Below, piece by piece: positions 1 to 64,000 of a stretch of 64,000 nucleotides of DNA (within the stretch, counting starts at the first letter, position 1; each line of letters opens with the position of its first letter). The notes beneath the pieces are model-generated. The model worked only from the letters and a program-made list of their open reading frames with translations, was not told where the DNA came from and made no database searches. A program made the translations under genes and the position numbers. Source of the DNA: Thiocystis violascens DSM 198 (lineage in GTDB: Bacteria; Pseudomonadota; Gammaproteobacteria; Chromatiales; Chromatiaceae); the NCBI RefSeq assembly GCF_000227745.2, contig NC_018012.1, forward strand, positions 1,211,478 through 1,275,477. The letters run 5' to 3'.

Positions 1-989
1 AGACCTTCGCCAAGGATTTTCTCGCCCGTCACGCCATCCCCACGGCGGCCTATGGCGCCTTTACCGAACTGGAACCCGCGCTGGCCTATCTGCGCCAGGT
101 CGGCGCGCCGATCGTGGTCAAGGCCGACGGACTGGCGGCGGGCAAGGGCGTCATCCTCGCCGAGGATCTGGCCACCGCCGAAACCGCGGTGCGCGACATG
201 CTCGATGCCGGCCGTTTCGGCGAGGCCGGCGCGCGGGTGGTGATCGAGGAATTCCTGACCGGCGAGGAGGCCAGTTTCATCGCCATGGTCGATGGCCGGG
301 ATATCCTGCCGCTGGCGACCTCCCAGGACCACAAGGCGCGCGACGACGGGGACCGCGGTCCCAATACCGGCGGCATGGGCGCCTATTCGCCGGCGCCGAT
401 CGTCACCCCCGAGATCCATGCGCGTATCCTGCGCGAGGTCATGCAACCGACCGCCGACGGACTGGCCGCCGAGGGAATCCGCTATCGCGGCTTCCTCTAT
501 GCCGGTCTCATGATCGGACCGGACGGAACCCCGAAGGTACTGGAGTTCAACTGCCGGCTGGGCGATCCCGAGACCCAGCCGCTGCTGATGCGTCTGCGAT
601 CAGATCCGGTCGAACTCTGTCTTGCCGCGCTTGCGGGCCAACTCGGGCGGATGACGGCGATATGGGATCTGCGGCCAGCGCTGGGCGTGGTGCTGGCGGC
701 GGGCGGTTACCCCGAGCAATACGCGACAGGGCACCCCATCGCCGGCCTGGACGAGCCGCCGCCCGACACGATCAAGGTCTTTCACGCCGGCACGCGACTG
801 GAGGGCGACCGGGTTCTCACGAGCGGCGGGCGCGTGCTCTGCGTGACGGCCCTGGGGGCCTCGGTCGCGGCGGCGCAACACATGGCTTATCGGTGGATCG
901 AGCACATTCATTGGGATGACTGCTATTGCCGGCGCGACATCGGACACCGCGCCATTGCGCGATTGGCGGCGCCATCGCCATTGCGCTAG
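1..989 (+). CDS. purD: Phosphoribosylamine--glycine ligase (GAR synthetase), 5'-truncated by the window edge
   Basis: Second step of purine synthesis: ATP-dependent joining of glycine to phosphoribosylamine, in the cytoplasm. The open frame runs in from base 3 without a start codon, so the N-terminal part lies outside the window. Visible are the ATP-grasp segments VVKADGLAAGKGV and DHKARDDGDRGPNTGGMGAYSP, the substrate segment LEFNCRLGDPETQPLL, and the typical C-terminal end HWDDCYCRRDIGHRAI. The last 80 or so residues match the PurD C-terminal domain and the stop is where the family usually ends. Family identity is certain. The other purine genes here, purM and purN, lie about 23 kb away and are not in the same operon. 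Confidence 0.96.
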   Translation, partial: TFAKDFLARHAIPTAAYGAFTELEPALAYLRQVGAPIVVKADGLAAGKGVILAEDLATAETAVRDMLDAGRFGEAGARVVIEEFLTGEEASFIAMVDGRDILPLATSQDHKARDDGDRGPNTGGMGAYSPAPIVTPEIHARILREVMQPTADGLAAEGIRYRGFLYAGLMIGPDGTPKVLEFNCRLGDPETQPLLMRLRSDPVELCLAALAGQLGRMTAIWDLRPALGVVLAAGGYPEQYATGHPIAGLDEPPPDTIKVFHAGTRLEGDRVLTSGGRVLCVTALGASVAAAQHMAYRWIEHIHWDDCYCRRDIGHRAIARLAAPSPLR

Positions 990-1071
990 AAATAAAGTTT
1001 CTTGATGGTTAACGACAGCTAGGGTTAGGATCGGGTCCGGTGGATCACGGAGTGCGTGGAACGCAGTTAAG

Positions 1072-2685
1072 ATGGCGGAAGGCTATTTCAATAAGCAGTA
1101 TCTCGTCGTCGACGATTTTGCCGATATGCGCGCGGCGATCAGAAGTATCCTGCGCTCGCTCGGAATTTCTCATGTCGATCAGGCCAGAGACGGCAAGGAT
1201 GCCATTGCGCGCATGGATCAGACCCGTTATGACGTGGTGATGTGCGACTACAACCTGGGGGCCGGAAAGGACGGCCAACAGGTGCTGGAGGAGGCGCGGC
1301 TCCGTCAGCTGATCCAGTTGGATGGCATCTTCATCATGATTACGGCAGAGAATACGCGGGAGATGGTCATGGGTGCCGCGGAATACGCGCCCGACAGTTA
1401 TCTGGCGAAACCTTTTACCAAGGAACTGCTGAAGCAGCGTCTCGACAAAGTTTTCGAACGCAAGGCCTATCTGGCCGGCGTGAATAAGGCGCTGATCGCG
1501 AAGGACTATGCCGGTGCGATCGCGCGTTTGTCCGAGTTGATCGCGGATTCGCCCAGAAACCTCGCCGATTTGCTGAAGCTGAAAACGGACATCTGCCTCA
1601 TGGCATGCCGGTACGACGAGGCTCTGGCGATCTGTGAGCAGATCCTGGGTACGCGCGAGATCGCCTGGGCCCGCCTCGGACTGGGAAAAGCCCTCTACGG
1701 CAAGAAACGTTATGCCCAGGCCCAGGACATTTTTACACAGTTGATCGCAAGCGAACCCGACCTGATCGACGCCCATGACTGGCTGGCCAAGACCCAGACC
1801 GCCCAGCAACAGTTCGAAGAGGCCGAAAACACCCTGCAAGCGGCCACCAGGCTCTCGCCACGCGGACTCAAACGCTATCAACTGCTGGGTAACCTGGCGC
1901 TGAACAATGGGCACCCGGCCGCGGCCGAAGCGGCCTTCGGCCATGCCGTCTCCCTGGCCAGACATTCGGTTTTAAACCATCCCTCCCTCTTTGCCGGCAT
2001 GGCCAGAGCCAAGGCATCCAACCACAAACCGGTCGAGGCCTTGAAGATGATCGGCGAGATCGGCAAGGTCTTCCCGGACCATCCCGAGGCGGCCTTTTAC
2101 AAGGCGACCGCGACGGCGGTCGTGAAACAGCATCAAGGCGATCCGGAAGGCGCCCTGGAGGCCTTGCAAATCGCCGAACAGATCATGGCCGAACGCGGCA
2201 ATTCGCCGCACTCCAAACTTGGCCTTGAGATGGCGAAGACCTACGTGCAATTGGGGGAGCAAGGCAAATTGGCGTCGCTCCTGAAAGCGTCCATCGCCAA
2301 CAATCATGACGACGAGGAATTCCTGACCGAAATCGTTCAGCTGTGCCGCGAGGCCGGCCAGGATTACGATGCCGAACAGGCCATTCGCGAGATTCAGCAA
2401 GAGATCGTCAAGACCAACAACGCTGGCGTGCGGCTGATCAAACAAGGCGAATTCGATGCCGCTATCGAACTTTTACACGAAGCCGCCGAGGAAATGCCCG
2501 CCAATAAAACCATCAATCTGAATGCGGCCATGGCCAGCATCGTCAAGATGGAAAAGATGGGCACCACCGGCGAGGACATCCAATGCGTCCGCCAATATAT
2601 TGGGAGAGTGCATGTCCTCGATCCTCACGACTGGCGACTCGGCGACGTCATCGCCCGTCTGCGCAAGCTCGCCCCTAAGGTCTAA
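1072..2685 (+). CDS. Response regulator: receiver domain fused to TPR repeats
   Basis: A 537-residue cytoplasmic protein. Residues about 8-125 form a CheY-like receiver domain with the acidic pair in VVDDFADM, the phospho-acceptor Asp in VVMCDYNLGAGKDG, the Thr of IMITAEN and the Lys of YLAKPF, so phosphorylation looks possible. The remainder is helical tetratricopeptide repeats (for example LGLGKALYGKKRYAQAQDIF and NLALNNGHPAAAEAAFGHAV), a protein-interaction scaffold instead of a DNA-binding or enzymatic output domain. It lies 14 bp before a small histidine kinase, so the two are likely a pair, followed by a vWA protein and a coiled-coil protein. The probable job is to signal through protein contacts; the partner is unknown. 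Confidence 0.88.
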   Translation: MAEGYFNKQYLVVDDFADMRAAIRSILRSLGISHVDQARDGKDAIARMDQTRYDVVMCDYNLGAGKDGQQVLEEARLRQLIQLDGIFIMITAENTREMVMGAAEYAPDSYLAKPFTKELLKQRLDKVFERKAYLAGVNKALIAKDYAGAIARLSELIADSPRNLADLLKLKTDICLMACRYDEALAICEQILGTREIAWARLGLGKALYGKKRYAQAQDIFTQLIASEPDLIDAHDWLAKTQTAQQQFEEAENTLQAATRLSPRGLKRYQLLGNLALNNGHPAAAEAAFGHAVSLARHSVLNHPSLFAGMARAKASNHKPVEALKMIGEIGKVFPDHPEAAFYKATATAVVKQHQGDPEGALEALQIAEQIMAERGNSPHSKLGLEMAKTYVQLGEQGKLASLLKASIANNHDDEEFLTEIVQLCREAGQDYDAEQAIREIQQEIVKTNNAGVRLIKQGEFDAAIELLHEAAEEMPANKTINLNAAMASIVKMEKMGTTGEDIQCVRQYIGRVHVLDPHDWRLGDVIARLRKLAPKV

Positions 2686-2699
2686 CGCTGGCGAATCTC

Positions 2700-3389
2700 A
2701 TGGATTTTTCCGACATCCTTGCTTCCTCCATCCACGACATCAAAAACTCGCTCGGTCTGATCCTGAACGATCTCGACGATTTAATAACCAACCCCGACAA
2801 TCGCCTCGCCAACCCACGACAGGCCATCCTGTTGCAGCATGAAGCGCAGCGGGCCAACTGCAATCTGATTCAACTGCTTAACCTCTACCGACTGGGGAAC
2901 CGGCAGCTCGTGGCGCGCATCGCCGAATATCACCTCGATGATTTCCTGCAGGAGACGATCGCCGAGAGTCAGGCCATCTGCCAGGCGTTGGGGATCGACC
3001 TGAGTTACGATTGCGATCCCGATCTGACCGGCTATTTCGACGCGGAACTGATTCACGGCGTGCTCGATAGCACCATCGGCAATGCCCGCCGCTACACCCA
3101 TCGGAAGATTTTGCTCAGCGCGGTCGAACAAGACGGCTATCTGGTGATTCGCGTGGAAGACGACGGCCCGGGTTTTCCAGGCAAGTTGCCTCAGTGGCTG
3201 CCCGACGAGGACGAGTCGGCGCGCAACAATGAAGAAGCCCCCGCGACCGACCGTTCGCGCACCCGTCTGGGCCTGTATTTTGCCGCCCGCGTCGCTCAAT
3301 TACACCGAAACGCCGAACGCACCGGCAGGATCTGCCTTCAAAACGGACACACCCTGAAGGGTAGCTGCTTCGAGATGTGGCTGCCTTGA
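2700..3389 (+). CDS. Minimal histidine kinase (HisKA-like H-box plus HATPase)
   Basis: A 229-residue kinase with no membrane segment and no sensor domain. The H-box SSIHDIKNSLGLI is at residues about 10-22. The ATPase domain follows, with an N-box (STIGNARRYTHRKI), a G1 box (VEDDGPGFPG) and a G2-type segment (TRLGLYFAARVAQLH). It starts right after the TPR response regulator, and its end overlaps the vWA gene by up to 13 bp. It is probably the kinase (or phosphatase) for that regulator. Having no sensor of its own, it may take its input from the downstream membrane and periplasmic proteins; this is inference from gene order. Confidence 0.85.
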   Translation: MDFSDILASSIHDIKNSLGLILNDLDDLITNPDNRLANPRQAILLQHEAQRANCNLIQLLNLYRLGNRQLVARIAEYHLDDFLQETIAESQAICQALGIDLSYDCDPDLTGYFDAELIHGVLDSTIGNARRYTHRKILLSAVEQDGYLVIRVEDDGPGFPGKLPQWLPDEDESARNNEEAPATDRSRTRLGLYFAARVAQLHRNAERTGRICLQNGHTLKGSCFEMWLP

Positions 3390-5269
3390 ATCCGTCTCCG
3401 ACGAGAGCGACCACGACGCGCGCTGACCGCCTGACGCGCCGCGACAGGGCACCGGGTTCGCCGTCTCGTTCCGTTCGCCCTCCCCCGCTACGCCAAGCCA
3501 TCCGGCTTTTTCTCTGTCTGGTCCTGCTGGCTGCGTGCGGGACAGCGTTCGCCGGGACGCCGGACGTGCGCATCCTCATCGATGTCTCCGGCAGTATGAA
3601 GCAGAACGACCCGCGGAACCTGCGCGTGCCGGCGCTACGGCTGGTGACCGAATTGTTGCCGGAGGGCGTCGAGGCGGGTGTCTGGCTCTTTGCCGAGAAG
3701 ACAGAAATCTTGGCCCCGCCCTGCAAAGTCGATGCCAAATGGAAGGCCCAGACGCGCGCGCGGCTCGAACGCATCCATTCGCGCGGCCTGTTCACCAATA
3801 TCGAGCAGGCCATCGCGACGGCCATCGACGGCTGGGACGCACCGGACGAGGCCGGGGAGCGACATCTCGTGCTCCTGACCGATGGCCTGGTCGATGTCTC
3901 CAAGGAGGCCGACCAGAGCGCGGCGTCGCGCGAGCGGATCCTCTCGACCCAGATCGAACGTCTGCGGGCATTGCAGGTCAAGGTACATGGCATCGCCCTG
4001 TCGGACGAGGTCGACGCCGAACTCATGCGCGCCCTGGCCACCCAGACAGACGGTTGGTTGGAATCCGCCAGCGATGCCGACGCGCTGCAACGGATCTTTC
4101 TGCACATGATGGAACAGGCCGCCGCGCCGACGACGGTTCCACTGGAAGGGAATCGTTTCGACATCGATGAGCGGGTCTCCGAATTCACCCTGCTGGCTTT
4201 CACGGGCGAGGGTGGCGCGACGATCCTGATCGCTCCCGATGGCACGACCATCTCCGCCAGCCAGCGGCCCGAGGGGGTCGTCTGGCGCACCGAGGCCGGT
4301 TACGACCTGGTCACCCTGTCCAATCCCACCCCCGGCCAATGGGAGCTTCAGGGCGTGCCGGATCCGGATAACCGGGTCGTGGTGGCGACCGATCTTGGAA
4401 TTGAACTGAGCCCCCTGCCGAGCGCGCCGCGTTACGGCGAGAGTCCGCGCATCGAGACCTGGCTGACCGATCACGGCAAACCGGTCACGCGGAAGGATCT
4501 GCTGGGGTTGGTCATCGCCACCGCCACCCTGACACCCGCCGCGAATGCCCCGCGGCCGCGGGAAGAAGGCGAGGCGCCGGAACAGGGAGAGAGCGCCGCG
4601 CAGCCCACCGAACTAGCCCTTGAGCTGGACGCCGAAAGCGGTCGCTTTCAGACCGTTCTGGACACCAAAACGCTCGCCCCAGGTATCCATCGACTGCAAG
4701 TCACGCTCGATGGCGGCACCTTCAAACGTCAGGCGACCAAACGACTCAAGATCGCCGGCGTACCGCTGAGCATCAGTTATGCCCAGCGGAATCCGTCGGA
4801 GGAGACGCCATCCGCGGCACTTGTCGCAACCCTGAACGCCGAGCCCGACCTGATCGACCCGGGCAGCCTGTCCGGCTACCTGCTCATGCGCGGCCCCGAG
4901 GGGCGCGAATCGGTGATCGAAATCGCCAAGCCGACGGCCCTGCCCCAGGTTTTGACGATCCCGATCGAGCGGCCAGGTGAATACCAGATCCAGGGACGCC
5001 TGATGGCGCGCGCCCTGACCGGCGAAAACATCGATATCGAGCCGGAAACCCAGCGATTGGCGTTCGAGTTCGTCGCGCCGGACGGGAACGCCGACAGCGA
5101 ACGCGATTCAAACGCGCCGACGCTATCATGGCTCGAACTTTCCGTGTATCTGCTCGTCGGCAATGCCCTGCTCGGCCTGATGCTCGGACTCACCTGGTGG
5201 TTACTGAACCGGCAACGGAAAAAACTCGCCGTGGCGCAAACCAAGCTCGCGGCAGGGAAAACGGCATGA
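3377..5269 (+). CDS. Periplasmic von Willebrand factor A domain protein, membrane anchored
   Basis: About 630 residues. A basic N-terminus is followed by a hydrophobic export segment (IRLFLCLVLLAACGTAFA), then a vWA domain whose metal site DVSGSMKQ is at residues about 69-76. A further region rich in beta structure follows, and a single membrane helix lies near the C-terminus (SVYLLVGNALLGLMLGLTWW) before a short basic cytoplasmic tail. The first possible start is GTG at 3377; a TTG at 3386 that overlaps the kinase stop (TTGA) is an equally plausible start and gives a shorter leader. The next gene overlaps its stop by 4 bp. The topology places the vWA domain in the periplasm. Function is unknown; it may be the sensing or assembly part of the adjacent two-component pair. 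Confidence 0.85.
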   Translation: MAALNPSPTRATTTRADRLTRRDRAPGSPSRSVRPPPLRQAIRLFLCLVLLAACGTAFAGTPDVRILIDVSGSMKQNDPRNLRVPALRLVTELLPEGVEAGVWLFAEKTEILAPPCKVDAKWKAQTRARLERIHSRGLFTNIEQAIATAIDGWDAPDEAGERHLVLLTDGLVDVSKEADQSAASRERILSTQIERLRALQVKVHGIALSDEVDAELMRALATQTDGWLESASDADALQRIFLHMMEQAAAPTTVPLEGNRFDIDERVSEFTLLAFTGEGGATILIAPDGTTISASQRPEGVVWRTEAGYDLVTLSNPTPGQWELQGVPDPDNRVVVATDLGIELSPLPSAPRYGESPRIETWLTDHGKPVTRKDLLGLVIATATLTPAANAPRPREEGEAPEQGESAAQPTELALELDAESGRFQTVLDTKTLAPGIHRLQVTLDGGTFKRQATKRLKIAGVPLSISYAQRNPSEETPSAALVATLNAEPDLIDPGSLSGYLLMRGPEGRESVIEIAKPTALPQVLTIPIERPGEYQIQGRLMARALTGENIDIEPETQRLAFEFVAPDGNADSERDSNAPTLSWLELSVYLLVGNALLGLMLGLTWWLLNRQRKKLAVAQTKLAAGKTA

Positions 5270-6204
5270 GTGCACTCGAACTCGGCAGTCTCATCCTGGC
5301 CGTGGAATTCGCCCTAGTCGCATGGGCGATTCTCTTCCTCCTGTTGCGTCGGCAACGCCAGCGGCTGGAATCCGATCATGCGCATGCCAATACGGCTGTC
5401 GCGCAAATCGAAACCACCGACGTGTCGCGACGCGCCGCCTTGACGAGCCTGTTCGAATCGTCTTATCGGATGCCGAGCGATGAATTGGCGGCGAAGGTCG
5501 ATGAATATGTCGCCCGCGAGCAAGCCTTCTACAAGGTCATGCTGAGTCTGTATCTCGAACGCGATGGCGCGCGGCTGAAGGACATCCCCGAGGAGTTGAC
5601 CAAGGTTCTGACCCCTTGGGCCAACCTGAAGCCACACGGCATGGTGCCTGCCGACGACCTCGATCAGCTTGAAAGCGAAAAGGCCCAACTTTCCGCCGAA
5701 CTGGACACGACCAAGCACACGCTCGATGAGTTGATGAACGAATACGCGGCGGCCTTCAGCCGAACTCCACGAGCGTCCAAGCTAGCGGAACCCTCGCCAC
5801 CGCCTCAGGCGCCTCCGCCAACCGAATTCTCGGACGATGCTTGGGCCGATTCCGCTGATGAAGATACCCTGTTCGCGGAAACTCCATCAATGACTGAACG
5901 GAGCGAGCCGGACATCCCGCCGGAAGAGCCCGATGACCCGAGCGAGTTCGAAATCGCGGTGAATCCGCTCGACCCAATGGAACAAGAAGCGGCCAGGCTG
6001 AAATCGTCCCAACTCTTCGGCGACGATACCCCCGATGACGACAGCGAAGAGGAACTTGCCCGCCAGGAACTCGATGGACTCGCCGGGCTTTTCTCCGATC
6101 AAAGCCCGAGCGAGAGCGACGACGAGGAAGCGCGCGCGCGCGAAGAGTTGGAAGGACTCGCCGATCTCTTCGAGACCCCGCCCTCGAAACCCCGTCGAGA
6201 GTAA
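5266..6204 (+). CDS. Membrane-anchored acidic coiled-coil protein of unknown function
   Basis: 312 residues, starting at an ATG that overlaps the vWA stop (ATGA). One N-terminal membrane helix (residues about 5-25) leads into a charged region with coiled-coil character (DDLDQLESEKAQLSAELD), a proline-rich linker and a strongly acidic C-terminal third. That tail carries a duplicated motif, EELARQELDGLAGLF and EEARAREELEGLADLF, and a looser third copy around EQEAARLKSSQLFGDD. I do not recognise a named family. Translational coupling to the vWA gene and the shared membrane location suggest that the two proteins form a complex with the kinase and regulator upstream. Confidence 0.75.
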   Translation: MSALELGSLILAVEFALVAWAILFLLLRRQRQRLESDHAHANTAVAQIETTDVSRRAALTSLFESSYRMPSDELAAKVDEYVAREQAFYKVMLSLYLERDGARLKDIPEELTKVLTPWANLKPHGMVPADDLDQLESEKAQLSAELDTTKHTLDELMNEYAAAFSRTPRASKLAEPSPPPQAPPPTEFSDDAWADSADEDTLFAETPSMTERSEPDIPPEEPDDPSEFEIAVNPLDPMEQEAARLKSSQLFGDDTPDDDSEEELARQELDGLAGLFSDQSPSESDDEEARAREELEGLADLFETPPSKPRRE

Positions 6205-6205
6205 T

Positions 6206-7207
6206 TCAGGATCCCAGCCGCGAAGATGCCGGCAAGACCCGATCCGAGAGAAATTGGCTCAGTCCGTCCAGTTCGCGATAGCGTCCCGCGACCTCAACCA
6301 CATAGCCAAGCGTGCGGGGAATATCGCCCAGATAGTGCGGCTTGCCGTCGCGCAGTTTCAGCCGGGCAAAAATTCCGCAGGCCTTGAGATGCCGCTGAAT
6401 TCCCATGAGGTCGAACCAGCGCGGGAAGCGGTCGCCGTCGTCCTCGCGCAGGATTCCGGATTGAATCGCAAGCCGACAATAGCCCAGCGCCCAGTCGTCA
6501 ACCCGTTCCGCTGGCCAGGCGATGTAACAATCGCGCAGCAGCGACACCGGATCGTAGGCGACGGGACCGATCACCGCGTCCTGAAAATCCAGCACCCCCG
6601 GATTGCCGCTGTCGATCAGCATCAGATTGCGGGAGTGGAAATCGCGATGCACGCAGACCCGCGGCTGTTCCAGCGCGCTCGCCACCAGGATGGCGTTCGC
6701 CTGGTCCAATAGCGCACGCTCCTCGGCGTCGAGGGTCAACCCAAGATGCGCGCCCAGAAACCAGTCGGCGAACAGATCGAGTTCGCGCTGCAGAAACGCA
6801 GCGTCGTAGTGCGGTAGGCCCTCCAGCGGACCGCAGGCCTGGACGATGGCCAGCGCGCCCAGCGCGTCGCCATAGAGACGGTCGGCGGTGTCGGCGTCCA
6901 GGTGGTTCAGATAGACGCGCTCCCCGAAATCGTCGATCAGCAGAAAACCCTGGGCGCGATCCTCCGCGTGAATCCTGGGCGTGTTGACCCCGATGGCGCG
7001 GAAGCGCCGGGAAAGATCGGCAAAACGACCGCAATCCTCGAACGCCGGCGGCGCATCCATGGCGATCAGGGTTCCGCCGGCATGGCGGACCCGCCAATAG
7101 CGACGGAAGCTGGCATCCGAAGAGGCCGGCGCGAGTTCGAAGGTGTCGCCGCCGATTTGCGTCGCCAGCCAGTTTTTCAAGGATACATTGCGCTCCGACC
7201 TGTCCAT
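6206..7207 (-). CDS. amgK: AmgK-like sugar kinase (aminoglycoside phosphotransferase fold)
   Basis: 333 residues. Phosphotransferase (APH) fold with the catalytic loop VCVHRDFHSRNLML and the metal-binding segment GVLDFQDAVIGPVAYDPVSLL. The gene lies divergently beside lptD, the usual place of amgK, which phosphorylates N-acetylmuramate and N-acetylglucosamine at C1 in the cell-wall recycling bypass. The frame is open to 7360, but the ATG at 7207 has a good Shine-Dalgarno (GAGGTGACG) and gives the family length. The usual partner murU is not adjacent: the next gene downstream is convergent. The assignment rests on fold, length and position. A generic phosphotransferase is the alternative. Confidence 0.78.
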   Translation of the reverse strand: MDRSERNVSLKNWLATQIGGDTFELAPASSDASFRRYWRVRHAGGTLIAMDAPPAFEDCGRFADLSRRFRAIGVNTPRIHAEDRAQGFLLIDDFGERVYLNHLDADTADRLYGDALGALAIVQACGPLEGLPHYDAAFLQRELDLFADWFLGAHLGLTLDAEERALLDQANAILVASALEQPRVCVHRDFHSRNLMLIDSGNPGVLDFQDAVIGPVAYDPVSLLRDCYIAWPAERVDDWALGYCRLAIQSGILREDDGDRFPRWFDLMGIQRHLKACGIFARLKLRDGKPHYLGDIPRTLGYVVEVAGRYRELDGLSQFLSDRVLPASSRLGS

Positions 7208-7417
7208 CGTCACCTCAAACCGCGTCTGGATTACTGGCGCCATACCGACGAATCCGCTCCCGCATCGCTCGCTGCGAGCGACGAGACGCACGCGCAAACG
7301 CATGCCGGACGCGGTGCAACAGGGCATGTCGCGATTGCTGGCAGGGCCTGGATATGACATGGTTGCAGTTTAAAACCAACTCGTCCACTCTCTTCAGCCC
7401 CGAGCGCGTTGCCGACC

Positions 7418-9955
7418 ATGGCCGATTTCAAACCGGGTGCCCGTGCGGCGGCACTGCTTTCGCTGATCGTCCTCTCGGCTCCCGCCCGATCCGACGGCCC
7501 GCTACCCAGCGCGCAACCGCCGGCAGCGTCCTCGACGCGCGTCGAACCATTCGTACCCTCGCCGGTCGCGACGGATCGACCTTCATTGCCCGAACTCACG
7601 CCCAGTCCGCCAAGTCCCCCGACGCCAGCCCCCGACTTGCGCCGCCACGGCCCGCTGGGCGATGTCTCCCGGCAACTGCCGCCACGCGATCCTGAAGCGC
7701 CCGAGGCCACATTGGCGCGCGATCGCGCGCAAAATCCACCCGGCGACGCGACGGATCGTGCACGCCAGGAACGACGCCTGCATGCCAATTTGACCTGGGA
7801 CTATTGCGGACCTCGGCCCGGCTCAAGCGGAATCGACAGCACAACCCCATTGGACAGCGCCAACGCCATGCCGATCGATATGACGGCGGATCGCGTCGAC
7901 GGCGACCAGCACACCACGATCATCGAACTACAGGGGAATGTCGAAATTCTCCAGAACGATCGACGTCTGGAGGCGGATCGCTCCACCTATCATCATGGCA
8001 GCGGCGAGATCAAGGCGTTCGGCGACCTTTATCTGGACTTTCCAGGGCTCCGTCTGACCGGCGACAGGGCCGAATATAACCTTGAGACCAAGCGGGGAAC
8101 CATCGAACAGGTCCGCTATCGTGTGACCGGAAACGCCAATCTGCGCGGCGAGGCAGACCGCGCCTGGATGCTCTCGGAACAACTGAGCCGCTACCAGGAC
8201 ATCATCTACACAACCTGCCCGCCCGGCCATTCGGACTGGTCCATCAAGGCCAGCGAACTCGAACTCGACCAGGCGAGCGGCATGGGCACCGCCCGTCATG
8301 CGCGCATCCGCATCGCGGACATCCCGGTGCTCTACAGCCCCTATCTGCATTTCCCCATCGATGGCCGGCGCCGCAGCGGCCTGCTGATCCCGACCTTCGG
8401 ATCGTCGGACGAGACCGGCACGGACATCACCCTGCCCTATTACTGGAACATCGCCCCCAATCTGGACGCGACCATCATCCCCCGGTACATGAGCACGCGG
8501 GGACTGATGCTCGGCGCCCAGTTGCGCCATCTCGCCAGTTTTCAGGAACTGGAAGTCAACGCCGAGGTTCTGCCAAGCGACCGCAAGGCGCCCGATCAGG
8601 GCGCGAGGGGTGCGCTGCGAGTCGAGCAGCAGGGTTATTTCGGCACGCGCTGGTTCTCCGCCGTGGACTACGCTTCCGTCTCCGACGACCAGTATCTCCA
8701 GGATTTCGGCAATCGGCTGGATGTCACCAGCCTCCGCAATCTGAGCCGTCGCGGCGACCTCGCCTACGCCGGAGACGGCTGGCGCCTGCTCGGACGCATC
8801 CAGGAATTTCAGACCGTCGATACCAGTGTCGCGCCCGCGGACCGACCTTACGGCCAGTTACCGCACATCGAGCTGAACCTGGACCCGAAACACTGGAAAC
8901 GGCTCATCGAATACAGCTTCGAGGGTCAATACGACTACTTCGATCATCGCTCGGCGGTGCATGGCAGCCGGCTGGTGGCCATCCCCTCCGTGCGCATTCC
9001 GTTGCGACGCAGCTTCGGGCATGTCATCCCGCGCGCGCGTCTGTTCTATACCGACTATGACCTCATCGGCCAGGACGAGGGATTCGCGGACCGACCGTCG
9101 CATCTGATCCCGAGTCTCGACCTCGACGGCAAGCTCATTTTCGAGCGCGAGACAAACTGGCTCGGTACCCAGGCGCTACAGACCCTGGAGCCGCGTCTTT
9201 ATTATGTCATGACGCCTTTCGAGGACCAGTCGGACACGCCTCGCTTCGACACCACCGCGCTCAATTTCAGCTTCGCGAGTCTCTTCCGACCGAACCGCTT
9301 CACCGGCTATGACCGCATTGGAGACGAAAACCGCCTTACCCTTGGTCTGACCTCGCGTACCATCGCCAACCGCACCGGCGACGAATTATTTCGCGCGAGC
9401 GTCGGTCAGGTGTATTACTTCGACAACCGTCGGGTGCAACTGACCGGAGACAGCGTCGAAACCGACCTCAGTTCCTCGGTCGCCGGCGAACTCGCGGCGC
9501 GCCTGCATCCGGACTGGTCCGCCCTCGCCAGCGTCCAATGGAATCCGAATCGAACCGAACAAGCCTGGGAGAAACAAATTCTGCAGCTTCGCTATGTCCC
9601 CGATGAAAATCGCCTGCTCAATCTGGCCTATCGGTACAATCTTGGCACGCAGGCCGCCGAACAATACGAAGACACCGACCTCTCTTTTCAGGTGCCGATC
9701 GGTTCGCGGGTTAAACTCGTCGGACGCTGGCTGTATTCGATACTCAACCACGAAACCGTCGAGGCCTTCGCCGGCCTCGAATTTGGCCGCTGCTGCTGGC
9801 GTCTGCGCGTGCTGGGACAGCACTTGAAACGGAGTTCCGACAATACGGGCAGTACCAGCGTCATGCTACAACTTGAGTTGGCCGGTCTCGGTTCATTCGG
9901 CAACCGGATCGACAAACTCCTGGAACGAGGAATCTATGGTTATCAAACGGACTAG
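7418..9955 (+). CDS. lptD: LPS-assembly outer-membrane protein LptD
   Basis: 845 residues. Outer-membrane beta-barrel that, with LptE, inserts lipopolysaccharide into the outer leaflet. After a signal peptide ending near SAPARSDG come about 100 proline-rich residues, then the periplasmic OstA/LptA-like domain (from about residue 150) and the long C-terminal barrel. The cysteines needed for the LptD disulfide rearrangement are present: C130, C267 and the adjacent pair C792-C793. The TTG at 7409 is in frame, but ATG 7418 is the likelier start. surA begins inside its last 20 bp, and pdxA follows, a standard gammaproteobacterial arrangement. The proline-rich linker is longer than usual. Confidence 0.95.
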   Translation: MADFKPGARAAALLSLIVLSAPARSDGPLPSAQPPAASSTRVEPFVPSPVATDRPSLPELTPSPPSPPTPAPDLRRHGPLGDVSRQLPPRDPEAPEATLARDRAQNPPGDATDRARQERRLHANLTWDYCGPRPGSSGIDSTTPLDSANAMPIDMTADRVDGDQHTTIIELQGNVEILQNDRRLEADRSTYHHGSGEIKAFGDLYLDFPGLRLTGDRAEYNLETKRGTIEQVRYRVTGNANLRGEADRAWMLSEQLSRYQDIIYTTCPPGHSDWSIKASELELDQASGMGTARHARIRIADIPVLYSPYLHFPIDGRRRSGLLIPTFGSSDETGTDITLPYYWNIAPNLDATIIPRYMSTRGLMLGAQLRHLASFQELEVNAEVLPSDRKAPDQGARGALRVEQQGYFGTRWFSAVDYASVSDDQYLQDFGNRLDVTSLRNLSRRGDLAYAGDGWRLLGRIQEFQTVDTSVAPADRPYGQLPHIELNLDPKHWKRLIEYSFEGQYDYFDHRSAVHGSRLVAIPSVRIPLRRSFGHVIPRARLFYTDYDLIGQDEGFADRPSHLIPSLDLDGKLIFERETNWLGTQALQTLEPRLYYVMTPFEDQSDTPRFDTTALNFSFASLFRPNRFTGYDRIGDENRLTLGLTSRTIANRTGDELFRASVGQVYYFDNRRVQLTGDSVETDLSSSVAGELAARLHPDWSALASVQWNPNRTEQAWEKQILQLRYVPDENRLLNLAYRYNLGTQAAEQYEDTDLSFQVPIGSRVKLVGRWLYSILNHETVEAFAGLEFGRCCWRLRVLGQHLKRSSDNTGSTSVMLQLELAGLGSFGNRIDKLLERGIYGYQTD

Positions 9956-11267
9956 CCGCCGAGCGCCGCGGCCTGCAACTCCTGGCCGCCTGGGGGCCAT
10001 CCTGATCCTGTCGATGAGCGCCGCCCTCGCCCAGCCGGGCACCGAGGAGTTGGACGCCATTGTCGCGGTCGTCAACGACGATGTGGTCGTGCGCAGCGAA
10101 CTCAGCCGGGAGGTCAGTCTGGTTCTCCCGCAGTTGCGGCAACAGGGCACCGCCGAGCCCCCGCGCGATCAGTTGGAAAAACAGGTGCTCGACCGGCTGA
10201 TCCTGAAGCGCCTGCAGCGGCAACGGGCCAAGGATCTCGGAATCGAAGTGGATGAAGCCACCCTCAACGAGGCGCTGACCAATATTGCCGGCCGCAACAA
10301 TTTGTCGCTGGAGGAATTGCAGACCACCCTGGAGGCTGGCGGTATCCGCTTCGCGGATTTCCGCGAGGATACCCGTACCCAGATCCTCACCAGCCGCCTG
10401 CAGAGTCAGGAGGTCGTCAACAAGATCAGCATCACCGATCAGGAGATCGACCGCTTTCTGGCGAAGGAATCCAGCCGGCTGATCGAGCGCGAACAGGTCC
10501 GCTTGCAGCACATCCTGATCGCGCTGCCGGACGATCCCACGCCCGAACAGGTCAAGTCCGCCGAAGCCAAGGCCAACCGGCTGGTCGCCCAGTTGCGCCA
10601 GGGCGCCGACTTCGGCGAGATGGCGGTGCGCGAATCGGATGGCCGCAACGCGCTCGAAGGCGGCGATCTCGGCTGGTTCGAGATGGGCGCGGTGCCGGTC
10701 CTGGTCGCCGATCTGGCCTTCTCCATGGCCGAGGGCGAAATCAGCAACCCGCTCAGTAACTCCAGCGGTTTCCACATCATCAAAATGCGTGAAATCAAGG
10801 GTGCCGCCGCGCAAAACGTCACCCAGACCAAGGCGCGTCACATCCTGATCCGCACCAATGAAATTGTCTCCGACGACGATGCCAAACGGCGTCTCGCGCA
10901 ATTGCGCGAGCGCATTCTGGGCGGCGAGGATTTCGCCACCCTGGCGCGCGCGCATTCCGACGATACCGGATCGGCGCTCAAGGGCGGCGATCTTGGCTGG
11001 GTCAACCCCGGAGACACGGTCCCCGAATTCGAGGAGACGATGACGGCGCTCGCGATCGGCACCACGAGCGAGCCCTTCAAGAGCTCGTTCGGCTGGCATA
11101 TCGTGCAGGTTCAGGAACGACGCAGCCAGGATGCCAGCGGCGACATCCTGCGGGTCAAGGCGCGCGAGGCTCTGCAGCGGCGCAAGGCGGAAGAGGCCAC
11201 GGAAGAATGGCTGCGCCGACTGCGCGACGAGGCCTATGTCGAGATCCGGCTCGATCAGGCGTCATGA
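9936..11267 (+). CDS. surA: Periplasmic chaperone / peptidyl-prolyl isomerase SurA
   Basis: 443 residues. SurA escorts unfolded outer-membrane proteins, including LptD, through the periplasm. A signal peptide ([15 protein letters not shown]) is followed by the SurA N-terminal domain with [16 protein letters not shown], then two parvulin-type isomerase domains, each with the RHILI-type strand ([16 protein letters not shown] and [12 protein letters not shown]) and the segments [14 protein letters not shown] and [19 protein letters not shown] 9936 was chosen because GAACGAGGA precedes it and it yields a proper signal peptide; it overlaps lptD by 20 bp. pdxA overlaps its stop. Confidence 0.96.
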
Positions 11268-12268
11268 TCCGGCGTCTTGCCATCACGCCGGGCGAGCCGG
11301 CGGGAATCGGTCCCGATCTGGTCGCGCGACTCGCGCAACGCTCGCAAGCGGCCCAACTCGTTGCCGTGGCGGACCCGGATCTGCTGGCGGCGCGTGCCCG
11401 CAACCTTGGCATCGCCCTCCGGCTCCAGACCTTCGATCCGCACACCACGCCCGTCGCCTCGCCGCCCGGTCATTTGACCGTTCTGCCGGTGACGCTGCGC
11501 CAGCCGGCCGTCGCTGGCAAGCTCGACACCGCCAACGCGGCCTATGTGCTGGAGACGCTGGCGAACGCCTGCGATGGCTGTCTTGAAGGCACCTTCGACG
11601 GACTGGTCACGGGGCCGGTCCACAAGGGCGCGATCAACGACGCGGGGCTGCCCTTCACCGGACACACCGAGTTTCTGGCCGAGCGCTGCTGCGCGGTTCC
11701 GGTGATGCTGCTTGCCACACCCGGCCTGCGCGTCGCGCTGGTCACCACCCACCTGCCGCTGTCGCGGGTCAGCGGCGCCATCACGCGCGAACGTCTGACG
11801 GAGGTCATCGGCATCCTGCATCGGGATCTGTCGCGACGTTTTGGCATCGACCAGCCACACATCCTGGTCTGCGGCCTCAACCCGCATGCCGGCGAGGGCG
11901 GACATCTGGGGCGCGAGGAAATCGAGGTCATCTCCCCGGTTCTGGACGAAATGAGAAGGCAGGGAATGCGGCTGACCGGCCCCCTGCCAGCCGACACCGC
12001 CTTCGTTCCGGACCGCCTCGCAGACGCTGATGCCGTGCTCGCCATGTATCACGATCAGGGGCTGCCGGTCCTCAAGCACCTGGGGTTTGGACGCGCCGTC
12101 AACGTCACGCTCGGCCTGCCGATCATTCGCACGTCGGTCGACCATGGCACGGCACTGGATCTGGCGGGAACTGATCGGGCCGATCCCGGAAGCCTGCTTG
12201 CGGCGGTCGACATGGCCATCGCGATGATCCGAAACGCACGGAAGGCACGTTCGCCATCATCCCATTGA
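11264..12268 (+). CDS. pdxA: 4-hydroxythreonine-4-phosphate dehydrogenase
   Basis: 334 residues. Oxidises 4-phosphohydroxy-L-threonine in the deoxyxylulose-5-phosphate-dependent route to pyridoxal phosphate. The N-terminus [17 protein letters not shown] is the family signature. Metal-binding histidines are visible in [36 protein letters not shown] and [16 protein letters not shown]. The start ATG overlaps the surA stop (ATGA), so the two are translationally coupled. In E. coli and relatives surA-pdxA are followed by rsmA (ksgA) and apaG; here the run ends and the convergent pssA follows, so those genes are elsewhere. Confidence 0.96.
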
Positions 12269-12353
12269 AACGCCTTGCCATGGGGGACCGGCATCCCGCC
12301 CGCCAATCGGGCAGAGGCCCGCCCCCAGTGTTTCAGTTGTCGCCAAACCGTTC

Positions 12354-13106
12354 CTAAGGCGCTTCGCGCCGCCGTCTGGCCCGGCTCTGCCGGAGCCGCA
12401 GCAGAGTCCAGACCGGCCCGGAAGCGGCATAGGTCAGCGCAAGAAAAAACAGCACCAGCGGCGGATAAATAAAGACCACGGCGAATCCCAGCATGACGCC
12501 GACCGCCAGCAGAAAGGGCACCCGCCCCTGCGGATTCATCTGCTTGAAACTCAGATACCGGAAATTGCTCACCATTAGCAGACCCGCGCCAGCGGTCAGA
12601 AAGGCCGCAAGCCAGGAGACATCGGACCCATCGATACCCAGATCGCTGGCGGTCCAGATGCCGCTGGCGATGACCGCCGCCGCAGAGGGGCTGGCGAGAC
12701 CCTGGAAATAGCGTTTGTCGGCAATCCCGATCTGCGTATTGAAGCGGGCCAGCCGCAGCGCGGCGGCGGCAGTGAAAACAAAGGCCGCGAGCCAGCCAAC
12801 CTTGCCGAGTTCGCCCAACGTCCAATGGTAGGCCACCAGCGCCGGTGCCACGCCGAAGGCGACCATGTCGGAGAGACTGTCGTACTCGGCACCGAAATCG
12901 CTCTGGGTGTGCGTCATGCGGGCAATCCGCCCGTCGAAACCGTCCAGGACCATGGCCGCGAAGATCGCCAGGGAAGCGGCCTCGAAACGATCCTGGGTGG
13001 CTGCAAGCACGGCATAAAAACCTGCGAACAGTGCCGCGGTCGTGAAAAGATTTGGCAGCAGATAAATGCCGCGCGGGCGTTTACGGGGGGGTTGTGTTTC
13101 GTCCAT
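12354..13106 (-). CDS. pssA: CDP-diacylglycerol--serine O-phosphatidyltransferase
   Basis: 250 residues. Makes phosphatidylserine, precursor of phosphatidylethanolamine, in the inner membrane. It carries the complete CDP-alcohol phosphotransferase motif DG-x2-AR-x8-G-x3-D-x3-D, seen as DGRIARMTHTQSDFG followed by AEYDSLSD, and six or so hydrophobic segments. Although the frame is open far upstream, the ATG at 13106 (MDETQPPRKRPRG, preceded by GGAAAG) is the natural start and matches the family. It is divergent from the hox operon and convergent with pdxA. Confidence 0.93.
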   Translation of the reverse strand: MDETQPPRKRPRGIYLLPNLFTTAALFAGFYAVLAATQDRFEAASLAIFAAMVLDGFDGRIARMTHTQSDFGAEYDSLSDMVAFGVAPALVAYHWTLGELGKVGWLAAFVFTAAAALRLARFNTQIGIADKRYFQGLASPSAAAVIASGIWTASDLGIDGSDVSWLAAFLTAGAGLLMVSNFRYLSFKQMNPQGRVPFLLAVGVMLGFAVVFIYPPLVLFFLALTYAASGPVWTLLRLRQSRARRRREAP

Positions 13107-13376
13107 AGTCTTTCCAAACAATGATGGTGGCCGGCGGCAGTCATGAGTATATCGCCGGGACGCTACCAGCGGCGAAAGAACGCTGGGGGCCAGCAATTTC
13201 AGAAAGGCCTCAAGCGGACATCCCGCCGCCATGAATCTGTTATACACTCGGGTCAAAGTATCCGCTGTCCGAATTGACCCATTCGCCAAACAAGCTGCCA
13301 GCCGCCAGCGACCAGCCATCAGCCTGGTTGCTCGCGGATGTTTCGTGCCTAAAGACCGTCCGCCAAAGGAGGTGAC

Positions 13377-13871
13377 ATGACCCAGCAGCAAGCCAAGCCG
13401 CCGTTGCCGAGCGATGACAAACGCTGGAAGCTCGTCAACGCCACCATGCGCCGCAACGGGTACGCGGACCACGCACTCATCGAGACCCTGCACAGCGTGC
13501 AGGACGCCTTCGGGTTTCTTGACGAAACCTCGTTGCGCTTCGTCGCCGCCTCGCTCGATCTGCCCTTGAGTAAGGTCTTTGGCGTCGCGACCTTCTACCA
13601 TATCTTCATGCTCAAGCCGAAGGGCCGGCATGCCTGCGTGGTCTGCACCGGCACCGCCTGCTACATCAAGGGGGCTGGAGCACTTCTGGAAGGTATCCAG
13701 GAACGCCATGGGATCAATCCCGGCGACACCACCGAGGACGATCGTTTGTCCGTGCTCACCGCGCGCTGTGTCGGCGCCTGCGGTCTTGCGCCGGCGGTGG
13801 TCCTGGATGGCAATGTATTGGGCAAACTGGCCCCCGATACCCTGATCGCCAAATTGGAGGCGCTGGACTGA
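13377..13871 (+). CDS. hoxE: NAD-reducing bidirectional hydrogenase, HoxE subunit
   Basis: 164 residues, homologous to the 24-kDa (NuoE) subunit of complex I. Binds one [2Fe-2S] cluster through four cysteines, seen in [12 protein letters not shown] and [13 protein letters not shown], and passes electrons within the diaphorase part of the bidirectional [NiFe]-hydrogenase. It opens the hox operon with a near-perfect Shine-Dalgarno (AAAGGAGGTGAC immediately before ATG). hoxF starts 1 bp after its stop. The 270 bp upstream, shared with divergent pssA, must hold the operon promoter, but I saw no convincing -35/-10 pair or NikR-type site there. Confidence 0.95.
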
Positions 13872-13872
13872 C

Positions 13873-15483
13873 ATGCACCTGGAAGATCTTGCCGAGAAGG
13901 CTGCGGAATACCGCGCCGAAGAGGCCGCCGTCAAGCGTGAGGTTCGCGTCTGCGTAGCGGCCAGTTGCCAGTCCTCCGGCTCCCTGCCCGTTCTGGAGGC
14001 GCTCACCCAGGCGTGCGGGGACGGCGGCGGTGCCTGTCGGGTCAAGGGGGTCGGCTGCATGGGGCTCTGCTCCGCCGGTCCACTAGTCGCGGTGGCGGAC
14101 AAGGACTGCGGTCTGGCCGATTCCGTCCTCTATCGCGACGTGACTCCCGACGACGCCTCCGACATCATGGGGAGCCTGTGCGGCGCACCTGTGGAACGTC
14201 TGCGCTGCCCGACCGACCAGCCCTTTTTCGCCCGTCAGCAGAAGGTCGTGCTGGAAAACTCCGGGGTCATCGACCCGGACAGCTTCAAGGGCTATGTCGC
14301 CGTGGGCGGCTACGCGGCCCTAGTCCAGGCGCTGAGCGAGATGACGCCCGCCGACGTGCTGCGCGAGGTGACCGCCAGCGGTCTGCGCGGACGCGGCGGC
14401 GGCGGTTATCCGACCGGACTCAAATGGTCGACCGTGGCCAAGATGCCGGCCGGTCAGAAATATGTCATCTGCAACGCCGACGAGGGCGATCCGGGCGCCT
14501 TCATGGATCGCGCGGTGCTGGAGTCCGACCCGCATCGGGTGCTCGAAGGCATGGCGATCGCCGCCTATGCCATCGGCGCCAACAAGGCGTATGTCTATGT
14601 CCGCGCCGAATATCCGCTGGCCGTCGAACGGTTGCAGACCGCCATCCGCAAGGCCAAACGCGCGGGTTTCCTGGGCAGCAAGGTCGCGGATACGCAATTC
14701 AGCTTCGAGGTCGAGATTCGCCTGGGCGCCGGTGCCTTCGTCTGCGGTGAGGAAACCGCGCTCATGGCCTCCATCGAGGGTCTGCGCGGCCAGCCGCGTC
14801 CGCGTCCGCCCTACCCCGCCGAATCCGGTCTCTGGGGCTGTCCGACCCTGATCAACAATGTCGAGAGCTTCGCCAATATCGCCCCCATCATCCGCAACGG
14901 GGGCGACTGGTTCGCTGGCATCGGCACCGAGAAGTCCAAGGGAACCAAGGTGTTCGCGCTGGCGGGCAAGATCCAGAACACCGGTTTGATCGAAGTCCCC
15001 ATGGGCACCAGCCTGCGCGACATCATCGAGGTCATCGGCGGCGGCATTCCCGATGGCAAGGCGTTCAAGGCGGTCCAGACCGGCGGCCCGTCCGGCGGCT
15101 GCATCCCGGAACAACATCTGGATATTGCAGTCGATTACGACAGTCTCAAAACGTTGGGCACCATGATGGGCTCAGGCGGCATGATCGTCATGGACGAAAC
15201 CTCCTGCATGGTCGATGTCGCGCGCTATTTCATGGAATTCTGCATGACCGAGTCGTGCGGCAAGTGCATTCCCTGCCGCGCCGGAACGCAGCAGATGCAT
15301 GGTCTGCTGGACAAGATCGCCAAGGGACAGGGCGCCCACGCGGATCTCGCCCTGTTGGAAGAACTCTGCGAGGTGGTCCAGGCGACCAGTCTCTGCGGGC
15401 TGGGGCAGACTGCGCCCAATCCGGTGCTGAGTACGTTGCGGTATTTTCGCGATGAGTATGAGGAGAAACTGGCGGGCGGTTGA
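13873..15483 (+). CDS. hoxF: NAD-reducing bidirectional hydrogenase, diaphorase subunit HoxF
   Basis: 536 residues, NuoF-like with an N-terminal [2Fe-2S]-like domain (cysteines in [11 protein letters not shown] and [12 protein letters not shown]). The FMN/NADH domain shows the glycine-rich NADH site [15 protein letters not shown] at about 170-185, the FMN segment [14 protein letters not shown] and [20 protein letters not shown] [4Fe-4S] site [12 protein letters not shown] lies at about 458-470 with the last cysteine in CGLGQ. This is where NAD(H) exchanges electrons with the hydrogenase module HoxYH. A DUF29 gene, not hoxU, comes next. Confidence 0.96.
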
Positions 15484-15505
15484 GCGCGCCCCAGAGAAAC
15501 CGACG

Positions 15506-15952
15506 ATGGCGACTCAAACCAGCATTCCAGCGAGCCACGACCGGGACTTCTACGCTTGGGCGCTGGAGAGCGCCAACCGATTGCGCGCGGGAAATCTGGC
15601 GGGCCTGGATCTGCAACGCATTGCCGAGGAAATCGAAGGCATGGGTCGCGCCGAAAAACATGCGCTTGCCAGCCATCTCAAGATCCTGATCCTGCACTTG
15701 CTGAAATGGCGCTATCAACCGACCTTGCGAAGCCTGAGTTGGCAACTTTCGATCGCTAACGCCCGCGACGAGATCGCGGAATTGCTGGAGGACAGTCCTA
15801 GCTTGACAGGGAAACTGCCCGAGATTCTGGCGCGACGCTATCCGGCCGCGCGACAAGGCGCCATCCTCGAAACCGGATTGCCCGCGGCGACCTTCCCAAC
15901 CGGATGCCCGTTGACCGTCGAGCAACTGCTCGATCCTGAATACTGGACCTGA
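15506..15952 (+). CDS. DUF29 family protein inserted in the hox operon
   Basis: 148 residues from ATG 15506. The segment DFYAWALESANRLRAGNLAGL, followed by a conserved EEIEGMGRAEKHAL stretch and LKILILHLLKWRYQP, matches the DUF29 family as I know it, which is abundant in cyanobacteria and purple sulfur bacteria and has no settled function. It is predicted all-helical and soluble, with no catalytic motif. It is co-directional and closely spaced between hoxF and hoxU, so it is probably co-transcribed. It may be only a passenger. Cyanobacterial hox clusters also carry an extra gene at this position. Confidence 0.85.
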   Translation: MATQTSIPASHDRDFYAWALESANRLRAGNLAGLDLQRIAEEIEGMGRAEKHALASHLKILILHLLKWRYQPTLRSLSWQLSIANARDEIAELLEDSPSLTGKLPEILARRYPAARQGAILETGLPAATFPTGCPLTVEQLLDPEYWT

Positions 15953-15999
15953 CGACAGAGGCCGTCTAACGGTATCCCGACGACCACCCTGGAGGCACA

Positions 16000-16731
16000 A
16001 TGGCTCAACCCGCCACCATACCCAACGTCCGTGTCGTCACGCTCCGGATCGACGACCGGGATCTGTCCGCCCGCGAGGACGAGACCATCATCGAGGTCTG
16101 TCGCGAAAACCGCATCCCGATCCCCAGTCTCTGTCACCTCGACGGGCTCTCGGTGTGGGGCGGCTGCCGTCTCTGCATGGTCGAGCTGGAGGGACAGAGC
16201 CGACTCTACGCGGCCTGCTCGACCCGCGTCGCCGAGGGCATGCGGATCCAAACCAACACCGAACGGCTCCAACGCTATCGGCGCACCATCATCGAACTGC
16301 TGTTTGCCGAACGCAATCATGTCTGCTCAGTGTGCGTGTCCAACGGTCACTGCGAACTGCAATGGCTCGCCCAGAAATGCGGCGTCGACCATGTGCGCAT
16401 CCCCTACCGGCAGGCCACCTATCCGGTCGACAGCTCGCACGAAATGTTCCGGCTCGATCATAACCGCTGCATCCTCTGTACCCGCTGCGTGCGGGTCTGC
16501 GACGAGATCGAGGGCGCCCACACCTGGGATGTCATGAGCCGCGGCAGCGACTGCCGGATCATCAGCGACCTGGCGCGACCCTGGGGCGACAGCGACACCT
16601 GCACGAGCTGCGGTAAATGCGTGCAGGTCTGTCCGACCGGCGCCCTGGTCAAACAAGGCACCTCGGTGGGCGAAATGGTCAAGGATCAGCATTTTCTACC
16701 GATTCTCGCGCGCCGGAGACACCTCCCATGA
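16000..16731 (+). CDS. hoxU: NAD-reducing bidirectional hydrogenase, HoxU subunit
   Basis: 243 residues, homologous to the N-terminal part of NuoG. An N-terminal ferredoxin-like [2Fe-2S] domain has cysteines in [19 protein letters not shown] and AACSTR. A His/Cys-rich [4Fe-4S] region ([15 protein letters not shown]) follows, and then two [4Fe-4S] ferredoxin motifs, [13 protein letters not shown] and [15 protein letters not shown]. The protein wires HoxF to HoxY. GGAGG lies just before the start. The stop overlaps the hoxY ATG (ATGA). Confidence 0.96.
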
Positions 16732-17270
16732 GCACACCCACCAAGATCACGGTCGCCACCGCCTGGCTGGACGGCTGCTCGGGCTGCCACATGTCCTTTC
16801 TGGATCTGGACGAGCGGCTGATCGAACTCGCCCAGAAGGTCGACATCGTCTACAGCCCGCTGGTCGACACCAAGGAACTGCCGGATCGCGTCGATGTCGG
16901 CATTCTGGAAGGCTCCATCAGCTCCGAGGACGATCTGGAAAAAGCGAGGCTGTTCCGCGCGCATTGCCATCTGCTGATCAGTCTCGGCGACTGCGCGGTC
17001 ACCGGCAACGTCCCGGCCATGCGTAATCATTTCAAACTCGCCGACGTGATGGATCGCGCCTATCGCGAAAACGTCACCCTGCAACTCCAGATCCCGACGC
17101 GTGGCGTTCCGGCCCTGCTCACGCCGGTCAAGCCGGTCCATGGCGAGGTCAAGGTCGATGTCTTCGTGCCGGGCTGTCCGCCGAGCGCGGACGCCATCTG
17201 GTATGTCCTGAACGAACTGATCGAGGGACGCACGCCGGACCCGAGTTCGGTGACGCGCTTCGGAGCCTGA
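16728..17270 (+). CDS. hoxY: [NiFe]-hydrogenase small subunit HoxY
   Basis: 180 residues. Small subunit of the cytoplasmic hydrogenase. Ligands of its proximal [4Fe-4S] cluster are visible in [24 protein letters not shown] and [12 protein letters not shown]. There is no Tat signal, as expected for a soluble cytoplasmic enzyme. Start ATG 16728 overlaps the hoxU stop. A 95-residue gene separates it from its partner hoxH. Confidence 0.95.
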
Positions 17271-17307
17271 ACGGCAACTTACACATCAAGATGCAAAGGC
17301 TGATCGC

Positions 17308-17595
17308 ATGAACGACGCAAACAACGACGCTGGCATCATCGTGGCCCTGCTGGACCGGATGCGCACTCAGCGCCTGCCGCGCGCCCTGGACATCAAGTCA
17401 AAAGTCGACCGCGGCGAGCGGCTCGACAGCTTCGACATCCAGTTTCTCCAGGAAGTCTTCGAGGATTCAAAAGCCCTACAGCCCAGATGGGAGCAACACC
17501 CCGAGATGAATGCGATCATCGGCACCATCGTTCATCTCTATCACGAGATCACCTCCAAGGCGTTGGAGAACGAGGAGCGGGCCGATCCTGCGTGA
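17308..17595 (+). CDS. Small conserved-looking protein between hoxY and hoxH
   Basis: 95 residues, acidic, predicted helical, with no cysteine and no membrane segment. Recognisable runs are [18 protein letters not shown] and [17 protein letters not shown] do not recognise a named domain. It lies between the hydrogenase small and large subunit genes with the same orientation and operon-like spacing (37 and 108 bp). From general knowledge, cyanobacterial hox clusters carry a similarly small gene between hoxY and hoxH, so a role in assembly of the HoxYH pair is a reasonable but unproven guess. Confidence 0.72.
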
Positions 17596-17703
17596 ATTCC
17601 GCGGCGACCGTATCGGTCAAAGATTTCGTGACGGCATTGCGTACGTAACCGACGGTCGACCGGGAAACTCCGGCCCACCGCAACCCACAGGGGACTTTGA
17701 TCC

Positions 17704-19134
17704 ATGAGCCGCACCATCGCCATCGAACCCGTCACCCGTATCGAAGGCCACGCCCGCATCACCCTGCAACTCGGCGATGATGGCGCGGTCGAGGACGCGC
17801 GCTTCCATCTCACTCAATTCCGCGGCTTCGAGAAGTTCTGCGAGGGCCGCCCCTACCGCGAGATGCCCGCGCTCACCGCGCGCACCTGCGGCATCTGCCC
17901 GGTCAGCCATCTGCTGGCCTCCAACAAGGCGTGCGACCATCTGCTCTCGGTCCGCATCCCGCCGACTGGCGAACATCTGCGCCGGATCATGAATCTCGCG
18001 CAGATCACCCAATCGCATGCCCTGTCCTTCTTCCACCTGTCCTCGCCCGATCTCCTGCTCGGCTGGGACTCGGATCCGGCCACGCGCAACATCTTCGGCG
18101 TGATGCGCCAGGATCCCGCGCTCGCCCGGGATGGCATACGGCTACGCCAGATCGGTCAGAGCATCATCGAAACGCTTGGCGGCAAGAAGATTCATCCCAC
18201 CTGGGTCGTGCCCGGCGGCGTCAACGAACCCCTGACGCTCGAAAAGCGCGACGCCATGCTCAAGCTGCTCCCGGAGGGGCTGGCGATCGCCCGGCGCACC
18301 TATGACTTCTTCAAGACGCTGGTGCCCAAGTTCAAGGACGAGGCGACGCACTTCGGCAGTCTGCCAACGATGTTCCTGAGCCTGGTCACGCCCCAGGGCA
18401 ACTTCGAGCACTATGACGGTCTGCTACGCATCAAGGACGCCCAGGGCCGCATTATTGAGGACATGGTGCCACCCGAGGACTATGAGCGGGTGATCGGCGA
18501 GGCGGTCGAAGACTTCAGCTACATGAAGTTCCCCTACTACAAGCCCCAGGGCTATCCCAAGGGCATCTATCGGGTCGGTCCCCTGGCCCGGCTCAATAAC
18601 GCCCAAGCCTGCGGCACGCCCTATGCGGATGTGGCGCTCGCCGAGTTCCACATGCTCCAGGAGGAATCCGGCCCCATTGCCAGCAGCTTCCACTATCACT
18701 ATGCCCGGCTGGTCGAGATCATCCACGCGTTGGAAATGATGGAACGCCTGCTCAAGGATCCGACAATCCTCGATCATCGGGTGCGGGCACGGGCGCGCAG
18801 CAATCGCGACGAGGGCATCGGCGTCTCAGAAGCGCCGCGCGGCACGCTGATCCATCATTATCGGATCGACGAGGATGGACTCATCACCTGGGTCAACCTG
18901 ATCATCGCCACCGGTCACAACAATCTCGCCATGAACCAGTCGATCCGGCAGGTCGCGGACGCCTATGTCGACGGCAACAACCTGCAGGAAGGCATGCTCA
19001 ACCGGGTCGAGGCGGTCATTCGTTGCTTCGATCCCTGCCTGTCCTGCGCCTCGCACGCCTTCGGTCAGATGCCGCTGCGGATCGAACTCAAGGACGCCGC
19101 CGGACGGGTCATCGACACCCTGAGCCGGTCCTGA
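17704..19134 (+). CDS. hoxH: [NiFe]-hydrogenase large subunit HoxH
   Basis: 476 residues. Carries the NiFe(CN)2CO active site. The four nickel-binding cysteines are present: C62 and C65 in RTCGICPVSH, and C445 and C448 in DPCLSCASH. The protein ends with 25 residues after H451, the maturation tail removed by the endopeptidase HoxW encoded just downstream. The N-terminus IAIEPVTRIEGHARI is the family signature. Activity requires Ni, linking this operon to the nickel transporter and NikR genes elsewhere in the window. Confidence 0.97.
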   Translation: MSRTIAIEPVTRIEGHARITLQLGDDGAVEDARFHLTQFRGFEKFCEGRPYREMPALTARTCGICPVSHLLASNKACDHLLSVRIPPTGEHLRRIMNLAQITQSHALSFFHLSSPDLLLGWDSDPATRNIFGVMRQDPALARDGIRLRQIGQSIIETLGGKKIHPTWVVPGGVNEPLTLEKRDAMLKLLPEGLAIARRTYDFFKTLVPKFKDEATHFGSLPTMFLSLVTPQGNFEHYDGLLRIKDAQGRIIEDMVPPEDYERVIGEAVEDFSYMKFPYYKPQGYPKGIYRVGPLARLNNAQACGTPYADVALAEFHMLQEESGPIASSFHYHYARLVEIIHALEMMERLLKDPTILDHRVRARARSNRDEGIGVSEAPRGTLIHHYRIDEDGLITWVNLIIATGHNNLAMNQSIRQVADAYVDGNNLQEGMLNRVEAVIRCFDPCLSCASHAFGQMPLRIELKDAAGRVIDTLSRS

Positions 19135-19143
19135 GCGCCGCCC

Positions 19144-19608
19144 GTGAAGATTCTGATCATCGGCTACGGCAGCCCCATCCGGGGCGACGACGCACTTGGC
19201 CCGTTGGTCGCGGACCGACTGGAAAACACGGGGGTTCCGGCGGGCGTGGAGGTGATGTCACGTCACATCCTCACCGCCGAGCTGGTCGCCGACATCGCGG
19301 AGCAGGATCGGGTGATCTTTCTGGATGCCGCCGTGGATGCCGAACCAGGCGAGGTCCGCTGCCAGCAACTCGCGCCCGACGCCCACGCACTCTCGACCAT
19401 GGCCCATTTTCTCGACCCACGGGAACTCCTGGCCTGGTGCGAGACCCTCTACGGGCGCGTACCCGAGAGTTTTCTGGTCTCAGCCGGCGGCGACTCTTTC
19501 GACTACTCCAATTATTGCCTGACTCCCATCGGCGAGATGGCGATGGGAAAAATGCTCGATTGGGTCGACCGGCTGATGCACGGCGAGACGTCAAGAGCAG
19601 ACGGATGA
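19144..19608 (+). CDS. hoxW: Hydrogenase maturation endopeptidase
   Basis: 154 residues starting at GTG, 9 bp after hoxH. Ni-dependent protease that removes the C-terminal tail of HoxH after metal insertion. The N-terminal motif IIGYGSPIRGDDALGPLVA contains the conserved aspartate used to check nickel, and LDAAVDAEPGEV matches the second metal-binding region of the HycI/HoxW family. Last gene of the hox operon; hyp maturation genes are not in the window. Confidence 0.93.
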   Translation: MKILIIGYGSPIRGDDALGPLVADRLENTGVPAGVEVMSRHILTAELVADIAEQDRVIFLDAAVDAEPGEVRCQQLAPDAHALSTMAHFLDPRELLAWCETLYGRVPESFLVSAGGDSFDYSNYCLTPIGEMAMGKMLDWVDRLMHGETSRADG

Positions 19609-19691
19609 ACCGACACCCACGCGGGTCATAAAAGTCGGGAGCGCTGTCGTGATCTTGCGGCTTCGCTTCCTGATGGGCTAAGTGACGGGTT

Positions 19692-20462
19692 TCACTGTTC
19701 TAGCGCGCGCGGCAGGATGGCGTCCTGGGCGTGATACGCCTGACCGGTAATACCCAGACTCTCCGGCCCCAGCAGTCGAAGATAAGTATCCGCGACGGTC
19801 TCGGGCGCGGGATGGATGCCGGGATCCTCGCCCGGATAGAGGGTGGCCCGCAGGGCGGTGCGAACGAGACCGGGGTCGAGACTGTTGACCCGAAGCTGGC
19901 TGCTGTCGCGGGTTTCTTCCGCCAGCACTTGCATCAGTCCCTCGATCCCGAACTTGGCGGCGGCATAGGCGCCCCAGTAGGCTTTGCCGGCGCGTCCGAC
20001 GCGATCCGAGGTGAAGACGATGGCGGCATCCTTCGAGGCACGCAACAGCGGCAGACAGGCTTGCGTCAGCAGAAAGGGCGCGGTCAGGTTGATCCGGATC
20101 ACCCGCTCCCACTCGCTGGCGTCATAGTCGTCGATACGGCTAAGATAGGGCGCGAAAGCGGCGCAGTGGGCCAGTCCGTCAAGACGGCCGAAGGTCTCGC
20201 CCACGAGGTTCGCCGCGGCGATGAAATCCGCCTCGGTCGCCTGCTCCAGATCGAGCGGCAGGATCGCGGGTTCGGGATCGCCCTGGGCGAGGATGGCGTC
20301 GTACACCGGCTCCAGATCGGCTTCCTTGAAGGACGAAAGAACGACGGTCGCACCCTGGGCCGCGCACGCGAGCGCCACGGCGCGGCCGATGCCCTCGAGA
20401 GCGCCGGTGACCAGGATGACGCGCGCTTGCAGCCGCTTCATGTCGGCGTGTATTTGGTCCAT
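19692..20462 (-). CDS. yciK: YciK-type short-chain dehydrogenase/reductase
   Basis: 256 residues. Classical SDR fold: dinucleotide-binding VILVTGALEGIGRAVAL, an NNAG-equivalent LAHCAAFAPY, the Asn-type segment IRINLTAPFLLTQ, and the catalytic Ser (FTSDRVG) with YAAAK. Overall pattern and length resemble the YciK subgroup, whose substrate is not firmly known. Start at ATG 20462 (MDQIHADMKRLQ) puts the nucleotide motif at the normal distance; ATG 20441 is possible. The open frame extends further upstream into the acylphosphatase gene but is not expected to be coding there. Confidence 0.8.
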   Translation of the reverse strand: MDQIHADMKRLQARVILVTGALEGIGRAVALACAAQGATVVLSSFKEADLEPVYDAILAQGDPEPAILPLDLEQATEADFIAAANLVGETFGRLDGLAHCAAFAPYLSRIDDYDASEWERVIRINLTAPFLLTQACLPLLRASKDAAIVFTSDRVGRAGKAYWGAYAAAKFGIEGLMQVLAEETRDSSQLRVNSLDPGLVRTALRATLYPGEDPGIHPAPETVADTYLRLLGPESLGITGQAYHAQDAILPRALEQ

Positions 20463-20491
20463 CGGATGATTGGTTCTCTTGACAAAGTCAG

Positions 20492-20782
20492 TTAATCGAT
20501 GAGAAAGCCTGCCTGCGGATGGTAATCCAGCGGTTCGCAGGCCACGCCGGTCACCTCGGCCGTTGCCGGTCCGGTGCGCAGCCAGTCGCGGAACTGCGCA
20601 ACGGCCGCCGCCTCGCCGCAAACGAGCACTTCCACTCGCCCATCCGCGAGATTGCGGGCAGATCCAGTCACTCCGAGCCGCATGGCCTGCTCACGTGCGG
20701 CAGCCCGGAAGAACACTCCCTGTACGCGGCCGCCAATGAGGCAGCGGTAGCAAACTCTTTGTTCTGACTGCAACTCATCCAT
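20492..20782 (-). CDS. acyP: Acylphosphatase
   Basis: 96 residues. Hydrolyses carboxyl-phosphate bonds of acylphosphates such as carbamoyl or acetyl phosphate. The phosphate loop with the essential arginine is GGRVQGVFFRAAA, and the catalytic asparagine lies in GSARNLADGRVEV. Length is typical for the single-domain enzyme. It lies just upstream of the yciK-like gene in the same direction. Confidence 0.92.
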   Translation of the reverse strand: MDELQSEQRVCYRCLIGGRVQGVFFRAAAREQAMRLGVTGSARNLADGRVEVLVCGEAAAVAQFRDWLRTGPATAEVTGVACEPLDYHPQAGFLID

Positions 20783-20858
20783 ACTCGGCTCCTGTGAACT
20801 CGGTTGACGACCGCCCGCTTGCGATCAATATGGAGCGCGCACTTGATCGTTCAACGTT

Positions 20859-21434
20859 TCAAGGCGCGAGAGCCGCTTGACGTTCGCGCTTGTATTGCTG
20901 AAAGGTGGTGTCCTTGTAGCGACCCTCGACGACATAATTTCCAAGCCACATAAATTCGCTGGAATCCCCGGTCGCACCGATAAACTTGGTCATCAGATTC
21001 CCCTCGGCATCGAAAAAGGCGAACACAGGCGTCGCCCGCACCCGATAGGATTTGAGGGCGAAGTCCTTTTGGGTCATCGAAGTGCCGGAGAAATCGGTCA
21101 TCTCCACCTCCCCTTCGATATCGATCGGGAAGATTTTAAAGTGTTTTTTGAAGTATTCATGCACCTCGGGCCGATTGAGGACCGTGGTTTTCATCCGCTG
21201 GCAAAAGGGGCATTCGTCCATTTCGAACATGAGCAGAATACCCTGTTTACCCTCGGCCTTGACCGTTTCGAGTTCCTCGGAAAAATCGCCGAAGGTCGTA
21301 TCGAAAAAAGGCTCGGCAGGATCGCCGATCGCCACCGACCAGCCACCGGCCGAGAGCAGGAGCGCGCAGAGCGTCCGCCGGAAGAAGGAAGGTATCCATG
21401 CTGGATGGACGGCATCAGGGAATGAGATGTTCAT
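20859..21434 (-). CDS. Exported thioredoxin-fold protein (SoxW-like)
   Basis: 191 residues. An N-terminal hydrophobic segment (FRRTLCALLLSAGGWSVAIG) indicates export to the periplasm. The thioredoxin fold has the redox motif MDECPFCQRMK (CPFC) near residues 74-78 and the cis-proline segment VRATPVFAFFDAEG. It resembles the SoxW / thioredoxin-related periplasmic proteins that reduce disulfides or sulfur-modified cysteines, which would suit a sulfur oxidiser, but no sox gene is adjacent. The exact substrate cannot be told from sequence. Confidence 0.82.
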   Translation of the reverse strand: MNISFPDAVHPAWIPSFFRRTLCALLLSAGGWSVAIGDPAEPFFDTTFGDFSEELETVKAEGKQGILLMFEMDECPFCQRMKTTVLNRPEVHEYFKKHFKIFPIDIEGEVEMTDFSGTSMTQKDFALKSYRVRATPVFAFFDAEGNLMTKFIGATGDSSEFMWLGNYVVEGRYKDTTFQQYKRERQAALAP

Positions 21435-21479
21435 GGTTTCAGCTCCAATGGACTCAAGACGCGATCAGTCGGAAAATGA

Positions 21480-22160
<681 letters not shown>

Positions 22161-22193
22161 GTCCAGGATCCTGAACCATCCGAGCGCCACCAG

Positions 22194-22913
22194 GTGGATC
22201 GTCTGTCAGTGAGCGCATTCCAGCAGCAGCTTCATCTGCCGATCGAGTGGATCAGGGAACCGACCCTGGCCGAATATCGACCGGGACCGAATGCGGAAGC
22301 GCTGGCGCTCGTGTCGACCATGGCGGCTGGCGATGGCGAGCCTTTCCTGTTTCTGTTCGGGAACGCAGGCACGGGCAAGACCCACCTGTTGCAAGCGGCC
22401 TGTCTTGCCGCCACCCGGCAGGGCCTGCAGACGCATTTTGTTCCGCTGGGCACCACGGGTCTGGAGCCGAGCCTCTTCGACGACCTGGAGCGACTGGATC
22501 TGGTGGCGATCGACGACGTGCAGGCCATCGCTGGCGATGCCATCTGGGAGCGCGCCCTATTCGATCTCTTCAACCGGATGCGCGAACAGGGCCGCCACCT
22601 CCTCACCGCGGCGAAAACGACTCCGGACGCGCTCCCGCTGGGACTGCCGGACCTGCGTTCACGTCTGCAATGGGGTCCGCGTTATTGCCTGTTGCCCTTA
22701 TCCGATGCGGACTGCGAACAATTGCTGATCGAATCGGCTCGTCGTCGCGGAATGACATTGAACGACGACCAGGCGCGTTACATCATGAATTACCATGCCC
22801 GCGACCCGACGTCCCTGCTGGCCCTGGTCGCGCGCCTCGACAGCCTGAGCCTGCGCGAGCAACGCCAGCCGACGATCCCGCTCATCCGGCGCGCGATGCA
22901 GGGCGATCTTTAG
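22194..22913 (+). CDS. hda: DnaA regulatory inactivator Hda
   Basis: 239 residues. AAA+ protein that, with the sliding clamp, stimulates DnaA-ATP hydrolysis and prevents over-initiation. The clamp-binding motif near the N-terminus reads QQQLHLPIEW. Walker A is GNAGTGKTHLL, Walker B is LVAIDDVQAI, and the sensor region has TAAKTTPDALPLGLPDLRSR. The start is GTG at 22194; an in-frame GTG five codons later would also preserve the clamp motif. It lacks the DNA-binding domain of DnaA, as expected. Confidence 0.94.
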   Translation: MDRLSVSAFQQQLHLPIEWIREPTLAEYRPGPNAEALALVSTMAAGDGEPFLFLFGNAGTGKTHLLQAACLAATRQGLQTHFVPLGTTGLEPSLFDDLERLDLVAIDDVQAIAGDAIWERALFDLFNRMREQGRHLLTAAKTTPDALPLGLPDLRSRLQWGPRYCLLPLSDADCEQLLIESARRRGMTLNDDQARYIMNYHARDPTSLLALVARLDSLSLREQRQPTIPLIRRAMQGDL

Positions 22914-22952
22914 GCGGTTTTCGGGAAAAGACGTTTTCCGGAAACCACCTTC

Positions 22953-23510
22953 TTACTCATCCTTCAAACCGCGACGGATCGCCTTACGGCCCCAGATCCA
23001 GACGTATTGCAAACCGCTCACCACCACGGTCGTAAAACAGGCCCAGATCAGTGGCGGCAACCATTCCGCCGGCAAGGGATAGGGACCGGCATCCGTGATC
23101 ACTGCCACCACCAGCAGAATCTGCAACAAGGTGTTGAGCTTGCTGACGGGAATCGGCGCGGCTTCCACTTCCTCGACCCGATAGTTGTAGAGCACCGCGC
23201 CCCCGACGATCACCAGATCCCGGAACACCACCGCCAGCACCAGCCAGATGGGAATCAAACCAAGCGAACCCAGAACCAAAAAGCAGCAGATGAGCAGAGT
23301 CTTGTCCGCCAGCGGATCGAGGATGCCGCCAAGCCGGCTCTGCCAGCCGTAGTGCTTGGCCAGAAAACCATCGAGTCCATCCGAGGCGCCGGCGGCGGCG
23401 AACAACGCCAGTGCCCAGCCGAATTCATGCACGAGCAGCAGATAAACCACGGGAATCACGGCGATCAGCCGCATCGCGCTGATGAGATTGGGGAGATCCT
23501 TGAGCTTCAC
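22953..23510 (-). CDS. CDP-alcohol phosphatidyltransferase family protein
   Basis: 185 residues with GTG start (AAGG eight bases upstream). Carries the family motif as DGFLAKHYGWQSRLG followed by GILDPLADK; the usual Arg of DG-x2-AR is Lys here. Four to five hydrophobic segments. It is a PgsA-like membrane enzyme probably using CDP-diacylglycerol or a related donor, but the acceptor alcohol cannot be named. Its place between hda and purM is the common one in Pseudomonas and relatives. Confidence 0.86.
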   Translation of the reverse strand: MKLKDLPNLISAMRLIAVIPVVYLLLVHEFGWALALFAAAGASDGLDGFLAKHYGWQSRLGGILDPLADKTLLICCFLVLGSLGLIPIWLVLAVVFRDLVIVGGAVLYNYRVEEVEAAPIPVSKLNTLLQILLVVAVITDAGPYPLPAEWLPPLIWACFTTVVVSGLQYVWIWGRKAIRRGLKDE

Positions 23511-23625
23511 GAAGACAACCTTGATGCTGCGCGGTAATTGATCGCTAAGATGCTAGCCCGGCATCCGCCAACTGTCCAAGACTCTCGGTATACAATTGGC
23601 CGATTCCGACATCACTGGAGCCATC

Positions 23626-24702
23626 ATGTCGCAGGATTCCCACAACACGTCCCTGAGCTACCGTGACGCCGGCGTCGATATCGACGCCGGAGCCCGTCTG
23701 GTGGAACGCATCAAACCGCTCGCCGCCGCCACCGCCCGGCCGGGTATCCTCGCCGGACTCGGCGGGTTTGGCGCGCTCTTCGAGTTACCCCTGGCGGACT
23801 ATCGCCAACCGGTGCTGGTCTCCGGCACCGATGGTGTCGGCACCAAGCTCAAGCTGGCGATCGATCTCGGTCGGCACGACAGCATCGGTATCGATCTGGT
23901 CGCCATGTGCGCCAACGACATCCTGGTCAGCGGCGCCGAACCGCTCTTTTTTCTCGACTATTATGCCACTGGCCGGCTGGACGTGGAGGTCGCCGCCACG
24001 GTCATCGCCGGCATCGCCCGTGGCTGCGAACTGGCCGGCTGTGCCCTGACCGGAGGCGAAACCGCCGAGATGCCCGGTCTGTACCAGGACGGCGATTACG
24101 ACCTGGCGGGGTTCTGCGTCGGCATCGCCGAAAAGGCGAACCTGATTCTGCCCGAGCGCGTCGCCGTCGGCGATGTCCTGCTCGGGCTCAAGGCGTCCGG
24201 TCCGCATTCCAACGGCTATTCGCTGATCCGCAAGGTGCTCGCGGTGAGTGGCGCGGATGCGGCTGGCACGCTTGCCCAGGATCTGGACGGGGCATCGCTG
24301 GGCGAGCGACTGCTGGCGCCCACGCGCATCTATGTGCGTTCGGTGCTTCCGCTGACGCGCGCGCTGCGCGTCCATGCCCTCGCCCACATCACCGGCGGCG
24401 GTCTGACTGAAAATCTGCCGCGGGTCTTGCCGCCGGGTACCCTCGCGCGCGTGGATCTGGACGCCTGGCGTCGGCCACCCGTCTTCGATTGGATCCAGAC
24501 GCAGGGCGGTATCTCCGATGCGGAAATGCTGCGCACCTTCAATTGCGGGGTCGGCATGGTCGTCTGCCTCGCGCCCGAGGACGTCGAGCCCGCGCTAGAA
24601 CAGCTCAGGGCCGCGGGCGAGGAGGTCTGGGTCATGGGGCAAATCGAGACCAGCGAGGAGGAACCTGCCGTCATCTACGATCGCGGGACCGCGCATGTCT
24701 GA
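23626..24702 (+). CDS. purM: Phosphoribosylformylglycinamidine cyclo-ligase (AIR synthetase)
   Basis: 358 residues. Closes the imidazole ring of purines with ATP. Signature segments are [65 protein letters not shown] and [19 protein letters not shown] 23626 was chosen because it gives the usual short N-terminus. It overlaps purN by 8 bp, so the two are co-translated. Confidence 0.97.
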
Positions 24703-25333
24703 AGACAACCGACTGAGCGTCGTCGCGCTGATCTCCGGCGGCGGTAGCAATCTGCAAGCCCTGATCGACGCCCAGGCCGCTGGGCTGCCGATCCGCATCG
24801 TGGCCGTCATCAGCAATCGGGCGGATGCGCCGGGACTTGATCGCGCCCGCCACCACGGCATCCCAGCGGAGATTCTGAGCCACCGGGACTATCCCGATCG
24901 CGAGACGTATGACGCGGATCTGCAACGACTGATCGATCGTCATGATCCAGGGCTCGTCGTCCTGGCGGGCTTCATGCGGATTCTAACCCCCGAGTTCGTC
25001 AACCACTATCGGGGACGAATGTTCAACATCCACCCCTCCCTCTTGCCCAAATTTCGCGGCCTGCACACCCATCAGCGGGCGCTGGATGCCGACGAGACGG
25101 AGCACGGGGCGAGCGTGCATTTCGTCACCGCCGAACTCGACGGCGGCCCGATCATCCTTCAGGCGCGGGTACCGGTGTTGCCCGAGGACGATGCCGCGAC
25201 ACTCGCCGCCCGTGTGCTGGAACAGGAACATCGGATCTATCCCGCCGCCGTGGGCTGGTTCGCGGAGGGACGGCTCAAGCTCGGCGAGGATGGGCGACCC
25301 TGGCTGGATGGGGAGCCAATGCCGGAGCCATGA
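24695..25333 (+). CDS. purN: Phosphoribosylglycinamide formyltransferase
   Basis: 212 residues. Transfers formyl from 10-formyl-THF to GAR in purine synthesis. Phosphate-binding loop [15 protein letters not shown], catalytic Asn and His in [14 protein letters not shown] (with [11 protein letters not shown]) and the Asp in [10 protein letters not shown] are all present. It overlaps the end of purM. Confidence 0.97.
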
Positions 25334-25457
25334 CGCATCCATGGATGCCGGACTCGCCTTCCGAACCCGGCAATGTGAACCGCAACGGCACCAACAACTC
25401 GATGTGAAAGCTTTCGCGCCCGTTGCCGTTCTGGCGTTCTTCAGTCGACGGCTCGGT

Positions 25458-26039
25458 TCAACGGGTAACGCAGGATTCGGGGCTGACCGGAGAACAGGAC
25501 ACGCGATCGCGGACCAGGCGCACATAGGCCGAATCCTGCCGTGTTCCATAGCCGACAGTGCCATTGCCGAAGTGCAGGGTCCAGGCGCTGCCTGGATAAT
25601 AGGGAGACTGGGTCGCGGACCAGAAGCGGTCCGGGGGGGTGTTTGGAAAATGGATCGCGTCGATGTCAAGGCCATAACAGCGACGCTGGAGCAACGAGGA
25701 CAACTCGGTTCGGTCCGGCAGGCGCCAGTCGGAGTACCCCGCGAAGACCACGCCGCGGCCTTGCCGAATCGCCCATTTCCATTTGAACAACAGCGCATCG
25801 CCAACAGCGCAACCGACTCCGCTCAACCCCTCGGCGCACTGCTTCCACATCAGGCCCGTGACGCGATCATTCACCGTCCCGTCCCGATTGGCGACAAAAC
25901 GGCTGTCCGGTCGCTGGGCGGGAGGAATCTCGTCGACACAGGTCTCGGCAAGCGCGGTGCGAGCGAACGTCGACGCGAACAGGCACAGCGACAACGCCAG
26001 AGGCCAGCGAATCTTGTTCAACCGCGTCAACGGCGACAT
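25458..26039 (-). CDS. Exported DUF1566 (Lcl-like) domain protein
   Basis: About 193 residues from ATG 26039. A signal peptide (RWPLALSLCLFASTFARTALA) is followed by the DUF1566 pattern: VNDRVTGLMWKQC, then FAGYSDWRLPDRTELSSLL, FWSATQSPYY and the terminal YVRLVRD. These small domains are common in extracytoplasmic proteins of gammaproteobacteria and have no established activity. It has four to five cysteines, consistent with disulfides in the periplasm. The frame is open to 26072, but the first ATG there gives an implausible leader. Confidence 0.8.
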   Translation of the reverse strand: MSPLTRLNKIRWPLALSLCLFASTFARTALAETCVDEIPPAQRPDSRFVANRDGTVNDRVTGLMWKQCAEGLSGVGCAVGDALLFKWKWAIRQGRGVVFAGYSDWRLPDRTELSSLLQRRCYGLDIDAIHFPNTPPDRFWSATQSPYYPGSAWTLHFGNGTVGYGTRQDSAYVRLVRDRVSCSPVSPESCVTR

Positions 26040-26107
26040 GCGTTGATCGATGCAAGGCCAGCGCCTAGGCACAAACCATGCTGGCCATGGCGGACGCGGT
26101 TGAATGG

Positions 26108-26380
26108 CTACTTCTTCCCGGTTGTCGCGTCCGACGCGGCGGCTCCCGCGCCGGACATGCCAGGGACGTTGGTCAACATTTTCTGGAACATGTCCCAGGA
26201 GGCCATGGTTCCCGCCAGATAGGGCTGGAACAATTTGATGGGGTCATAGCCCTCGACCCCGGCCATCATGCGCTCGCGAATGTCATCCATCATCTGGCGC
26301 TGAAATGCCTCCACATCCGGCAGGCCAAACAATTTGCGAACCTCGTCCGGGGTGATGTCAAAATCGACGGTAACCTTCAT
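26108..26380 (-). CDS. Small DUF6489-like cytoplasmic protein
   Basis: 90 residues from ATG 26380, which has GGAG at a good distance. The N-terminus MKVTVDFDITPDEVRKLFGL, followed by PDVEAFQRQMMDDIRERM, resembles the small DUF6489 family; the match is from memory and not secure. No membrane segment or catalytic motif. The C-terminal 15 residues are Ala/Ser/Thr rich and probably disordered. No functional link to its neighbours is evident. Confidence 0.7.
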   Translation of the reverse strand: MKVTVDFDITPDEVRKLFGLPDVEAFQRQMMDDIRERMMAGVEGYDPIKLFQPYLAGTMASWDMFQKMLTNVPGMSGAGAAASDATTGKK

Positions 26381-26455
26381 GATGCTCTCCGAGGGACACG
26401 GCAACAGGCCGCGGCTGATTTTCGGTTCAACTGTCGTGGTACGTGGACGCGAACG

Positions 26456-26917
26456 TCAATGACGGCTGGTGCGCGGCACCGGATCGGCGGACGTCGGCTC
26501 CTCGACCGTCATCGCTCGCCGCACTCGTCGTCCGATCAGGGTACAGGCACGCTCAAAGGCACCGGACGCCTCGCGCGCGTTCCAGTCCCATTCGGATGGA
26601 TGGGCCGTGGACGGGCACTGCCAATGGCCCGTGGTCAGCAGCGAACCGATCCGCAACTCCAGGGTCCAGTCGTGCCAGAGGATATCGGGTTGTTCGTCAT
26701 CGACGAATTCCTGCTCGGCCAGACGAATATAGTTTCCGGCGGTATCGTCCATGGCCACCAGATTGGATAACAGCAGGGTCTCGTCGACGCAACTGCTCCA
26801 ACCCGTGTGGACCGCGCTCGCCGTCCCCATTAATGCATGGATGAGCAATGCCGGGGTGATGGTCAGCGACAGGGGGGTGTCCCAGTCGGGTTCGGCGGCG
26901 TCGGTTTCTAGTGTCAT
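26456..26917 (-). CDS. Protein of unknown function
   Basis: 153 residues from ATG 26917 (MTLETDAAEPDWDTPLS). Acidic, with no membrane segment. The middle reads like a globular domain (LLLSNLVAMDDTAGNYIRLA, then DILWHDWTLELRIGSLL). I do not recognise a family. The start is uncertain because the frame is open further upstream and no strong ribosome binding site precedes any candidate. It is divergent from the thiamine-binding-like gene. Confidence 0.55.
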   Translation of the reverse strand: MTLETDAAEPDWDTPLSLTITPALLIHALMGTASAVHTGWSSCVDETLLLSNLVAMDDTAGNYIRLAEQEFVDDEQPDILWHDWTLELRIGSLLTTGHWQCPSTAHPSEWDWNAREASGAFERACTLIGRRVRRAMTVEEPTSADPVPRTSRH

Positions 26918-27057
26918 GGTCGATCTCAAATCCGGCTCGTTGCGGCGTCTTGTCAGGCATTCTCGAAGTGTCTCCAGTCTACGACCGGCAACCCGAGCGC
27001 GGCAATCCCATGGCTGACACGTTACCATGCCATCCTCAACATAACAGGTCCAGCAGC

Positions 27058-27390
27058 ATGTCGGTTATCCTCGATCTCGCCATCTTCCCCACCGATCAGG
27101 GAATCAGCGTCAGCGCTTTCGTCGCTCCCGTGATCGCCATGATCCGCGACAGCGGCCACGCCTATCGACTCTCGCCCATGGGCACGGCGGTCGAGACCGC
27201 GACCCTGCCCGAGGCGCTCGAACTGATCGCCCGCGCGCAGTCGCTGCTCGACGAACGCGGCTGCGCGCGCGTCTACGCGATCGCCAAGTTCGACATCCGT
27301 CAGGGACCATTGGGGCGTCTGGCGGGCAAGGTCGACTCGATTCGGGAGCGGATCGGCGAACTCAATGGTCCTGTCGAGTGTTCCTCCTAG
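27058..27390 (+). CDS. MTH1187/YkoF-type thiamine-binding-like protein (UPF0045)
   Basis: 110 residues from ATG 27058. The fold signature of the MTH1187 family is visible: VILDLAIFPTDQGISVSAFV at the N-terminus, YRLSPMGTAVETATLPEALE in the middle and VKFD-like AIAKFDIRQGPLGRLAGKVD near the end. Members bind thiamine or a related small molecule and are cytoplasmic. A metallophosphoesterase gene follows in the same direction. Confidence 0.85.
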   Translation: MSVILDLAIFPTDQGISVSAFVAPVIAMIRDSGHAYRLSPMGTAVETATLPEALELIARAQSLLDERGCARVYAIAKFDIRQGPLGRLAGKVDSIRERIGELNGPVECSS

Positions 27391-27438
27391 CCCGATCCCG
27401 GTATGGTGTCGACATTGCAACGCACGGGGAACATCACC

Positions 27439-28299
27439 ATGAAGGTCGCAATCTTTTCGGATGTGCAGGCCAATCTTCCCGCCATGGAGACGGCGGTGGA
27501 GCACATCCTCGCCTGGCATCCGGATCTGGTGGTCATGGCCGGCGATCTGGTCAACCGCGGCCCCAGCAGTCTGGGTTGTCTGGAGTTGTTCGACCAACTG
27601 CGCCGGGAACACGGCTGGCTCCCGGTCCAGGGCAATCACGAGACCTGGATCCAGCGTTGCGCCCGCGAGGCGCCCAAGACCGAGTTGGAGGAACAGATGC
27701 GGCGCTTCGCCGACTGGACCTATCGTCAGCTTCGGCCGAGGATCGCGGCGATGGAGCACTGGCCGGATCATCTGTGTTTTCATGGCGGCCGCGAGGACAC
27801 CTGGGTCCATGTGACCCATGGCACCATGACCAGCAATCGTCAAGGCATCTCGGCCAACGTCCCGGACGAGGATCTGCGGGATGCTCTGCCCCCGGACATC
27901 GCGCTCTTCGTCACCGCCCACACGCACCGCCCGCTGGAGCGCGTGCTCGACGGCACGCCGATCCTCAACGTCGGCTCGGTCGGCTCGCCCTTCGATGGCG
28001 ACCCGCGCGGCAGCTATGCCCTGCTGGAACTGCGCGCCGGCCGCTGGCGCTGGAAGATCGTCCGCTTCGAATATGATCGCGCGCGGGCCGAACGGGATTT
28101 TCGCGAATCCGGATTCATCGACGAAGGCGGACCGCTGGCCCGCATTCTGTTCGAGGAATGGCGCCGGGCCTGCCTCCTGATGCCGCGCTGGCGCCGCGAG
28201 TACGAACCGGCAGTGCTCGCCGGCGAACGCCCGCTGGAACCCGCCGTCGCGGCATTCCTCGCGGCACTGGACCGACCGGCCACCGAACACCAAGGTTGA
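27439..28299 (+). CDS. Calcineurin-like metallophosphoesterase
   Basis: 286 residues from ATG 27439. The dinuclear metal-site motifs are in order: FSDVQANL (usually D-x-H; here D-x-Q), MAGDLVNRGP, QGNHETW, VTHGTMTS and TAHTHRPL. The second residue of the first motif, normally His, is Gln, as in the YfcE/MJ0936-type subgroup, so activity is still expected. The C-terminal 80 residues extend past the usual fold and are helical. Substrate unknown (phosphodiester or nucleotide). Confidence 0.88.
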   Translation: MKVAIFSDVQANLPAMETAVEHILAWHPDLVVMAGDLVNRGPSSLGCLELFDQLRREHGWLPVQGNHETWIQRCAREAPKTELEEQMRRFADWTYRQLRPRIAAMEHWPDHLCFHGGREDTWVHVTHGTMTSNRQGISANVPDEDLRDALPPDIALFVTAHTHRPLERVLDGTPILNVGSVGSPFDGDPRGSYALLELRAGRWRWKIVRFEYDRARAERDFRESGFIDEGGPLARILFEEWRRACLLMPRWRREYEPAVLAGERPLEPAVAAFLAALDRPATEHQG

Positions 28300-28332
28300 T
28301 TTCTGGAAATGACTTGACCAAGCGTCAAACCT

Positions 28333-28414
28333 CGTAGGAGCCCGCTTGCGGGCGACGGAGGCGCGCATGGAAGGCGTCTTGGCGAATCGCGTCGCCCGCA
28401 AGCGGGCTCCTACG
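28333..28414. repeat. REPIN-like element: two inverted REP units
   Basis: A 25-bp sequence at 28333-28357 (core GTAGGAGCCCGCTTGCGGGC) is repeated perfectly in inverted orientation at 28390-28414, with a 32-bp spacer. Each arm itself folds into a hairpin (GCCCGC-TT-GCGGGC). This is the architecture of REPINs, non-autonomous elements mobilised by RAYT transposases. The core resembles the Pseudomonas REP sequence GTAGGAGCGGGCTTGCCCGC. No RAYT gene is in the window. It lies in the gap between a phosphoesterase gene and hslO. Confidence 0.88.
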
Positions 28415-28441
28415 GGTGGGCTCTTTCACGGAAATCGCCTA

Positions 28442-28483
28442 GCCATTAACCATTAGCCACCGACCACTGACCACTGACCACCA
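28442..28483. repeat. Short direct-repeat tract upstream of hslO
   Basis: Two runs of near-identical 7-bp units lie end to end: CATTAAC/CATTAGC, then CCACCGA, CCACTGA, CCACTGA, CCACCAG. The tract stops two bases before the hslO start codon and occupies the place where a ribosome binding site should be, so no Shine-Dalgarno is visible for hslO. Function unknown. Confidence 0.7.
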
Positions 28484-28485
28484 GA

Positions 28486-29358
28486 ATGACCGACTCCGAC
28501 ACACTCTCGCGTTTCCTGTTCGAGCACACCGGCATTCGCGGCAACCTGGTGCACCTGGACGCCAGTTGGCGCGCGGTGCTGGCGACCCACGCCTATCCGG
28601 ACAGCGTGCGCGGTCCGCTCGGCGAGGCGCTGGCCGCGGTCGCGCTGCTCGCCGCCACCATCAAGTTCGACGGCTCGCTCATCCTGCAGGCCCAGGGCAC
28701 CGGACCCATGCGTACCCTCGTCGCCCAGGCGACCCATGAGCGCACGGTACGCGGACTCGCCACCTGGAACGGCGACGTGCCCGCGACGGGCGAACTGGCC
28801 GATCTGTTCGGCCCTGGGCGCCTGGTGCTGACCATCAAGCGCCATCAGGGCGAGCCTTATCAGGGCATCGTCCCCCTCGAAGGATGCACTCTGTCGGCGG
28901 CCATCGAACGCTATTTCAGCGATTCCGAACAACTGCCGACCCGCTTGTGGCTCGCGGCGACCGGCCAGCGCGCCGCCGGTCTACTGCTTCAGCGGCTCCC
29001 GAGCGACAGCCTGGGCAACGAGGACTGGGAACGGATCTGCCTGCTCGCGGACACCTTGACGCCGGCGGAACTGATCGACCTCCCTGGCGGCCGGCTGCTC
29101 TACCGGCTCTTTCATGAAGAGCCGGTGCGCTTGTTCGAGCCGGATCCCCTCGCCTTCCGTTGCGGCTGTTCGCGAGCGCGCATCGAGGAGATGATCCGAT
29201 TACTGGGCGAGGTTGAAGTGAACGAGATCCTCGACGAACAGGGCACGGTCCTGGTCAACTGCGAATTCTGCAATCGCGAATATCGCCTGGACAGGGTGGA
29301 TGCCCGCCAACTCTTCGCCGAACACACCCATCATGCGCCGCCAGCGTCGCAGCACTGA
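28486..29358 (+). CDS. hslO: Redox-regulated chaperone Hsp33
   Basis: 290 residues. Holdase activated by oxidation. The N-terminal domain has FLFEHTGIRGNLVHLDASW and the typical GTGPMRTLVAQ. The C-terminal zinc switch is intact, with four cysteines in FRCGCSRARIEEM and VNCEFCNREYRL. Its 3' end overlaps the convergent scpB by 28 bp. No ribosome binding site is evident because the upstream repeat tract runs up to the start. Confidence 0.95.
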   Translation: MTDSDTLSRFLFEHTGIRGNLVHLDASWRAVLATHAYPDSVRGPLGEALAAVALLAATIKFDGSLILQAQGTGPMRTLVAQATHERTVRGLATWNGDVPATGELADLFGPGRLVLTIKRHQGEPYQGIVPLEGCTLSAAIERYFSDSEQLPTRLWLAATGQRAAGLLLQRLPSDSLGNEDWERICLLADTLTPAELIDLPGGRLLYRLFHEEPVRLFEPDPLAFRCGCSRARIEEMIRLLGEVEVNEILDEQGTVLVNCEFCNREYRLDRVDARQLFAEHTHHAPPASQH

Positions 29359-29930
29359 GGGCGATTGGGATCGCTGGACTTCAGTTCCTCGCCCAAAAAG
29401 GAATCGGGATCGCGGATCGCGGCCAGCGGCGGCAGGTCGTTGAGCGAACGCAGGCCGAAATAGTCCAGGAACTTGCGGGTGGTGGCATAGAGCGCGGGCC
29501 GTCCGGGCACGTCGCGATGTCCGACCACCCTCACCCACTCGCGTTCGGTGAGCGTCTTGATGATGTTGGTGCTGACGGCGACCCCGCGGATGTCCTCGAT
29601 CTCGCCGCGGGTGATGGGTTGACGGTAGGCGATCAGGGACAGCGTCTCCAGCAGCGCGCGCGAATACCGGGGCGCCTTTTCGTCCCACAGACGCGCGACC
29701 CAGGGCGCGACGCTCGCGCGCACCTGGATGCGATAACCGCTGGCGATCTCCACGAGTTCGATCCCGCGCGTCCGATAGTCGGTCTCCAGCTCCCGAATCG
29801 CGTCCAGAAGCAGGGGTCGCTCCGGGCGCTCCTCCTCGGGGAAAAGTTCCAGAATGCGATCCAGGGTCAGTGGGCCGCCAAAGGCAATCAGCGCCGCCTC
29901 AGCGATCTGTTTAAGCGAGGGCGAGGTCAT
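29331..29930 (-). CDS. scpB: Segregation and condensation protein B
   Basis: 199 residues from ATG 29930. Kleisin-associated winged-helix protein that works with ScpA and SMC in chromosome organisation. Signature stretches are QIAEAALIAFGGPLTLDRIL, ETLSLIAYRQPITRGEIEDI, RGVAVSTNIIKTL and YATTRKFLDYFGLRSLNDLP. It overlaps the scpA end by 20 bp. The usual next gene, an rsuA/rluB pseudouridine synthase, is absent. Confidence 0.95.
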   Translation of the reverse strand: MTSPSLKQIAEAALIAFGGPLTLDRILELFPEEERPERPLLLDAIRELETDYRTRGIELVEIASGYRIQVRASVAPWVARLWDEKAPRYSRALLETLSLIAYRQPITRGEIEDIRGVAVSTNIIKTLTEREWVRVVGHRDVPGRPALYATTRKFLDYFGLRSLNDLPPLAAIRDPDSFLGEELKSSDPNRPQCCDAGGA

Positions 29931-30705
29931 CGGGCTCCAGGTGTGTCGACTCGCGTAGCCGGACATGGATGGGCGCGTAGGGCGCGGTCTGAACCAGTTC
30001 CAGGATGCTGGATTTGATCAGTTCCAGCAGGGCCAGAAAGGTGACGACCGCGCCCGGACGACCTTCGTCCAGCTCGAAAAGTTCGGTGAAACAGAGAAAG
30101 CCGCCGCCATGCAGCCGCTCCATCACCCGGGACATGCGCTCGCGCAGCGAGAGCGATTCCTTTTCGACCCGGTGGCTGGTGAAGAGATCGGCGCGCGAGA
30201 GCACGCCACGCAGCGCCAGCAACAATTCTCGCAGATCGACCTCGGGCGGCACCCGTTGCGAATGGCCCGGCGGGATCTCGGCATGGACGGCGAAGACATC
30301 CCGTTCCAGTCGCGGCAGTGTGTCGAGATCCTGCGCGGCCTGCTTGAAGCGTTCGTATTCCTGAAGGCGGCGGATCAGCTCGGCGCGCGGGTCGCCCTCC
30401 TCGTCTTCTCCCGCCTCACTGGAGCGCGGCAGCAGCATCCGCGATTTGATCTCGGCCAGCATCGCGGCCATGACCAGATACTCGGCCGCCAGTTCCAGCC
30501 GCAGTTCGGTCATCAGATCCACGTATTCCATGTATTGCGCGGTGATGTCGGCGATCGAGATGTCCAGGATATCGAGATTCTGGCGCTTGATCAGATAGAG
30601 CAACAGGTCGAGCGGTCCCTCGAAGGCATCGAGAAAGACCTCCAGCGCGTCCGGCGGGATGTAGAGATCCAGCGGGAGCTTCAGGAGCGGCGCGCCCTGC
30701 ACCAT
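29911..30705 (-). CDS. scpA: Segregation and condensation protein A (kleisin)
   Basis: About 264 residues from ATG 30705. Kleisin bridging SMC heads. The N-terminal core LEVFLDAFEGPLDLLLYLIK and NLDILDISIADITAQYMEYV, and the C-terminal winged helix (AVVTFLALLELIKSSILELV), are typical. The frame stays open to 30960, but those extra 85 codons include three near-identical palindromes and do not look like ScpA, so the start near the conserved core is preferred. No strong ribosome binding site precedes ATG 30705, and ATG 30879 is an alternative. Confidence 0.88.
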   Translation of the reverse strand: MVQGAPLLKLPLDLYIPPDALEVFLDAFEGPLDLLLYLIKRQNLDILDISIADITAQYMEYVDLMTELRLELAAEYLVMAAMLAEIKSRMLLPRSSEAGEDEEGDPRAELIRRLQEYERFKQAAQDLDTLPRLERDVFAVHAEIPPGHSQRVPPEVDLRELLLALRGVLSRADLFTSHRVEKESLSLRERMSRVMERLHGGGFLCFTELFELDEGRPGAVVTFLALLELIKSSILELVQTAPYAPIHVRLRESTHLEPDDLALA

Positions 30706-30991
30706 GGCGAAGGGGAGTTCCTGGTGAACACCGATGGGCGCGGTAGCGGGCGGACTGTCTCCGTTGTCCGGTGGCGGCGCCCCCAACCCGGAACGGTTGT
30801 CTCGCAGTCGGGATCTTGGCGGTAACTCGACCTTTGTTGGAAGTGCCGACAATGTGTCGGCGAGTAGCGAGGCTGACATTCTGTCAGCGTTTTCTGATTC
30901 GGCGTTCTCTGAATGAGTGTGGGGCATCCGTCGGCATTCCGCATGAATAGCCGACAACATGTCGGCGTTCCCATGGTTGGCGATCGCAGGA
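30706..30991. other. trpS-scpA gap, open in the scpA frame but probably non-coding
   Basis: 286 bp. It holds the three palindromes described separately and a proline/glycine-rich stretch if translated. No promoter for scpA was recognised. The absence of stop codons is not informative in DNA this GC-rich. An extended ScpA reading through it cannot be excluded. Confidence 0.5.
30845..30966. repeat. Three 17-bp palindromes, consensus GCYGACA-N3-TGTCRGC
   Basis: Perfect 7-3-7 inverted repeats occur at 30845-30861 (GCCGACAATGTGTCGGC), 30872-30888 (GCTGACATTCTGTCAGC) and 30950-30966 (GCCGACAACATGTCGGC). They lie 27 and 78 bp apart, in the gap between trpS and the ScpA core. In the second, both arms change together (C to T, G to A), so pairing is kept. 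If read as protein, all three fall in the scpA frame and give A-D-x-(L/M)-S-A. They may be protein-binding sites, RNA hairpins or a small repeat family. Confidence 0.8.
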
Positions 30992-32209
30992 TCAGGCCAT
31001 GACCAGCGACATGGCGTGCCGTACCTCTTCGAGCGTCTCGCGCGCGACGTCGCGCGCCTTCTCGCAGCCTTCGTTGAGGACGCTTCGCACCAGTTCGGGC
31101 TGAGCCTCGTATTCCAGCGCGCGCGCCTGAATCGGCATCAACTCGGCGAGCACGCCGTCGACGATGGGCTGCTTGCATTCGAGACAGCCGATCCCCGCCG
31201 AACGGCAACCCTGCTGGACCCAATCGCGCACCTGCTCGTTGGAGTAGACCTGGTGGAACTGCCACACCGGACACTTTTCCGGCTCGCCGGGATCGGTGCG
31301 GCGCACGCGGGCGGGATCGGTCGGCATGGTCCGCAGCGCTTTTTCCACCTCGGCGGGCGTGTCCCGCAACGAGATGGTGTTGCGGTAGGACTTGGACATC
31401 TTCTGCCCGTCCAGCCCCGGCATTTTGGACGCCTTGGTGAGCAGCGGCTGCGGCTCGGGCAGGATGACGCGACCGCCGCCCTCCAGATAGCCGAGCAGAC
31501 GCTCGCGGTCGGAGAGCGTGATATTGCCCTGCCCCTCGACCAGCGCGCGGGCGACCTCCAACGCCTCCTGATCGCCCTGTTCCTGATAGCGGCGCTTGAG
31601 ACTGTCGAAGAGCTTGGCGTTCTTCTTGCCCATCTTGCGCTTGGCCTCCTCGGCCTTGTCCTCGAAGCCCGGCTCGCGTCCGTAGAGATGATTGAAGCGA
31701 CGCGCGACCTCGCGGGTCAATTCGACATGGGCGACCTGATCCTCGCCCACCGGCACCTGTCCGGCCTTGTAGACGAGGATGTCGGCGCTCTGGAGCAGCG
31801 GATAGCCCAGAAACCCGTAGGTCGCCAGATCGCGTTCCTTGAGCCGTTCCTGCTGATCCTTGTAGGTCGGCACCCGTTCCAGCCAGCCCAGCGGGGTAAT
31901 CATGGAGAGCAGCAGATGCAGTTCGGCATGCTCGGGTACCCGCGACTGGACGAAGATGGTCGCCGAGCCCGGATTGATCCCAGCGGCCAGCCAGTCGATC
32001 ACCAACTCACGGGTGCTCTCCGGGATGATCGAGGGATCCTCGTAATGGGTGGTGAGCGCGTGCCAGTCGGCGACGAAGAAGAAGCACTCGTACTCGTGCT
32101 GCAACTCCAGCCAGTTTTTCAGGACACCATGATAGTGGCCGAGATGCAGCCGGCCCGTGGGACGCATGCCCGAAAGCACGCGCGCGTGTTGTGCGGAGGC
32201 AGAAGCCAA
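30992..32209 (-). CDS. trpS: Tryptophan--tRNA ligase
   Basis: 405 residues from a TTG start at 32209, preceded by GAGGTT at good distance and giving the expected short lead into the class I signature (SGMRPTGRLHLGHYHG, the HIGH-type motif). The KMSKS motif is GLDGQKMSKSYRN. Other typical segments are FVADWHALTTHY and YPLLQSADILVYKAGQVPVGEDQ. It contains an insertion of about 60 residues around KRRYQEQGDQEALEVARALV, as in the longer Pseudomonas-type enzymes. The next ATG lies inside the HIGH region, so the TTG start is well supported. Confidence 0.94.
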   Translation of the reverse strand: MASASAQHARVLSGMRPTGRLHLGHYHGVLKNWLELQHEYECFFFVADWHALTTHYEDPSIIPESTRELVIDWLAAGINPGSATIFVQSRVPEHAELHLLLSMITPLGWLERVPTYKDQQERLKERDLATYGFLGYPLLQSADILVYKAGQVPVGEDQVAHVELTREVARRFNHLYGREPGFEDKAEEAKRKMGKKNAKLFDSLKRRYQEQGDQEALEVARALVEGQGNITLSDRERLLGYLEGGGRVILPEPQPLLTKASKMPGLDGQKMSKSYRNTISLRDTPAEVEKALRTMPTDPARVRRTDPGEPEKCPVWQFHQVYSNEQVRDWVQQGCRSAGIGCLECKQPIVDGVLAELMPIQARALEYEAQPELVRSVLNEGCEKARDVARETLEEVRHAMSLVMA

Positions 32210-32223
32210 GGGGGAACCTCGCG

Positions 32224-32895
32224 TCAGAAATGGAAGAGTGTTTTCACGGCGCCGGCGCCAGGCAGGAGATCGACGACGCCGATCACGAGCGGAAACAGAA
32301 TGGAACCGAGCAATCCAGTGGCCAGCAGCGCCAGCAGGATGACAAGCCCAAAGGGCTCCAGCCGGGAAAAATAGACGGCAAGGCGTGGCGGCAGGAGCGA
32401 ATTCAACACCCGTCCGCCATCCAGGGGCAACAGTGGCACCAGATTCAGGACCATGAGAAAGACGTTGATCAGAATGCCCGCGGCGCCCATGTAAATCAGC
32501 GGCAGCGCAACCCATTGACTGGTCGGCATGAGCAGCAGGCCCAGTTGAATCATCAAACCCCAGAGCAGCGCCATGAAGAGGTTGGCGCCCGGCCCGGCCA
32601 CTGCCACCAGCGCCATGTCGCGCCGGGGATGACGCAGATTGCGCCAGTTGACCGGCACCGGCTTGGCCCAGCCGAACAGCATTCCGGTGAACAGAAAGGT
32701 CAGCGAGGGCACCAGGATAGTCCCGACCGGATCGATATGCCGGATGGGATTGAAGGTCACGCGCCCGAGCATGGAGGCGGTCTTGTCGCCGAGCCGATTC
32801 GCGACCCAGCCGTGGGCGGCCTCGTGCACGGTGATCGCGAAAATGACCGGGATGGCCAACACGGCCAGAAGTTGCATCTGATTAAGCGTTTCCAT
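32224..32895 (-). CDS. Site-2 protease family membrane metalloprotease (M50)
   Basis: 223 residues, about five to six membrane helices. The zinc motif is ITVHEAAHGWVA (HExxH) and the third ligand is in LVPLLPLDGGRVLNSLLPP. This short group without PDZ or CBS domains commonly sits next to trpS and yciO in gammaproteobacteria; its substrate is not established. Its ATG overlaps the end of the yciO gene, so translation is coupled. Confidence 0.92.
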   Translation of the reverse strand: METLNQMQLLAVLAIPVIFAITVHEAAHGWVANRLGDKTASMLGRVTFNPIRHIDPVGTILVPSLTFLFTGMLFGWAKPVPVNWRNLRHPRRDMALVAVAGPGANLFMALLWGLMIQLGLLLMPTSQWVALPLIYMGAAGILINVFLMVLNLVPLLPLDGGRVLNSLLPPRLAVYFSRLEPFGLVILLALLATGLLGSILFPLVIGVVDLLPGAGAVKTLFHF

Positions 32896-33518
32896 TATTC
32901 CTCGAAGAGGGTCGCGTCGCCCTTGCCAAGTCGGACCAGCGCCGGGGGGTCGGCGGTCATGTCCACCACGGTGGTCGGCTCCAGGCCGCAGAAACCGCCG
33001 TCGATCACCAGGTCGACATGCTTGTCGAGCAGTTCGCGCATTTCATAGGGATCCGTCAGCGGTTGATCGTCATCCGGCAGAATCAGCGTGGTGCTCAGGA
33101 TGGGTTGATTGAGTTCGGTCAGCAGCGCGCGACAGATTTCATGATCGGGCACCCGGATGCCGATCGCCTTGCGCTTGGGGTGCAGCAGGCGTCGCGGCAC
33201 TTGCTTGGTGGCCTCGTGAATGAAGGTGTAAGGGCCGGGCGTCAAGGTTTTCAGCAACCGGAACGCCTGATTGTCGATGCGGGCATAGGTGGTGATCTCG
33301 GAAAGATCGCGGCAGACCAGGGTGAAATTGTGCTTGTCATCCAGCCGACGGAGGCGGCGGATACGCTCCATGGCCGATTTCTCGCCGATCTGACAGCCCA
33401 AGGCATAGGACGAATCGGTCGGATAGACCACCACGCCGCCTTCCAGCAGAATCTCGACCGCCCGGCGCACCAGCCGCGCCTGTGGGTTTTCCGGATGAAT
33501 TTGAAAGAATTGCGCCAT
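32895..33518 (-). CDS. yciO: YciO/Sua5-type threonylcarbamoyl-AMP synthase family protein
   Basis: 207 residues. The YrdC-like fold is marked by GGVVVYPTDSSYALGCQIG, RRLDDKHNFTLVCRDLSEI, PGPYTFIHEATKQVPRRLLH, KRKAIGIRVPDH and the terminal TTVVDMTADPPALVRLGKGD. YciO paralogs share the fold with TsaC/Sua5, which makes threonylcarbamoyl-AMP for tRNA t6A; whether YciO does so in vivo is debated. Co-directional with the PHP and M50 genes. Confidence 0.9.
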   Translation of the reverse strand: MAQFFQIHPENPQARLVRRAVEILLEGGVVVYPTDSSYALGCQIGEKSAMERIRRLRRLDDKHNFTLVCRDLSEITTYARIDNQAFRLLKTLTPGPYTFIHEATKQVPRRLLHPKRKAIGIRVPDHEICRALLTELNQPILSTTLILPDDDQPLTDPYEMRELLDKHVDLVIDGGFCGLEPTTVVDMTADPPALVRLGKGDATLFEE

Positions 33519-33545
33519 GTCGATTCCTTATCCTCTCGACTCCAA

Positions 33546-34427
33546 TCAGGCGACGCCAAGCGCGGCCAGGGGCGGTGCACAGTGGCTCTCCAGGTCGGGC
33601 CAATCGTGCCAGATCGGGATGCAACCCTCCGGCAGCGGCGGCAGACGACCGAGTTCGAGCCAGGGATTTTCCGGCCCATGAAAATCCGACCCCTTGGATG
33701 CGAGCAGACGTTGTTCGCGCGCATGGCGCGCGAAGGTAAAGGCGTCATCCCGGCTGTGACTGCCGGTCACCACCTCGACCGCCGCGCCGCCGAGTTCGCG
33801 AAATTCGCCGAGCAGACGCTGTATCCGGGTGCGCGTCAGTCCGTAGCGGGCCGGATGGGCGATCACCGCCTGACCGCCGGCCGCGCGAATCCAGCCGACC
33901 GCTGCCTCCAGGGTCGCCCATTGTCCGGCGACATGGCCCGGTTTGCCGCTGACGAGAAAACGCTTGAAGACCTCGGCGTTGTCGGCGGCCAACCGCTGAC
34001 CCACCAGAAAACGGGCGAAATGCGTGCGGCCGATCAGGATTCCGTTGGAAAGCGCACGCGCTCCCTCATACGCCTGATCGATGCCATGCTTCGCCAGCCG
34101 GCGCCCGATTTCCTCGGCCCGCCAGGCGCGAAACTCCATCAAACCAGCGAGCCCGGCCTGAAGCAACGGGTTCTCGATGTCGAGATTCAAACCCACGACA
34201 TGCACGGTGCGCGCACCCCAGGTCACCGAAATCTCGGCCCCTGGAATCAAGGCGATCCCCAGGTCACGGGCGGCCGCATCGGCCTCCGCCACGCCCTCGG
34301 TCGTATCGTGATCGGTGAGCGCCATCACGGTCACGCCAGCGGCCGCGGCGCGGCGCACCAGCGCGTCAGGCGTCAGGGTGCCGTCGGACGCGGTCGAGTG
34401 AGTGTGCAAATCATGCTTGGAGTTCAT
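33546..34427 (-). CDS. PHP-domain phosphoesterase (RNase AM / YciV type)
   Basis: 293 residues. PHP trinuclear metal site motifs: DLHTHSTASDGTLTPDALV, ALTDHDTTEGVAEA, PGAEISVTW, VHVVGLNLD, IAHPARY and SKGSDFHGPE. This composition and length match YciV/RNase AM, which removes 5' nucleotides from RNA ends and dephosphorylates 3',5'-nucleotide bisphosphates. It is first in the run PHP, yciO, M50 protease, trpS. Confidence 0.9.
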   Translation of the reverse strand: MNSKHDLHTHSTASDGTLTPDALVRRAAAAGVTVMALTDHDTTEGVAEADAAARDLGIALIPGAEISVTWGARTVHVVGLNLDIENPLLQAGLAGLMEFRAWRAEEIGRRLAKHGIDQAYEGARALSNGILIGRTHFARFLVGQRLAADNAEVFKRFLVSGKPGHVAGQWATLEAAVGWIRAAGGQAVIAHPARYGLTRTRIQRLLGEFRELGGAAVEVVTGSHSRDDAFTFARHAREQRLLASKGSDFHGPENPWLELGRLPPLPEGCIPIWHDWPDLESHCAPPLAALGVA

Positions 34428-34637
34428 CGCGCTAGTTTAACCGAAGGCGCGAGACCGCGTGAGCGCATCGGCAAGACGGAGATCCATCGAGTTGCTATGC
34501 TTTCAGTTCGCGTCCCGCCGATCGTCGAGAGTCAGCGCAAGGCGAAGGCCGCTTACAAGGATGCATTGCACGCTGGACGCGGTTTAAGCTCGTTCGCGAT
34601 CACGCCGTTGTTTTGTATCAAGAGATGCTTGCTCGCC

Positions 34638-35384
34638 ATGCTGCCACCCATCGATATGTCCTACATCGCGGACCAGCTCGTCGAATCTGGCGACGAGATT
34701 CTGCGCGCCTTCGATGAATCGGAAACGCCCATCGAGCCGAATCCACGAGTGATCCTGATCGGGCTCGAACGCCTGTTCGACCTCATCCGCGCCGCCGAAC
34801 AGGATACGCTGGAGGAATCCGCCCGCGCACTCCGCGACGCCACCGGCTCGGAGCCCGCGGTTCTCCTCGATCATGGGATCGCTCTGCTCATCCAACTCGC
34901 CGAGTTGGCCAGACGTCTGAACCTGCCGCCGCAGGCGCGCGCCCTTGAGCGACTCACGCTCCCGTTCTGCTGCTGGCTGCTTCGCCGCGGCGGCGAGCTG
35001 TCGCATCCGGAACCCGTTATCAATGCTACCGCCGAACTGGCCAACAGCCTTCGCGAACCCGATCAACTCGTGGAGCTTTTCGGGCTCATGCGGGAAATCA
35101 TCGACGGCATCGGCCTCGAACGCGCGCTGGAATCGGAAACGACAAACCCCGCGCGACCCTGGCGCGTCCTGCTGCTCAACCGCGCCATTGTCGCCACCCG
35201 CAGCCACCAGCCCGCGCTGATGGAAGAGGCCTTTGCCGACGTCGTTGAGCATCTGCCAGAAGACGCGCCGGATTTTTTCCGGGAGGGTATCGGTCAGATG
35301 GAAGCGCGGAATTACCCGGCTCAGGTGCGCGAGGTCATGCAGCGTTATTTCGATCGCTGGTGCACGGGGCAGCGGTTGCATTGA
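34638..35384 (+). CDS. Protein of unknown function, predicted helical
   Basis: About 248 residues from ATG 34638 (ATG 34656 is possible). The frame is open from 33018, but that part is the reverse shadow of the PHP and yciO genes. The real part has few charged loops and repeated leucine-rich helices (IALLIQLAELARRLNLPPQA, LANSLREPDQLVELFGLMRE), suggesting an alpha-helical repeat fold. I recognise no named domain. It is convergent with the chemoreceptor gene and divergent from the PHP gene. Confidence 0.65.
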   Translation: MLPPIDMSYIADQLVESGDEILRAFDESETPIEPNPRVILIGLERLFDLIRAAEQDTLEESARALRDATGSEPAVLLDHGIALLIQLAELARRLNLPPQARALERLTLPFCCWLLRRGGELSHPEPVINATAELANSLREPDQLVELFGLMREIIDGIGLERALESETTNPARPWRVLLLNRAIVATRSHQPALMEEAFADVVEHLPEDAPDFFREGIGQMEARNYPAQVREVMQRYFDRWCTGQRLH

Positions 35385-35418
35385 TCCAAACCCGGCCCTG
35401 CCAGCGTTTGGCTTCAAG

Positions 35419-37053
35419 CTAGGTCTGGAATCTCCCGGCCTGATCCTTCAACTCGCTGGCAAGTCGCATCAGTTGCCGACCGGCCGCCTCCAATTGGGTC
35501 ATCCCCGCGCTTCCTTGATGGGTGGCATCGCTGATCGCCACGATCCCCTGGTTGATTTCATTGGCCACCGCGGTCTGTTCCTCGGCGGCGCTGGCGAGTT
35601 GGGCCATGGTCGCGGAGATCCCGTCAACGGCCGTCGTGATCGCCTCCAGCGCCTGGCCAGCCTGGCCGGCCGTTTCCATGGAAGTTTGGGCACTCTGGCG
35701 ACTGTTGCCCATCTCCCCGCCCGCCTGGCGCGAACGCTGCTGCAAACGCGCCACCATCGTCTCGATCTCGCGGGCTAAATCCTGGGTGCGCCGCGCCAGC
35801 GTGCGCACTTCATCGGCGACGACCGCGAAGCCGCGCCCCTGTTCGCCCGCCCGCGCGGCCTCGATGGCGGCATTGAGCGCCAACAGGTTGGTCTGCCGGG
35901 CCACGCCCTGAATCGCCTCCAGAACCTGACCGATGCCGAGCGTGTCCTGTTCCAGCGCGTGGATCGTTTCCGCGATGGCGGCGATTTCCCCGGCCAAGGC
36001 GGACATGGCGCCGATCGTCTCGACGACCGCTCCCCGACCTTGATCGGCCAGTGTCTTGGCCTGCCGCGCGGAGTCGGCCGCGGACGCGGTGTTGCGGGCC
36101 AACTCCTCGGCCGACGCGGTCATTTCCTGCATGGCCGTGGCGACCTGCTCGGTTTCCATGGATTGCCGTTGAGCCACGCCACGGGCCGCCATCAGATTCT
36201 CCGACATCTGCCCGGTCGCCACGGACAGCGTGATGGCGGACCCGCCGATGCGTTCGACCAGTTCCCGCAGTCGGTCAACCATTTTGTCGAACTCGCGCGC
36301 GATGTCACCGATCTCATTGGGCGTATCCAGAGTCGCGCCGGTGGCGAGATCCGATTGTTCGAGAATATGCGTCATGGCACGTCGGAGACTGCCGAGTTGC
36401 CGGGTGATCGAGCGGTAATAAAGCCATCCCAGGATGCCCACGAACAGCACGGCGGTGACGGACAGACCGGCAAAAGCCCGCCGGGAGGCTGTATAGAGGC
36501 CATGGGCGTTCTCCCGCTCCTGGCCGGCGACCTCCAACTGCAAGTCCACCAGCGCGGCGATCGTTTGACTGATGGGGTCGATTTGATCGTATAAAGGACC
36601 GTCGAAATCCGCCAAGCGATTGGCGACCTCGCCCCGCATCCCTTGCAGACGCTCCACCAACCTGTCGATCACGGCATCGGCCTGGACAAAACGCTGCCGC
36701 GCTTCGTCGACCAGACGCTGCTCTTCCGCCGTGAGTTGCGTCTGGAGATAGCGATTCCACCGCTCGCGAATCCGCCCTTGCGCCTGGTCGACGCCTTGCA
36801 ACGCCTGTTCGGCGGTAAAGCGGCCGGCGTTGGCCTTGTTGACCGCATCGATGACGAAGACCGCATAATCGTCGGCGATGGTCTTCAGATCCTGCAACGG
36901 CACCACTCGATCCAGATAGATGCGGTCGACCCCCTCATTGATCTGTCGTAAAAGATCCGCGGCCAGTAACCCGATCAGGAGCATGACGACACTTGGAACC
37001 AGTGCCAGCATCGCGAGTTTCGTTCTAATTTTTGCGTGATCGATCAACTTCAT
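35419..37053 (-). CDS. Methyl-accepting chemotaxis protein
   Basis: 544 residues. The N-terminal membrane helix ([20 protein letters not shown]) is followed by a four-helix-bundle type periplasmic sensor (about 35-190), a second membrane helix ([19 protein letters not shown]), a HAMP domain and the cytoplasmic signalling coiled coil with the conserved hairpin tip [24 protein letters not shown] in two parts and [18 protein letters not shown]. Ligand unknown. No che genes are nearby, so it is an orphan receptor. Confidence 0.95.
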
Positions 37054-37245
37054 GGGTATTTCACCAAAAACTCAACAACGGCCGAAACCGCTCGTGACGA
37101 CGGCCTGCATTGTGCCATCAGGATGAAAGCGGCTGGGCCGTTCTCCTGTGACGAGGTGGCGCGACATCGTAAACCATCCCCATCGCGCGGATCACACTCA
37201 ATCTTCTGGCTGAATAAGAACGGACGCGGCGCGTATGTCAACTGG
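37054..37245. other. Intergenic region upstream of the chemoreceptor gene
   Basis: About 190 bp between the MCP start and the ABC-ATPase-like remnant. A small forward frame (from 37036) crosses it, but nothing in its first half looks like a known protein. No promoter for the chemoreceptor gene was recognised with confidence. Confidence 0.4.
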
Positions 37246-37400
37246 GACGGGGAGCCGGGGAGCATGATCATGGTCTTGGACTCAGAGGTGCTGATCCGCC
37301 CGGACGATCTGCTGATTCGGTGTACGACGAATCCCGTCCGCGCCGCGCCACCGTGACCGAGCGCGTTTTCCGCGGCGCCAAATATCTCTACATATTTTCG
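37246..37400 (+). pseudogene. Possible remnant of an ABC transporter ATPase C-terminal (TOBE) domain
   Basis: One frame reads MVLDSEVLIRPDDLLIR, and shifting by one base at about 37318-37322 it continues YDESRPRRATVTERVFRGAK and YLYIFSL. Together these look like the C-terminal regulatory (TOBE) domain of a Fe3+/polyamine-type ABC ATPase, where a strand with RP-x-D/E is followed by a strand with FRG-x-x-Y-L-Y. The rest of the gene is missing upstream and the fragment runs into the stop of the convergent amylosucrase gene. Identification is from pattern only. Confidence 0.4.
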
Positions 37401-39374
37401 TTAGAGCAAAGCGCCCGGACGCTGATCGGTCAACCAGTAAAAACGCAGCGGCGGAATCACCACGCGCGTATTGAACAGTGCCGGCGACTCGCCGGTCAGC
37501 AGATCCTTGACCTGCCCGAAGCGAAAGAGTCCGCGGTTACCGAGATCCTTCAGATCCAGATACTGGGACTGAACATCGACGTTGGCGACCACCAGCACGC
37601 TGTCGGTCGGCATGGTCGGATGGGTGCGCAACAGGACGAACAGATGCGGATTGGCCACGTCGAGCAGTTCGCGGTTGTTGAAATCGGCGAAGGCAGGTGT
37701 GGTCTTACGCACCGCGATCATGCGCTTGAGACCGTCGAACAGGCGTTGCTCGACCGTCCCATGCTCGTTGCGGCGTTCGGCGCGGTTCCAATCGATGCGC
37801 GGACGATGGACCCAACGACTGTCGCTGGCCTTGTTGACATCCTCCAGAAAGGAGTTGTCGTTGAGGGTTCCGATTTCGTCGCCATACCAGATCAAGGGGA
37901 TGCCGCCGAAGGACATGATCATCCCGTGCAGGGTTAGGATCAGATTGACGGCGTGGTCGATGGCCTCGGGATCGCCCGACTCCAGGGCGGTTTCGAGTCC
38001 GGCCAACGAGGCAAGCGCCCCGGAAATGCGGGCGTCGCCGGTCTTGGGATTGACGCCGAACGGACGTCCGCGACTGGGCGAGCCCTCGAACGCGCCGGTG
38101 AACCAGTCCACCAGAAAGCGGCGGTGCGCATAGGGGTCATAGTCGCAGGCGCGAATGTCGGCATCGTCGAAGCCGAGACCGATGTCGTCATGGCAGCGGA
38201 TGTAATTGAGCCAGGTGGCGCGGTCGAGCTTGTTGGGCAGGTTTTTGACGCCCTGATTGAGCAGTTTGGCATTCTTGGTCGCCACCGCGTCCCACAGCAG
38301 CGCCATGAAGGTGGCGTTATAGGCGATCTCGCATTCCTTGGCGATGATGGCGTCCTCGCCGAAATATTTGATGATCTCGGAGGGCGCGACGATGGCCTCG
38401 GCGATGAAGAGCACGCCGGGCGCGACCACCTGACAGCAGTCCTTCATGAGTTGCAGGATGAGATGGGCCTCGCGCTCGTTCTGGCTGGTCGTGCCGATCT
38501 TTTTCCAGAGAAAGGCCACGGCGTCCAGGCGCACGATATCGGCGCCTTGATTGGCCCAGAACAGGACGATATCGAGCATCTCGATGAAGACCGCCGGATT
38601 GGAATAATTGAGATCCCATTGATAGTCGTTGAAGACCGTCATGACCCATTTGCCCATGACCGGATCCCAGGTGAAATTGCCGGGCGAGGTCTCGGGAAAG
38701 ATTTCGGGCAGGGTCTCCTCGAACATGTCGGGCACGTCGCGGTTCGGGAAGATGTAATAGAACTTCTGATACTCGGCATCGCCGGCGCGCGCCCGCTGTG
38801 CCCATTCGTGTTCGTTCGAGGTGTGGTTGACCACGACATCCAGGGTCAGCAGCATGCCGCGCTTGCGCATCGATTCGGCCAGCGCGACCACGTCCTCGAC
38901 ACGCCCGGCGCGTGGGTCGATATCGCGAAAATCGCTCACCGCATAGCCGCCATCGCTCGCGCCCAGCGGGCATTTGAGGATGGGCATGACATGGACCAGG
39001 TTCACGCCGAGATCCTGCAGATAGGGCAGCCGCTGCGTCAGTCCCTGGAGATTGCCGGCGAAGCCGTCCGAGTAGAGCGCCATGCCAACCCATTCCTGAC
39101 TCAGAAACCAGTTGTAATCCTCCTCGCGCGCCATATCGAGCTGTTGGAGCGCCGCCGGGCGATCGAGATAGGCGCGGGCGAGACGCTCGGTGAGATGGGT
39201 CGCCTGTTGCTTGAAGTCCTCGCGATGACCGTAAAGATGATGAAACAGCGAATGAATGGCGTAAAAGTTGGCGCCCAGCCGGGTATAAAAATGACGCAGA
39301 TCCTGGCACGAAAGGTCATAGGCGAATTCGTCGAGGATATCGTTCAGCAGGGCGTGAGAGACCTGTTCGTACAT
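37401..39374 (-). CDS. ams: Amylosucrase (GH13)
   Basis: 657 residues. Uses sucrose to make alpha-1,4-glucan plus fructose, or hydrolyses sucrose. N-terminal helical domain, then the GH13 barrel: LTLDVVVNHTSNEHEW, nucleophile Asp in GADIVRLDAVAFLWK, acid/base Glu in VLFIAEAIVAPSE, and third carboxylate in IRCHDDIGLGFDD. Catalytic residues are intact. It is last in the run sps, spp, fruK, ams, the order reported for the sucrose cluster of Methylomicrobium alcaliphilum. Fructose released here can be trapped by the adjacent fructokinase. Confidence 0.93.
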   Translation of the reverse strand: MYEQVSHALLNDILDEFAYDLSCQDLRHFYTRLGANFYAIHSLFHHLYGHREDFKQQATHLTERLARAYLDRPAALQQLDMAREEDYNWFLSQEWVGMALYSDGFAGNLQGLTQRLPYLQDLGVNLVHVMPILKCPLGASDGGYAVSDFRDIDPRAGRVEDVVALAESMRKRGMLLTLDVVVNHTSNEHEWAQRARAGDAEYQKFYYIFPNRDVPDMFEETLPEIFPETSPGNFTWDPVMGKWVMTVFNDYQWDLNYSNPAVFIEMLDIVLFWANQGADIVRLDAVAFLWKKIGTTSQNEREAHLILQLMKDCCQVVAPGVLFIAEAIVAPSEIIKYFGEDAIIAKECEIAYNATFMALLWDAVATKNAKLLNQGVKNLPNKLDRATWLNYIRCHDDIGLGFDDADIRACDYDPYAHRRFLVDWFTGAFEGSPSRGRPFGVNPKTGDARISGALASLAGLETALESGDPEAIDHAVNLILTLHGMIMSFGGIPLIWYGDEIGTLNDNSFLEDVNKASDSRWVHRPRIDWNRAERRNEHGTVEQRLFDGLKRMIAVRKTTPAFADFNNRELLDVANPHLFVLLRTHPTMPTDSVLVVANVDVQSQYLDLKDLGNRGLFRFGQVKDLLTGESPALFNTRVVIPPLRFYWLTDQRPGALL

Positions 39375-39450
39375 GCTGATTCCGGTTGAAAAATAGACGG
39401 GATTGACAGGATTGCGGTCTTACCTGAAACGTTGGCAAAGCCCCATTGGC

Positions 39451-40338
39451 TTACAACCCCCACTGCCCGATGAAAGGCACATAGAGCCCGGCATCGGCAC
39501 GGGTCGCGCCGCGCTGGCCGACGATCCGCGAGGCGAACGACTGGGCGCGCTCCAGGGTGGTTGCCAGCGGCCAGCCGTCGAGGATACCCAGGATCAGCAC
39601 TGCGGCGAAGGCATCGCCCGCGCCGACCGTGTCCACCACCTCGGTCGCGGGCGCGGGAGCGACCTGAGCCGTCGTGCCATCGGCGGTCAGGCCGAGCGCG
39701 CCATCGCCGCCCAGGGTCACGATCAGACCGGCGAGGTCGTGGCGTTCGAGAAAGGCACGGGCGCGCGTCGCCAGATCCGGCGATGTTGGACCTGAGTCTT
39801 CCAGCCAGGCCAGTTCGTCGCGATTGAGTTTCACCCAGTCCGCGTCGGTGACCAGACCCAGGGTCGCGTCGCGCGACCACCAGGGCGCGCGCAGATTGAC
39901 ATCCAGAAACACGCGGTCCGGCCCCTCCGCCTTGAGCGCTTGCAGGGTCGCCGCCGAGACCGGCTGACGCAAGGCCAGGGTGCCGTGATAGAGCAGACCG
40001 CAGCCCGCGCCCGCGGCGAGAGACCGAATCGAGTCATAGGCACGGTCGGGGACGATGTCATAGGCGGGCTCGCCGTCGGTCAGAGACACCGTGACCTCGC
40101 CGGTGGCGTGGTCGGGGTCGGTCTGCAGATCGGCGACATTCATCCCCCAGTCGCGCATGGCGGCGCGCACCGCCGCGCCATCCGGGTCGTCGCCCACCGC
40201 GCTGATCAGACGCACGGATGCGCCGAAGGCATGCAGATGCCAGGCGACATTGAAGGGCGCCCCGCCCAGAACCCGATGACCATCGGGAAACCGATCGAAG
40301 AGGACTTCTCCGAAGATACAGATCGGGGAAAGATGCAT
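39451..40338 (-). CDS. fruK: PfkB-family carbohydrate kinase, probable fructokinase
   Basis: 295 residues. Ribokinase/PfkB fold with N-terminal IFGEVLFDRFPDGHRVLGGA, then PFNVAWHLHAFGA, and the catalytic anion-hole motif VDTVGAGDAFAAVLILGILD. Substrate choice comes from context: it lies between sucrose-phosphate phosphatase and amylosucrase genes, so it most likely phosphorylates fructose freed from sucrose. The gap to the spp gene is 166 bp and has no obvious promoter. Confidence 0.88.
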   Translation of the reverse strand: MHLSPICIFGEVLFDRFPDGHRVLGGAPFNVAWHLHAFGASVRLISAVGDDPDGAAVRAAMRDWGMNVADLQTDPDHATGEVTVSLTDGEPAYDIVPDRAYDSIRSLAAGAGCGLLYHGTLALRQPVSAATLQALKAEGPDRVFLDVNLRAPWWSRDATLGLVTDADWVKLNRDELAWLEDSGPTSPDLATRARAFLERHDLAGLIVTLGGDGALGLTADGTTAQVAPAPATEVVDTVGAGDAFAAVLILGILDGWPLATTLERAQSFASRIVGQRGATRADAGLYVPFIGQWGL

Positions 40339-40504
40339 GGTTTGCGTTTCTCCACATGAAATCCGGCAACGAAGGCTTGAGCGCTTCGCTAATACGCGCT
40401 CAAGAACGGCCCTCGGGATCGATACCCGCCTGCTTGAGCAGACCCGGCAAGCGTTCCTTTTCCGCTCTCGCTGGCGCGTTCCTGCGGGCGAACGTCGAAT
40501 TGAT

Positions 40505-41380
40505 TCAACGCCCGGACTCAGGCTCGACGAACGTCAGCAGATCCGGTCGAAAATGGGCCACGCCCTCCAGAATGCCGGCGCTGTAGTGGCCATTCATCCC
40601 CGACCAGTCGCCTTTGGCGCAATACAGACGCTCGCTCAGACCACGTTCGGCAGCGCCGCGGCGTGCCCGATCGCGGACATCGGCATGGGCGTTGGCGACC
40701 AGGACCGAGGGAATCGGACTCGTCAGCACCTCCAGGTCGTTACCGCTGTCGCCAGCGAAGAGCGTCGCGTTTTCGTCGCAGCCGAGCGCGCACATCAGGA
40801 AGGTCACGGCATGATATTTGTTGGCCTGTTCGGGCAGCAGGTCGAGCAGTCCGACGGCGGCGGTTTCGTCGATGCTCCAGATCAGGTTGGCGCGCATTCC
40901 GGCCGCTTCAAGACGTTTCCGCAGCCGCGCGAGCAGATCGTCGACGTTCAGATCGAGTGGGACATCGTAGCTGAGCTTGAAAGGAGCCTGTTTTTCGGCT
41001 TCCTGTAATCGCAGTTCCGTCAGATCGGCGAACAAGGCTTGCAGTGCCGCCGCGCCCGGCCAGGTTTGCGCCAGTTCGTCGCTCCAGCCCGGCAGCGGGC
41101 TCCAGACTGCCGTGCCCTCCGCGTCGACCGTCACGGCCTGAATACTTGAACCCACATCACCGATCACATACGCGGGCCAGGGCAGCGCGTAGTCGGCGAT
41201 CGCTTGTTCGACCAACGCCCGATGTCGCCCCGTGACATAGGCCAGGGTCACCCCGTCCCGAGCGACCAGACGGCGGAAACGGGGACGCGCCTCGGGCGAC
41301 TCGGGCTCGCGCCCGTTCGGAATCAGGGTGCGGTCAAGATCGGTGCAGAGCAGCAGCCTGATGGGCATCGCGTCGTTCAT
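40505..41380 (-). CDS. spp: Sucrose-6-phosphate phosphatase
   Basis: 291 residues from ATG 41380, which overlaps the sps stop (ATGA). HAD-superfamily phosphatase with motif I LLCTDLDRTLIPN, motif II AYVTGRHR, Lys in the KLSYDVPLDLN region and motif IV LFAGDSGNDLEVL. All catalytic positions are intact, unlike the phosphatase-like tail of the neighbouring synthase, so this protein should release free sucrose. Confidence 0.92.
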   Translation of the reverse strand: MNDAMPIRLLLCTDLDRTLIPNGREPESPEARPRFRRLVARDGVTLAYVTGRHRALVEQAIADYALPWPAYVIGDVGSSIQAVTVDAEGTAVWSPLPGWSDELAQTWPGAAALQALFADLTELRLQEAEKQAPFKLSYDVPLDLNVDDLLARLRKRLEAAGMRANLIWSIDETAAVGLLDLLPEQANKYHAVTFLMCALGCDENATLFAGDSGNDLEVLTSPIPSVLVANAHADVRDRARRGAAERGLSERLYCAKGDWSGMNGHYSAGILEGVAHFRPDLLTFVEPESGR

Positions 41381-43512
41381 CCCGACACCTGCGGAACGCG
41401 GCAGGAACCGAAGAAGTCGTAATGTTCGACGGCTTCCAGAATCCCCAGCGCATGCGCCTGTTGGGCAAAGTAAATGTTCTCGTGCTCGCCCAGTTGGGAC
41501 AGTTCCTCGCAATGACGGTTCGCCACGACCACCGCCAGGGTGTTGCCGCGCATCATATCCTCATCCGCCCCGGATCCGCCCGCGACCAGGATGTGTTCGA
41601 GCGGAATTCCCAGCCGATGCGCGACATAGCGCAGTGCCTGACCCTTGCTGGCGCGGATCGGGACGATGTCGAGGAATTGCCCGAAGGAATGCACGACATT
41701 GACGCTTTGCTCCTGGGTGCGCAACAGAGTCGCCAGTTCCTCCACCGTGGGCGCGACCGTGGGATCATAGTGATAGGAAATCTTGAAACGGCTCTGCTCG
41801 ACCTTGCGCTGCGGCGTCAGCCCCGAGATCCGCTCAAGGGCGCGGCGCACCGCCTGGGGCTTCCAGAGATGGTCGACATGATCCTTCCAGTAGTCGTCCG
41901 GGATCAGATGCCCGGTGTAATGAATGTCGGTGCCGAGACTTGTGATGAGGATATCCGGCACCGGGATACGATGTTTCTTGAGTTCGGTCAACAGCGAATC
42001 GAGACGCCGCCCGGTCACGATGCCGAAATTCGCGCAACGCTTATTGTCGCGCATCATGGTGACGAAGCGCTCGACGCCCTCGGCATTGCCCAGCAGACTC
42101 TGATCCAGATCGGTGAAGAGCGCGCGATCGCGATAAATGAGACGCCGGCGCGCCGGCGGCGTATCGGGAATGGGCACGGCACGCTTGGCGAGCGGGGCGA
42201 TGCGCTGGCGGTAAAGCTCCGCATGGGCCTGCCAGGAGTAACGTTCGCGTACCCCCGCCAGGCCATTGCGCGAGAAGGTTTGCCAACGTTCGGGATCGCT
42301 CAGGATGTCGAGCAGAGCGGCGGCGATGGCCGCGCGGTCCAGCGGATCGACTAGCAAACCATTCTTGCAGTTGCCGACGATGTCCACCGGCCCGCCGTTT
42401 TCAGTGGCGACCAGCGGCAGACCGGTGGCGGCGGCCTCCAGCAGCGTCAGACCGAAGGGTTCGGTCAGCGCGGGGTTGATGAAGACGCCCTTGGAACGGG
42501 CCACCAAACGATAGATCTCGGGCACCTCGTCGGCACTGTGATGTTTCGGCGCGGCGACCTTGCCATAGAGGTCATAAGCATCGACCGTGAGCAGAATCTC
42601 GGTCAGCACCTCGCGGGCACCTTCGTCCAACTCGCGAATATCGTCGCGGTTGCCGGCGACGATCAAGAGGTTCGCCAGCGCCTGGAGTTCGGGCGATTCG
42701 CCATACGCCTCGATCAGCGTCACGATGTTTTTCCGATGATCGGCGCGCGACAGCGCCAGGATCAAGGGTTTGTCGGGGGCGTCGAGAAAGCGCTTGACCC
42801 GCGCGCCAAAGGCGATCGGCGGATCCTTGGGCGCGGGCGGATGAAACTGCTTCAGATCGGTGCCGGGCGGGATGACGACCATCCGCTCGGGCTGATAATA
42901 GTCATAGAGCGCGTATTGCCCCTCGATCTCGTTATGGGTGCTGGTGATCACCAGGTCCGCGCTGGCCAGCACGGTTTCCTCGGCGTCGATGCGGCGCAGC
43001 ATGTGGTAACGCGCGTCGATCTGTTCGCCATCGAGTCCGGCCGCCAGCAAACGCTGGCGTTTGTCGCGCCCCAGCGAATGGCCGGTATGCACCAGCGGCA
43101 CGCCGATGAGACTGGCCAGTTTCGCGCCCACGTATCCGGCATCGGCGTAATGACTGTGAATGACATCCGGCCAGTGTCCCTGTTCCTGAAGCCAGGCGGC
43201 CAGATTATCCATCAAGCCGTCGAGATGGTCCCAAAGCTGCTCCTTGACGATATAGCCCTCGGGGCCGGCCTCGATGCGGACGATGCGGGATTTTTCGCTC
43301 AGGGGTTCGAGCGGCACGCCATAATCCGCGCTGACGGCCGCGTCGACGACGCGACGGGTGACCAGATCGACCTGCGTCACATCGGCGCGTTCGCCGAGCG
43401 CACGGGCGAGATCGACGACATATTTGGTCTGTCCGCCGGTGTCCGCGTCGCGTCCGAGTTCTAAATCATGGCCACGAATCAGGCCGTGAAGACTGAGCAG
43501 AAGGATGTACAT
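41377..43512 (-). CDS. sps: Sucrose-phosphate synthase with C-terminal phosphatase-like domain
   Basis: 711 residues from ATG 43512 (AGAGGT upstream). GT4 glycosyltransferase joining UDP- or ADP-glucose and fructose-6-phosphate. N-terminal ISLHGL-type start (LLLSLHGLIRGHDLELGRD), DTGGQTKYVVDLARAL, and the donor-site motif FINPALTEPFGLTLLEAAA. From about residue 470 there is a HAD phosphatase-like domain with ALFTDLDQSLLGN, but its motif IV is GGSGADEDM where active enzymes have GDSGND, so it has probably lost activity. Head of the sucrose operon. Confidence 0.94.
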   Translation of the reverse strand: MYILLLSLHGLIRGHDLELGRDADTGGQTKYVVDLARALGERADVTQVDLVTRRVVDAAVSADYGVPLEPLSEKSRIVRIEAGPEGYIVKEQLWDHLDGLMDNLAAWLQEQGHWPDVIHSHYADAGYVGAKLASLIGVPLVHTGHSLGRDKRQRLLAAGLDGEQIDARYHMLRRIDAEETVLASADLVITSTHNEIEGQYALYDYYQPERMVVIPPGTDLKQFHPPAPKDPPIAFGARVKRFLDAPDKPLILALSRADHRKNIVTLIEAYGESPELQALANLLIVAGNRDDIRELDEGAREVLTEILLTVDAYDLYGKVAAPKHHSADEVPEIYRLVARSKGVFINPALTEPFGLTLLEAAATGLPLVATENGGPVDIVGNCKNGLLVDPLDRAAIAAALLDILSDPERWQTFSRNGLAGVRERYSWQAHAELYRQRIAPLAKRAVPIPDTPPARRRLIYRDRALFTDLDQSLLGNAEGVERFVTMMRDNKRCANFGIVTGRRLDSLLTELKKHRIPVPDILITSLGTDIHYTGHLIPDDYWKDHVDHLWKPQAVRRALERISGLTPQRKVEQSRFKISYHYDPTVAPTVEELATLLRTQEQSVNVVHSFGQFLDIVPIRASKGQALRYVAHRLGIPLEHILVAGGSGADEDMMRGNTLAVVVANRHCEELSQLGEHENIYFAQQAHALGILEAVEHYDFFGSCRVPQVSG

Positions 43513-43587
43513 GGAATCGACCTCTGGTGTTTCGCAGGTGGGCGAGTCGGTTGTGCGTCCTCGCGTGGAGTCAGCAACCCAAAGCCC

Positions 43588-43616
43588 CCGACAATGCCCA
43601 CGCATCCCGATACAAT
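43588..43616 (+). promoter_or_regulatory. Candidate sigma-70 promoter of exbB-exbD-tonB
   Basis: CCGACA (43588-43593), a 17-bp spacer and TACAAT (43611-43616) match the sigma-70 consensus at 4/6 and 5/6. It is 35 bp upstream of the exbB start codon. No Fur box was recognised. Confidence 0.45.
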
Positions 43617-43650
43617 GCTAGGCACCGAGGTCAGACGAGGAGTTCCGAGC

Positions 43651-44076
43651 GTGGAGTTTTTGAAGGCCAATCTGGATCTGGGCGTCATGGGTCTGCTGGG
43701 ATTCATGAGCTTCATGATGGTGGCGTTTGTGATCGAACGCTATCTCTACTTCGCGCGGGTGGATCTGAGCGCCTTCGAGGATGCCGAAGATCTCGACCTG
43801 GTGCTGACCCGCCATCTGACCGCGATCGCCACCATCGGCGCCAATGCACCCTATGTGGGCCTGCTCGGAACGGTCCTCGGAATCCTGCTCGCCTTCCATG
43901 ACATCGGGCAGGCGGGCGCCATCGAGACTGGCACCATGATGCTGGGACTGGCCCTGGCGCTCAAGGCCACCGCGCTCGGTCTGGTGGTGGCCATCCCCTC
44001 GCTGGTCTTCTATAACGCGCTGTTGCGGCGCACGGACGTGCTCAAGGCCCGCTGGCGCAAGGAACGGCGCGGATGA
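43651..44076 (+). CDS. exbB: ExbB-type proton channel of a TonB system (short form)
   Basis: 141 residues from GTG 43651, chosen because GAGGAG lies eight bases before it; upstream in-frame codons give no sensible leader. MotA/TolQ/ExbB fold with an N-terminal membrane helix (GVMGLLGFMSFMMVAFVIE) and two more around APYVGLLGTVLGILLAFH and LALALKATALGLVVAIPSLV. It is shorter than E. coli ExbB (about 240), like the compact ExbB of some other bacteria. It overlaps exbD by 4 bp. Confidence 0.9.
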   Translation: MEFLKANLDLGVMGLLGFMSFMMVAFVIERYLYFARVDLSAFEDAEDLDLVLTRHLTAIATIGANAPYVGLLGTVLGILLAFHDIGQAGAIETGTMMLGLALALKATALGLVVAIPSLVFYNALLRRTDVLKARWRKERRG

Positions 44077-44447
44077 AGCGCATGGATCAGATCAATGTGA
44101 TCCCTTTCATCGACATCATGCTGGTGCTGCTCGCGATCGTCCTGACCACGGCGACCTTCATCGGCGAGGGGCGACTGGAGATCCGCCTGCCGGAGTCGGC
44201 GAGCCAGACCGGGTCGGACATCCCCGCCGCCGTCGAGATCGCCATCGATGCGGAGGGCGAACTCTTTCTCGATACCGAACCACTCCCGATCGAGGCGTTG
44301 GGCGCCCGACTCGCGGCCCTGGACCGCGCCACCCCGATCGTGCTACGGGTCGACGCCGCAACCCGTTTCGACCGCTTCGTTGCCGTGGTCGATCAGCTCA
44401 AGGCCCGCCAACTCGATCGACTGACCATCCTCACACGCAAATCATGA
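44073..44447 (+). CDS. exbD: ExbD component of the TonB system
   Basis: 124 residues. One N-terminal membrane helix with the proton-carrying aspartate in NVIPFIDIMLVLLAIVLT, then a periplasmic domain typical of ExbD/TolR (VLRVDAATRFDRFVAVVDQL). ATGA overlaps on both sides couple it to exbB and tonB. Confidence 0.93.
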   Translation: MKRMDQINVIPFIDIMLVLLAIVLTTATFIGEGRLEIRLPESASQTGSDIPAAVEIAIDAEGELFLDTEPLPIEALGARLAALDRATPIVLRVDAATRFDRFVAVVDQLKARQLDRLTILTRKS

Positions 44448-45418
44448 AGGATGTTAGGGGCTGTCTGCGCTGCGTCTGGCTCGGGCTGCTGTTCTCGGCT
44501 TTCATGCATGCGGCCATCGCCGCCGCCCTGCTGCGGGTCGATGCGCCGGCGTCGACCGCGTCGGCGGAGCGTGTCGTGAGTCTCGATCTCGCGCTGTTTG
44601 GCGCTGGCGAAGCGAGCGAGTCGACTGGCCCGATGGCGATGCCCGTGCCGGAAACGGCGCTTGCGGCGCCCACTCCGGCCCCCCTTCAGGAACAGCCCCG
44701 CGAGCCGGAGCCGGAGCCGGAGCCGGCAATCAACCAGGATGACCGCCCGCTATCGGTTGTGGGACCGGAGGTCAGGAGCGCGCCCGAGCCTGCAATCCCT
44801 CCGCTCCCCGTCCAACCGCCCGCGCCAGACGGGCGGATAGCCGCGAAAACCGCCAGACTCGAACCGAAGACGAAGGCTCCGTCACCCCCCCAGACATCGG
44901 TCAAACCCAAGCCAAAGCCCGCGTCAGTCGCCAAATCGAAGCCTAAGACCAAGTCTAAACCGACCGTGAAACCCTCGGCAACGGCCCAAAAAACGGCACC
45001 GACGACCGCCGCCGCGCCATCAGGCACATCGCGCAACCCGCGCCCCGACGCCGGAGCGGCATCCGGCACGAGAAAGGCGACACAGCCGTCCGGATCGGGG
45101 GGTGAAAGCGCCTCGGCGGTCAGGGATCGGTCGGAACAGGAGTATCTGAGCGCCCTGCAACAGGCCATCAAGCGCCATCAGAACTATCCGATGGAGGCCC
45201 GGCGCCGTCAGCAGACCGGTATCGCGACGGTCGCCTTCGTGATCCGGCCGGATGGCCGCATCGACCAGATCCGTCTTGCCAAAGGCTCCGGACAGTCGGC
45301 ACTCGACCGTGCCGCACTGGACGCACTGCGCCGACTCGGGCGTTTCAAGCCGATCCCAACCTCGCTTGGCCGTTCATCCTGGCCGCTGCGGGTACCGATC
45401 CGTTTCGACCTGAAATAA
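44444..45418 (+). CDS. tonB: TonB energy-transducing protein
   Basis: 324 residues. N-terminal membrane anchor (VWLGLLFSAFMHAAIAAALL), a long periplasmic spacer with Pro-Glu (EPEPEPEP) and Pro-Lys (VKPKPKPASVAKSKPK) runs, and the C-terminal TonB domain (YPMEARRRQQTGIATVAFVI, then DGRIDQIRLAKGSGQSALD). Couples the inner-membrane proton gradient to outer-membrane receptors. No TonB-dependent receptor gene is adjacent. Confidence 0.93.
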   Translation: MKDVRGCLRCVWLGLLFSAFMHAAIAAALLRVDAPASTASAERVVSLDLALFGAGEASESTGPMAMPVPETALAAPTPAPLQEQPREPEPEPEPAINQDDRPLSVVGPEVRSAPEPAIPPLPVQPPAPDGRIAAKTARLEPKTKAPSPPQTSVKPKPKPASVAKSKPKTKSKPTVKPSATAQKTAPTTAAAPSGTSRNPRPDAGAASGTRKATQPSGSGGESASAVRDRSEQEYLSALQQAIKRHQNYPMEARRRQQTGIATVAFVIRPDGRIDQIRLAKGSGQSALDRAALDALRRLGRFKPIPTSLGRSSWPLRVPIRFDLK

Positions 45419-45497
45419 CCCGCAATCCCTTGAACCATCGTTGGGTATATCATTGGTTCAGCATTCGCTGAAAGACTGAATCACGAGGACGAGAACC

Positions 45498-46268
45498 ATG
45501 GCATCACTGAACCTGGACCATCTGCAACCCCTGCGCGAGCAACTCGACGGACATGCGATCTACGGCGCCATCCAGCGCGTCGAGGATCTGCAAATCTTCA
45601 TGCACCACCATGTCTTTTCGGTCTGGGACTTCATGTCGCTGATCAAGTATCTGCAACGGTCCATCGCCCCGGTCCAGGTGCCCTGGATCCCGCAAGGCGA
45701 CCCCAGCCTGCGCTACTTCATCAACCAACTGGTGCTGGAGGAGGAATCCGACACTCTTCCGCTCGACGGCGGTCAAGTCGGCTATGCCAGCCATTTCGAG
45801 TCCTACTGTCAGGCCATGACCGAGATCGGCGCCGACGGCGAGATGCCCTGGCGTTTCCTCAAGCTGGTCGAGGAACAGGGCGTCGACCAGGCGCTCTACT
45901 CGCCGACCGTGCCCCTCCCCGCGCGCTATTTCTCAGAGACGACCTTCTGCTTCATCCGCGAGGATAAGCCGCATGAGGTCGCTGCCGCCCTGGCGCTCGG
46001 CCGCGAAAATCTGATTCCGGCGATGTTCCGCAAATTCCTCCAACACATGCAAATCAGCGAGACTCAGGCGCCCGCCTTCCACTATTACCTGAACCGGCAC
46101 ATCCATCTGGACGAGGATTTTCACGGCCCGCTGTCGTTCAAGCTGCTCGAAACCCTCTGCGGCGACGATCCCGAGCGCATCGCGGAGGCCGAAACGGCCG
46201 CGCAGGAGGCGCTCTGCGCGCGGATCCGCTTCTGGGACGGCGTGTTGGAGGCGATTCGGGCGGGTTGA
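45498..46268 (+). CDS. DUF3050 domain protein (haem-oxygenase-like helical fold)
   Basis: 256 residues. Matches the DUF3050 family from LQPLREQLDGHAIYGAIQRV through FMHHHVFSVWDFMSLIKYLQ, LVLEEESDTLP, SHFESYCQAM and the terminal HYYLNRHIHLDEDFHGPLSF. Many conserved His and Glu residues (HHHVF, EEES, NRHIHLDEDFHGP) suggest a metal-binding site as in haem-oxygenase-like diiron proteins. Reaction unknown. It precedes the DsrC-like gene. Confidence 0.85.
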   Translation: MASLNLDHLQPLREQLDGHAIYGAIQRVEDLQIFMHHHVFSVWDFMSLIKYLQRSIAPVQVPWIPQGDPSLRYFINQLVLEEESDTLPLDGGQVGYASHFESYCQAMTEIGADGEMPWRFLKLVEEQGVDQALYSPTVPLPARYFSETTFCFIREDKPHEVAAALALGRENLIPAMFRKFLQHMQISETQAPAFHYYLNRHIHLDEDFHGPLSFKLLETLCGDDPERIAEAETAAQEALCARIRFWDGVLEAIRAG

Positions 46269-46362
46269 ATCGCGCCCGGCGCGGGTTGATTCGCGATTCC
46301 TCGTCTCCACGTTGCATAAACCAACCAAAATTATCAATTATCCAGACAACGAGGACTCCATC

Positions 46363-46665
46363 ATGACCGCCACCGTCAGCGTTCCGCTCGACAACGAAGG
46401 ATTTCTGCTCAACCGCGACGACTGGAGCGAGGAGATCGCCGTCGAACTGGCCCGGACCGACGATTTCGAGATGACCGAACAGGTCATGTCCTTCATCCGC
46501 GAGGCCCGCGCCATGTTCGAGGAGGATGGCGTGGTGCCGCCCATCCGAATCTTCGCGAAAAAACAGAAGGTCTCGACCAAGGATCTCTACGACATCTTCA
46601 AGAAGGGGCCGATGAAGCTCATCTGCAAATGGGGCGGTCTGCCGAAACCGACTGGTTGCGTCTGA
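46363..46665 (+). CDS. DsrC/TusE-family sulfur-relay-like protein
   Basis: 100 residues from ATG 46363 (GAGG upstream). The C-terminal arm ICKWGGLPKPTGCV holds both redox cysteines (C88 and C99, C-x10-C), as in DsrC; TusE keeps only the last. The body has the family start (DNEGFLLNRDDWSEEIAVEL) and KDLYDIFKKGP, but is about 10 residues shorter than true DsrC because the loop around the KxxGN stretch is reduced. Several DsrC paralogs are known in purple sulfur bacteria, with unclear roles. No dsr genes are adjacent, so this is probably a paralog and not the DsrC of sulfite reductase. Confidence 0.85.
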   Translation: MTATVSVPLDNEGFLLNRDDWSEEIAVELARTDDFEMTEQVMSFIREARAMFEEDGVVPPIRIFAKKQKVSTKDLYDIFKKGPMKLICKWGGLPKPTGCV

Positions 46666-46688
46666 CAGACGACACTCAGATTGGATAG

Positions 46689-46709
46689 CGAGGGCGTCTC
46701 CCGCCCTCG
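46689..46709. terminator. Hairpin between two convergent genes, possible terminator
   Basis: Perfect 8-bp stem CGAGGGCG / CGCCCTCG with a 5-base loop, in the gap between the DsrC-like gene and the convergent amtB. No T-run on either side, so it is not a standard intrinsic terminator. Confidence 0.4.
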
Positions 46710-46740
46710 TGCCGGGTATGGTGCGAGTCTCCGCCTGCTG

Positions 46741-47946
46741 TCACACCTCGCCGCGATTGTAGTCGGGCTGCGCCGTGATTTTGTGGATGCTGAGATCCGC
46801 GCCGAGATATTCCTGCTCCTCGGTCAAACGTACCCCGACCGCCAGCTTGATCAGACCATAGATCGCGAAACCTCCGGCAAAGGCCACCAGCACGCCGATC
46901 AGGGTTCCCGCCAACTGCGCGGTCAGAGTCACGCCCCCTACCCCGCCCAGCGCCTGAAGCCCGAAGATCCCGGCGGCGATCCCACCCCAAAGCCCGCAGA
47001 GTCCGTGCAGCGGCCAGACTCCGAGCACGTCGTCGATCTTCCATTTGTTCTGGGTCAGGGTGAAGGCATAAACAAAGAGCGCGCCAGCGACCCCACCCGT
47101 CACCAACGCACCCAATGGGTGCATGAGATCGGAGCCGGCGCACACCGCGACCAGACCGGCCAGCGGTCCGTTATGCAGAAATCCAGGGTCGTTCCTGCCC
47201 ACGACCAAGGCCGCCAGGATGCCGCCGACCATCGCCATCAATGAGTTGACCGCGACCAGACCGCTCACCGCCTCCACCGTCTGCGCCGACATGACATTGA
47301 ACCCGAACCAGCCGACCGTCAGGGTCCAGGCGCCCAGCGACAGGAAGGGAATCGAGGATGGCGGATGGGCGGTCATGCCGCCATCGTGACGATAACGCCC
47401 AGTACGCGAACCGAGCAGCAACACGGCCGCGAGCGCGATCCAGCCGCCGACCGCATGCACCACCACGGAGCCGGCGAAGTCATGAAAGGGCGCGCCGAAG
47501 GTGGCCTCGATGAAGGTCTGCATCCCCAGGTTGCCGTTCCAGACCATGCCCTCGAAAAAGGGATAGAGCAGACCGACGATTAGGAAGGAGGCGAATAACT
47601 GCGGATAAAAACGCGCGCGCTCGGCGATGCCGCCCGAGACGATGGCCGGGATCGCCGCAGCGAACGTGAGCAGAAAGAAGAACTTGACCAGTGCGTAGCC
47701 GTTTTTTTCCTGAAGCGCCTCGGCGCCAGTAAAGAAGTCGACCCCATAGGCCAAACTGTAGCCGATGAAGAAATAGGCGATGGTGGAGATCGCGAAGTCG
47801 CTCATGATTTTCGACAGGGCGTTCACCTGATTCTTGGCCCGGACCGTGCCAAGCTCCAGGAACGCAAACCCCGCGTGCATGGCCAACACCATCACGGCGC
47901 CGATCAGGATAAAGAGAACGTCGGTACCTGCCTGCAATGATTCCAT
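46741..47946 (-). CDS. amtB: Ammonium transporter AmtB
   Basis: 401 residues, eleven or so membrane helices. Conducts ammonium across the inner membrane. The twin pore histidines are present in FAGSVVVHAVGGW and VWPLHGLCGLWGG; GGIAERARF and FNVMSAQTVEAV are also typical. The cytoplasmic tail ends near EEQEYLGADLSIH. The usual partner glnK is not adjacent, and no sigma-54 promoter (TGGCAC-N5-TTGC) was found in the upstream gap. Confidence 0.96.
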   Translation of the reverse strand: MESLQAGTDVLFILIGAVMVLAMHAGFAFLELGTVRAKNQVNALSKIMSDFAISTIAYFFIGYSLAYGVDFFTGAEALQEKNGYALVKFFFLLTFAAAIPAIVSGGIAERARFYPQLFASFLIVGLLYPFFEGMVWNGNLGMQTFIEATFGAPFHDFAGSVVVHAVGGWIALAAVLLLGSRTGRYRHDGGMTAHPPSSIPFLSLGAWTLTVGWFGFNVMSAQTVEAVSGLVAVNSLMAMVGGILAALVVGRNDPGFLHNGPLAGLVAVCAGSDLMHPLGALVTGGVAGALFVYAFTLTQNKWKIDDVLGVWPLHGLCGLWGGIAAGIFGLQALGGVGGVTLTAQLAGTLIGVLVAFAGGFAIYGLIKLAVGVRLTEEQEYLGADLSIHKITAQPDYNRGEV

Positions 47947-48141
47947 CTGTCATCTCGTTTTTAGGATTTTGAACGAGGCTTTAAGCATGGATCAGGCCAA
48001 CAGCAAGACAGTCGATCCCCGCGAGAAATATGGGCAACACAGAAATCCGGATGATCGAATTCAGTGCGGAACCGGAAAAAACGCACCTCAAAAGCGCCAG
48101 ATTGCATTGGATGACTTCGCATGCACGCCTTTCGGGACGAG

Positions 48142-48170
48142 TTGACATCGATGGTGTTACAAATGAAAAT
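48142..48170 (+). promoter_or_regulatory. Candidate promoter of the nickel transporter operon
   Basis: TTGACA (48142-48147), a 17-bp spacer and GAAAAT (48165-48170): a perfect -35 and a 4/6 -10. It lies about 37 bp before the nikK start codon. The inverted repeat proposed as a NikR operator starts inside the spacer and covers the -10. Confidence 0.5.
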
Positions 48171-48180
48171 TCGATCACAC
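48154..48180. promoter_or_regulatory. Candidate NikR operator, GTGTTAC-N13-ATCACAC
   Basis: Left half GTGTTAC at 48154-48160 and right half ATCACAC at 48174-48180 (5 of 7 bases of GTAACAC), spaced by 13 bp. From memory, Geobacter NikR uses GTGTTAC-N13/14-GTAACAC operators. Its position over the -10 of the candidate nikK promoter suits repression by Ni-bound NikR, whose gene is about 7 kb away. Confidence 0.5.
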
Positions 48181-48206
48181 TTCCTGCCGGTGATCGACGA
48201 TCCGCC

Positions 48207-48992
48207 ATGACTCGACCGATCTTGACACGCCTGCTCGTCACCCTGACCGGGGCGACTGCCCTCGCCATCTCCGCGAGCGCGCCAGCCCATTTCCAGGAAC
48301 TCATCCCCGCCGTCGAGATCGTCACGATCAAGAGCGGCAATCCGGTTGTGCTCCAACTCCAGTTCACCCATCCGATGGAACGCGGCCCGGCGATGGACAT
48401 GGGCAAGCCGGCGCGGTTCGGCGTCCTCGGTCCCGCCGGACAGGAGGATTTGCTGGCAAGCCTGACCGCCCGCGAGGTCGAGGGCAAACAGGCTTACGCA
48501 GCCGAGTATCGCGTCAAACAACCCGGCGACCATGTCTTCTTCGTCGAACCCGCGCCCTATTGGGAGCCGGCCGAAGGGGTCATGATCGTCCACTACACCA
48601 AAGTCGTCGTCGACGCCTTCGGGGCCGGGGAAGGCTGGGATGCCGAGGTCGGACTGCCGGTCGAGATCGTGCCGCTCACGCGCCCCTATGGGCTTTGGAC
48701 CGGCAACCTGTTCAGCGGCATCGTCAAGCAGTCTGGCCAGCCAGTCCCGTTCGCCGAGATCGAGGTGGAATGGCGCAACGACGGCTCGGTCACGCCGCCT
48801 GCGGACGCTTTCATCACTCAGGTCGTGAAAGCGGACAGCAATGGGGTCTTTCACTACGCCATGCCGCGCGCCGGCTGGTGGGGCTTCGCGGCCTTGCTGG
48901 AAGGCGAAACACCGATGAAGAACCCGGAGGGCAAGGAGGTTCCGGTCGAGGCCGGCGCCTTGATCTGGGTGCGCGCGCGGGATATGAACTAG
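48207..48992 (+). CDS. nikK: Nickel ECF transporter accessory protein NikK (DUF4198)
   Basis: 261 residues from ATG 48207. Signal peptide or N-terminal anchor ([20 protein letters not shown]) followed by a DUF4198-type periplasmic domain ([48 protein letters not shown]). It begins a five-gene run whose order K-M-L-Q-O is that of predicted nickel ECF transporters. It probably binds or delivers nickel on the periplasmic side. Confidence 0.88.
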
Positions 48993-49004
48993 GGCAGCCG
49001 GCTG

Positions 49005-49625
49005 ATGGCTCACATTCCCGATGGCGTGCTCTCGGCGCCGGTGCTGATCGTCGGCGGACTGGTGTCCGTGGGCCTGCTGGCGGTCGCGTTGCGCCGACTC
49101 GATTATGATCGCCTGCCTCAGACGGCCGTGCTGTCGGCGGCCTTTTTCGTCTCCTCGCTCATCAGCGTCCCGATTGGCCCCAGTAGCGTGCATCTGCTGC
49201 TCAATGGGCTGATGGGTCTGCTGCTCGGCTGGACCGCGCTGCCGGCGCTGTTCGTGGCCCTAGTGCTCCAGGCCGCTTTTTTCGGCTATGGCGGTATTCT
49301 GGTGCTTGGCGTCAATACCATGAACATGGCCCTGCCCGCGCTGTTCTGCGCGCTTTTGCTGGCCCCCTGGATGCGGCGGGTCGCGCCGGATCGTCTGTTC
49401 TGGATCGGCGCGGCGGCCGGCGGACTCGGAGTACTGATGACCGGCGTACTGGTCGCGCTGAGCCTGGGACTGAGCGGCAAGGCGTTTCTGCCTGCGGCGG
49501 GTGTACTGGTGGTGACCTACCTGCCGCTGGCGCTGGTCGAGGCGGTCATCACGGGAACGGTCGTGGCCTTTCTCGCGCGGGTTGCCCCGGAACTGCTGCG
49601 GTCTTCCGAGGTCTCCCATGCCTGA
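49005..49625 (+). CDS. nikM: Nickel ECF transporter substrate-specific membrane protein NikM (CbiM-like)
   Basis: 206 residues with about six membrane helices. CbiM/NikM proteins bind the metal through the N-terminal amine and a histidine at position 2; here the sequence begins M-AHIPDGVLS, so His2 is reached only if the initiator Met is removed, which the following Ala favours. The segment ISVPIGPSSVHLLLNGLMG, then LGWTALPALFVALVLQAAFF, matches the family. The gene overlaps nikL by 8 bp. Confidence 0.92.
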   Translation: MAHIPDGVLSAPVLIVGGLVSVGLLAVALRRLDYDRLPQTAVLSAAFFVSSLISVPIGPSSVHLLLNGLMGLLLGWTALPALFVALVLQAAFFGYGGILVLGVNTMNMALPALFCALLLAPWMRRVAPDRLFWIGAAAGGLGVLMTGVLVALSLGLSGKAFLPAAGVLVVTYLPLALVEAVITGTVVAFLARVAPELLRSSEVSHA

Positions 49626-50286
49626 TCCCGGTTCGCGCGCCAGGCACCCATTCCCCCGCCGCCTGATTCTGCCGCTCATGCTCGCGTTGACCAGCCTGCC
49701 GGTCGCTGCCCACAAACTCCAGGTGTTTGCCTTCGCCGAGGGCGACCGCATCGAGGGCACGACCTATTTCGCCGGCGGCGCGAAGGCGGCGGGGGCGCGC
49801 ATCCAGATCCAGGATACCGCTGGACAGGTGCTCGCCCAACTGACGCCGACGGAGGACGGCCAGTTCCGCTATCGGGCGCGGACGCTGACCGACTATCTCA
49901 TCGTCGCCGAGAGCGGCGACGGTCATCGCGCGCAATGGCGGATACGGGCGGACGAACTGGCGGGCGGGTTTCCGCTGGCGGGCGCCGAATCACCCCAACT
50001 CCAGACCCACGAGACCTCGACCTCCGAGCCCGCGGAAACCGAGCGCGCCCGTCTCCCCAATCCCGTCGCCGCGCCGGTTTCCGGCGAGACACACGACATC
50101 GACCCGGCGCTCATCGCCGCCATCGACCAGGCCGTCGCCCGTCAGATGCGTCCGCTGCGCGAACAACTCATCGCCGCGCGGGATGAGGTTCGGTTGCGCG
50201 ACATCCTGGGCGGGATCGGCTACATCCTCGGCCTGACCGGGCTTGCGCTCTGGTGGCGCAGCCGTCGGCCCGACACCCAATCATGA
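49618..50286 (+). CDS. nikL: Nickel ECF transporter accessory protein NikL
   Basis: 222 residues from ATG 49618. An N-terminal hydrophobic segment (RRLILPLMLALTSLPVAA), a carboxypeptidase-regulatory-like periplasmic domain (HKLQVFAFAEGDRIEGTTYF), and a C-terminal helix (GGIGYILGLTGLALWW): the two-anchor topology described for NikL. The segment before the last helix is a charged coiled coil (MRPLREQLIAARDEVRLRD). Confidence 0.88.
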   Translation: MPDPGSRARHPFPRRLILPLMLALTSLPVAAHKLQVFAFAEGDRIEGTTYFAGGAKAAGARIQIQDTAGQVLAQLTPTEDGQFRYRARTLTDYLIVAESGDGHRAQWRIRADELAGGFPLAGAESPQLQTHETSTSEPAETERARLPNPVAAPVSGETHDIDPALIAAIDQAVARQMRPLREQLIAARDEVRLRDILGGIGYILGLTGLALWWRSRRPDTQS

Positions 50287-51041
50287 GCCAGACGGCCTTG
50301 CTCATCCCTCGCGGGTCAGGCTGGATCGCCGTCCGCGATCCCCGTCTGCGCATCGTCGCCGCCCTGTCGTTCGCGCTGGTCGCCATCAGTCTTCAGCATC
50401 CGCCCGCGCTTCTGGCCGCCTTTCTGTTCGCTGCCGCGCTGGCGGCCAGCACCGGGATGCGCGCACCCGATCTCTTGTGGCGACTGCTGGCACTGGAAGG
50501 ATTCATGCTCGTCCTGCTGATCACCCTGCCCTTCACGGTGCCCGGCAGTCCATGGATCGCGTTCGGCCCTCTCGCCGCCAGTCAGGAGGGCCTGGCGCTC
50601 GCCGTCACGATCCTGCTGCGGGCCAACGCCGTGGTGCTGGTGCTGCTCGCCCTGGTCGGCAGCCTGGAACCGGTCGTCTTCGGTCATGCGCTGGCGCGGC
50701 TGGGCGTGCCCGAAAAGCTGGTCCATCTTCTCTTGATGACGATCCGCCAGATCCATCTGCTGCATCAGGAATTCATCCGTCTGCGCCAGGCCATGCGGGC
50801 GCGCGCCTTCGTTCCGCGCAGCGATCGGCACACCTGGAACAGCTATGGCTGGTTGATGGGCATGCTGTTGGTGCGCAGTCTGGCGCGCTCGCAACGCCTG
50901 CTGGCGGCGATGCGCTGCCGCGGATTTCAGGGCCGACTCTATCTGCTGGATTCGACCCATTGGGAGCCTGCCGATACCGCGCTGGCGCTTGGACTCGCGC
51001 TGCTGCTCGGCGGCCTGACGACCCTGGACTGGCTGGCATGA
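50283..51041 (+). CDS. nikQ: Nickel ECF transporter coupling protein NikQ (CbiQ-like)
   Basis: 252 residues, ATG overlapping the nikL stop. Transmembrane T component joining NikM to the ATPase. The cytoplasmic coupling region typical of CbiQ/EcfT is seen as FIRLRQAMRARAFVPRS and LLAAMRCRGFQGRLY, with the RxRG/Ala-Arg-Gly-type motifs that grip the ATPase. About five helices. Confidence 0.92.
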   Translation: MSQTALLIPRGSGWIAVRDPRLRIVAALSFALVAISLQHPPALLAAFLFAAALAASTGMRAPDLLWRLLALEGFMLVLLITLPFTVPGSPWIAFGPLAASQEGLALAVTILLRANAVVLVLLALVGSLEPVVFGHALARLGVPEKLVHLLLMTIRQIHLLHQEFIRLRQAMRARAFVPRSDRHTWNSYGWLMGMLLVRSLARSQRLLAAMRCRGFQGRLYLLDSTHWEPADTALALGLALLLGGLTTLDWLA

Positions 51042-51820
51042 CGGCGCCACTGCTCGAACTGCGCCAGGCCACCTTTGAGTATCCCGAGCGCGCCGTACTG
51101 AGCGGCGTGGATTTCACGCTGAACGCGGGCGATCGGGTCGCGCTGGTCGGGCCGAATGGCGCCGGCAAGACGACCTTGCTGCATCTGCTGGTCGGTCTAC
51201 GGCGCCCGAGCGCCGGGCAGGTGCTGGCGTTTGGCGAGGCACGCCGGAGCGAGGCCGATTTCCGCCCGGTGCGGGCGCGGGTCGGATTGCTGTTCCAGGA
51301 TTCGGACGATCAGTTGTTCTGCCCGACCGTGCTTGAGGATGTCGCCTTCGGACCGCTGAATCTGGGCCGCCCGCACTCGGTCGCGCGTGACGATGCCCTG
51401 CGAACGCTGGAGGCGCTCGGGCTGGCCGGATTTGCCGAGCGCGTCACCCATCGTCTGTCCGCCGGCGAAAAACGACTGGTGGCGCTGGCCACCGTGCTTG
51501 CAATGAACCCCGAGGCGCTGCTGCTCGACGAGCCGACCAACGGTCTCGACGAGGCCACCGAACAGCGTCTCGTCGAACATCTGTCCGGATTGGATCAGGC
51601 CATGATCATCGTCTCTCACGACCGGCGTTTCCTGGAACGGCTGGCGACCCGCGCCGTCCGACTGGCCGATGGACGCCTGACGGACGCCATCCTACACAGC
51701 CACGGACACAGCCATCGACACGCCCATCTCCATCTGCACGCGCCCGGCGTCAGCGCCGAGCACGAACATGATTCGTCCGTGCCAGCCCACGCGGACCATC
51801 ATGTCCCGGATGGGCCATGA
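51038..51820 (+). CDS. nikO: Nickel ECF transporter ATPase NikO with His-rich tail
   Basis: 260 residues. ABC ATPase: Walker A GPNGAGKTTLLH, Q-loop VGLLFQDSDDQLFCPTV, signature RLSAGEKRLVALATVL, Walker B ALLLDEPTNGLDE, switch His in IVSHDRRF. After about residue 218 it carries a tail dense in histidine (HSHGHSHRHAHLHLHA, then EHEHD and ADHH), which may store or sense metal on the cytoplasmic side. Its stop directly abuts the stop of the convergent protease gene. Confidence 0.94.
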   Translation: MTAPLLELRQATFEYPERAVLSGVDFTLNAGDRVALVGPNGAGKTTLLHLLVGLRRPSAGQVLAFGEARRSEADFRPVRARVGLLFQDSDDQLFCPTVLEDVAFGPLNLGRPHSVARDDALRTLEALGLAGFAERVTHRLSAGEKRLVALATVLAMNPEALLLDEPTNGLDEATEQRLVEHLSGLDQAMIIVSHDRRFLERLATRAVRLADGRLTDAILHSHGHSHRHAHLHLHAPGVSAEHEHDSSVPAHADHHVPDGP

Positions 51821-52753
51821 TCAATCCGAACGCGGTTGCGCCATCTTGAAAAAGGCACGACACCCCTCCTGCCGATCGCCATCGTCCGCCGCGCCCAATC
51901 CGTTCAGGTTGACGGACATGTTGGAGCGCGCGGCATCGAGACGGCTCAAGCCGTAGACGGTGCCGTTCACGCCGACGACCCGACCCGAGCGCAACACCGG
52001 CCCCCCGGAATCGCCTGGACTCAAGGACGGCTCGCCCGCGCGCATCAGACCGCCATAGGTGTAGAAGTTGACCGGATCGACACGGATGACCTCGGTGGTG
52101 CCCCAGTGGCGCCGACCGAAGGGGTGCTTCTGGCGGGCCAGCGCGATGTTTTTCAGGCTCTCGTACCCATAGCCGACGAGTTGCACCGCGTCGCCCGGAA
52201 GCAGCGGCGCGCAATCGACCCTGGCGAGCGGAATCGACGCCGTGGGTTCGCGCACGAACAGGATGGCGACATCCGGAAAACGGGACGTGAAATGGTGACT
52301 GGCCTCGATGAGGCGGATGCGGCGCGCCAGTTCCTCGCCCGTGTAGCGCGCGCGATAGTCACGAACTTTCTCTTCCCGGTAGGCGAAAAAGCGTTGCAAC
52401 GCCTCCCGGTAACGGGGATGTATCTGCGTTTTCCGGAGCGTCAAACCGATGAAATCCTCGCGTGTCATTGGCTCCGTCCGGTTGCTGACGAAGATCCGTC
52501 GCCCCGGCTGAAACGCGGCGTCCAAGGTTCCTGCGCGCATGTCCGCGACACAGTGCGCGGCGGTCAGGAAGGCATCCGGAGCGATCTTGGTCGCCGAACA
52601 ATGCGGGGTTTCACCCAGGGTCAAGGCGACCACGGCGCTGAAATCTTCCCGCGCGTCGACCTCTCCACCCAGCAGGGCCGTGGCCGGCAGCGGGATGGCG
52701 GACAGCGCCAGGCACGCCAACGTGATCAGCGCTCGAATGCCGGTCGATTTCAA
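51821..52753 (-). CDS. Exported trypsin-like serine protease (S1)
   Basis: 310 residues, starting at TTG 52753; no ATG or GTG lies early enough to keep the signal peptide (ALITLACLALSAIPLPATA). Catalytic triad visible: His in FLTAAHCVAD, Asp in FPDVAILFVRE, Ser in SPGDSGGPVLRS. Two or more cysteine pairs suggest disulfides. It lies 5 bp behind a small membrane-anchored protein and the HerA-like ATPase in the same direction; the substrate is unknown. Confidence 0.88.
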   Translation of the reverse strand: MKSTGIRALITLACLALSAIPLPATALLGGEVDAREDFSAVVALTLGETPHCSATKIAPDAFLTAAHCVADMRAGTLDAAFQPGRRIFVSNRTEPMTREDFIGLTLRKTQIHPRYREALQRFFAYREEKVRDYRARYTGEELARRIRLIEASHHFTSRFPDVAILFVREPTASIPLARVDCAPLLPGDAVQLVGYGYESLKNIALARQKHPFGRRHWGTTEVIRVDPVNFYTYGGLMRAGEPSLSPGDSGGPVLRSGRVVGVNGTVYGLSRLDAARSNMSVNLNGLGAADDGDRQEGCRAFFKMAQPRSD

Positions 52754-52757
52754 GGTG

Positions 52758-53252
52758 TCAGTGTCTCTCGGTCGCGAAGCGAAAGGGCGCGGCCAGAATG
52801 CCTTCCGGGGTATGGAGTAGCACCCTGGCCTCCCAGATCATGCGCGCGCGCGCGCACACCGGCAGCATGCCCTGCCCTTCGTAACGTCCCGACCGCACCT
52901 CCCGAAGCGTCACGCGATTGAAGCCCATGTTCATGTCGACGCCGACAAAATCCACCTCGACGGCGGTCGTCGCGAAACCGCTGGCCTCGACAACCAGTCG
53001 CAGTGGCGTCGCGATGGGGATGGCAGGGGGGGTGATCGCAAAGCTGACCGCGCGGCCATCCGGGAAACGCGCCGTGCAGGGACCGGCGCGCAGATCGCAG
53101 TCGGGGTCGGGTTCCGTGACCTGAAGCAGCGGTGGATACAGGATCGGCCAGACTTTCTGGACCGCAACCGCAACCACTCCCGCCAGCAGCAGACCCAAGA
53201 CACCCCACAGCAGGATGGTCGTGCGCGTCGGAGAGGCAGTGACTGTACGCAT
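52758..53252 (-). CDS. Membrane-anchored protein of unknown function
   Basis: 164 residues. One N-terminal membrane helix (ILLWGVLGLLLAGVVAVAV) followed by a beta-rich extracytoplasmic domain with three cysteines (two in DCDLRAGPCTARF, one in VCARAR). It resembles small single-pass proteins with an Ig-like periplasmic domain, but I recognise no family. It is between the HerA-like ATPase and the serine protease genes with 4-5 bp gaps, so it is almost certainly co-transcribed. Confidence 0.78.
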   Translation of the reverse strand: MRTVTASPTRTTILLWGVLGLLLAGVVAVAVQKVWPILYPPLLQVTEPDPDCDLRAGPCTARFPDGRAVSFAITPPAIPIATPLRLVVEASGFATTAVEVDFVGVDMNMGFNRVTLREVRSGRYEGQGMLPVCARARMIWEARVLLHTPEGILAAPFRFATERH

Positions 53253-53257
53253 CTAGC

Positions 53258-54946
53258 TCAACGCATCTGCCGCCACCAGCGGTTGACGATCTCCGCCACA
53301 TCCAGGTCTTCCGGACCTTCACGCCAGCTCCGCGACAGGGGCGCATCATGGCTGGCCGGCGCCGGATTTGGCGGATGGACCAGGATCCGCGAGGGCAGCA
53401 GCGCCGCGTCGCCCACAGCCAGCACCTCGCCTCGCCGTAGCGAGGCCAGCATGTCGGCCAGATTCTTCGCGCCCTCGGGCAGCAGACGGCGGACATACTC
53501 CTGATCGTCCGCGTTGGAGATACGCAGACACAGATAATTCCCGCATTGCGAGAGCACCGTCTCGGACAATTCGGTCGGCCGCTGGCTGACAACACAGAGC
53601 GTCACGCCGTATTTGCGCCCCTCCTTGGCGATTCGCTCCATCGCGCGGCGCGTGCCGACATACTGGGTCTCGGCATCGCGCGGGATGTACTGATGGGCCT
53701 CCTCGCACACCAGCAGCAGCGGGAATTCGTGGCGGCGCGGATTCCAGTAGTTGAACTCGAAGGCGAGACGTCCGATCTGGGCCGACACGACGGGACGCAG
53801 ATCGACCGGGATGGGGCTGAGATCGATCACCGTGACCTGACGCTTGGGTTCGCCCAGCCCAACGAAGTCGCGCAGTAGACCTTCGAGACTGGCGGAGCTG
53901 CTGTGTTTGCGCGGATGCAGGAAAAAATCGTAGCGGGCATCGTTGTACATTGACTGGAAACGGACCAGGAAATCGTCGAAGGCGCCGTACAGCGGTCCCT
54001 TGACCTTGCCGAATTCCAGCTTTTCCTCATTGGCCTTTTTGAACTTTTGGTACAGCTCTTCGATGGAAAAATAGACCGGCGAATCCACCGAGAGACGTTC
54101 CAGACCCATGTGCTGATTCGACTGTCGGCGCAGGCTGTAGAGCGCCTCGCGCAGAAAGGCGATCTGGACCGTGGCGTTGGCGTCGCTGCGATCGATGAAG
54201 AGATCGACCAACTCGGCATAGGTGAGCAGCCAGTAGGGAATCTCCAGCTCTCGGGCATCGATATGCCGCGCGGTCCGGTCTGGAAACACGCCCTCGTAGG
54301 GCGCACTAGGAGAGGCGCGCCAACCGTACTCGCCATGCAGATCGAGCAGGACAATGTGCGAGCGGGGCATGGACGTGACCACCCGTTGCAGCAGGCTGGT
54401 CAGGGTCCAGGACTTGCCCGCGCCGGTCTGACCCAGGATGGCGAGATGCCGGCCGAAGAGCGCCGAGGGATCCAGGCACGCCTTGAGCGTCGGTCGGGTG
54501 GACAGTCGGCCCAGTTCCAGCGCGCCCTCCCGTTCGCGCACCAATAGGGCGGCGAGACGACTGCTGGCGATCAGATGCACGGCCGCGCCGATCAGCGGGA
54601 AACGACTGACGCCCGGTTCGAGACGCCCATCCTTCCCGATCTCACCGAGCGCGATCAACTCCAGACGTCGTTCGCGGACTGTACCTCGCCGCTTCTCGGG
54701 TGCCGCCTGATCCTGAACCGGGCGTCGCTCGATCGTCTCTTCCAGGCTACGCGAAACCTCGGCGAGCAGGTGGCCGGCCCGATCCCGCACCTCGACCAGG
54801 CTGCCCAACTGGCCGATGGGCAGGGTTTCCTGACCTAGGGTGACGAAGGATGGAAAACCTTCTTCCGCCGGAAACAGGGTGACCACCAGGCAACCCCCCT
54901 GGATATCGGTGATGCGGCCGATCAGACTGGATTCCGGCATAGCCAT
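53258..54946 (-). CDS. HerA-like ATPase (DUF87, HAS-barrel)
   Basis: 562 residues. The N-terminal HAS-barrel-like domain (LIGRITDIQGGCLVVTLF) is followed by a HerA/FtsK-type ATPase core: Walker A ILGQTGAGKSWTLTSLLQ, Walker B LLVCEEAHQYIPRD, and a sensor/arginine region (CVVSQRPTELSETVLSQCGN). HerA proteins are hexameric DNA pumps; archaeal ones act with NurA nuclease, which is absent here. ATG 54940 is an alternative start. The role with its membrane and protease neighbours is unclear. Confidence 0.88.
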   Translation of the reverse strand: MAMPESSLIGRITDIQGGCLVVTLFPAEEGFPSFVTLGQETLPIGQLGSLVEVRDRAGHLLAEVSRSLEETIERRPVQDQAAPEKRRGTVRERRLELIALGEIGKDGRLEPGVSRFPLIGAAVHLIASSRLAALLVREREGALELGRLSTRPTLKACLDPSALFGRHLAILGQTGAGKSWTLTSLLQRVVTSMPRSHIVLLDLHGEYGWRASPSAPYEGVFPDRTARHIDARELEIPYWLLTYAELVDLFIDRSDANATVQIAFLREALYSLRRQSNQHMGLERLSVDSPVYFSIEELYQKFKKANEEKLEFGKVKGPLYGAFDDFLVRFQSMYNDARYDFFLHPRKHSSSASLEGLLRDFVGLGEPKRQVTVIDLSPIPVDLRPVVSAQIGRLAFEFNYWNPRRHEFPLLLVCEEAHQYIPRDAETQYVGTRRAMERIAKEGRKYGVTLCVVSQRPTELSETVLSQCGNYLCLRISNADDQEYVRRLLPEGAKNLADMLASLRRGEVLAVGDAALLPSRILVHPPNPAPASHDAPLSRSWREGPEDLDVAEIVNRWWRQMR

Positions 54947-55043
54947 AACGGGTAAGACTCCACGGGGTTGAACGGACGATTCGGGCGTAATTGTCGCCGA
55001 AGATCGCCATCGACGCAGTCCCGATCAAGCAATCCGCGACGTC

Positions 55044-55050
55044 GTGTTAC
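55044..55050 (+). promoter_or_regulatory. GTGTTAC half-site upstream of the small-gene/nikR locus
   Basis: The exact 7-mer of the proposed NikR operator half-site occurs 38 bp before the -35 of the strong promoter. It sits in an 11-bp palindrome CGTGT-T-ACACG. The expected GTAACAC partner 13-14 bp further on is missing, so binding is uncertain. Confidence 0.3.
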
Positions 55051-55087
55051 ACGCTAGGTCGGACGCGCCAAAAAACAAGATCGACGC

Positions 55088-55115
55088 TTGATAAATTAGA
55101 AAATGATTATATAAT
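55088..55115 (+). promoter_or_regulatory. Strong sigma-70 promoter of the 57-residue small gene
   Basis: TTGATA (55088-55093), a 16-bp AT-rich spacer, and a perfect TATAAT (55110-55115). The surrounding 50 bp are much more AT-rich than the window average. A start site near 55122 gives a leader of about 34 bases. Confidence 0.75.
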
Positions 55116-55155
55116 GATTAACTATCATACCAATCAACCTTAACGGAGATGTATC

Positions 55156-55329
55156 ATGGGTGCACTTGGAATTCTTGCCGCCGTCGCCGTCCTGATTGGC
55201 GGTGTTCAGACCACGATGGTGATGTCGGAAGACGACCGCCTGGCGGCCGAGGCAACGAAAGAGCCCGTCGTCGAGGTTCAGGCCGTGAAAACCGATGCGA
55301 CCCGATCGTTCGACTTGACCGAACGCTAA
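55156..55329 (+). CDS. Small single-span membrane protein, 57 residues
   Basis: Starts at ATG 55156 with GGAG eight bases upstream. An N-terminal membrane helix ([19 protein letters not shown]) is followed by an acidic soluble tail with no cysteine or histidine. A strong promoter precedes it and an intrinsic terminator follows, so it is a real transcription unit. I recognise no family. It is 82 bp upstream of nikR in the same direction. Possible roles are a small regulatory or transporter-associated protein, but there is no direct evidence. Confidence 0.7.
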
Positions 55330-55355
55330 ATCGGGTGACCCTCGCAGGTCATCAA

Positions 55356-55385
55356 CCCCGACGCACCGCGCGCGTCGGGGTTTTT
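55356..55385 (+). terminator. Intrinsic terminator between the small gene and nikR
   Basis: A 9-bp perfect stem CCCCGACGC / GCGTCGGGG with a 7-base loop, followed by TTTTT. It lies 26 bp after the small gene and 26 bp before the nikR start. Confidence 0.88.
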
Positions 55386-55411
55386 CGTTTGACCGAGTGA
55401 CTGAGAAGATG

Positions 55412-55834
55412 ATGTCGAATCCTGACGAAACCATCCGTTTCAGCGTATCGCTGCCCAAGCCGCTCCTCGACGAATTGGATCGACGAGTGGTCGGCAAGGG
55501 CTATGCCTCGCGCTCGGAACTGGTCCGCGACTTGATCCGCGAGCGGATCGTAGAAGACACCTGGGAGCGTGGCGACGAAGAAGTGGCGGGCGTGCTGACC
55601 ATCGTCTACGACCACCATCAGCGGGAATTAACGCAGCATATCCTGGATATCCAGCATCGTCAGTATGTCCATGTCGTGGCCACCACGCATGTGCACATGG
55701 ACCATCATAATTGCCTGGAGACCATTATCATTCGCGGGATGCCGGCGGAGATCGAATTGCTCAGTCACGAGATCGGCGGATTGCGCGGGGTGCGCTTCGC
55801 CGAATTGACGCGGGCGTCCAGGATCCAGAATTAA
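55412..55834 (+). CDS. nikR: Nickel-responsive transcriptional regulator NikR
   Basis: 140 residues. Ribbon-helix-helix DNA-binding domain ([19 protein letters not shown], then [14 protein letters not shown]) and an ACT-like nickel domain with all four high-affinity ligands at E. coli spacing: H82, H93, H95 and C101 (here in QHRQY and [10 protein letters not shown]). Start ATG 55412 is favoured by GAG six bases upstream; GTG 55397 and ATG 55409 are also in frame. With no evident promoter of its own, it may depend on read-through of the upstream terminator. It probably represses the nikKMLQO operon when nickel is sufficient. Confidence 0.93.
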
Positions 55835-56721
55835 TTGATGCGCGAGACTCTGAGGGTCTGTTCCAGCTCCGGCTGTTCGCCATCGCCCCGGCAGGTCTGA
55901 CGCAAGGCTTGAATATCCCGCGCATCCCGACCGATCGCCACCCGCAGATAGGTGGCGTCGGCGAGCAATCGCAGGGAAGGATCGAAACCCCGCCACCCGC
56001 CTCCCGGAATCAACACCTCGACCCATTGATGCAGCGTTTGCGGACGCGGCTCGGTGCCGGGCGGATCCGCGTCGTCGGGGTCGAAGTAGGACGCATCGAG
56101 ATACCCGGAGACAAAACGGGCAGGAATCCGCCACTGACGCATCAGGGCAATCAGCAGATGTGCCAGGTCCGCCGCAGTGCCGCGCCCGGCCTCGAAGAGT
56201 GCCGGCAGCGCGGTCACCGAGGTCTCCTCGGCGGGATCGAATTCGGCGATCTTGCCGATCCAGTCGAAGGCATCCCTCACCTGCTGAAACAAGGGTACGC
56301 CGTCGCGCAGTCCCGGCACCGCAAGGCCCGCGATCCGCTCCGGGAGCGCCGGCGTCAGGACGCCCTGGTGCAGCACGAAATCCCACAGCCGCGGGGCCTG
56401 ACGCAGACTGTCAGCGATCCAGGCCAACTCGCGCGCGGGCGGAATCAGGGGGAAATCGAAGGGGTTCTCCCGTTTCGTCTCGACCTCGGCGACCATGGCA
56501 AAGCTCAACTCCCGATGGGCGCCCAGCACCGCAAAATGGTGCGCGAGATTGCCGAAGCCGTCATACCCTGCGACCGCCAGCACCTCGGGCTCGACCGCGA
56601 GCATGATCCGGATCAGCGACTGACTCTCGTCATCCCAAGGCGCCAGACGGATCTGGACATGATGCTCGCGCGCGGCGGAGGCGAAGCGAATGCGACAGGC
56701 TTGCTCAATGTGATATTTCAC
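55831..56721 (-). CDS. Transglutaminase-like protein lacking the catalytic cysteine
   Basis: 296 residues, GTG start overlapping the stop of the alpha-E gene. N-terminal beta-sandwich domain of bacterial transglutaminase-like proteins ([20 protein letters not shown]), then the protease-like core. The core His ([12 protein letters not shown]) and Asp (GWRGFDPS) are present, but the position of the nucleophile reads [12 protein letters not shown], where active members have G-V-C-x-D-F-A-H: Cys is replaced by Ala. It is probably inactive or has another role. Third gene of the ATP-grasp / alpha-E operon. Confidence 0.88.
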
Positions 56722-57680
56722 TGGGCGTCCCCAAGGTGAGCGTCAAAATAGTCGGCCTGCAACGCATCGCTGAATTCCGCCAGCCGCGCGAGGAAATCGT
56801 CCAGATATTCATGCAGTCCCTGATCGATGATGTCGTTGGCGGTCACACCCGAAAGATGTCCGCGCAAGGCATGCAGCCGATCCGCGACCGCGCCATCGGG
56901 CACATGACCGATGCGCCCGAGCGCCCGCTCGATTCCTTCCACGCAGTAGGCGAGCGAACGGGGATAATCTGGATCGAGCACCACGAATTCAACCACCTCG
57001 ATCGGCCGGATACCGCCCTGGTATTGACGGCGATAGGGCTCGAAGCCCGAGAGCGATTTGAGCAGCGCGCCCCATTGGTAGTAGTCCAGGGGAGATCCCA
57101 CCAGACTCAGGTCGGGCAGCAGCAGGTGATAACGCACGTCGAGAATGCGCGCGGTCATGTCGGCGCGTTCCTGAAGGCTGCCGAGGGCGGTGAATCCGTA
57201 GGCCTGACCGCGCATCATGGTGCTCTGGCTCAACCCGAAAAAGGTCGCGACCTCACGATGCACGAAGGCGTAGAACTCCGCCGCCCGCCAGGGCTGTAAC
57301 GTCGCCGCCAGATGTTTGTCCGTCGTCAGCCAGAACTGGTTCAGGGTCTCCCACATGGCGTTGGAGATCCGGTCGCGCACCACGCGCGCGTTCTCGCGGG
57401 CGAGTTTCAGGCTGTTATGAATGCATCCAGGGTTTTTGCGATCCTGGGTCAGGAGATGGATCACCCGTTGCACCGTGATCCGACCGTCCGGGTGGAATTC
57501 CTCATAGAATTCATCCGCGCCGACAATCGCCAACAGCGGCTTCCACTGCATCTCCTCGGTGACGCCCTCGTCGGACTCCAGCATGTGGACGACATTGATA
57601 TCCAGAACGCGCGCGGTGTTATCGGCCCGCTCCAGATGACGCGACATCCAATACAGCGATTCGGCAATTCGGCTCAGCAT
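56718..57680 (-). CDS. Alpha-E domain protein
   Basis: 320 residues, all-helical. Starts MLSRIAESLYWMSRHLERAD, followed by NTARVLDINVVHMLE, the family signature. It is always found with a circularly permuted ATP-grasp protein and a transglutaminase-like protein, a conserved system proposed to make or modify a peptide. It is 2 bp after the ATP-grasp gene. Confidence 0.93.
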   Translation of the reverse strand: MLSRIAESLYWMSRHLERADNTARVLDINVVHMLESDEGVTEEMQWKPLLAIVGADEFYEEFHPDGRITVQRVIHLLTQDRKNPGCIHNSLKLARENARVVRDRISNAMWETLNQFWLTTDKHLAATLQPWRAAEFYAFVHREVATFFGLSQSTMMRGQAYGFTALGSLQERADMTARILDVRYHLLLPDLSLVGSPLDYYQWGALLKSLSGFEPYRRQYQGGIRPIEVVEFVVLDPDYPRSLAYCVEGIERALGRIGHVPDGAVADRLHALRGHLSGVTANDIIDQGLHEYLDDFLARLAEFSDALQADYFDAHLGDAQ

Positions 57681-57682
57681 CG

Positions 57683-59092
57683 TCAGTCCGCCAGCACCCA
57701 GGTATCCTTGCTACCCCCGCCCTGCGAGGAATTCACCACCAGCGAGCCCTTGGTCATGGCCACGCGGGTCAAACCGCCAGGAACCACCTCGATCTCGCTG
57801 CCGAAAATGGCGAAGGGGCGCAGATCCAGATGGCGCGACTCCAGTTCGCCGTCCAGATAGCAGAGATGACGCGAGATCTGGACGACCGGCTGGGCGATGT
57901 AGTTGCGCGGATTTTCCTCAATCTTGCGGGCGAACTCGGCGCGCTGGGTCGCGCTGGAGGATGGTCCCATCAACATGCCGTAACCGCCCGACTCGGCCAC
58001 CGCCTTGATGACCATTTTCTGCATGTTATCGAGCACATAGGTGCGATCCTGCGGATCGGTCATTTGATAGGTGGGCACGCTAGCCAGAATCGGCGCCTCG
58101 CCCAGGTAATAGCGGATGATGTCGGGGACATAGGCATAAACCGCCTTGTCGTCGGCGATCCCGGCGCCCGGCGCGTTGGCCAGCGCGACATTGCCCGCGC
58201 GCCAGGCATTGATGACGCCCGCCACACCCAAGGTCGAGTCCGCGCGAAACACCAGCGGATCTAGGAAATCGTCGTCGACCCGCCGATAGATGACATCGAC
58301 TTGTCGCAGACCGAGCGTGGTCTTGAGATAGACTTTGTCGTTCTTGCACACCAGATCTCGCCCCTCGGCGAGTTCGACGCCCATCTCCTTGGCCAGGAAG
58401 GTATGCTCGAAATAGGCCGAGTTGAAGATCCCGGGCGTCAGCACCACGATCACCGCCGACTCGGCCCCGCGCGGCGACAGGTGACGCAGCGCCTGTAACA
58501 GCAAGTCCGGATAGTGCTCGACCCGACGCACCCGATAACGCGCAAAGAATTCGGGCAGGATGCGACGCTCGATGATGCGGTTTTCGATCATGTAGGAGAC
58601 GCCGGAGGGGGTGCGCAGATTGTCCTCCAGCACCAGATAGCGGCCGTCTTCGTCGCGGATCAGATCGACACCGCTGATGTGGGTGTAGATGTCGTGCGGC
58701 GGGATGATATCCATGATCTCGCGGCGGAAATCCTTGCCCCGATAGATCAGCTCTGGCGGCACCACGCCATCCTTGAGGATGCGCTGACCGTGGTAGAGAT
58801 CCTTCAGGAACAGATTCAGCGCCCGAATGCGCTGCTTGATACCCGCCTCGATCTGATTCCATTCGGCGGCGGGGATGATCCGCGGCAGGATATCAAATGG
58901 CCAGACCCGCTCGATGCCCTCGTCCGCGTCGGAATAGACGGTGAAGGTCACCCCTTCGTTATGCAGGGCGAGGTGCGCGTCCCGCGCCTTGGTCCCGAGC
59001 ATCTGCTGCCCGGCGATCTGGATATGCTCCCACATCGGGAGATAGTGCTCGCGGGGACGGAAATCGTCCTGATAGAACTCGTGAAAGGCCAT
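57683..59092 (-). CDS. Circularly permuted type 2 ATP-grasp protein
   Basis: 469 residues from ATG 59092, chosen because GAGGG precedes it at good distance; the frame continues to 59155. Signature segments of this family are RIIPAAEWNQIEAGIKQRIR, ALNLFLKDLYHGQRILKDGV, GVDLIRDEDGRYLVLEDNLR, TPSGVSYMIENR and VLTPGIFNSAYFEHTFLAKE. ATP-grasp ligase chemistry (acyl-phosphate intermediate) is expected; the substrate is not known. It heads the operon ATP-grasp, alpha-E, transglutaminase-like. Confidence 0.93.
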   Translation of the reverse strand: MAFHEFYQDDFRPREHYLPMWEHIQIAGQQMLGTKARDAHLALHNEGVTFTVYSDADEGIERVWPFDILPRIIPAAEWNQIEAGIKQRIRALNLFLKDLYHGQRILKDGVVPPELIYRGKDFRREIMDIIPPHDIYTHISGVDLIRDEDGRYLVLEDNLRTPSGVSYMIENRIIERRILPEFFARYRVRRVEHYPDLLLQALRHLSPRGAESAVIVVLTPGIFNSAYFEHTFLAKEMGVELAEGRDLVCKNDKVYLKTTLGLRQVDVIYRRVDDDFLDPLVFRADSTLGVAGVINAWRAGNVALANAPGAGIADDKAVYAYVPDIIRYYLGEAPILASVPTYQMTDPQDRTYVLDNMQKMVIKAVAESGGYGMLMGPSSSATQRAEFARKIEENPRNYIAQPVVQISRHLCYLDGELESRHLDLRPFAIFGSEIEVVPGGLTRVAMTKGSLVVNSSQGGGSKDTWVLAD

Positions 59093-59338
59093 GACCGGAC
59101 CCTCGTCGCGGTCCTGCAATTGCCCGGTGCCACCGGATTGGAACTGTTTCAGCATGGCGAGAAAGCCCCCTCGACCTGGCCTGTTTCTATCGTTAAATTA
59201 TATCAAGAAACATGCCATACCCTGCCTGATGCCGTGTTTTACTGGAAATTCAATCGTCATCGCCCCCCAGACCTCCCGAGGCGCGTGACAACACCGCTGT
59301 TCGTCTGCCTGAATTGAGGCAAAAGGCCGAACCGAGGC
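59093..59338. other. Intergenic region upstream of the ATP-grasp operon
   Basis: About 250 bp, more AT-rich than its surroundings near 59185-59215. On the minus strand a TATAAT is present at 59202-59197, about 105 bp before the chosen start, but no good -35 lies at the right distance. No small gene was recognised. Confidence 0.4.
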
Positions 59339-59361
59339 AAAAACCGCACCATGAAGGTGCG
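59339..59361 (-). terminator. Intrinsic terminator downstream of the arsenate-reductase-like gene
   Basis: On the minus strand: stem CGCACC / GGTGCG with loop TTCAT, then G and TTTTT. It lies 35 bp after the stop codon of the gene at 59396-59920. Confidence 0.7.
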
Positions 59362-59395
59362 ATTATGGACTCGATTCGCGAATGGACAAAGGCGC

Positions 59396-59920
59396 TCAGT
59401 CGTCCGCGCGCTCCGTGTCGTCCAGACGCACCTGGCCAATGTCATCCAGGCTCTTCTGCAGCTTGAGCCGGTCCAGCGAATTCAATGGTAGGCTGACGAA
59501 AATCTTGATCCGGTTTTCCAATTCCCGAAAAGTCTGACGGAAGGCCATAATGCGCGTCACTTCATCGCCCTCGACTGCAGCGGGATCGGGAAGCCCCCAA
59601 TGAGCGGTCATCGGCTGCCCCGGCCAGACCGGACAGATTTCCGCGACGGCACGGTCGCAGACGGTGAAGACAAAGTCCATCCTGGGCGCATCCGGTTCGG
59701 CAAACTCGGACCAATCCTTGCTGCGCAGTGCGTCGGTCAGATAATTGTTGCGCCTGAGCACCTCCACCGCCAGGGGGTGAACCTCGCCCTTGGGGTGACT
59801 GCCGGCGCTGTAGCCGCGAAAATGGCCGCGACCGTAGCGATTCATCAGGCTCTCGGCAATGATGCTGCGTGCCGAGTTGCCGGTGCAAAGAAAAAGAACA
59901 TTGTAAATTCGATCAGCCAT
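59396..59920 (-). CDS. Arsenate reductase-like low-molecular-weight phosphatase
   Basis: 174 residues. LMW protein-tyrosine-phosphatase fold with the active-site loop VLFLCTGNSARSIIAES and the second conserved segment FVFTVCDRAVAEICPVWPG, as in thioredoxin-linked ArsC. The GYSAGSHPKGEVHPLAVEVL stretch is also typical. The C-terminal 40 residues are an extra helical, charged tail. No arsR or arsenite pump gene is adjacent, so a role in arsenic resistance is likely but not shown by context. Confidence 0.85.
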   Translation of the reverse strand: MADRIYNVLFLCTGNSARSIIAESLMNRYGRGHFRGYSAGSHPKGEVHPLAVEVLRRNNYLTDALRSKDWSEFAEPDAPRMDFVFTVCDRAVAEICPVWPGQPMTAHWGLPDPAAVEGDEVTRIMAFRQTFRELENRIKIFVSLPLNSLDRLKLQKSLDDIGQVRLDDTERADD

Positions 59921-60100
59921 GGTCTGTCCCCGAAGCGGTCGGAAAGGTCTGTCAGAGCGCAGCTCCGTGACCGGCGATCGGCCCGCAAGCGCGCCTCGTG
60001 GTACCGTGCCAACGCGCCGTCGAACGCGGATACCCCGCGAGGCATCCGCATGCGATCAGAACGTGTGACCGGCATGCCGCATCGTCGCCGATCTTTATGA

Positions 60101-60612
60101 CGACAGCATGACGACCGAATTGGTGCTGAATCAAAATGGCGCTGGCTCAACCGCGACGTACACGACTATTATGATGCCGTCATCTGTCTGGGCAACTCGT
60201 TCACCCATCTGCACGACGAAAACGATCGCCGTAAGGCGCTAGCGGAGTTCTATGCCACGCTGCGTCACGATGGCATCCTGATCCTCGATCAGCGCAACTA
60301 TGACGCCATTCTCGATCATCAGATCGCACCCACCCACAACTATTACTACTGCGGCGAGAATGCACGCGCCCAACCCGAGCATGTCGACGAGTCCCTGGCC
60401 CGGTTCCTCTACGAGTTCCCCGGCGAGCACGTCTCCTACCTTATAACATGTTTCCCTTGCGCAAGAATTACACCCGTCGTCTGCTATACGAAGTCGGTTT
60501 CCAACACGTGACGACCTACGGCGATTTCAAGGAGACCTACCGCGACGACGAGCCCGATTTCTTCATTCATGTCGCCGAAAAACTTTATGTGGAAGGGGGC
60601 GAGGAAGAATGA
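60101..60612 (+). pseudogene. 5'-truncated, frameshifted glycine/sarcosine N-methyltransferase
   Basis: Reads WRWLNRDVHDYYDAVICLGN, then SFTHLHDENDRRKALAEFY, GILILDQRNYDAILDH and YYYCGENARAQPEHVDE, matching the C-terminal half of Ectothiorhodospira-type glycine sarcosine N-methyltransferase. At about 60440-60447 the frame breaks; it resumes as NMFPLRKNYTRRLLYEVGFQ and ends DEPDFFIHVAEKLYVE. The N-terminal half with the SAM-binding loop is missing: the frame is closed by a TGA at 60098. The enzyme normally makes sarcosine and dimethylglycine from glycine on the way to betaine. Confidence 0.88.
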
Positions 60613-61443
60613 GCGAGCCGCACTCAACGGTCGTCGAGACCGCCCGCCACTACCACAACAGCGACGACGCCGACAACTTCTACTTCCATGTCTGGGGCGG
60701 CGAGGACATCCACATCGGTCTCTGCCAGCAACCGCACGAGGCGATCGCCGATGCCAGCCGGCGCACGCATGGCCGCGCAAGTACCGGGGCTGGGATCCGA
60801 CACCAGGTGCTCGACATGGTCGCGGGCTATGGCGGCGCGGCCCGCTGGCTGCCAGGTGACAGCGCTCAACCTGAGCGAAAAGGAAAACGCGCGCCACCGG
60901 GAGATGAATCGCGAACAGGGTCTCGACCACCTGATCGAGGTGGTGGACGGAAGCTTCGAGGCCGTCCCCTATCCCGACGGCGTTTTCGACCTAGTCTGGT
61001 CGCAGGACGCCATCCTGCACAGTGGACTGCGCGCGCGGGTCGTCGCCGAGGCCGCCAGGGTGCTGCGACACGGCGGCGACTTCGTCTTCACGGACCCCAT
61101 GCAGGCGGACGACTGTCCGGAGGGCGTGCTGCGCCCGGTCCTCGAACGCATCCATCTGGAGAGCCTGGGATCCATCGGCTTCTACAATGAGACGGCCGCC
61201 CGCCATGGCCTCGCGGCGTCGGCGGCGATCGAGACGACGGAAAACCTGGTGACCCACTACGGAAGGGTGTGCGAGAAACTCGCCCAGGCCCGCGAGGCAC
61301 TCGCCGGAAAGGTCTCGGACGTCTATCTCGACCGCATGCTCGATGGTCTGGGACATTGGGTCGATGCCGGAACCGCCGGCTATCTCCGGTGGGGCATCCT
61401 GCATTTCAAAAAGCACGCCCTAACGACTGCGATTGCCGCGTGA
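60609..61443 (+). pseudogene. Frameshifted sarcosine/dimethylglycine N-methyltransferase
   Basis: Starts normally (NFYFHVWGGEDIHIGLCQQP), with its ATG overlapping the previous stop. It then needs at least three frame changes between about 60765 and 60853 to read RMAAQVPGLGSDTR, VLDMVAGYGGAARWL, then GCQVTALNLSEKENARHREM. From there it is open to the end (LGHWVDAGTAGYLRWGILHF). The SAM loop, normally VLDIGAGYGG, is VLDMVAGYGG. It would finish betaine synthesis by methylating sarcosine and dimethylglycine, but is almost certainly dead. Confidence 0.88.
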
Positions 61444-62966
61444 CTGACGCGTCATCAACCCCTCGATCCGCTGGCGGATGTCGCGCAAGCTCAAGCGGCC
61501 GACCGGTTGACGGCTGGCGGCGCGCGCGGCATCCGCGGCGTCGACGCGCTCCTTGACGATGCGGGCGAAGCGCTCGGCCAGTTCCGGGCGCGCCGACAGC
61601 AGGCTTTGCACGCACTCCAGATCGATGCGGATCAGGGTGACATCGCTTTTGGCGCGCAATTCCAGGAATGACGGCTCATTCGTCAGCATGGATTCGATGC
61701 CAAAGTGGTGGCCGGGCGCCAGGTTTTCGGTCACTTTGCGGGTACGGTCCGGCAGCGTAATGGCGGCTTCCACCAGACCGCCGACCACCACATAGAAGGC
61801 ATCGCTCGCGGCGCCTTCCGCCAGGATGACGTGGCCGCTGTCGAAATGACAATAGACGCTACGCGCCGCGATCTGCTCCAATTCCACCTGCGTCAATTGA
61901 CCCGCGACATCCAACCCCTTGAGCGCGAGCAGGATGGTGGGCGGCTCGGCCTGCGCAATGGACGCGCGGCGCGTGTGAATTTCGTGAACCTCGGGTGCCA
62001 GACTGATCCCGCGCGTTGCAGCGCCCAGTGAATCTCGCGAAAGAGTTCCTCGCGGCCTCGAAACACCGCCGGGTAATTTTTGAGATGGACCCAGACCATG
62101 TATTTGTAGGGAACAGTGCTGGCGTCCGCGAGCCGGACGATCGGGTAGGGAAACTTGAGGACGCTTTCGCACCGCAAGGCCGCGTCGAGGATAAGCGCCG
62201 TGGCAAAGCGCGGATCGATCTCGGCCGGAATCTGGACGAAGTACCAGGGCGCGAACAGATGCTGATCATCGTGGAGATTCTTCAGCGGCTCGCCGGCCAT
62301 CCGTGCATTCGGAATGACGTGCGTGGCGTTGTCCCAGCCGCGAAGCCAGGTCGCGCGCCAATTGAGATCGATCACCTGACCGACGGTACCGTCGCGCAAC
62401 TCAACCCAGTCGCCCAGTTTAAAGGGGCGTTCGATGCCGAGGGCGATGCCGGAGAAGAGATCGCCGAGGGTTCGTTGCAGCGCCAGGCCCAGGACGCCGG
62501 CGGCGACCCCGGTGGAGACCCAGATCCCCGCAAAGGAATAGCCCTGCTGCCACATGAACAACCCGAGTCCAAAGAGCATGAGGACGACGTAAATCAAACC
62601 GACGACCAGCTTTGGCAGCTGATCGGGCAGCATCCCGCCAGCCCGCTTCCGCAAGAGCACTTCGATCAGATGCGCCAGCAGCCAGGCGCCGACCAGGTAG
62701 CCGACGACCAAGGCGCCCGTCTGGATCGCGTCATCCAGTTCCGTGAGCCCGAGTTCCCGAACAACCAAATTAAGCAAATTCCAGCCCAGAAAGAGCAGTG
62801 CGGGAATCAAGACCAGATCGGCCAGAGCGAGCATGATCGGAAAGCGTCTGGCAAGCCATCGGCCAAACAAGAACACATTTCCCAAACGCCAGGCCATCAA
62901 CAGCAGCGACATCCCCAGAAGGATCTGCCAGTGCAGATGCGCGAATTTCTCGAATTGGTCGATCAT
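61420..62966 (-). pseudogene. MscS-family channel fused to a cyclic-nucleotide-binding domain, split by a frameshift
   Basis: The N-terminal part has several membrane helices and the MscS pore and beta domain (GVAAGVLGLALQRTLGDLFS, then GIALGIERPFKLGDWVELRD). At the run of three G (plus-strand CCC at 62008-62010) the frame is lost after REIHWALQRAG; with one extra G it continues ISLAPEVHEIHTRR into a Crp-like cyclic-nucleotide-binding domain (FDSGHVILAEGAASDAFYVV) and ends at 61420. MscS-cNMP fusions of about 515 residues are a known type. Without the shift the channel part ends after 357 residues. It could be a true mutation, a sequencing error in the G-run, or slippage. Confidence 0.82.
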
Positions 62967-63056
62967 CGTCCGCGAGGCGCCTTCAACTGCATCCGGTTTC
63001 GCATGCGTGGTTGCGAGCGGTCTTTACGCCACCCGTCATGATCGGCGAGTCGAGGC

Positions 63057-64000
63057 TCAGGAGCCGCCTTCACCGTAATAGTTGCCGATATAATTCTCGA
63101 ACTTGGTGTATTTGCCGAGAAAGGTCAGGCGCGTGGTGCCGATCGGTCCGTTGCGCTGTTTCGCGATGATGATCTCGGCGATCCCCTTGTCGTTGCTGTC
63201 CTCGTTGTAGACCTCGTCGCGATAGATGAAGACGATCAAATCTGCATCCTGTTCGATGGCGCCCGATTCGCGCAGATCCGACATCACCGGGCGTTTATTC
63301 GGACGCTGTTCGAGACTGCGATTGAGCTGCGAGAGCGCGATCACGGGCACGTTCAGCTCCTTGGCCAGCGCCTTCAGCGAACGCGAAATAGCCGAGATCT
63401 CGGTCGCGCGGTTTTCGGTGGAGCCCGGCGCCTGCATCAATTGCAGATAGTCCAGCACGATCAGCCCCAGATCGTTCTGGTCACGCTTGAGACGCCGTGC
63501 CCGCGCGCGCACCTCGGTGGGCGACAGCGCCGGCGTGTCGTCGATGAACATGGGCGCGGCGGAGAGGATGTTCACCGCCGAGGTCAAGCGCGGCCATTCG
63601 TCGTCCTCCAGCTTCCCGGTCCGCACCCGATGCTGATCGATCCGCCCCAGCGAGGACATCATGCGCATGGCGAGCGAATCGCCCGGCATCTCCATGCTGA
63701 AGATGGCGACCGGACGCTTGGACTGAATCGCGACATGCTCGGCCATGTTCATCGCGAGACTGGTTTTGCCCATCGAGGGACGGCCGGCCACGATAATGAG
63801 ATCCGCCGGTTGCAGTCCCGAGGTCATCTCGTCGAAGTCCGAGAAACCCGTGGCAAGACCGGTGATCGCCTCGTCACGTTGATAGAGCAAGTCGATCCGC
63901 TCGACCGCCCGGCTCAGCAGGGTTTTGATGGGCTGGAAACCGCCACCGCCGCGCGCCTCCTGCTCGGCGATCGCGAAGACCCGTCGCTCCGCGTCGTCGA
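63057..64000 (-). CDS. dnaB: Replicative DNA helicase DnaB, N-terminal part outside the window
   Basis: At least 314 residues of the C-terminal RecA-like domain; the frame continues off the right edge. Walker A is VAGRPSMGKTSLAMNMAEH, Walker B IVLDYLQLMQ, and further motifs are VPVIALSQLNRSLEQR, SDLRESGAIEQDADLI and RNGPIGTTRLTFLGKYTKFE. It unwinds DNA at the replication fork. The part before position 63890 contains the linker region (RAVERIDLLYQRDEAITGL). Confidence 0.96.
   Translation of the reverse strand, partial: DDAERRVFAIAEQEARGGGGFQPIKTLLSRAVERIDLLYQRDEAITGLATGFSDFDEMTSGLQPADLIIVAGRPSMGKTSLAMNMAEHVAIQSKRPVAIFSMEMPGDSLAMRMMSSLGRIDQHRVRTGKLEDDEWPRLTSAVNILSAAPMFIDDTPALSPTEVRARARRLKRDQNDLGLIVLDYLQLMQAPGSTENRATEISAISRSLKALAKELNVPVIALSQLNRSLEQRPNKRPVMSDLRESGAIEQDADLIVFIYRDEVYNEDSNDKGIAEIIIAKQRNGPIGTTRLTFLGKYTKFENYIGNYYGEGGS

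Follow-up and report, generated by a model that had tools for sequence, protein, structure and literature searches.

Decayed part of a Thiocapsa-type osmoadaptation island, a probable horizontal acquisition, in Thiocystis violascens DSM 198

Whether the damaged glycine betaine genes of Thiocystis violascens DSM 198 record the recent loss of a working pathway by this strain, or the decay of genes that came from elsewhere, is the question raised by positions 60101-61443 of the 64,000-nucleotide stretch of contig NC_018012.1 analysed here (the window, to which coordinates refer unless otherwise stated). The decay of the two methyltransferase genes, gsmt and sdmt, is of an ordinary kind and is partly in print already: Table 3 of Imhoff et al. 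2020 (PMC7824335) lists this freshwater strain, alone with GMT among the freshwater Chromatiaceae rows consulted, as "GMTtruncated,DMT", which agrees with the window in the truncated GMT and in the presence of DMT, but the row is silent on DMT being broken. The same table gives Thiocapsa marina as opuA...GMT,DMT,betT, with both methyltransferases ordered as they are in the window. According to the paper, freshwater members of the Chromatiaceae, Thiocystis species among them, lack betaine synthesis and transport. Its main text nowhere uses "pseudogene", "mechanosensitive" or "horizontal", and among the papers listed by text searches, judged by title and abstract opening, no other was seen to deal with the locus. 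Surveys of compatible solutes give presence or absence, and the 'DMT' listed for this strain is a pseudogene; nor does a truncated GMT necessarily amount to the loss of a working pathway by the strain that carries it.

Remnants of the two methyltransferase genes

The first-pass annotation had described both glycine-to-betaine methyltransferases as remnants, and this was borne out by the NCBIfam pieces and by a frame-aware alignment to the intact locus L085, made with a purpose-written script that used L085 as the reference and in which the exact placement of each break is the aligner's choice. The gsmt remnant (60128..60606, forward strand) matches NF051855 (glycine/sarcosine N-methyltransferase) in two pieces, at 60128-60442 (E 1.4e-54, profile positions 107-209 of 259) and, for the end of the model, at 60448-60612 (E 4.3e-22, positions 212-258), with a frame shift near 60440. 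As had been proposed, the N-terminal portion is gone: approximately 106 of the 259 model positions are missing, homology begins at residue 170 of the 329-residue stop-to-stop frame of L085, and the better piece scores 185.5 bits, below the curated cut-off of 350 bits for the whole protein. What remains is identical to the L085 ortholog at 142 of 158 residues. The SAM-binding element that we take to be motif I is lost with the N-terminal part, which was not found elsewhere in the window (best E 0.12).

The sdmt remnant (60609..61443, forward strand) likewise matches its model, NF041675 (sarcosine/dimethylglycine N-methyltransferase), at the start (60609-60800, E 1.7e-20, positions 5-58 of 278) and over the rest (60871-61443, E 6.9e-76, positions 97-277), and is 61-80% identical to 19 intact rows, as expected from common descent with intact members of that family. 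The predicted three or more frameshifts and damaged SAM loop were both recovered: relative to L085 the continuous frame is broken near 60765 (8 bases lost), 60808 (one base) and 60849 (17 bases), SAM motif I has changed from LDMGAGYGG to LDMVAGYGG with the loss of one glycine, and the last residues have been replaced. No second gsmt copy was found in the 5,017,071-base genome, in which the five other model matches are weak (E 1.2e-3 to 0.57), and no second sdmt copy among the matches listed (at least eight), of which the best other (E 3.7e-11) covers part of the model; those listed are at the level of general methyltransferases. With gsmt lacking the part that holds its N-terminal SAM-binding motif and sdmt out of frame, betaine should no longer be produced from this locus, as judged from its sequence.

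Sequencing or assembly error as the source of the breaks is very improbable. Single-base changes account for the sdmt break at 60808 and for a break in a third gene described below, and the gsmt shift is small, all of which would be plausible errors of older sequencing. However, base-calling error is no tenable explanation for sdmt overall in view of its 8- and 17-base deletions, which upholds the earlier judgement on that gene, and together with the missing gsmt N-terminus and a missing transporter gene these deletions led us to reject error for the locus as a whole. The surplus of second-position changes that gsmt and sdmt show on the window's side of the comparison (p 0.002) also speaks against error, as does the truncated GMT of T. 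violascens in the published table (PMC7824335), although that entry probably derives from the same genome.

Extent of the segment and its empty site in relatives

The remnant reaches approximately 63042, well beyond the 61443 at which the first-pass annotation had ended it, and takes in a split mechanosensitive channel gene and the site of a lost BCCT transporter gene. On the left it is flanked by a low-molecular-weight phosphatase family gene (59396..59920, reverse strand; Pfam LMWPc), which is common to the two closest relatives, G004 and G005, and which we take to be arsC-like, and on the right by what, from its sequence, is presumably a dnaB-like helicase gene (63057..64000, reverse strand, running off the window), with 96-97% DNA identity to the same two genomes. 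In a blastn comparison the stretch from approximately 60114 to 63042 (about 2.9 kb) is absent from both relatives, in which the flanking genes lie only 73 (G004) and 42 (G005) bases apart, while the left side is 90.5% and 93.1% identical, respectively, over 7.4 kb. Such an empty site in two close relatives is what a horizontally acquired segment is expected to leave. In a third genome of the genus, G001, different genes stand beside the dnaB-like gene.

At the left junction (60113..60137), homology to the empty site stops at 60112/60113 and Thiocapsa-type DNA homology begins at 60137, so that the cut in gsmt, whose remnant starts at 60128-60137, coincides with the edge of the segment within 25 bases. 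At the right junction zone (62967..63050), empty-site homology resumes at 63043 (G005) or 63051 (G004). The longest repeats shared by the junctions are a direct one of 6 bases and an inverted one of 8 bases, and the GC content of the segment (0.619) equals that of its flanks; neither junction repeats nor odd composition therefore mark it as acquired. No leftover island sequence was found in the empty-site spacers (20 to 197 of 200 shuffles scored equally high in six window comparisons) and no RNA families at 59000-64000; a plasmid collection gave two partial matches only, covering 33% and 10% of the query, which are uninformative.

Within the segment, sdmt directly meets a convergent gene for a mechanosensitive channel with a cyclic-nucleotide-binding domain (mscS-cNMP; 61420..62966, reverse strand), the two overlapping at 61420-61443. 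In L085 the corresponding genes are separated by 2155 bases that include a BCCT gene, which places the missing transporter at 61414..61438 in the window, and no BCCT match was found in any of the seven genus genomes (this one and six others). Near 62014 the window's mscS-cNMP gene carries one base fewer than that of L085 and is thereby split into two frames, of which the 357-residue one contains the MS channel domain (Pfam); the gene is unbroken, at 502-612 residues stop to stop, in all nine relatives compared, in one of which a contig end truncates it. The comparison with relatives carrying intact genes that had been suggested thus exposed the lesions of gsmt and sdmt together with the missing BCCT and the split mscS-cNMP gene.

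Several Thiocapsa-type loci run from opuAC through another gene to gsmt, sdmt and BCCT, and then to a convergent mscS-cNMP gene. The series gsmt-sdmt-(BCCT)-convergent mscS was observed in L085, L113 and L117 and in two named Thiocapsa loci, L126 and L129; L117 and L126 are apparently one contig. Pfam confirmed BCCT in L085 and opuAC in L117, and tblastn confirmed both genes in the named loci L126, L127 and L129. Among the six g24 genomes with gsmt, mscS lies near it in four (G162, G209, G205 and G186) and not in the G175 stretch, while the contig of the sixth (G213) is too short to show it. The order is not universal among Thiocapsa-type loci: the named T. marina locus L127 gave no mscS match within 18.3 kb, and G029 has mscS but gave no gsmt match. 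The window shares the convergent mscS-cNMP with Thiocapsa loci, but without the BCCT gene that precedes it there, and differs from them further in its cut gsmt, out-of-frame sdmt and split mscS-cNMP. Its flanks, the arsC-like and dnaB-like genes, also differ from the opuA genes reported beside GMT in Thiocapsa marina (PMC7824335). In Thiocystis violacea DSM 208 (L131), mscS follows sdmt on the same strand rather than converging on it as in the window and in Thiocapsa-type loci.

Placement in trees and origin of the segment

Neither gsmt, nor this mscS, nor DNA matching the segment was found in any of the six other genus genomes (five drafts more than 90% complete and one 88% complete with 14% contamination), whereas gsmt matches at E<=1e-15 occur in 44 of 194 genomes of a family sample that includes the present remnant and those six. 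In a tree of gsmt and sdmt (427 columns, 20 rows) the window groups with five Thiocapsa-group rows (100/99), as it does in a tree of mscS-cNMP (10 rows; 100/99), but a tree of LptD (25 rows) joins its genus to G096, G126 and G076 and keeps it separate from the Thiocapsa group (100/100). LptD identities to the window, 61-62% for G162, G175 and G209 against 67-68% for G096, G126 and G076, rank in the reverse of the gsmt and sdmt identities. This conflict points to transfer, although LptD is one host gene and may not reflect the species tree. The dnaB gene was rejected as a phylogenetic marker because it is too conserved, at 92-94% for the genomes in question and 91% over part of its length for G076. 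Forcing the window together with G126 and G096 in the gsmt and sdmt tree gave a p-AU of 0.018, the groups having been chosen after a first tree had been inspected; adding G076 gave 5.6e-11, an inflated value since G076 is itself placed elsewhere in that tree. The window's branch joins outside the sampled Thiocapsa rows, so none of them is identified as the donor.

These observations are best explained if the segment is a fragment of an osmoadaptation island of Thiocapsa type that probably came by horizontal transfer and has decayed since. Part of such an island (gsmt, sdmt, BCCT and the convergent mscS-cNMP gene), of which about 2.9 kb is now present, would have arrived between the arsC-like and dnaB-like genes once the lineage had separated from its closest relatives, gsmt would have been cut at the left edge upon arrival or soon afterwards, and BCCT and parts of sdmt would have been removed by deletion. 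The cell probably depends on sucrose and perhaps on ABC uptake. The locus would then be a small example of salt-protection genes that apparently passed from a relative of marine type into a lineage of freshwater type and decayed there. Given that gsmt is cut at the segment edge and that sequence and gene order are of Thiocapsa type, the locus may have arrived incomplete; we entertain, tentatively, that the operon was dead on arrival, the transfer itself having cut gsmt, that it never produced betaine here, and that mscS-cNMP was useful until, or even beyond, a very recent break.

Vertical inheritance, under which a working ancestral island was removed completely in the relatives and partly here, with betaine synthesis lost recently, is possible but the less probable origin. 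It would accord with the reported lack of betaine synthesis in freshwater Chromatiaceae, including Thiocystis, and with the loss proposed for some other phototroph groups (PMC7824335), and also with dN/dS values against G162 that are low for gsmt (0.032) and sdmt (0.165), which would make the decay recent relative to the divergence. These values, and that of mscS (0.143), are rough because dS is near saturation (1.45, 0.80 and 1.08 for gsmt, sdmt and mscS), and they indicate that most of the divergence accumulated under selection, wherever the genes then resided. Against vertical inheritance, it requires a clean loss in G004 and G005 with its left edge exactly at the gsmt cut, and losses in G001-G003 and G006 as well, and it conflicts with the disagreement between the gsmt, sdmt and mscS trees and that of LptD. 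The first-pass annotation had held that the strain recently lost de novo betaine synthesis; both genes are indeed decayed, no second copy was found and the low dN/dS fits, but loss by the strain is one possibility only, given the six genus genomes without gsmt, the empty sites and a locus that was perhaps incomplete when it arrived.

The substitution pattern bears on what the segment may still do. For gsmt and sdmt together, the window's side shows an excess of changes at second positions (23/104 versus 6/96, Fisher p 0.002), with no excess at first and second positions for gsmt alone (8/35 versus 4/35, p 0.34) or for mscS (60/160 versus 51/121, p 0.46); as these contrasts were picked after the counts were known, they lend mild support to a relaxation of constraint, chiefly in sdmt. 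It is conceivable, if rather doubtful, that the methyltransferase remnants are inert while mscS still encodes a working channel, without its cNMP domain or, should the break be an error, with it, and that the segment has been retained as a valve. The MS channel domain within the 357-residue frame and the lack of excess changes in mscS would favour this, although a very recent break would leave an identical substitution pattern. Retention as a valve is compatible with either origin of the segment.

Sucrose synthesis, uptake and other genes

The sucrose operon that had been called intact was substantiated for its key enzyme: sucrose-phosphate synthase with a phosphatase domain (41377..43605, reverse strand) has an open frame and passes the cut-offs of both TIGR02472 and TIGR02471, and close by lie a PfkB kinase and a frame of the alpha-amylase family. 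The suggested check for betaine transporters elsewhere in the genome found, beside the absence of BCCT, a single protein with an OpuAC domain, in a frame of 685 residues (C1:490779-491546, locus L124) that we judge from its sequence to include a permease-like part. OpuAC matches occur in three of the seven genus genomes, namely this one, G004 and G005, although no betaine transport is given for freshwater Thiocystis in PMC7824335. Elsewhere in the window, at 17704-19134 on the forward strand, lies a nickel-iron hydrogenase large subunit that resembles the F420-non-reducing Vhu type, at 382 bits against a cut-off of 800 bits.
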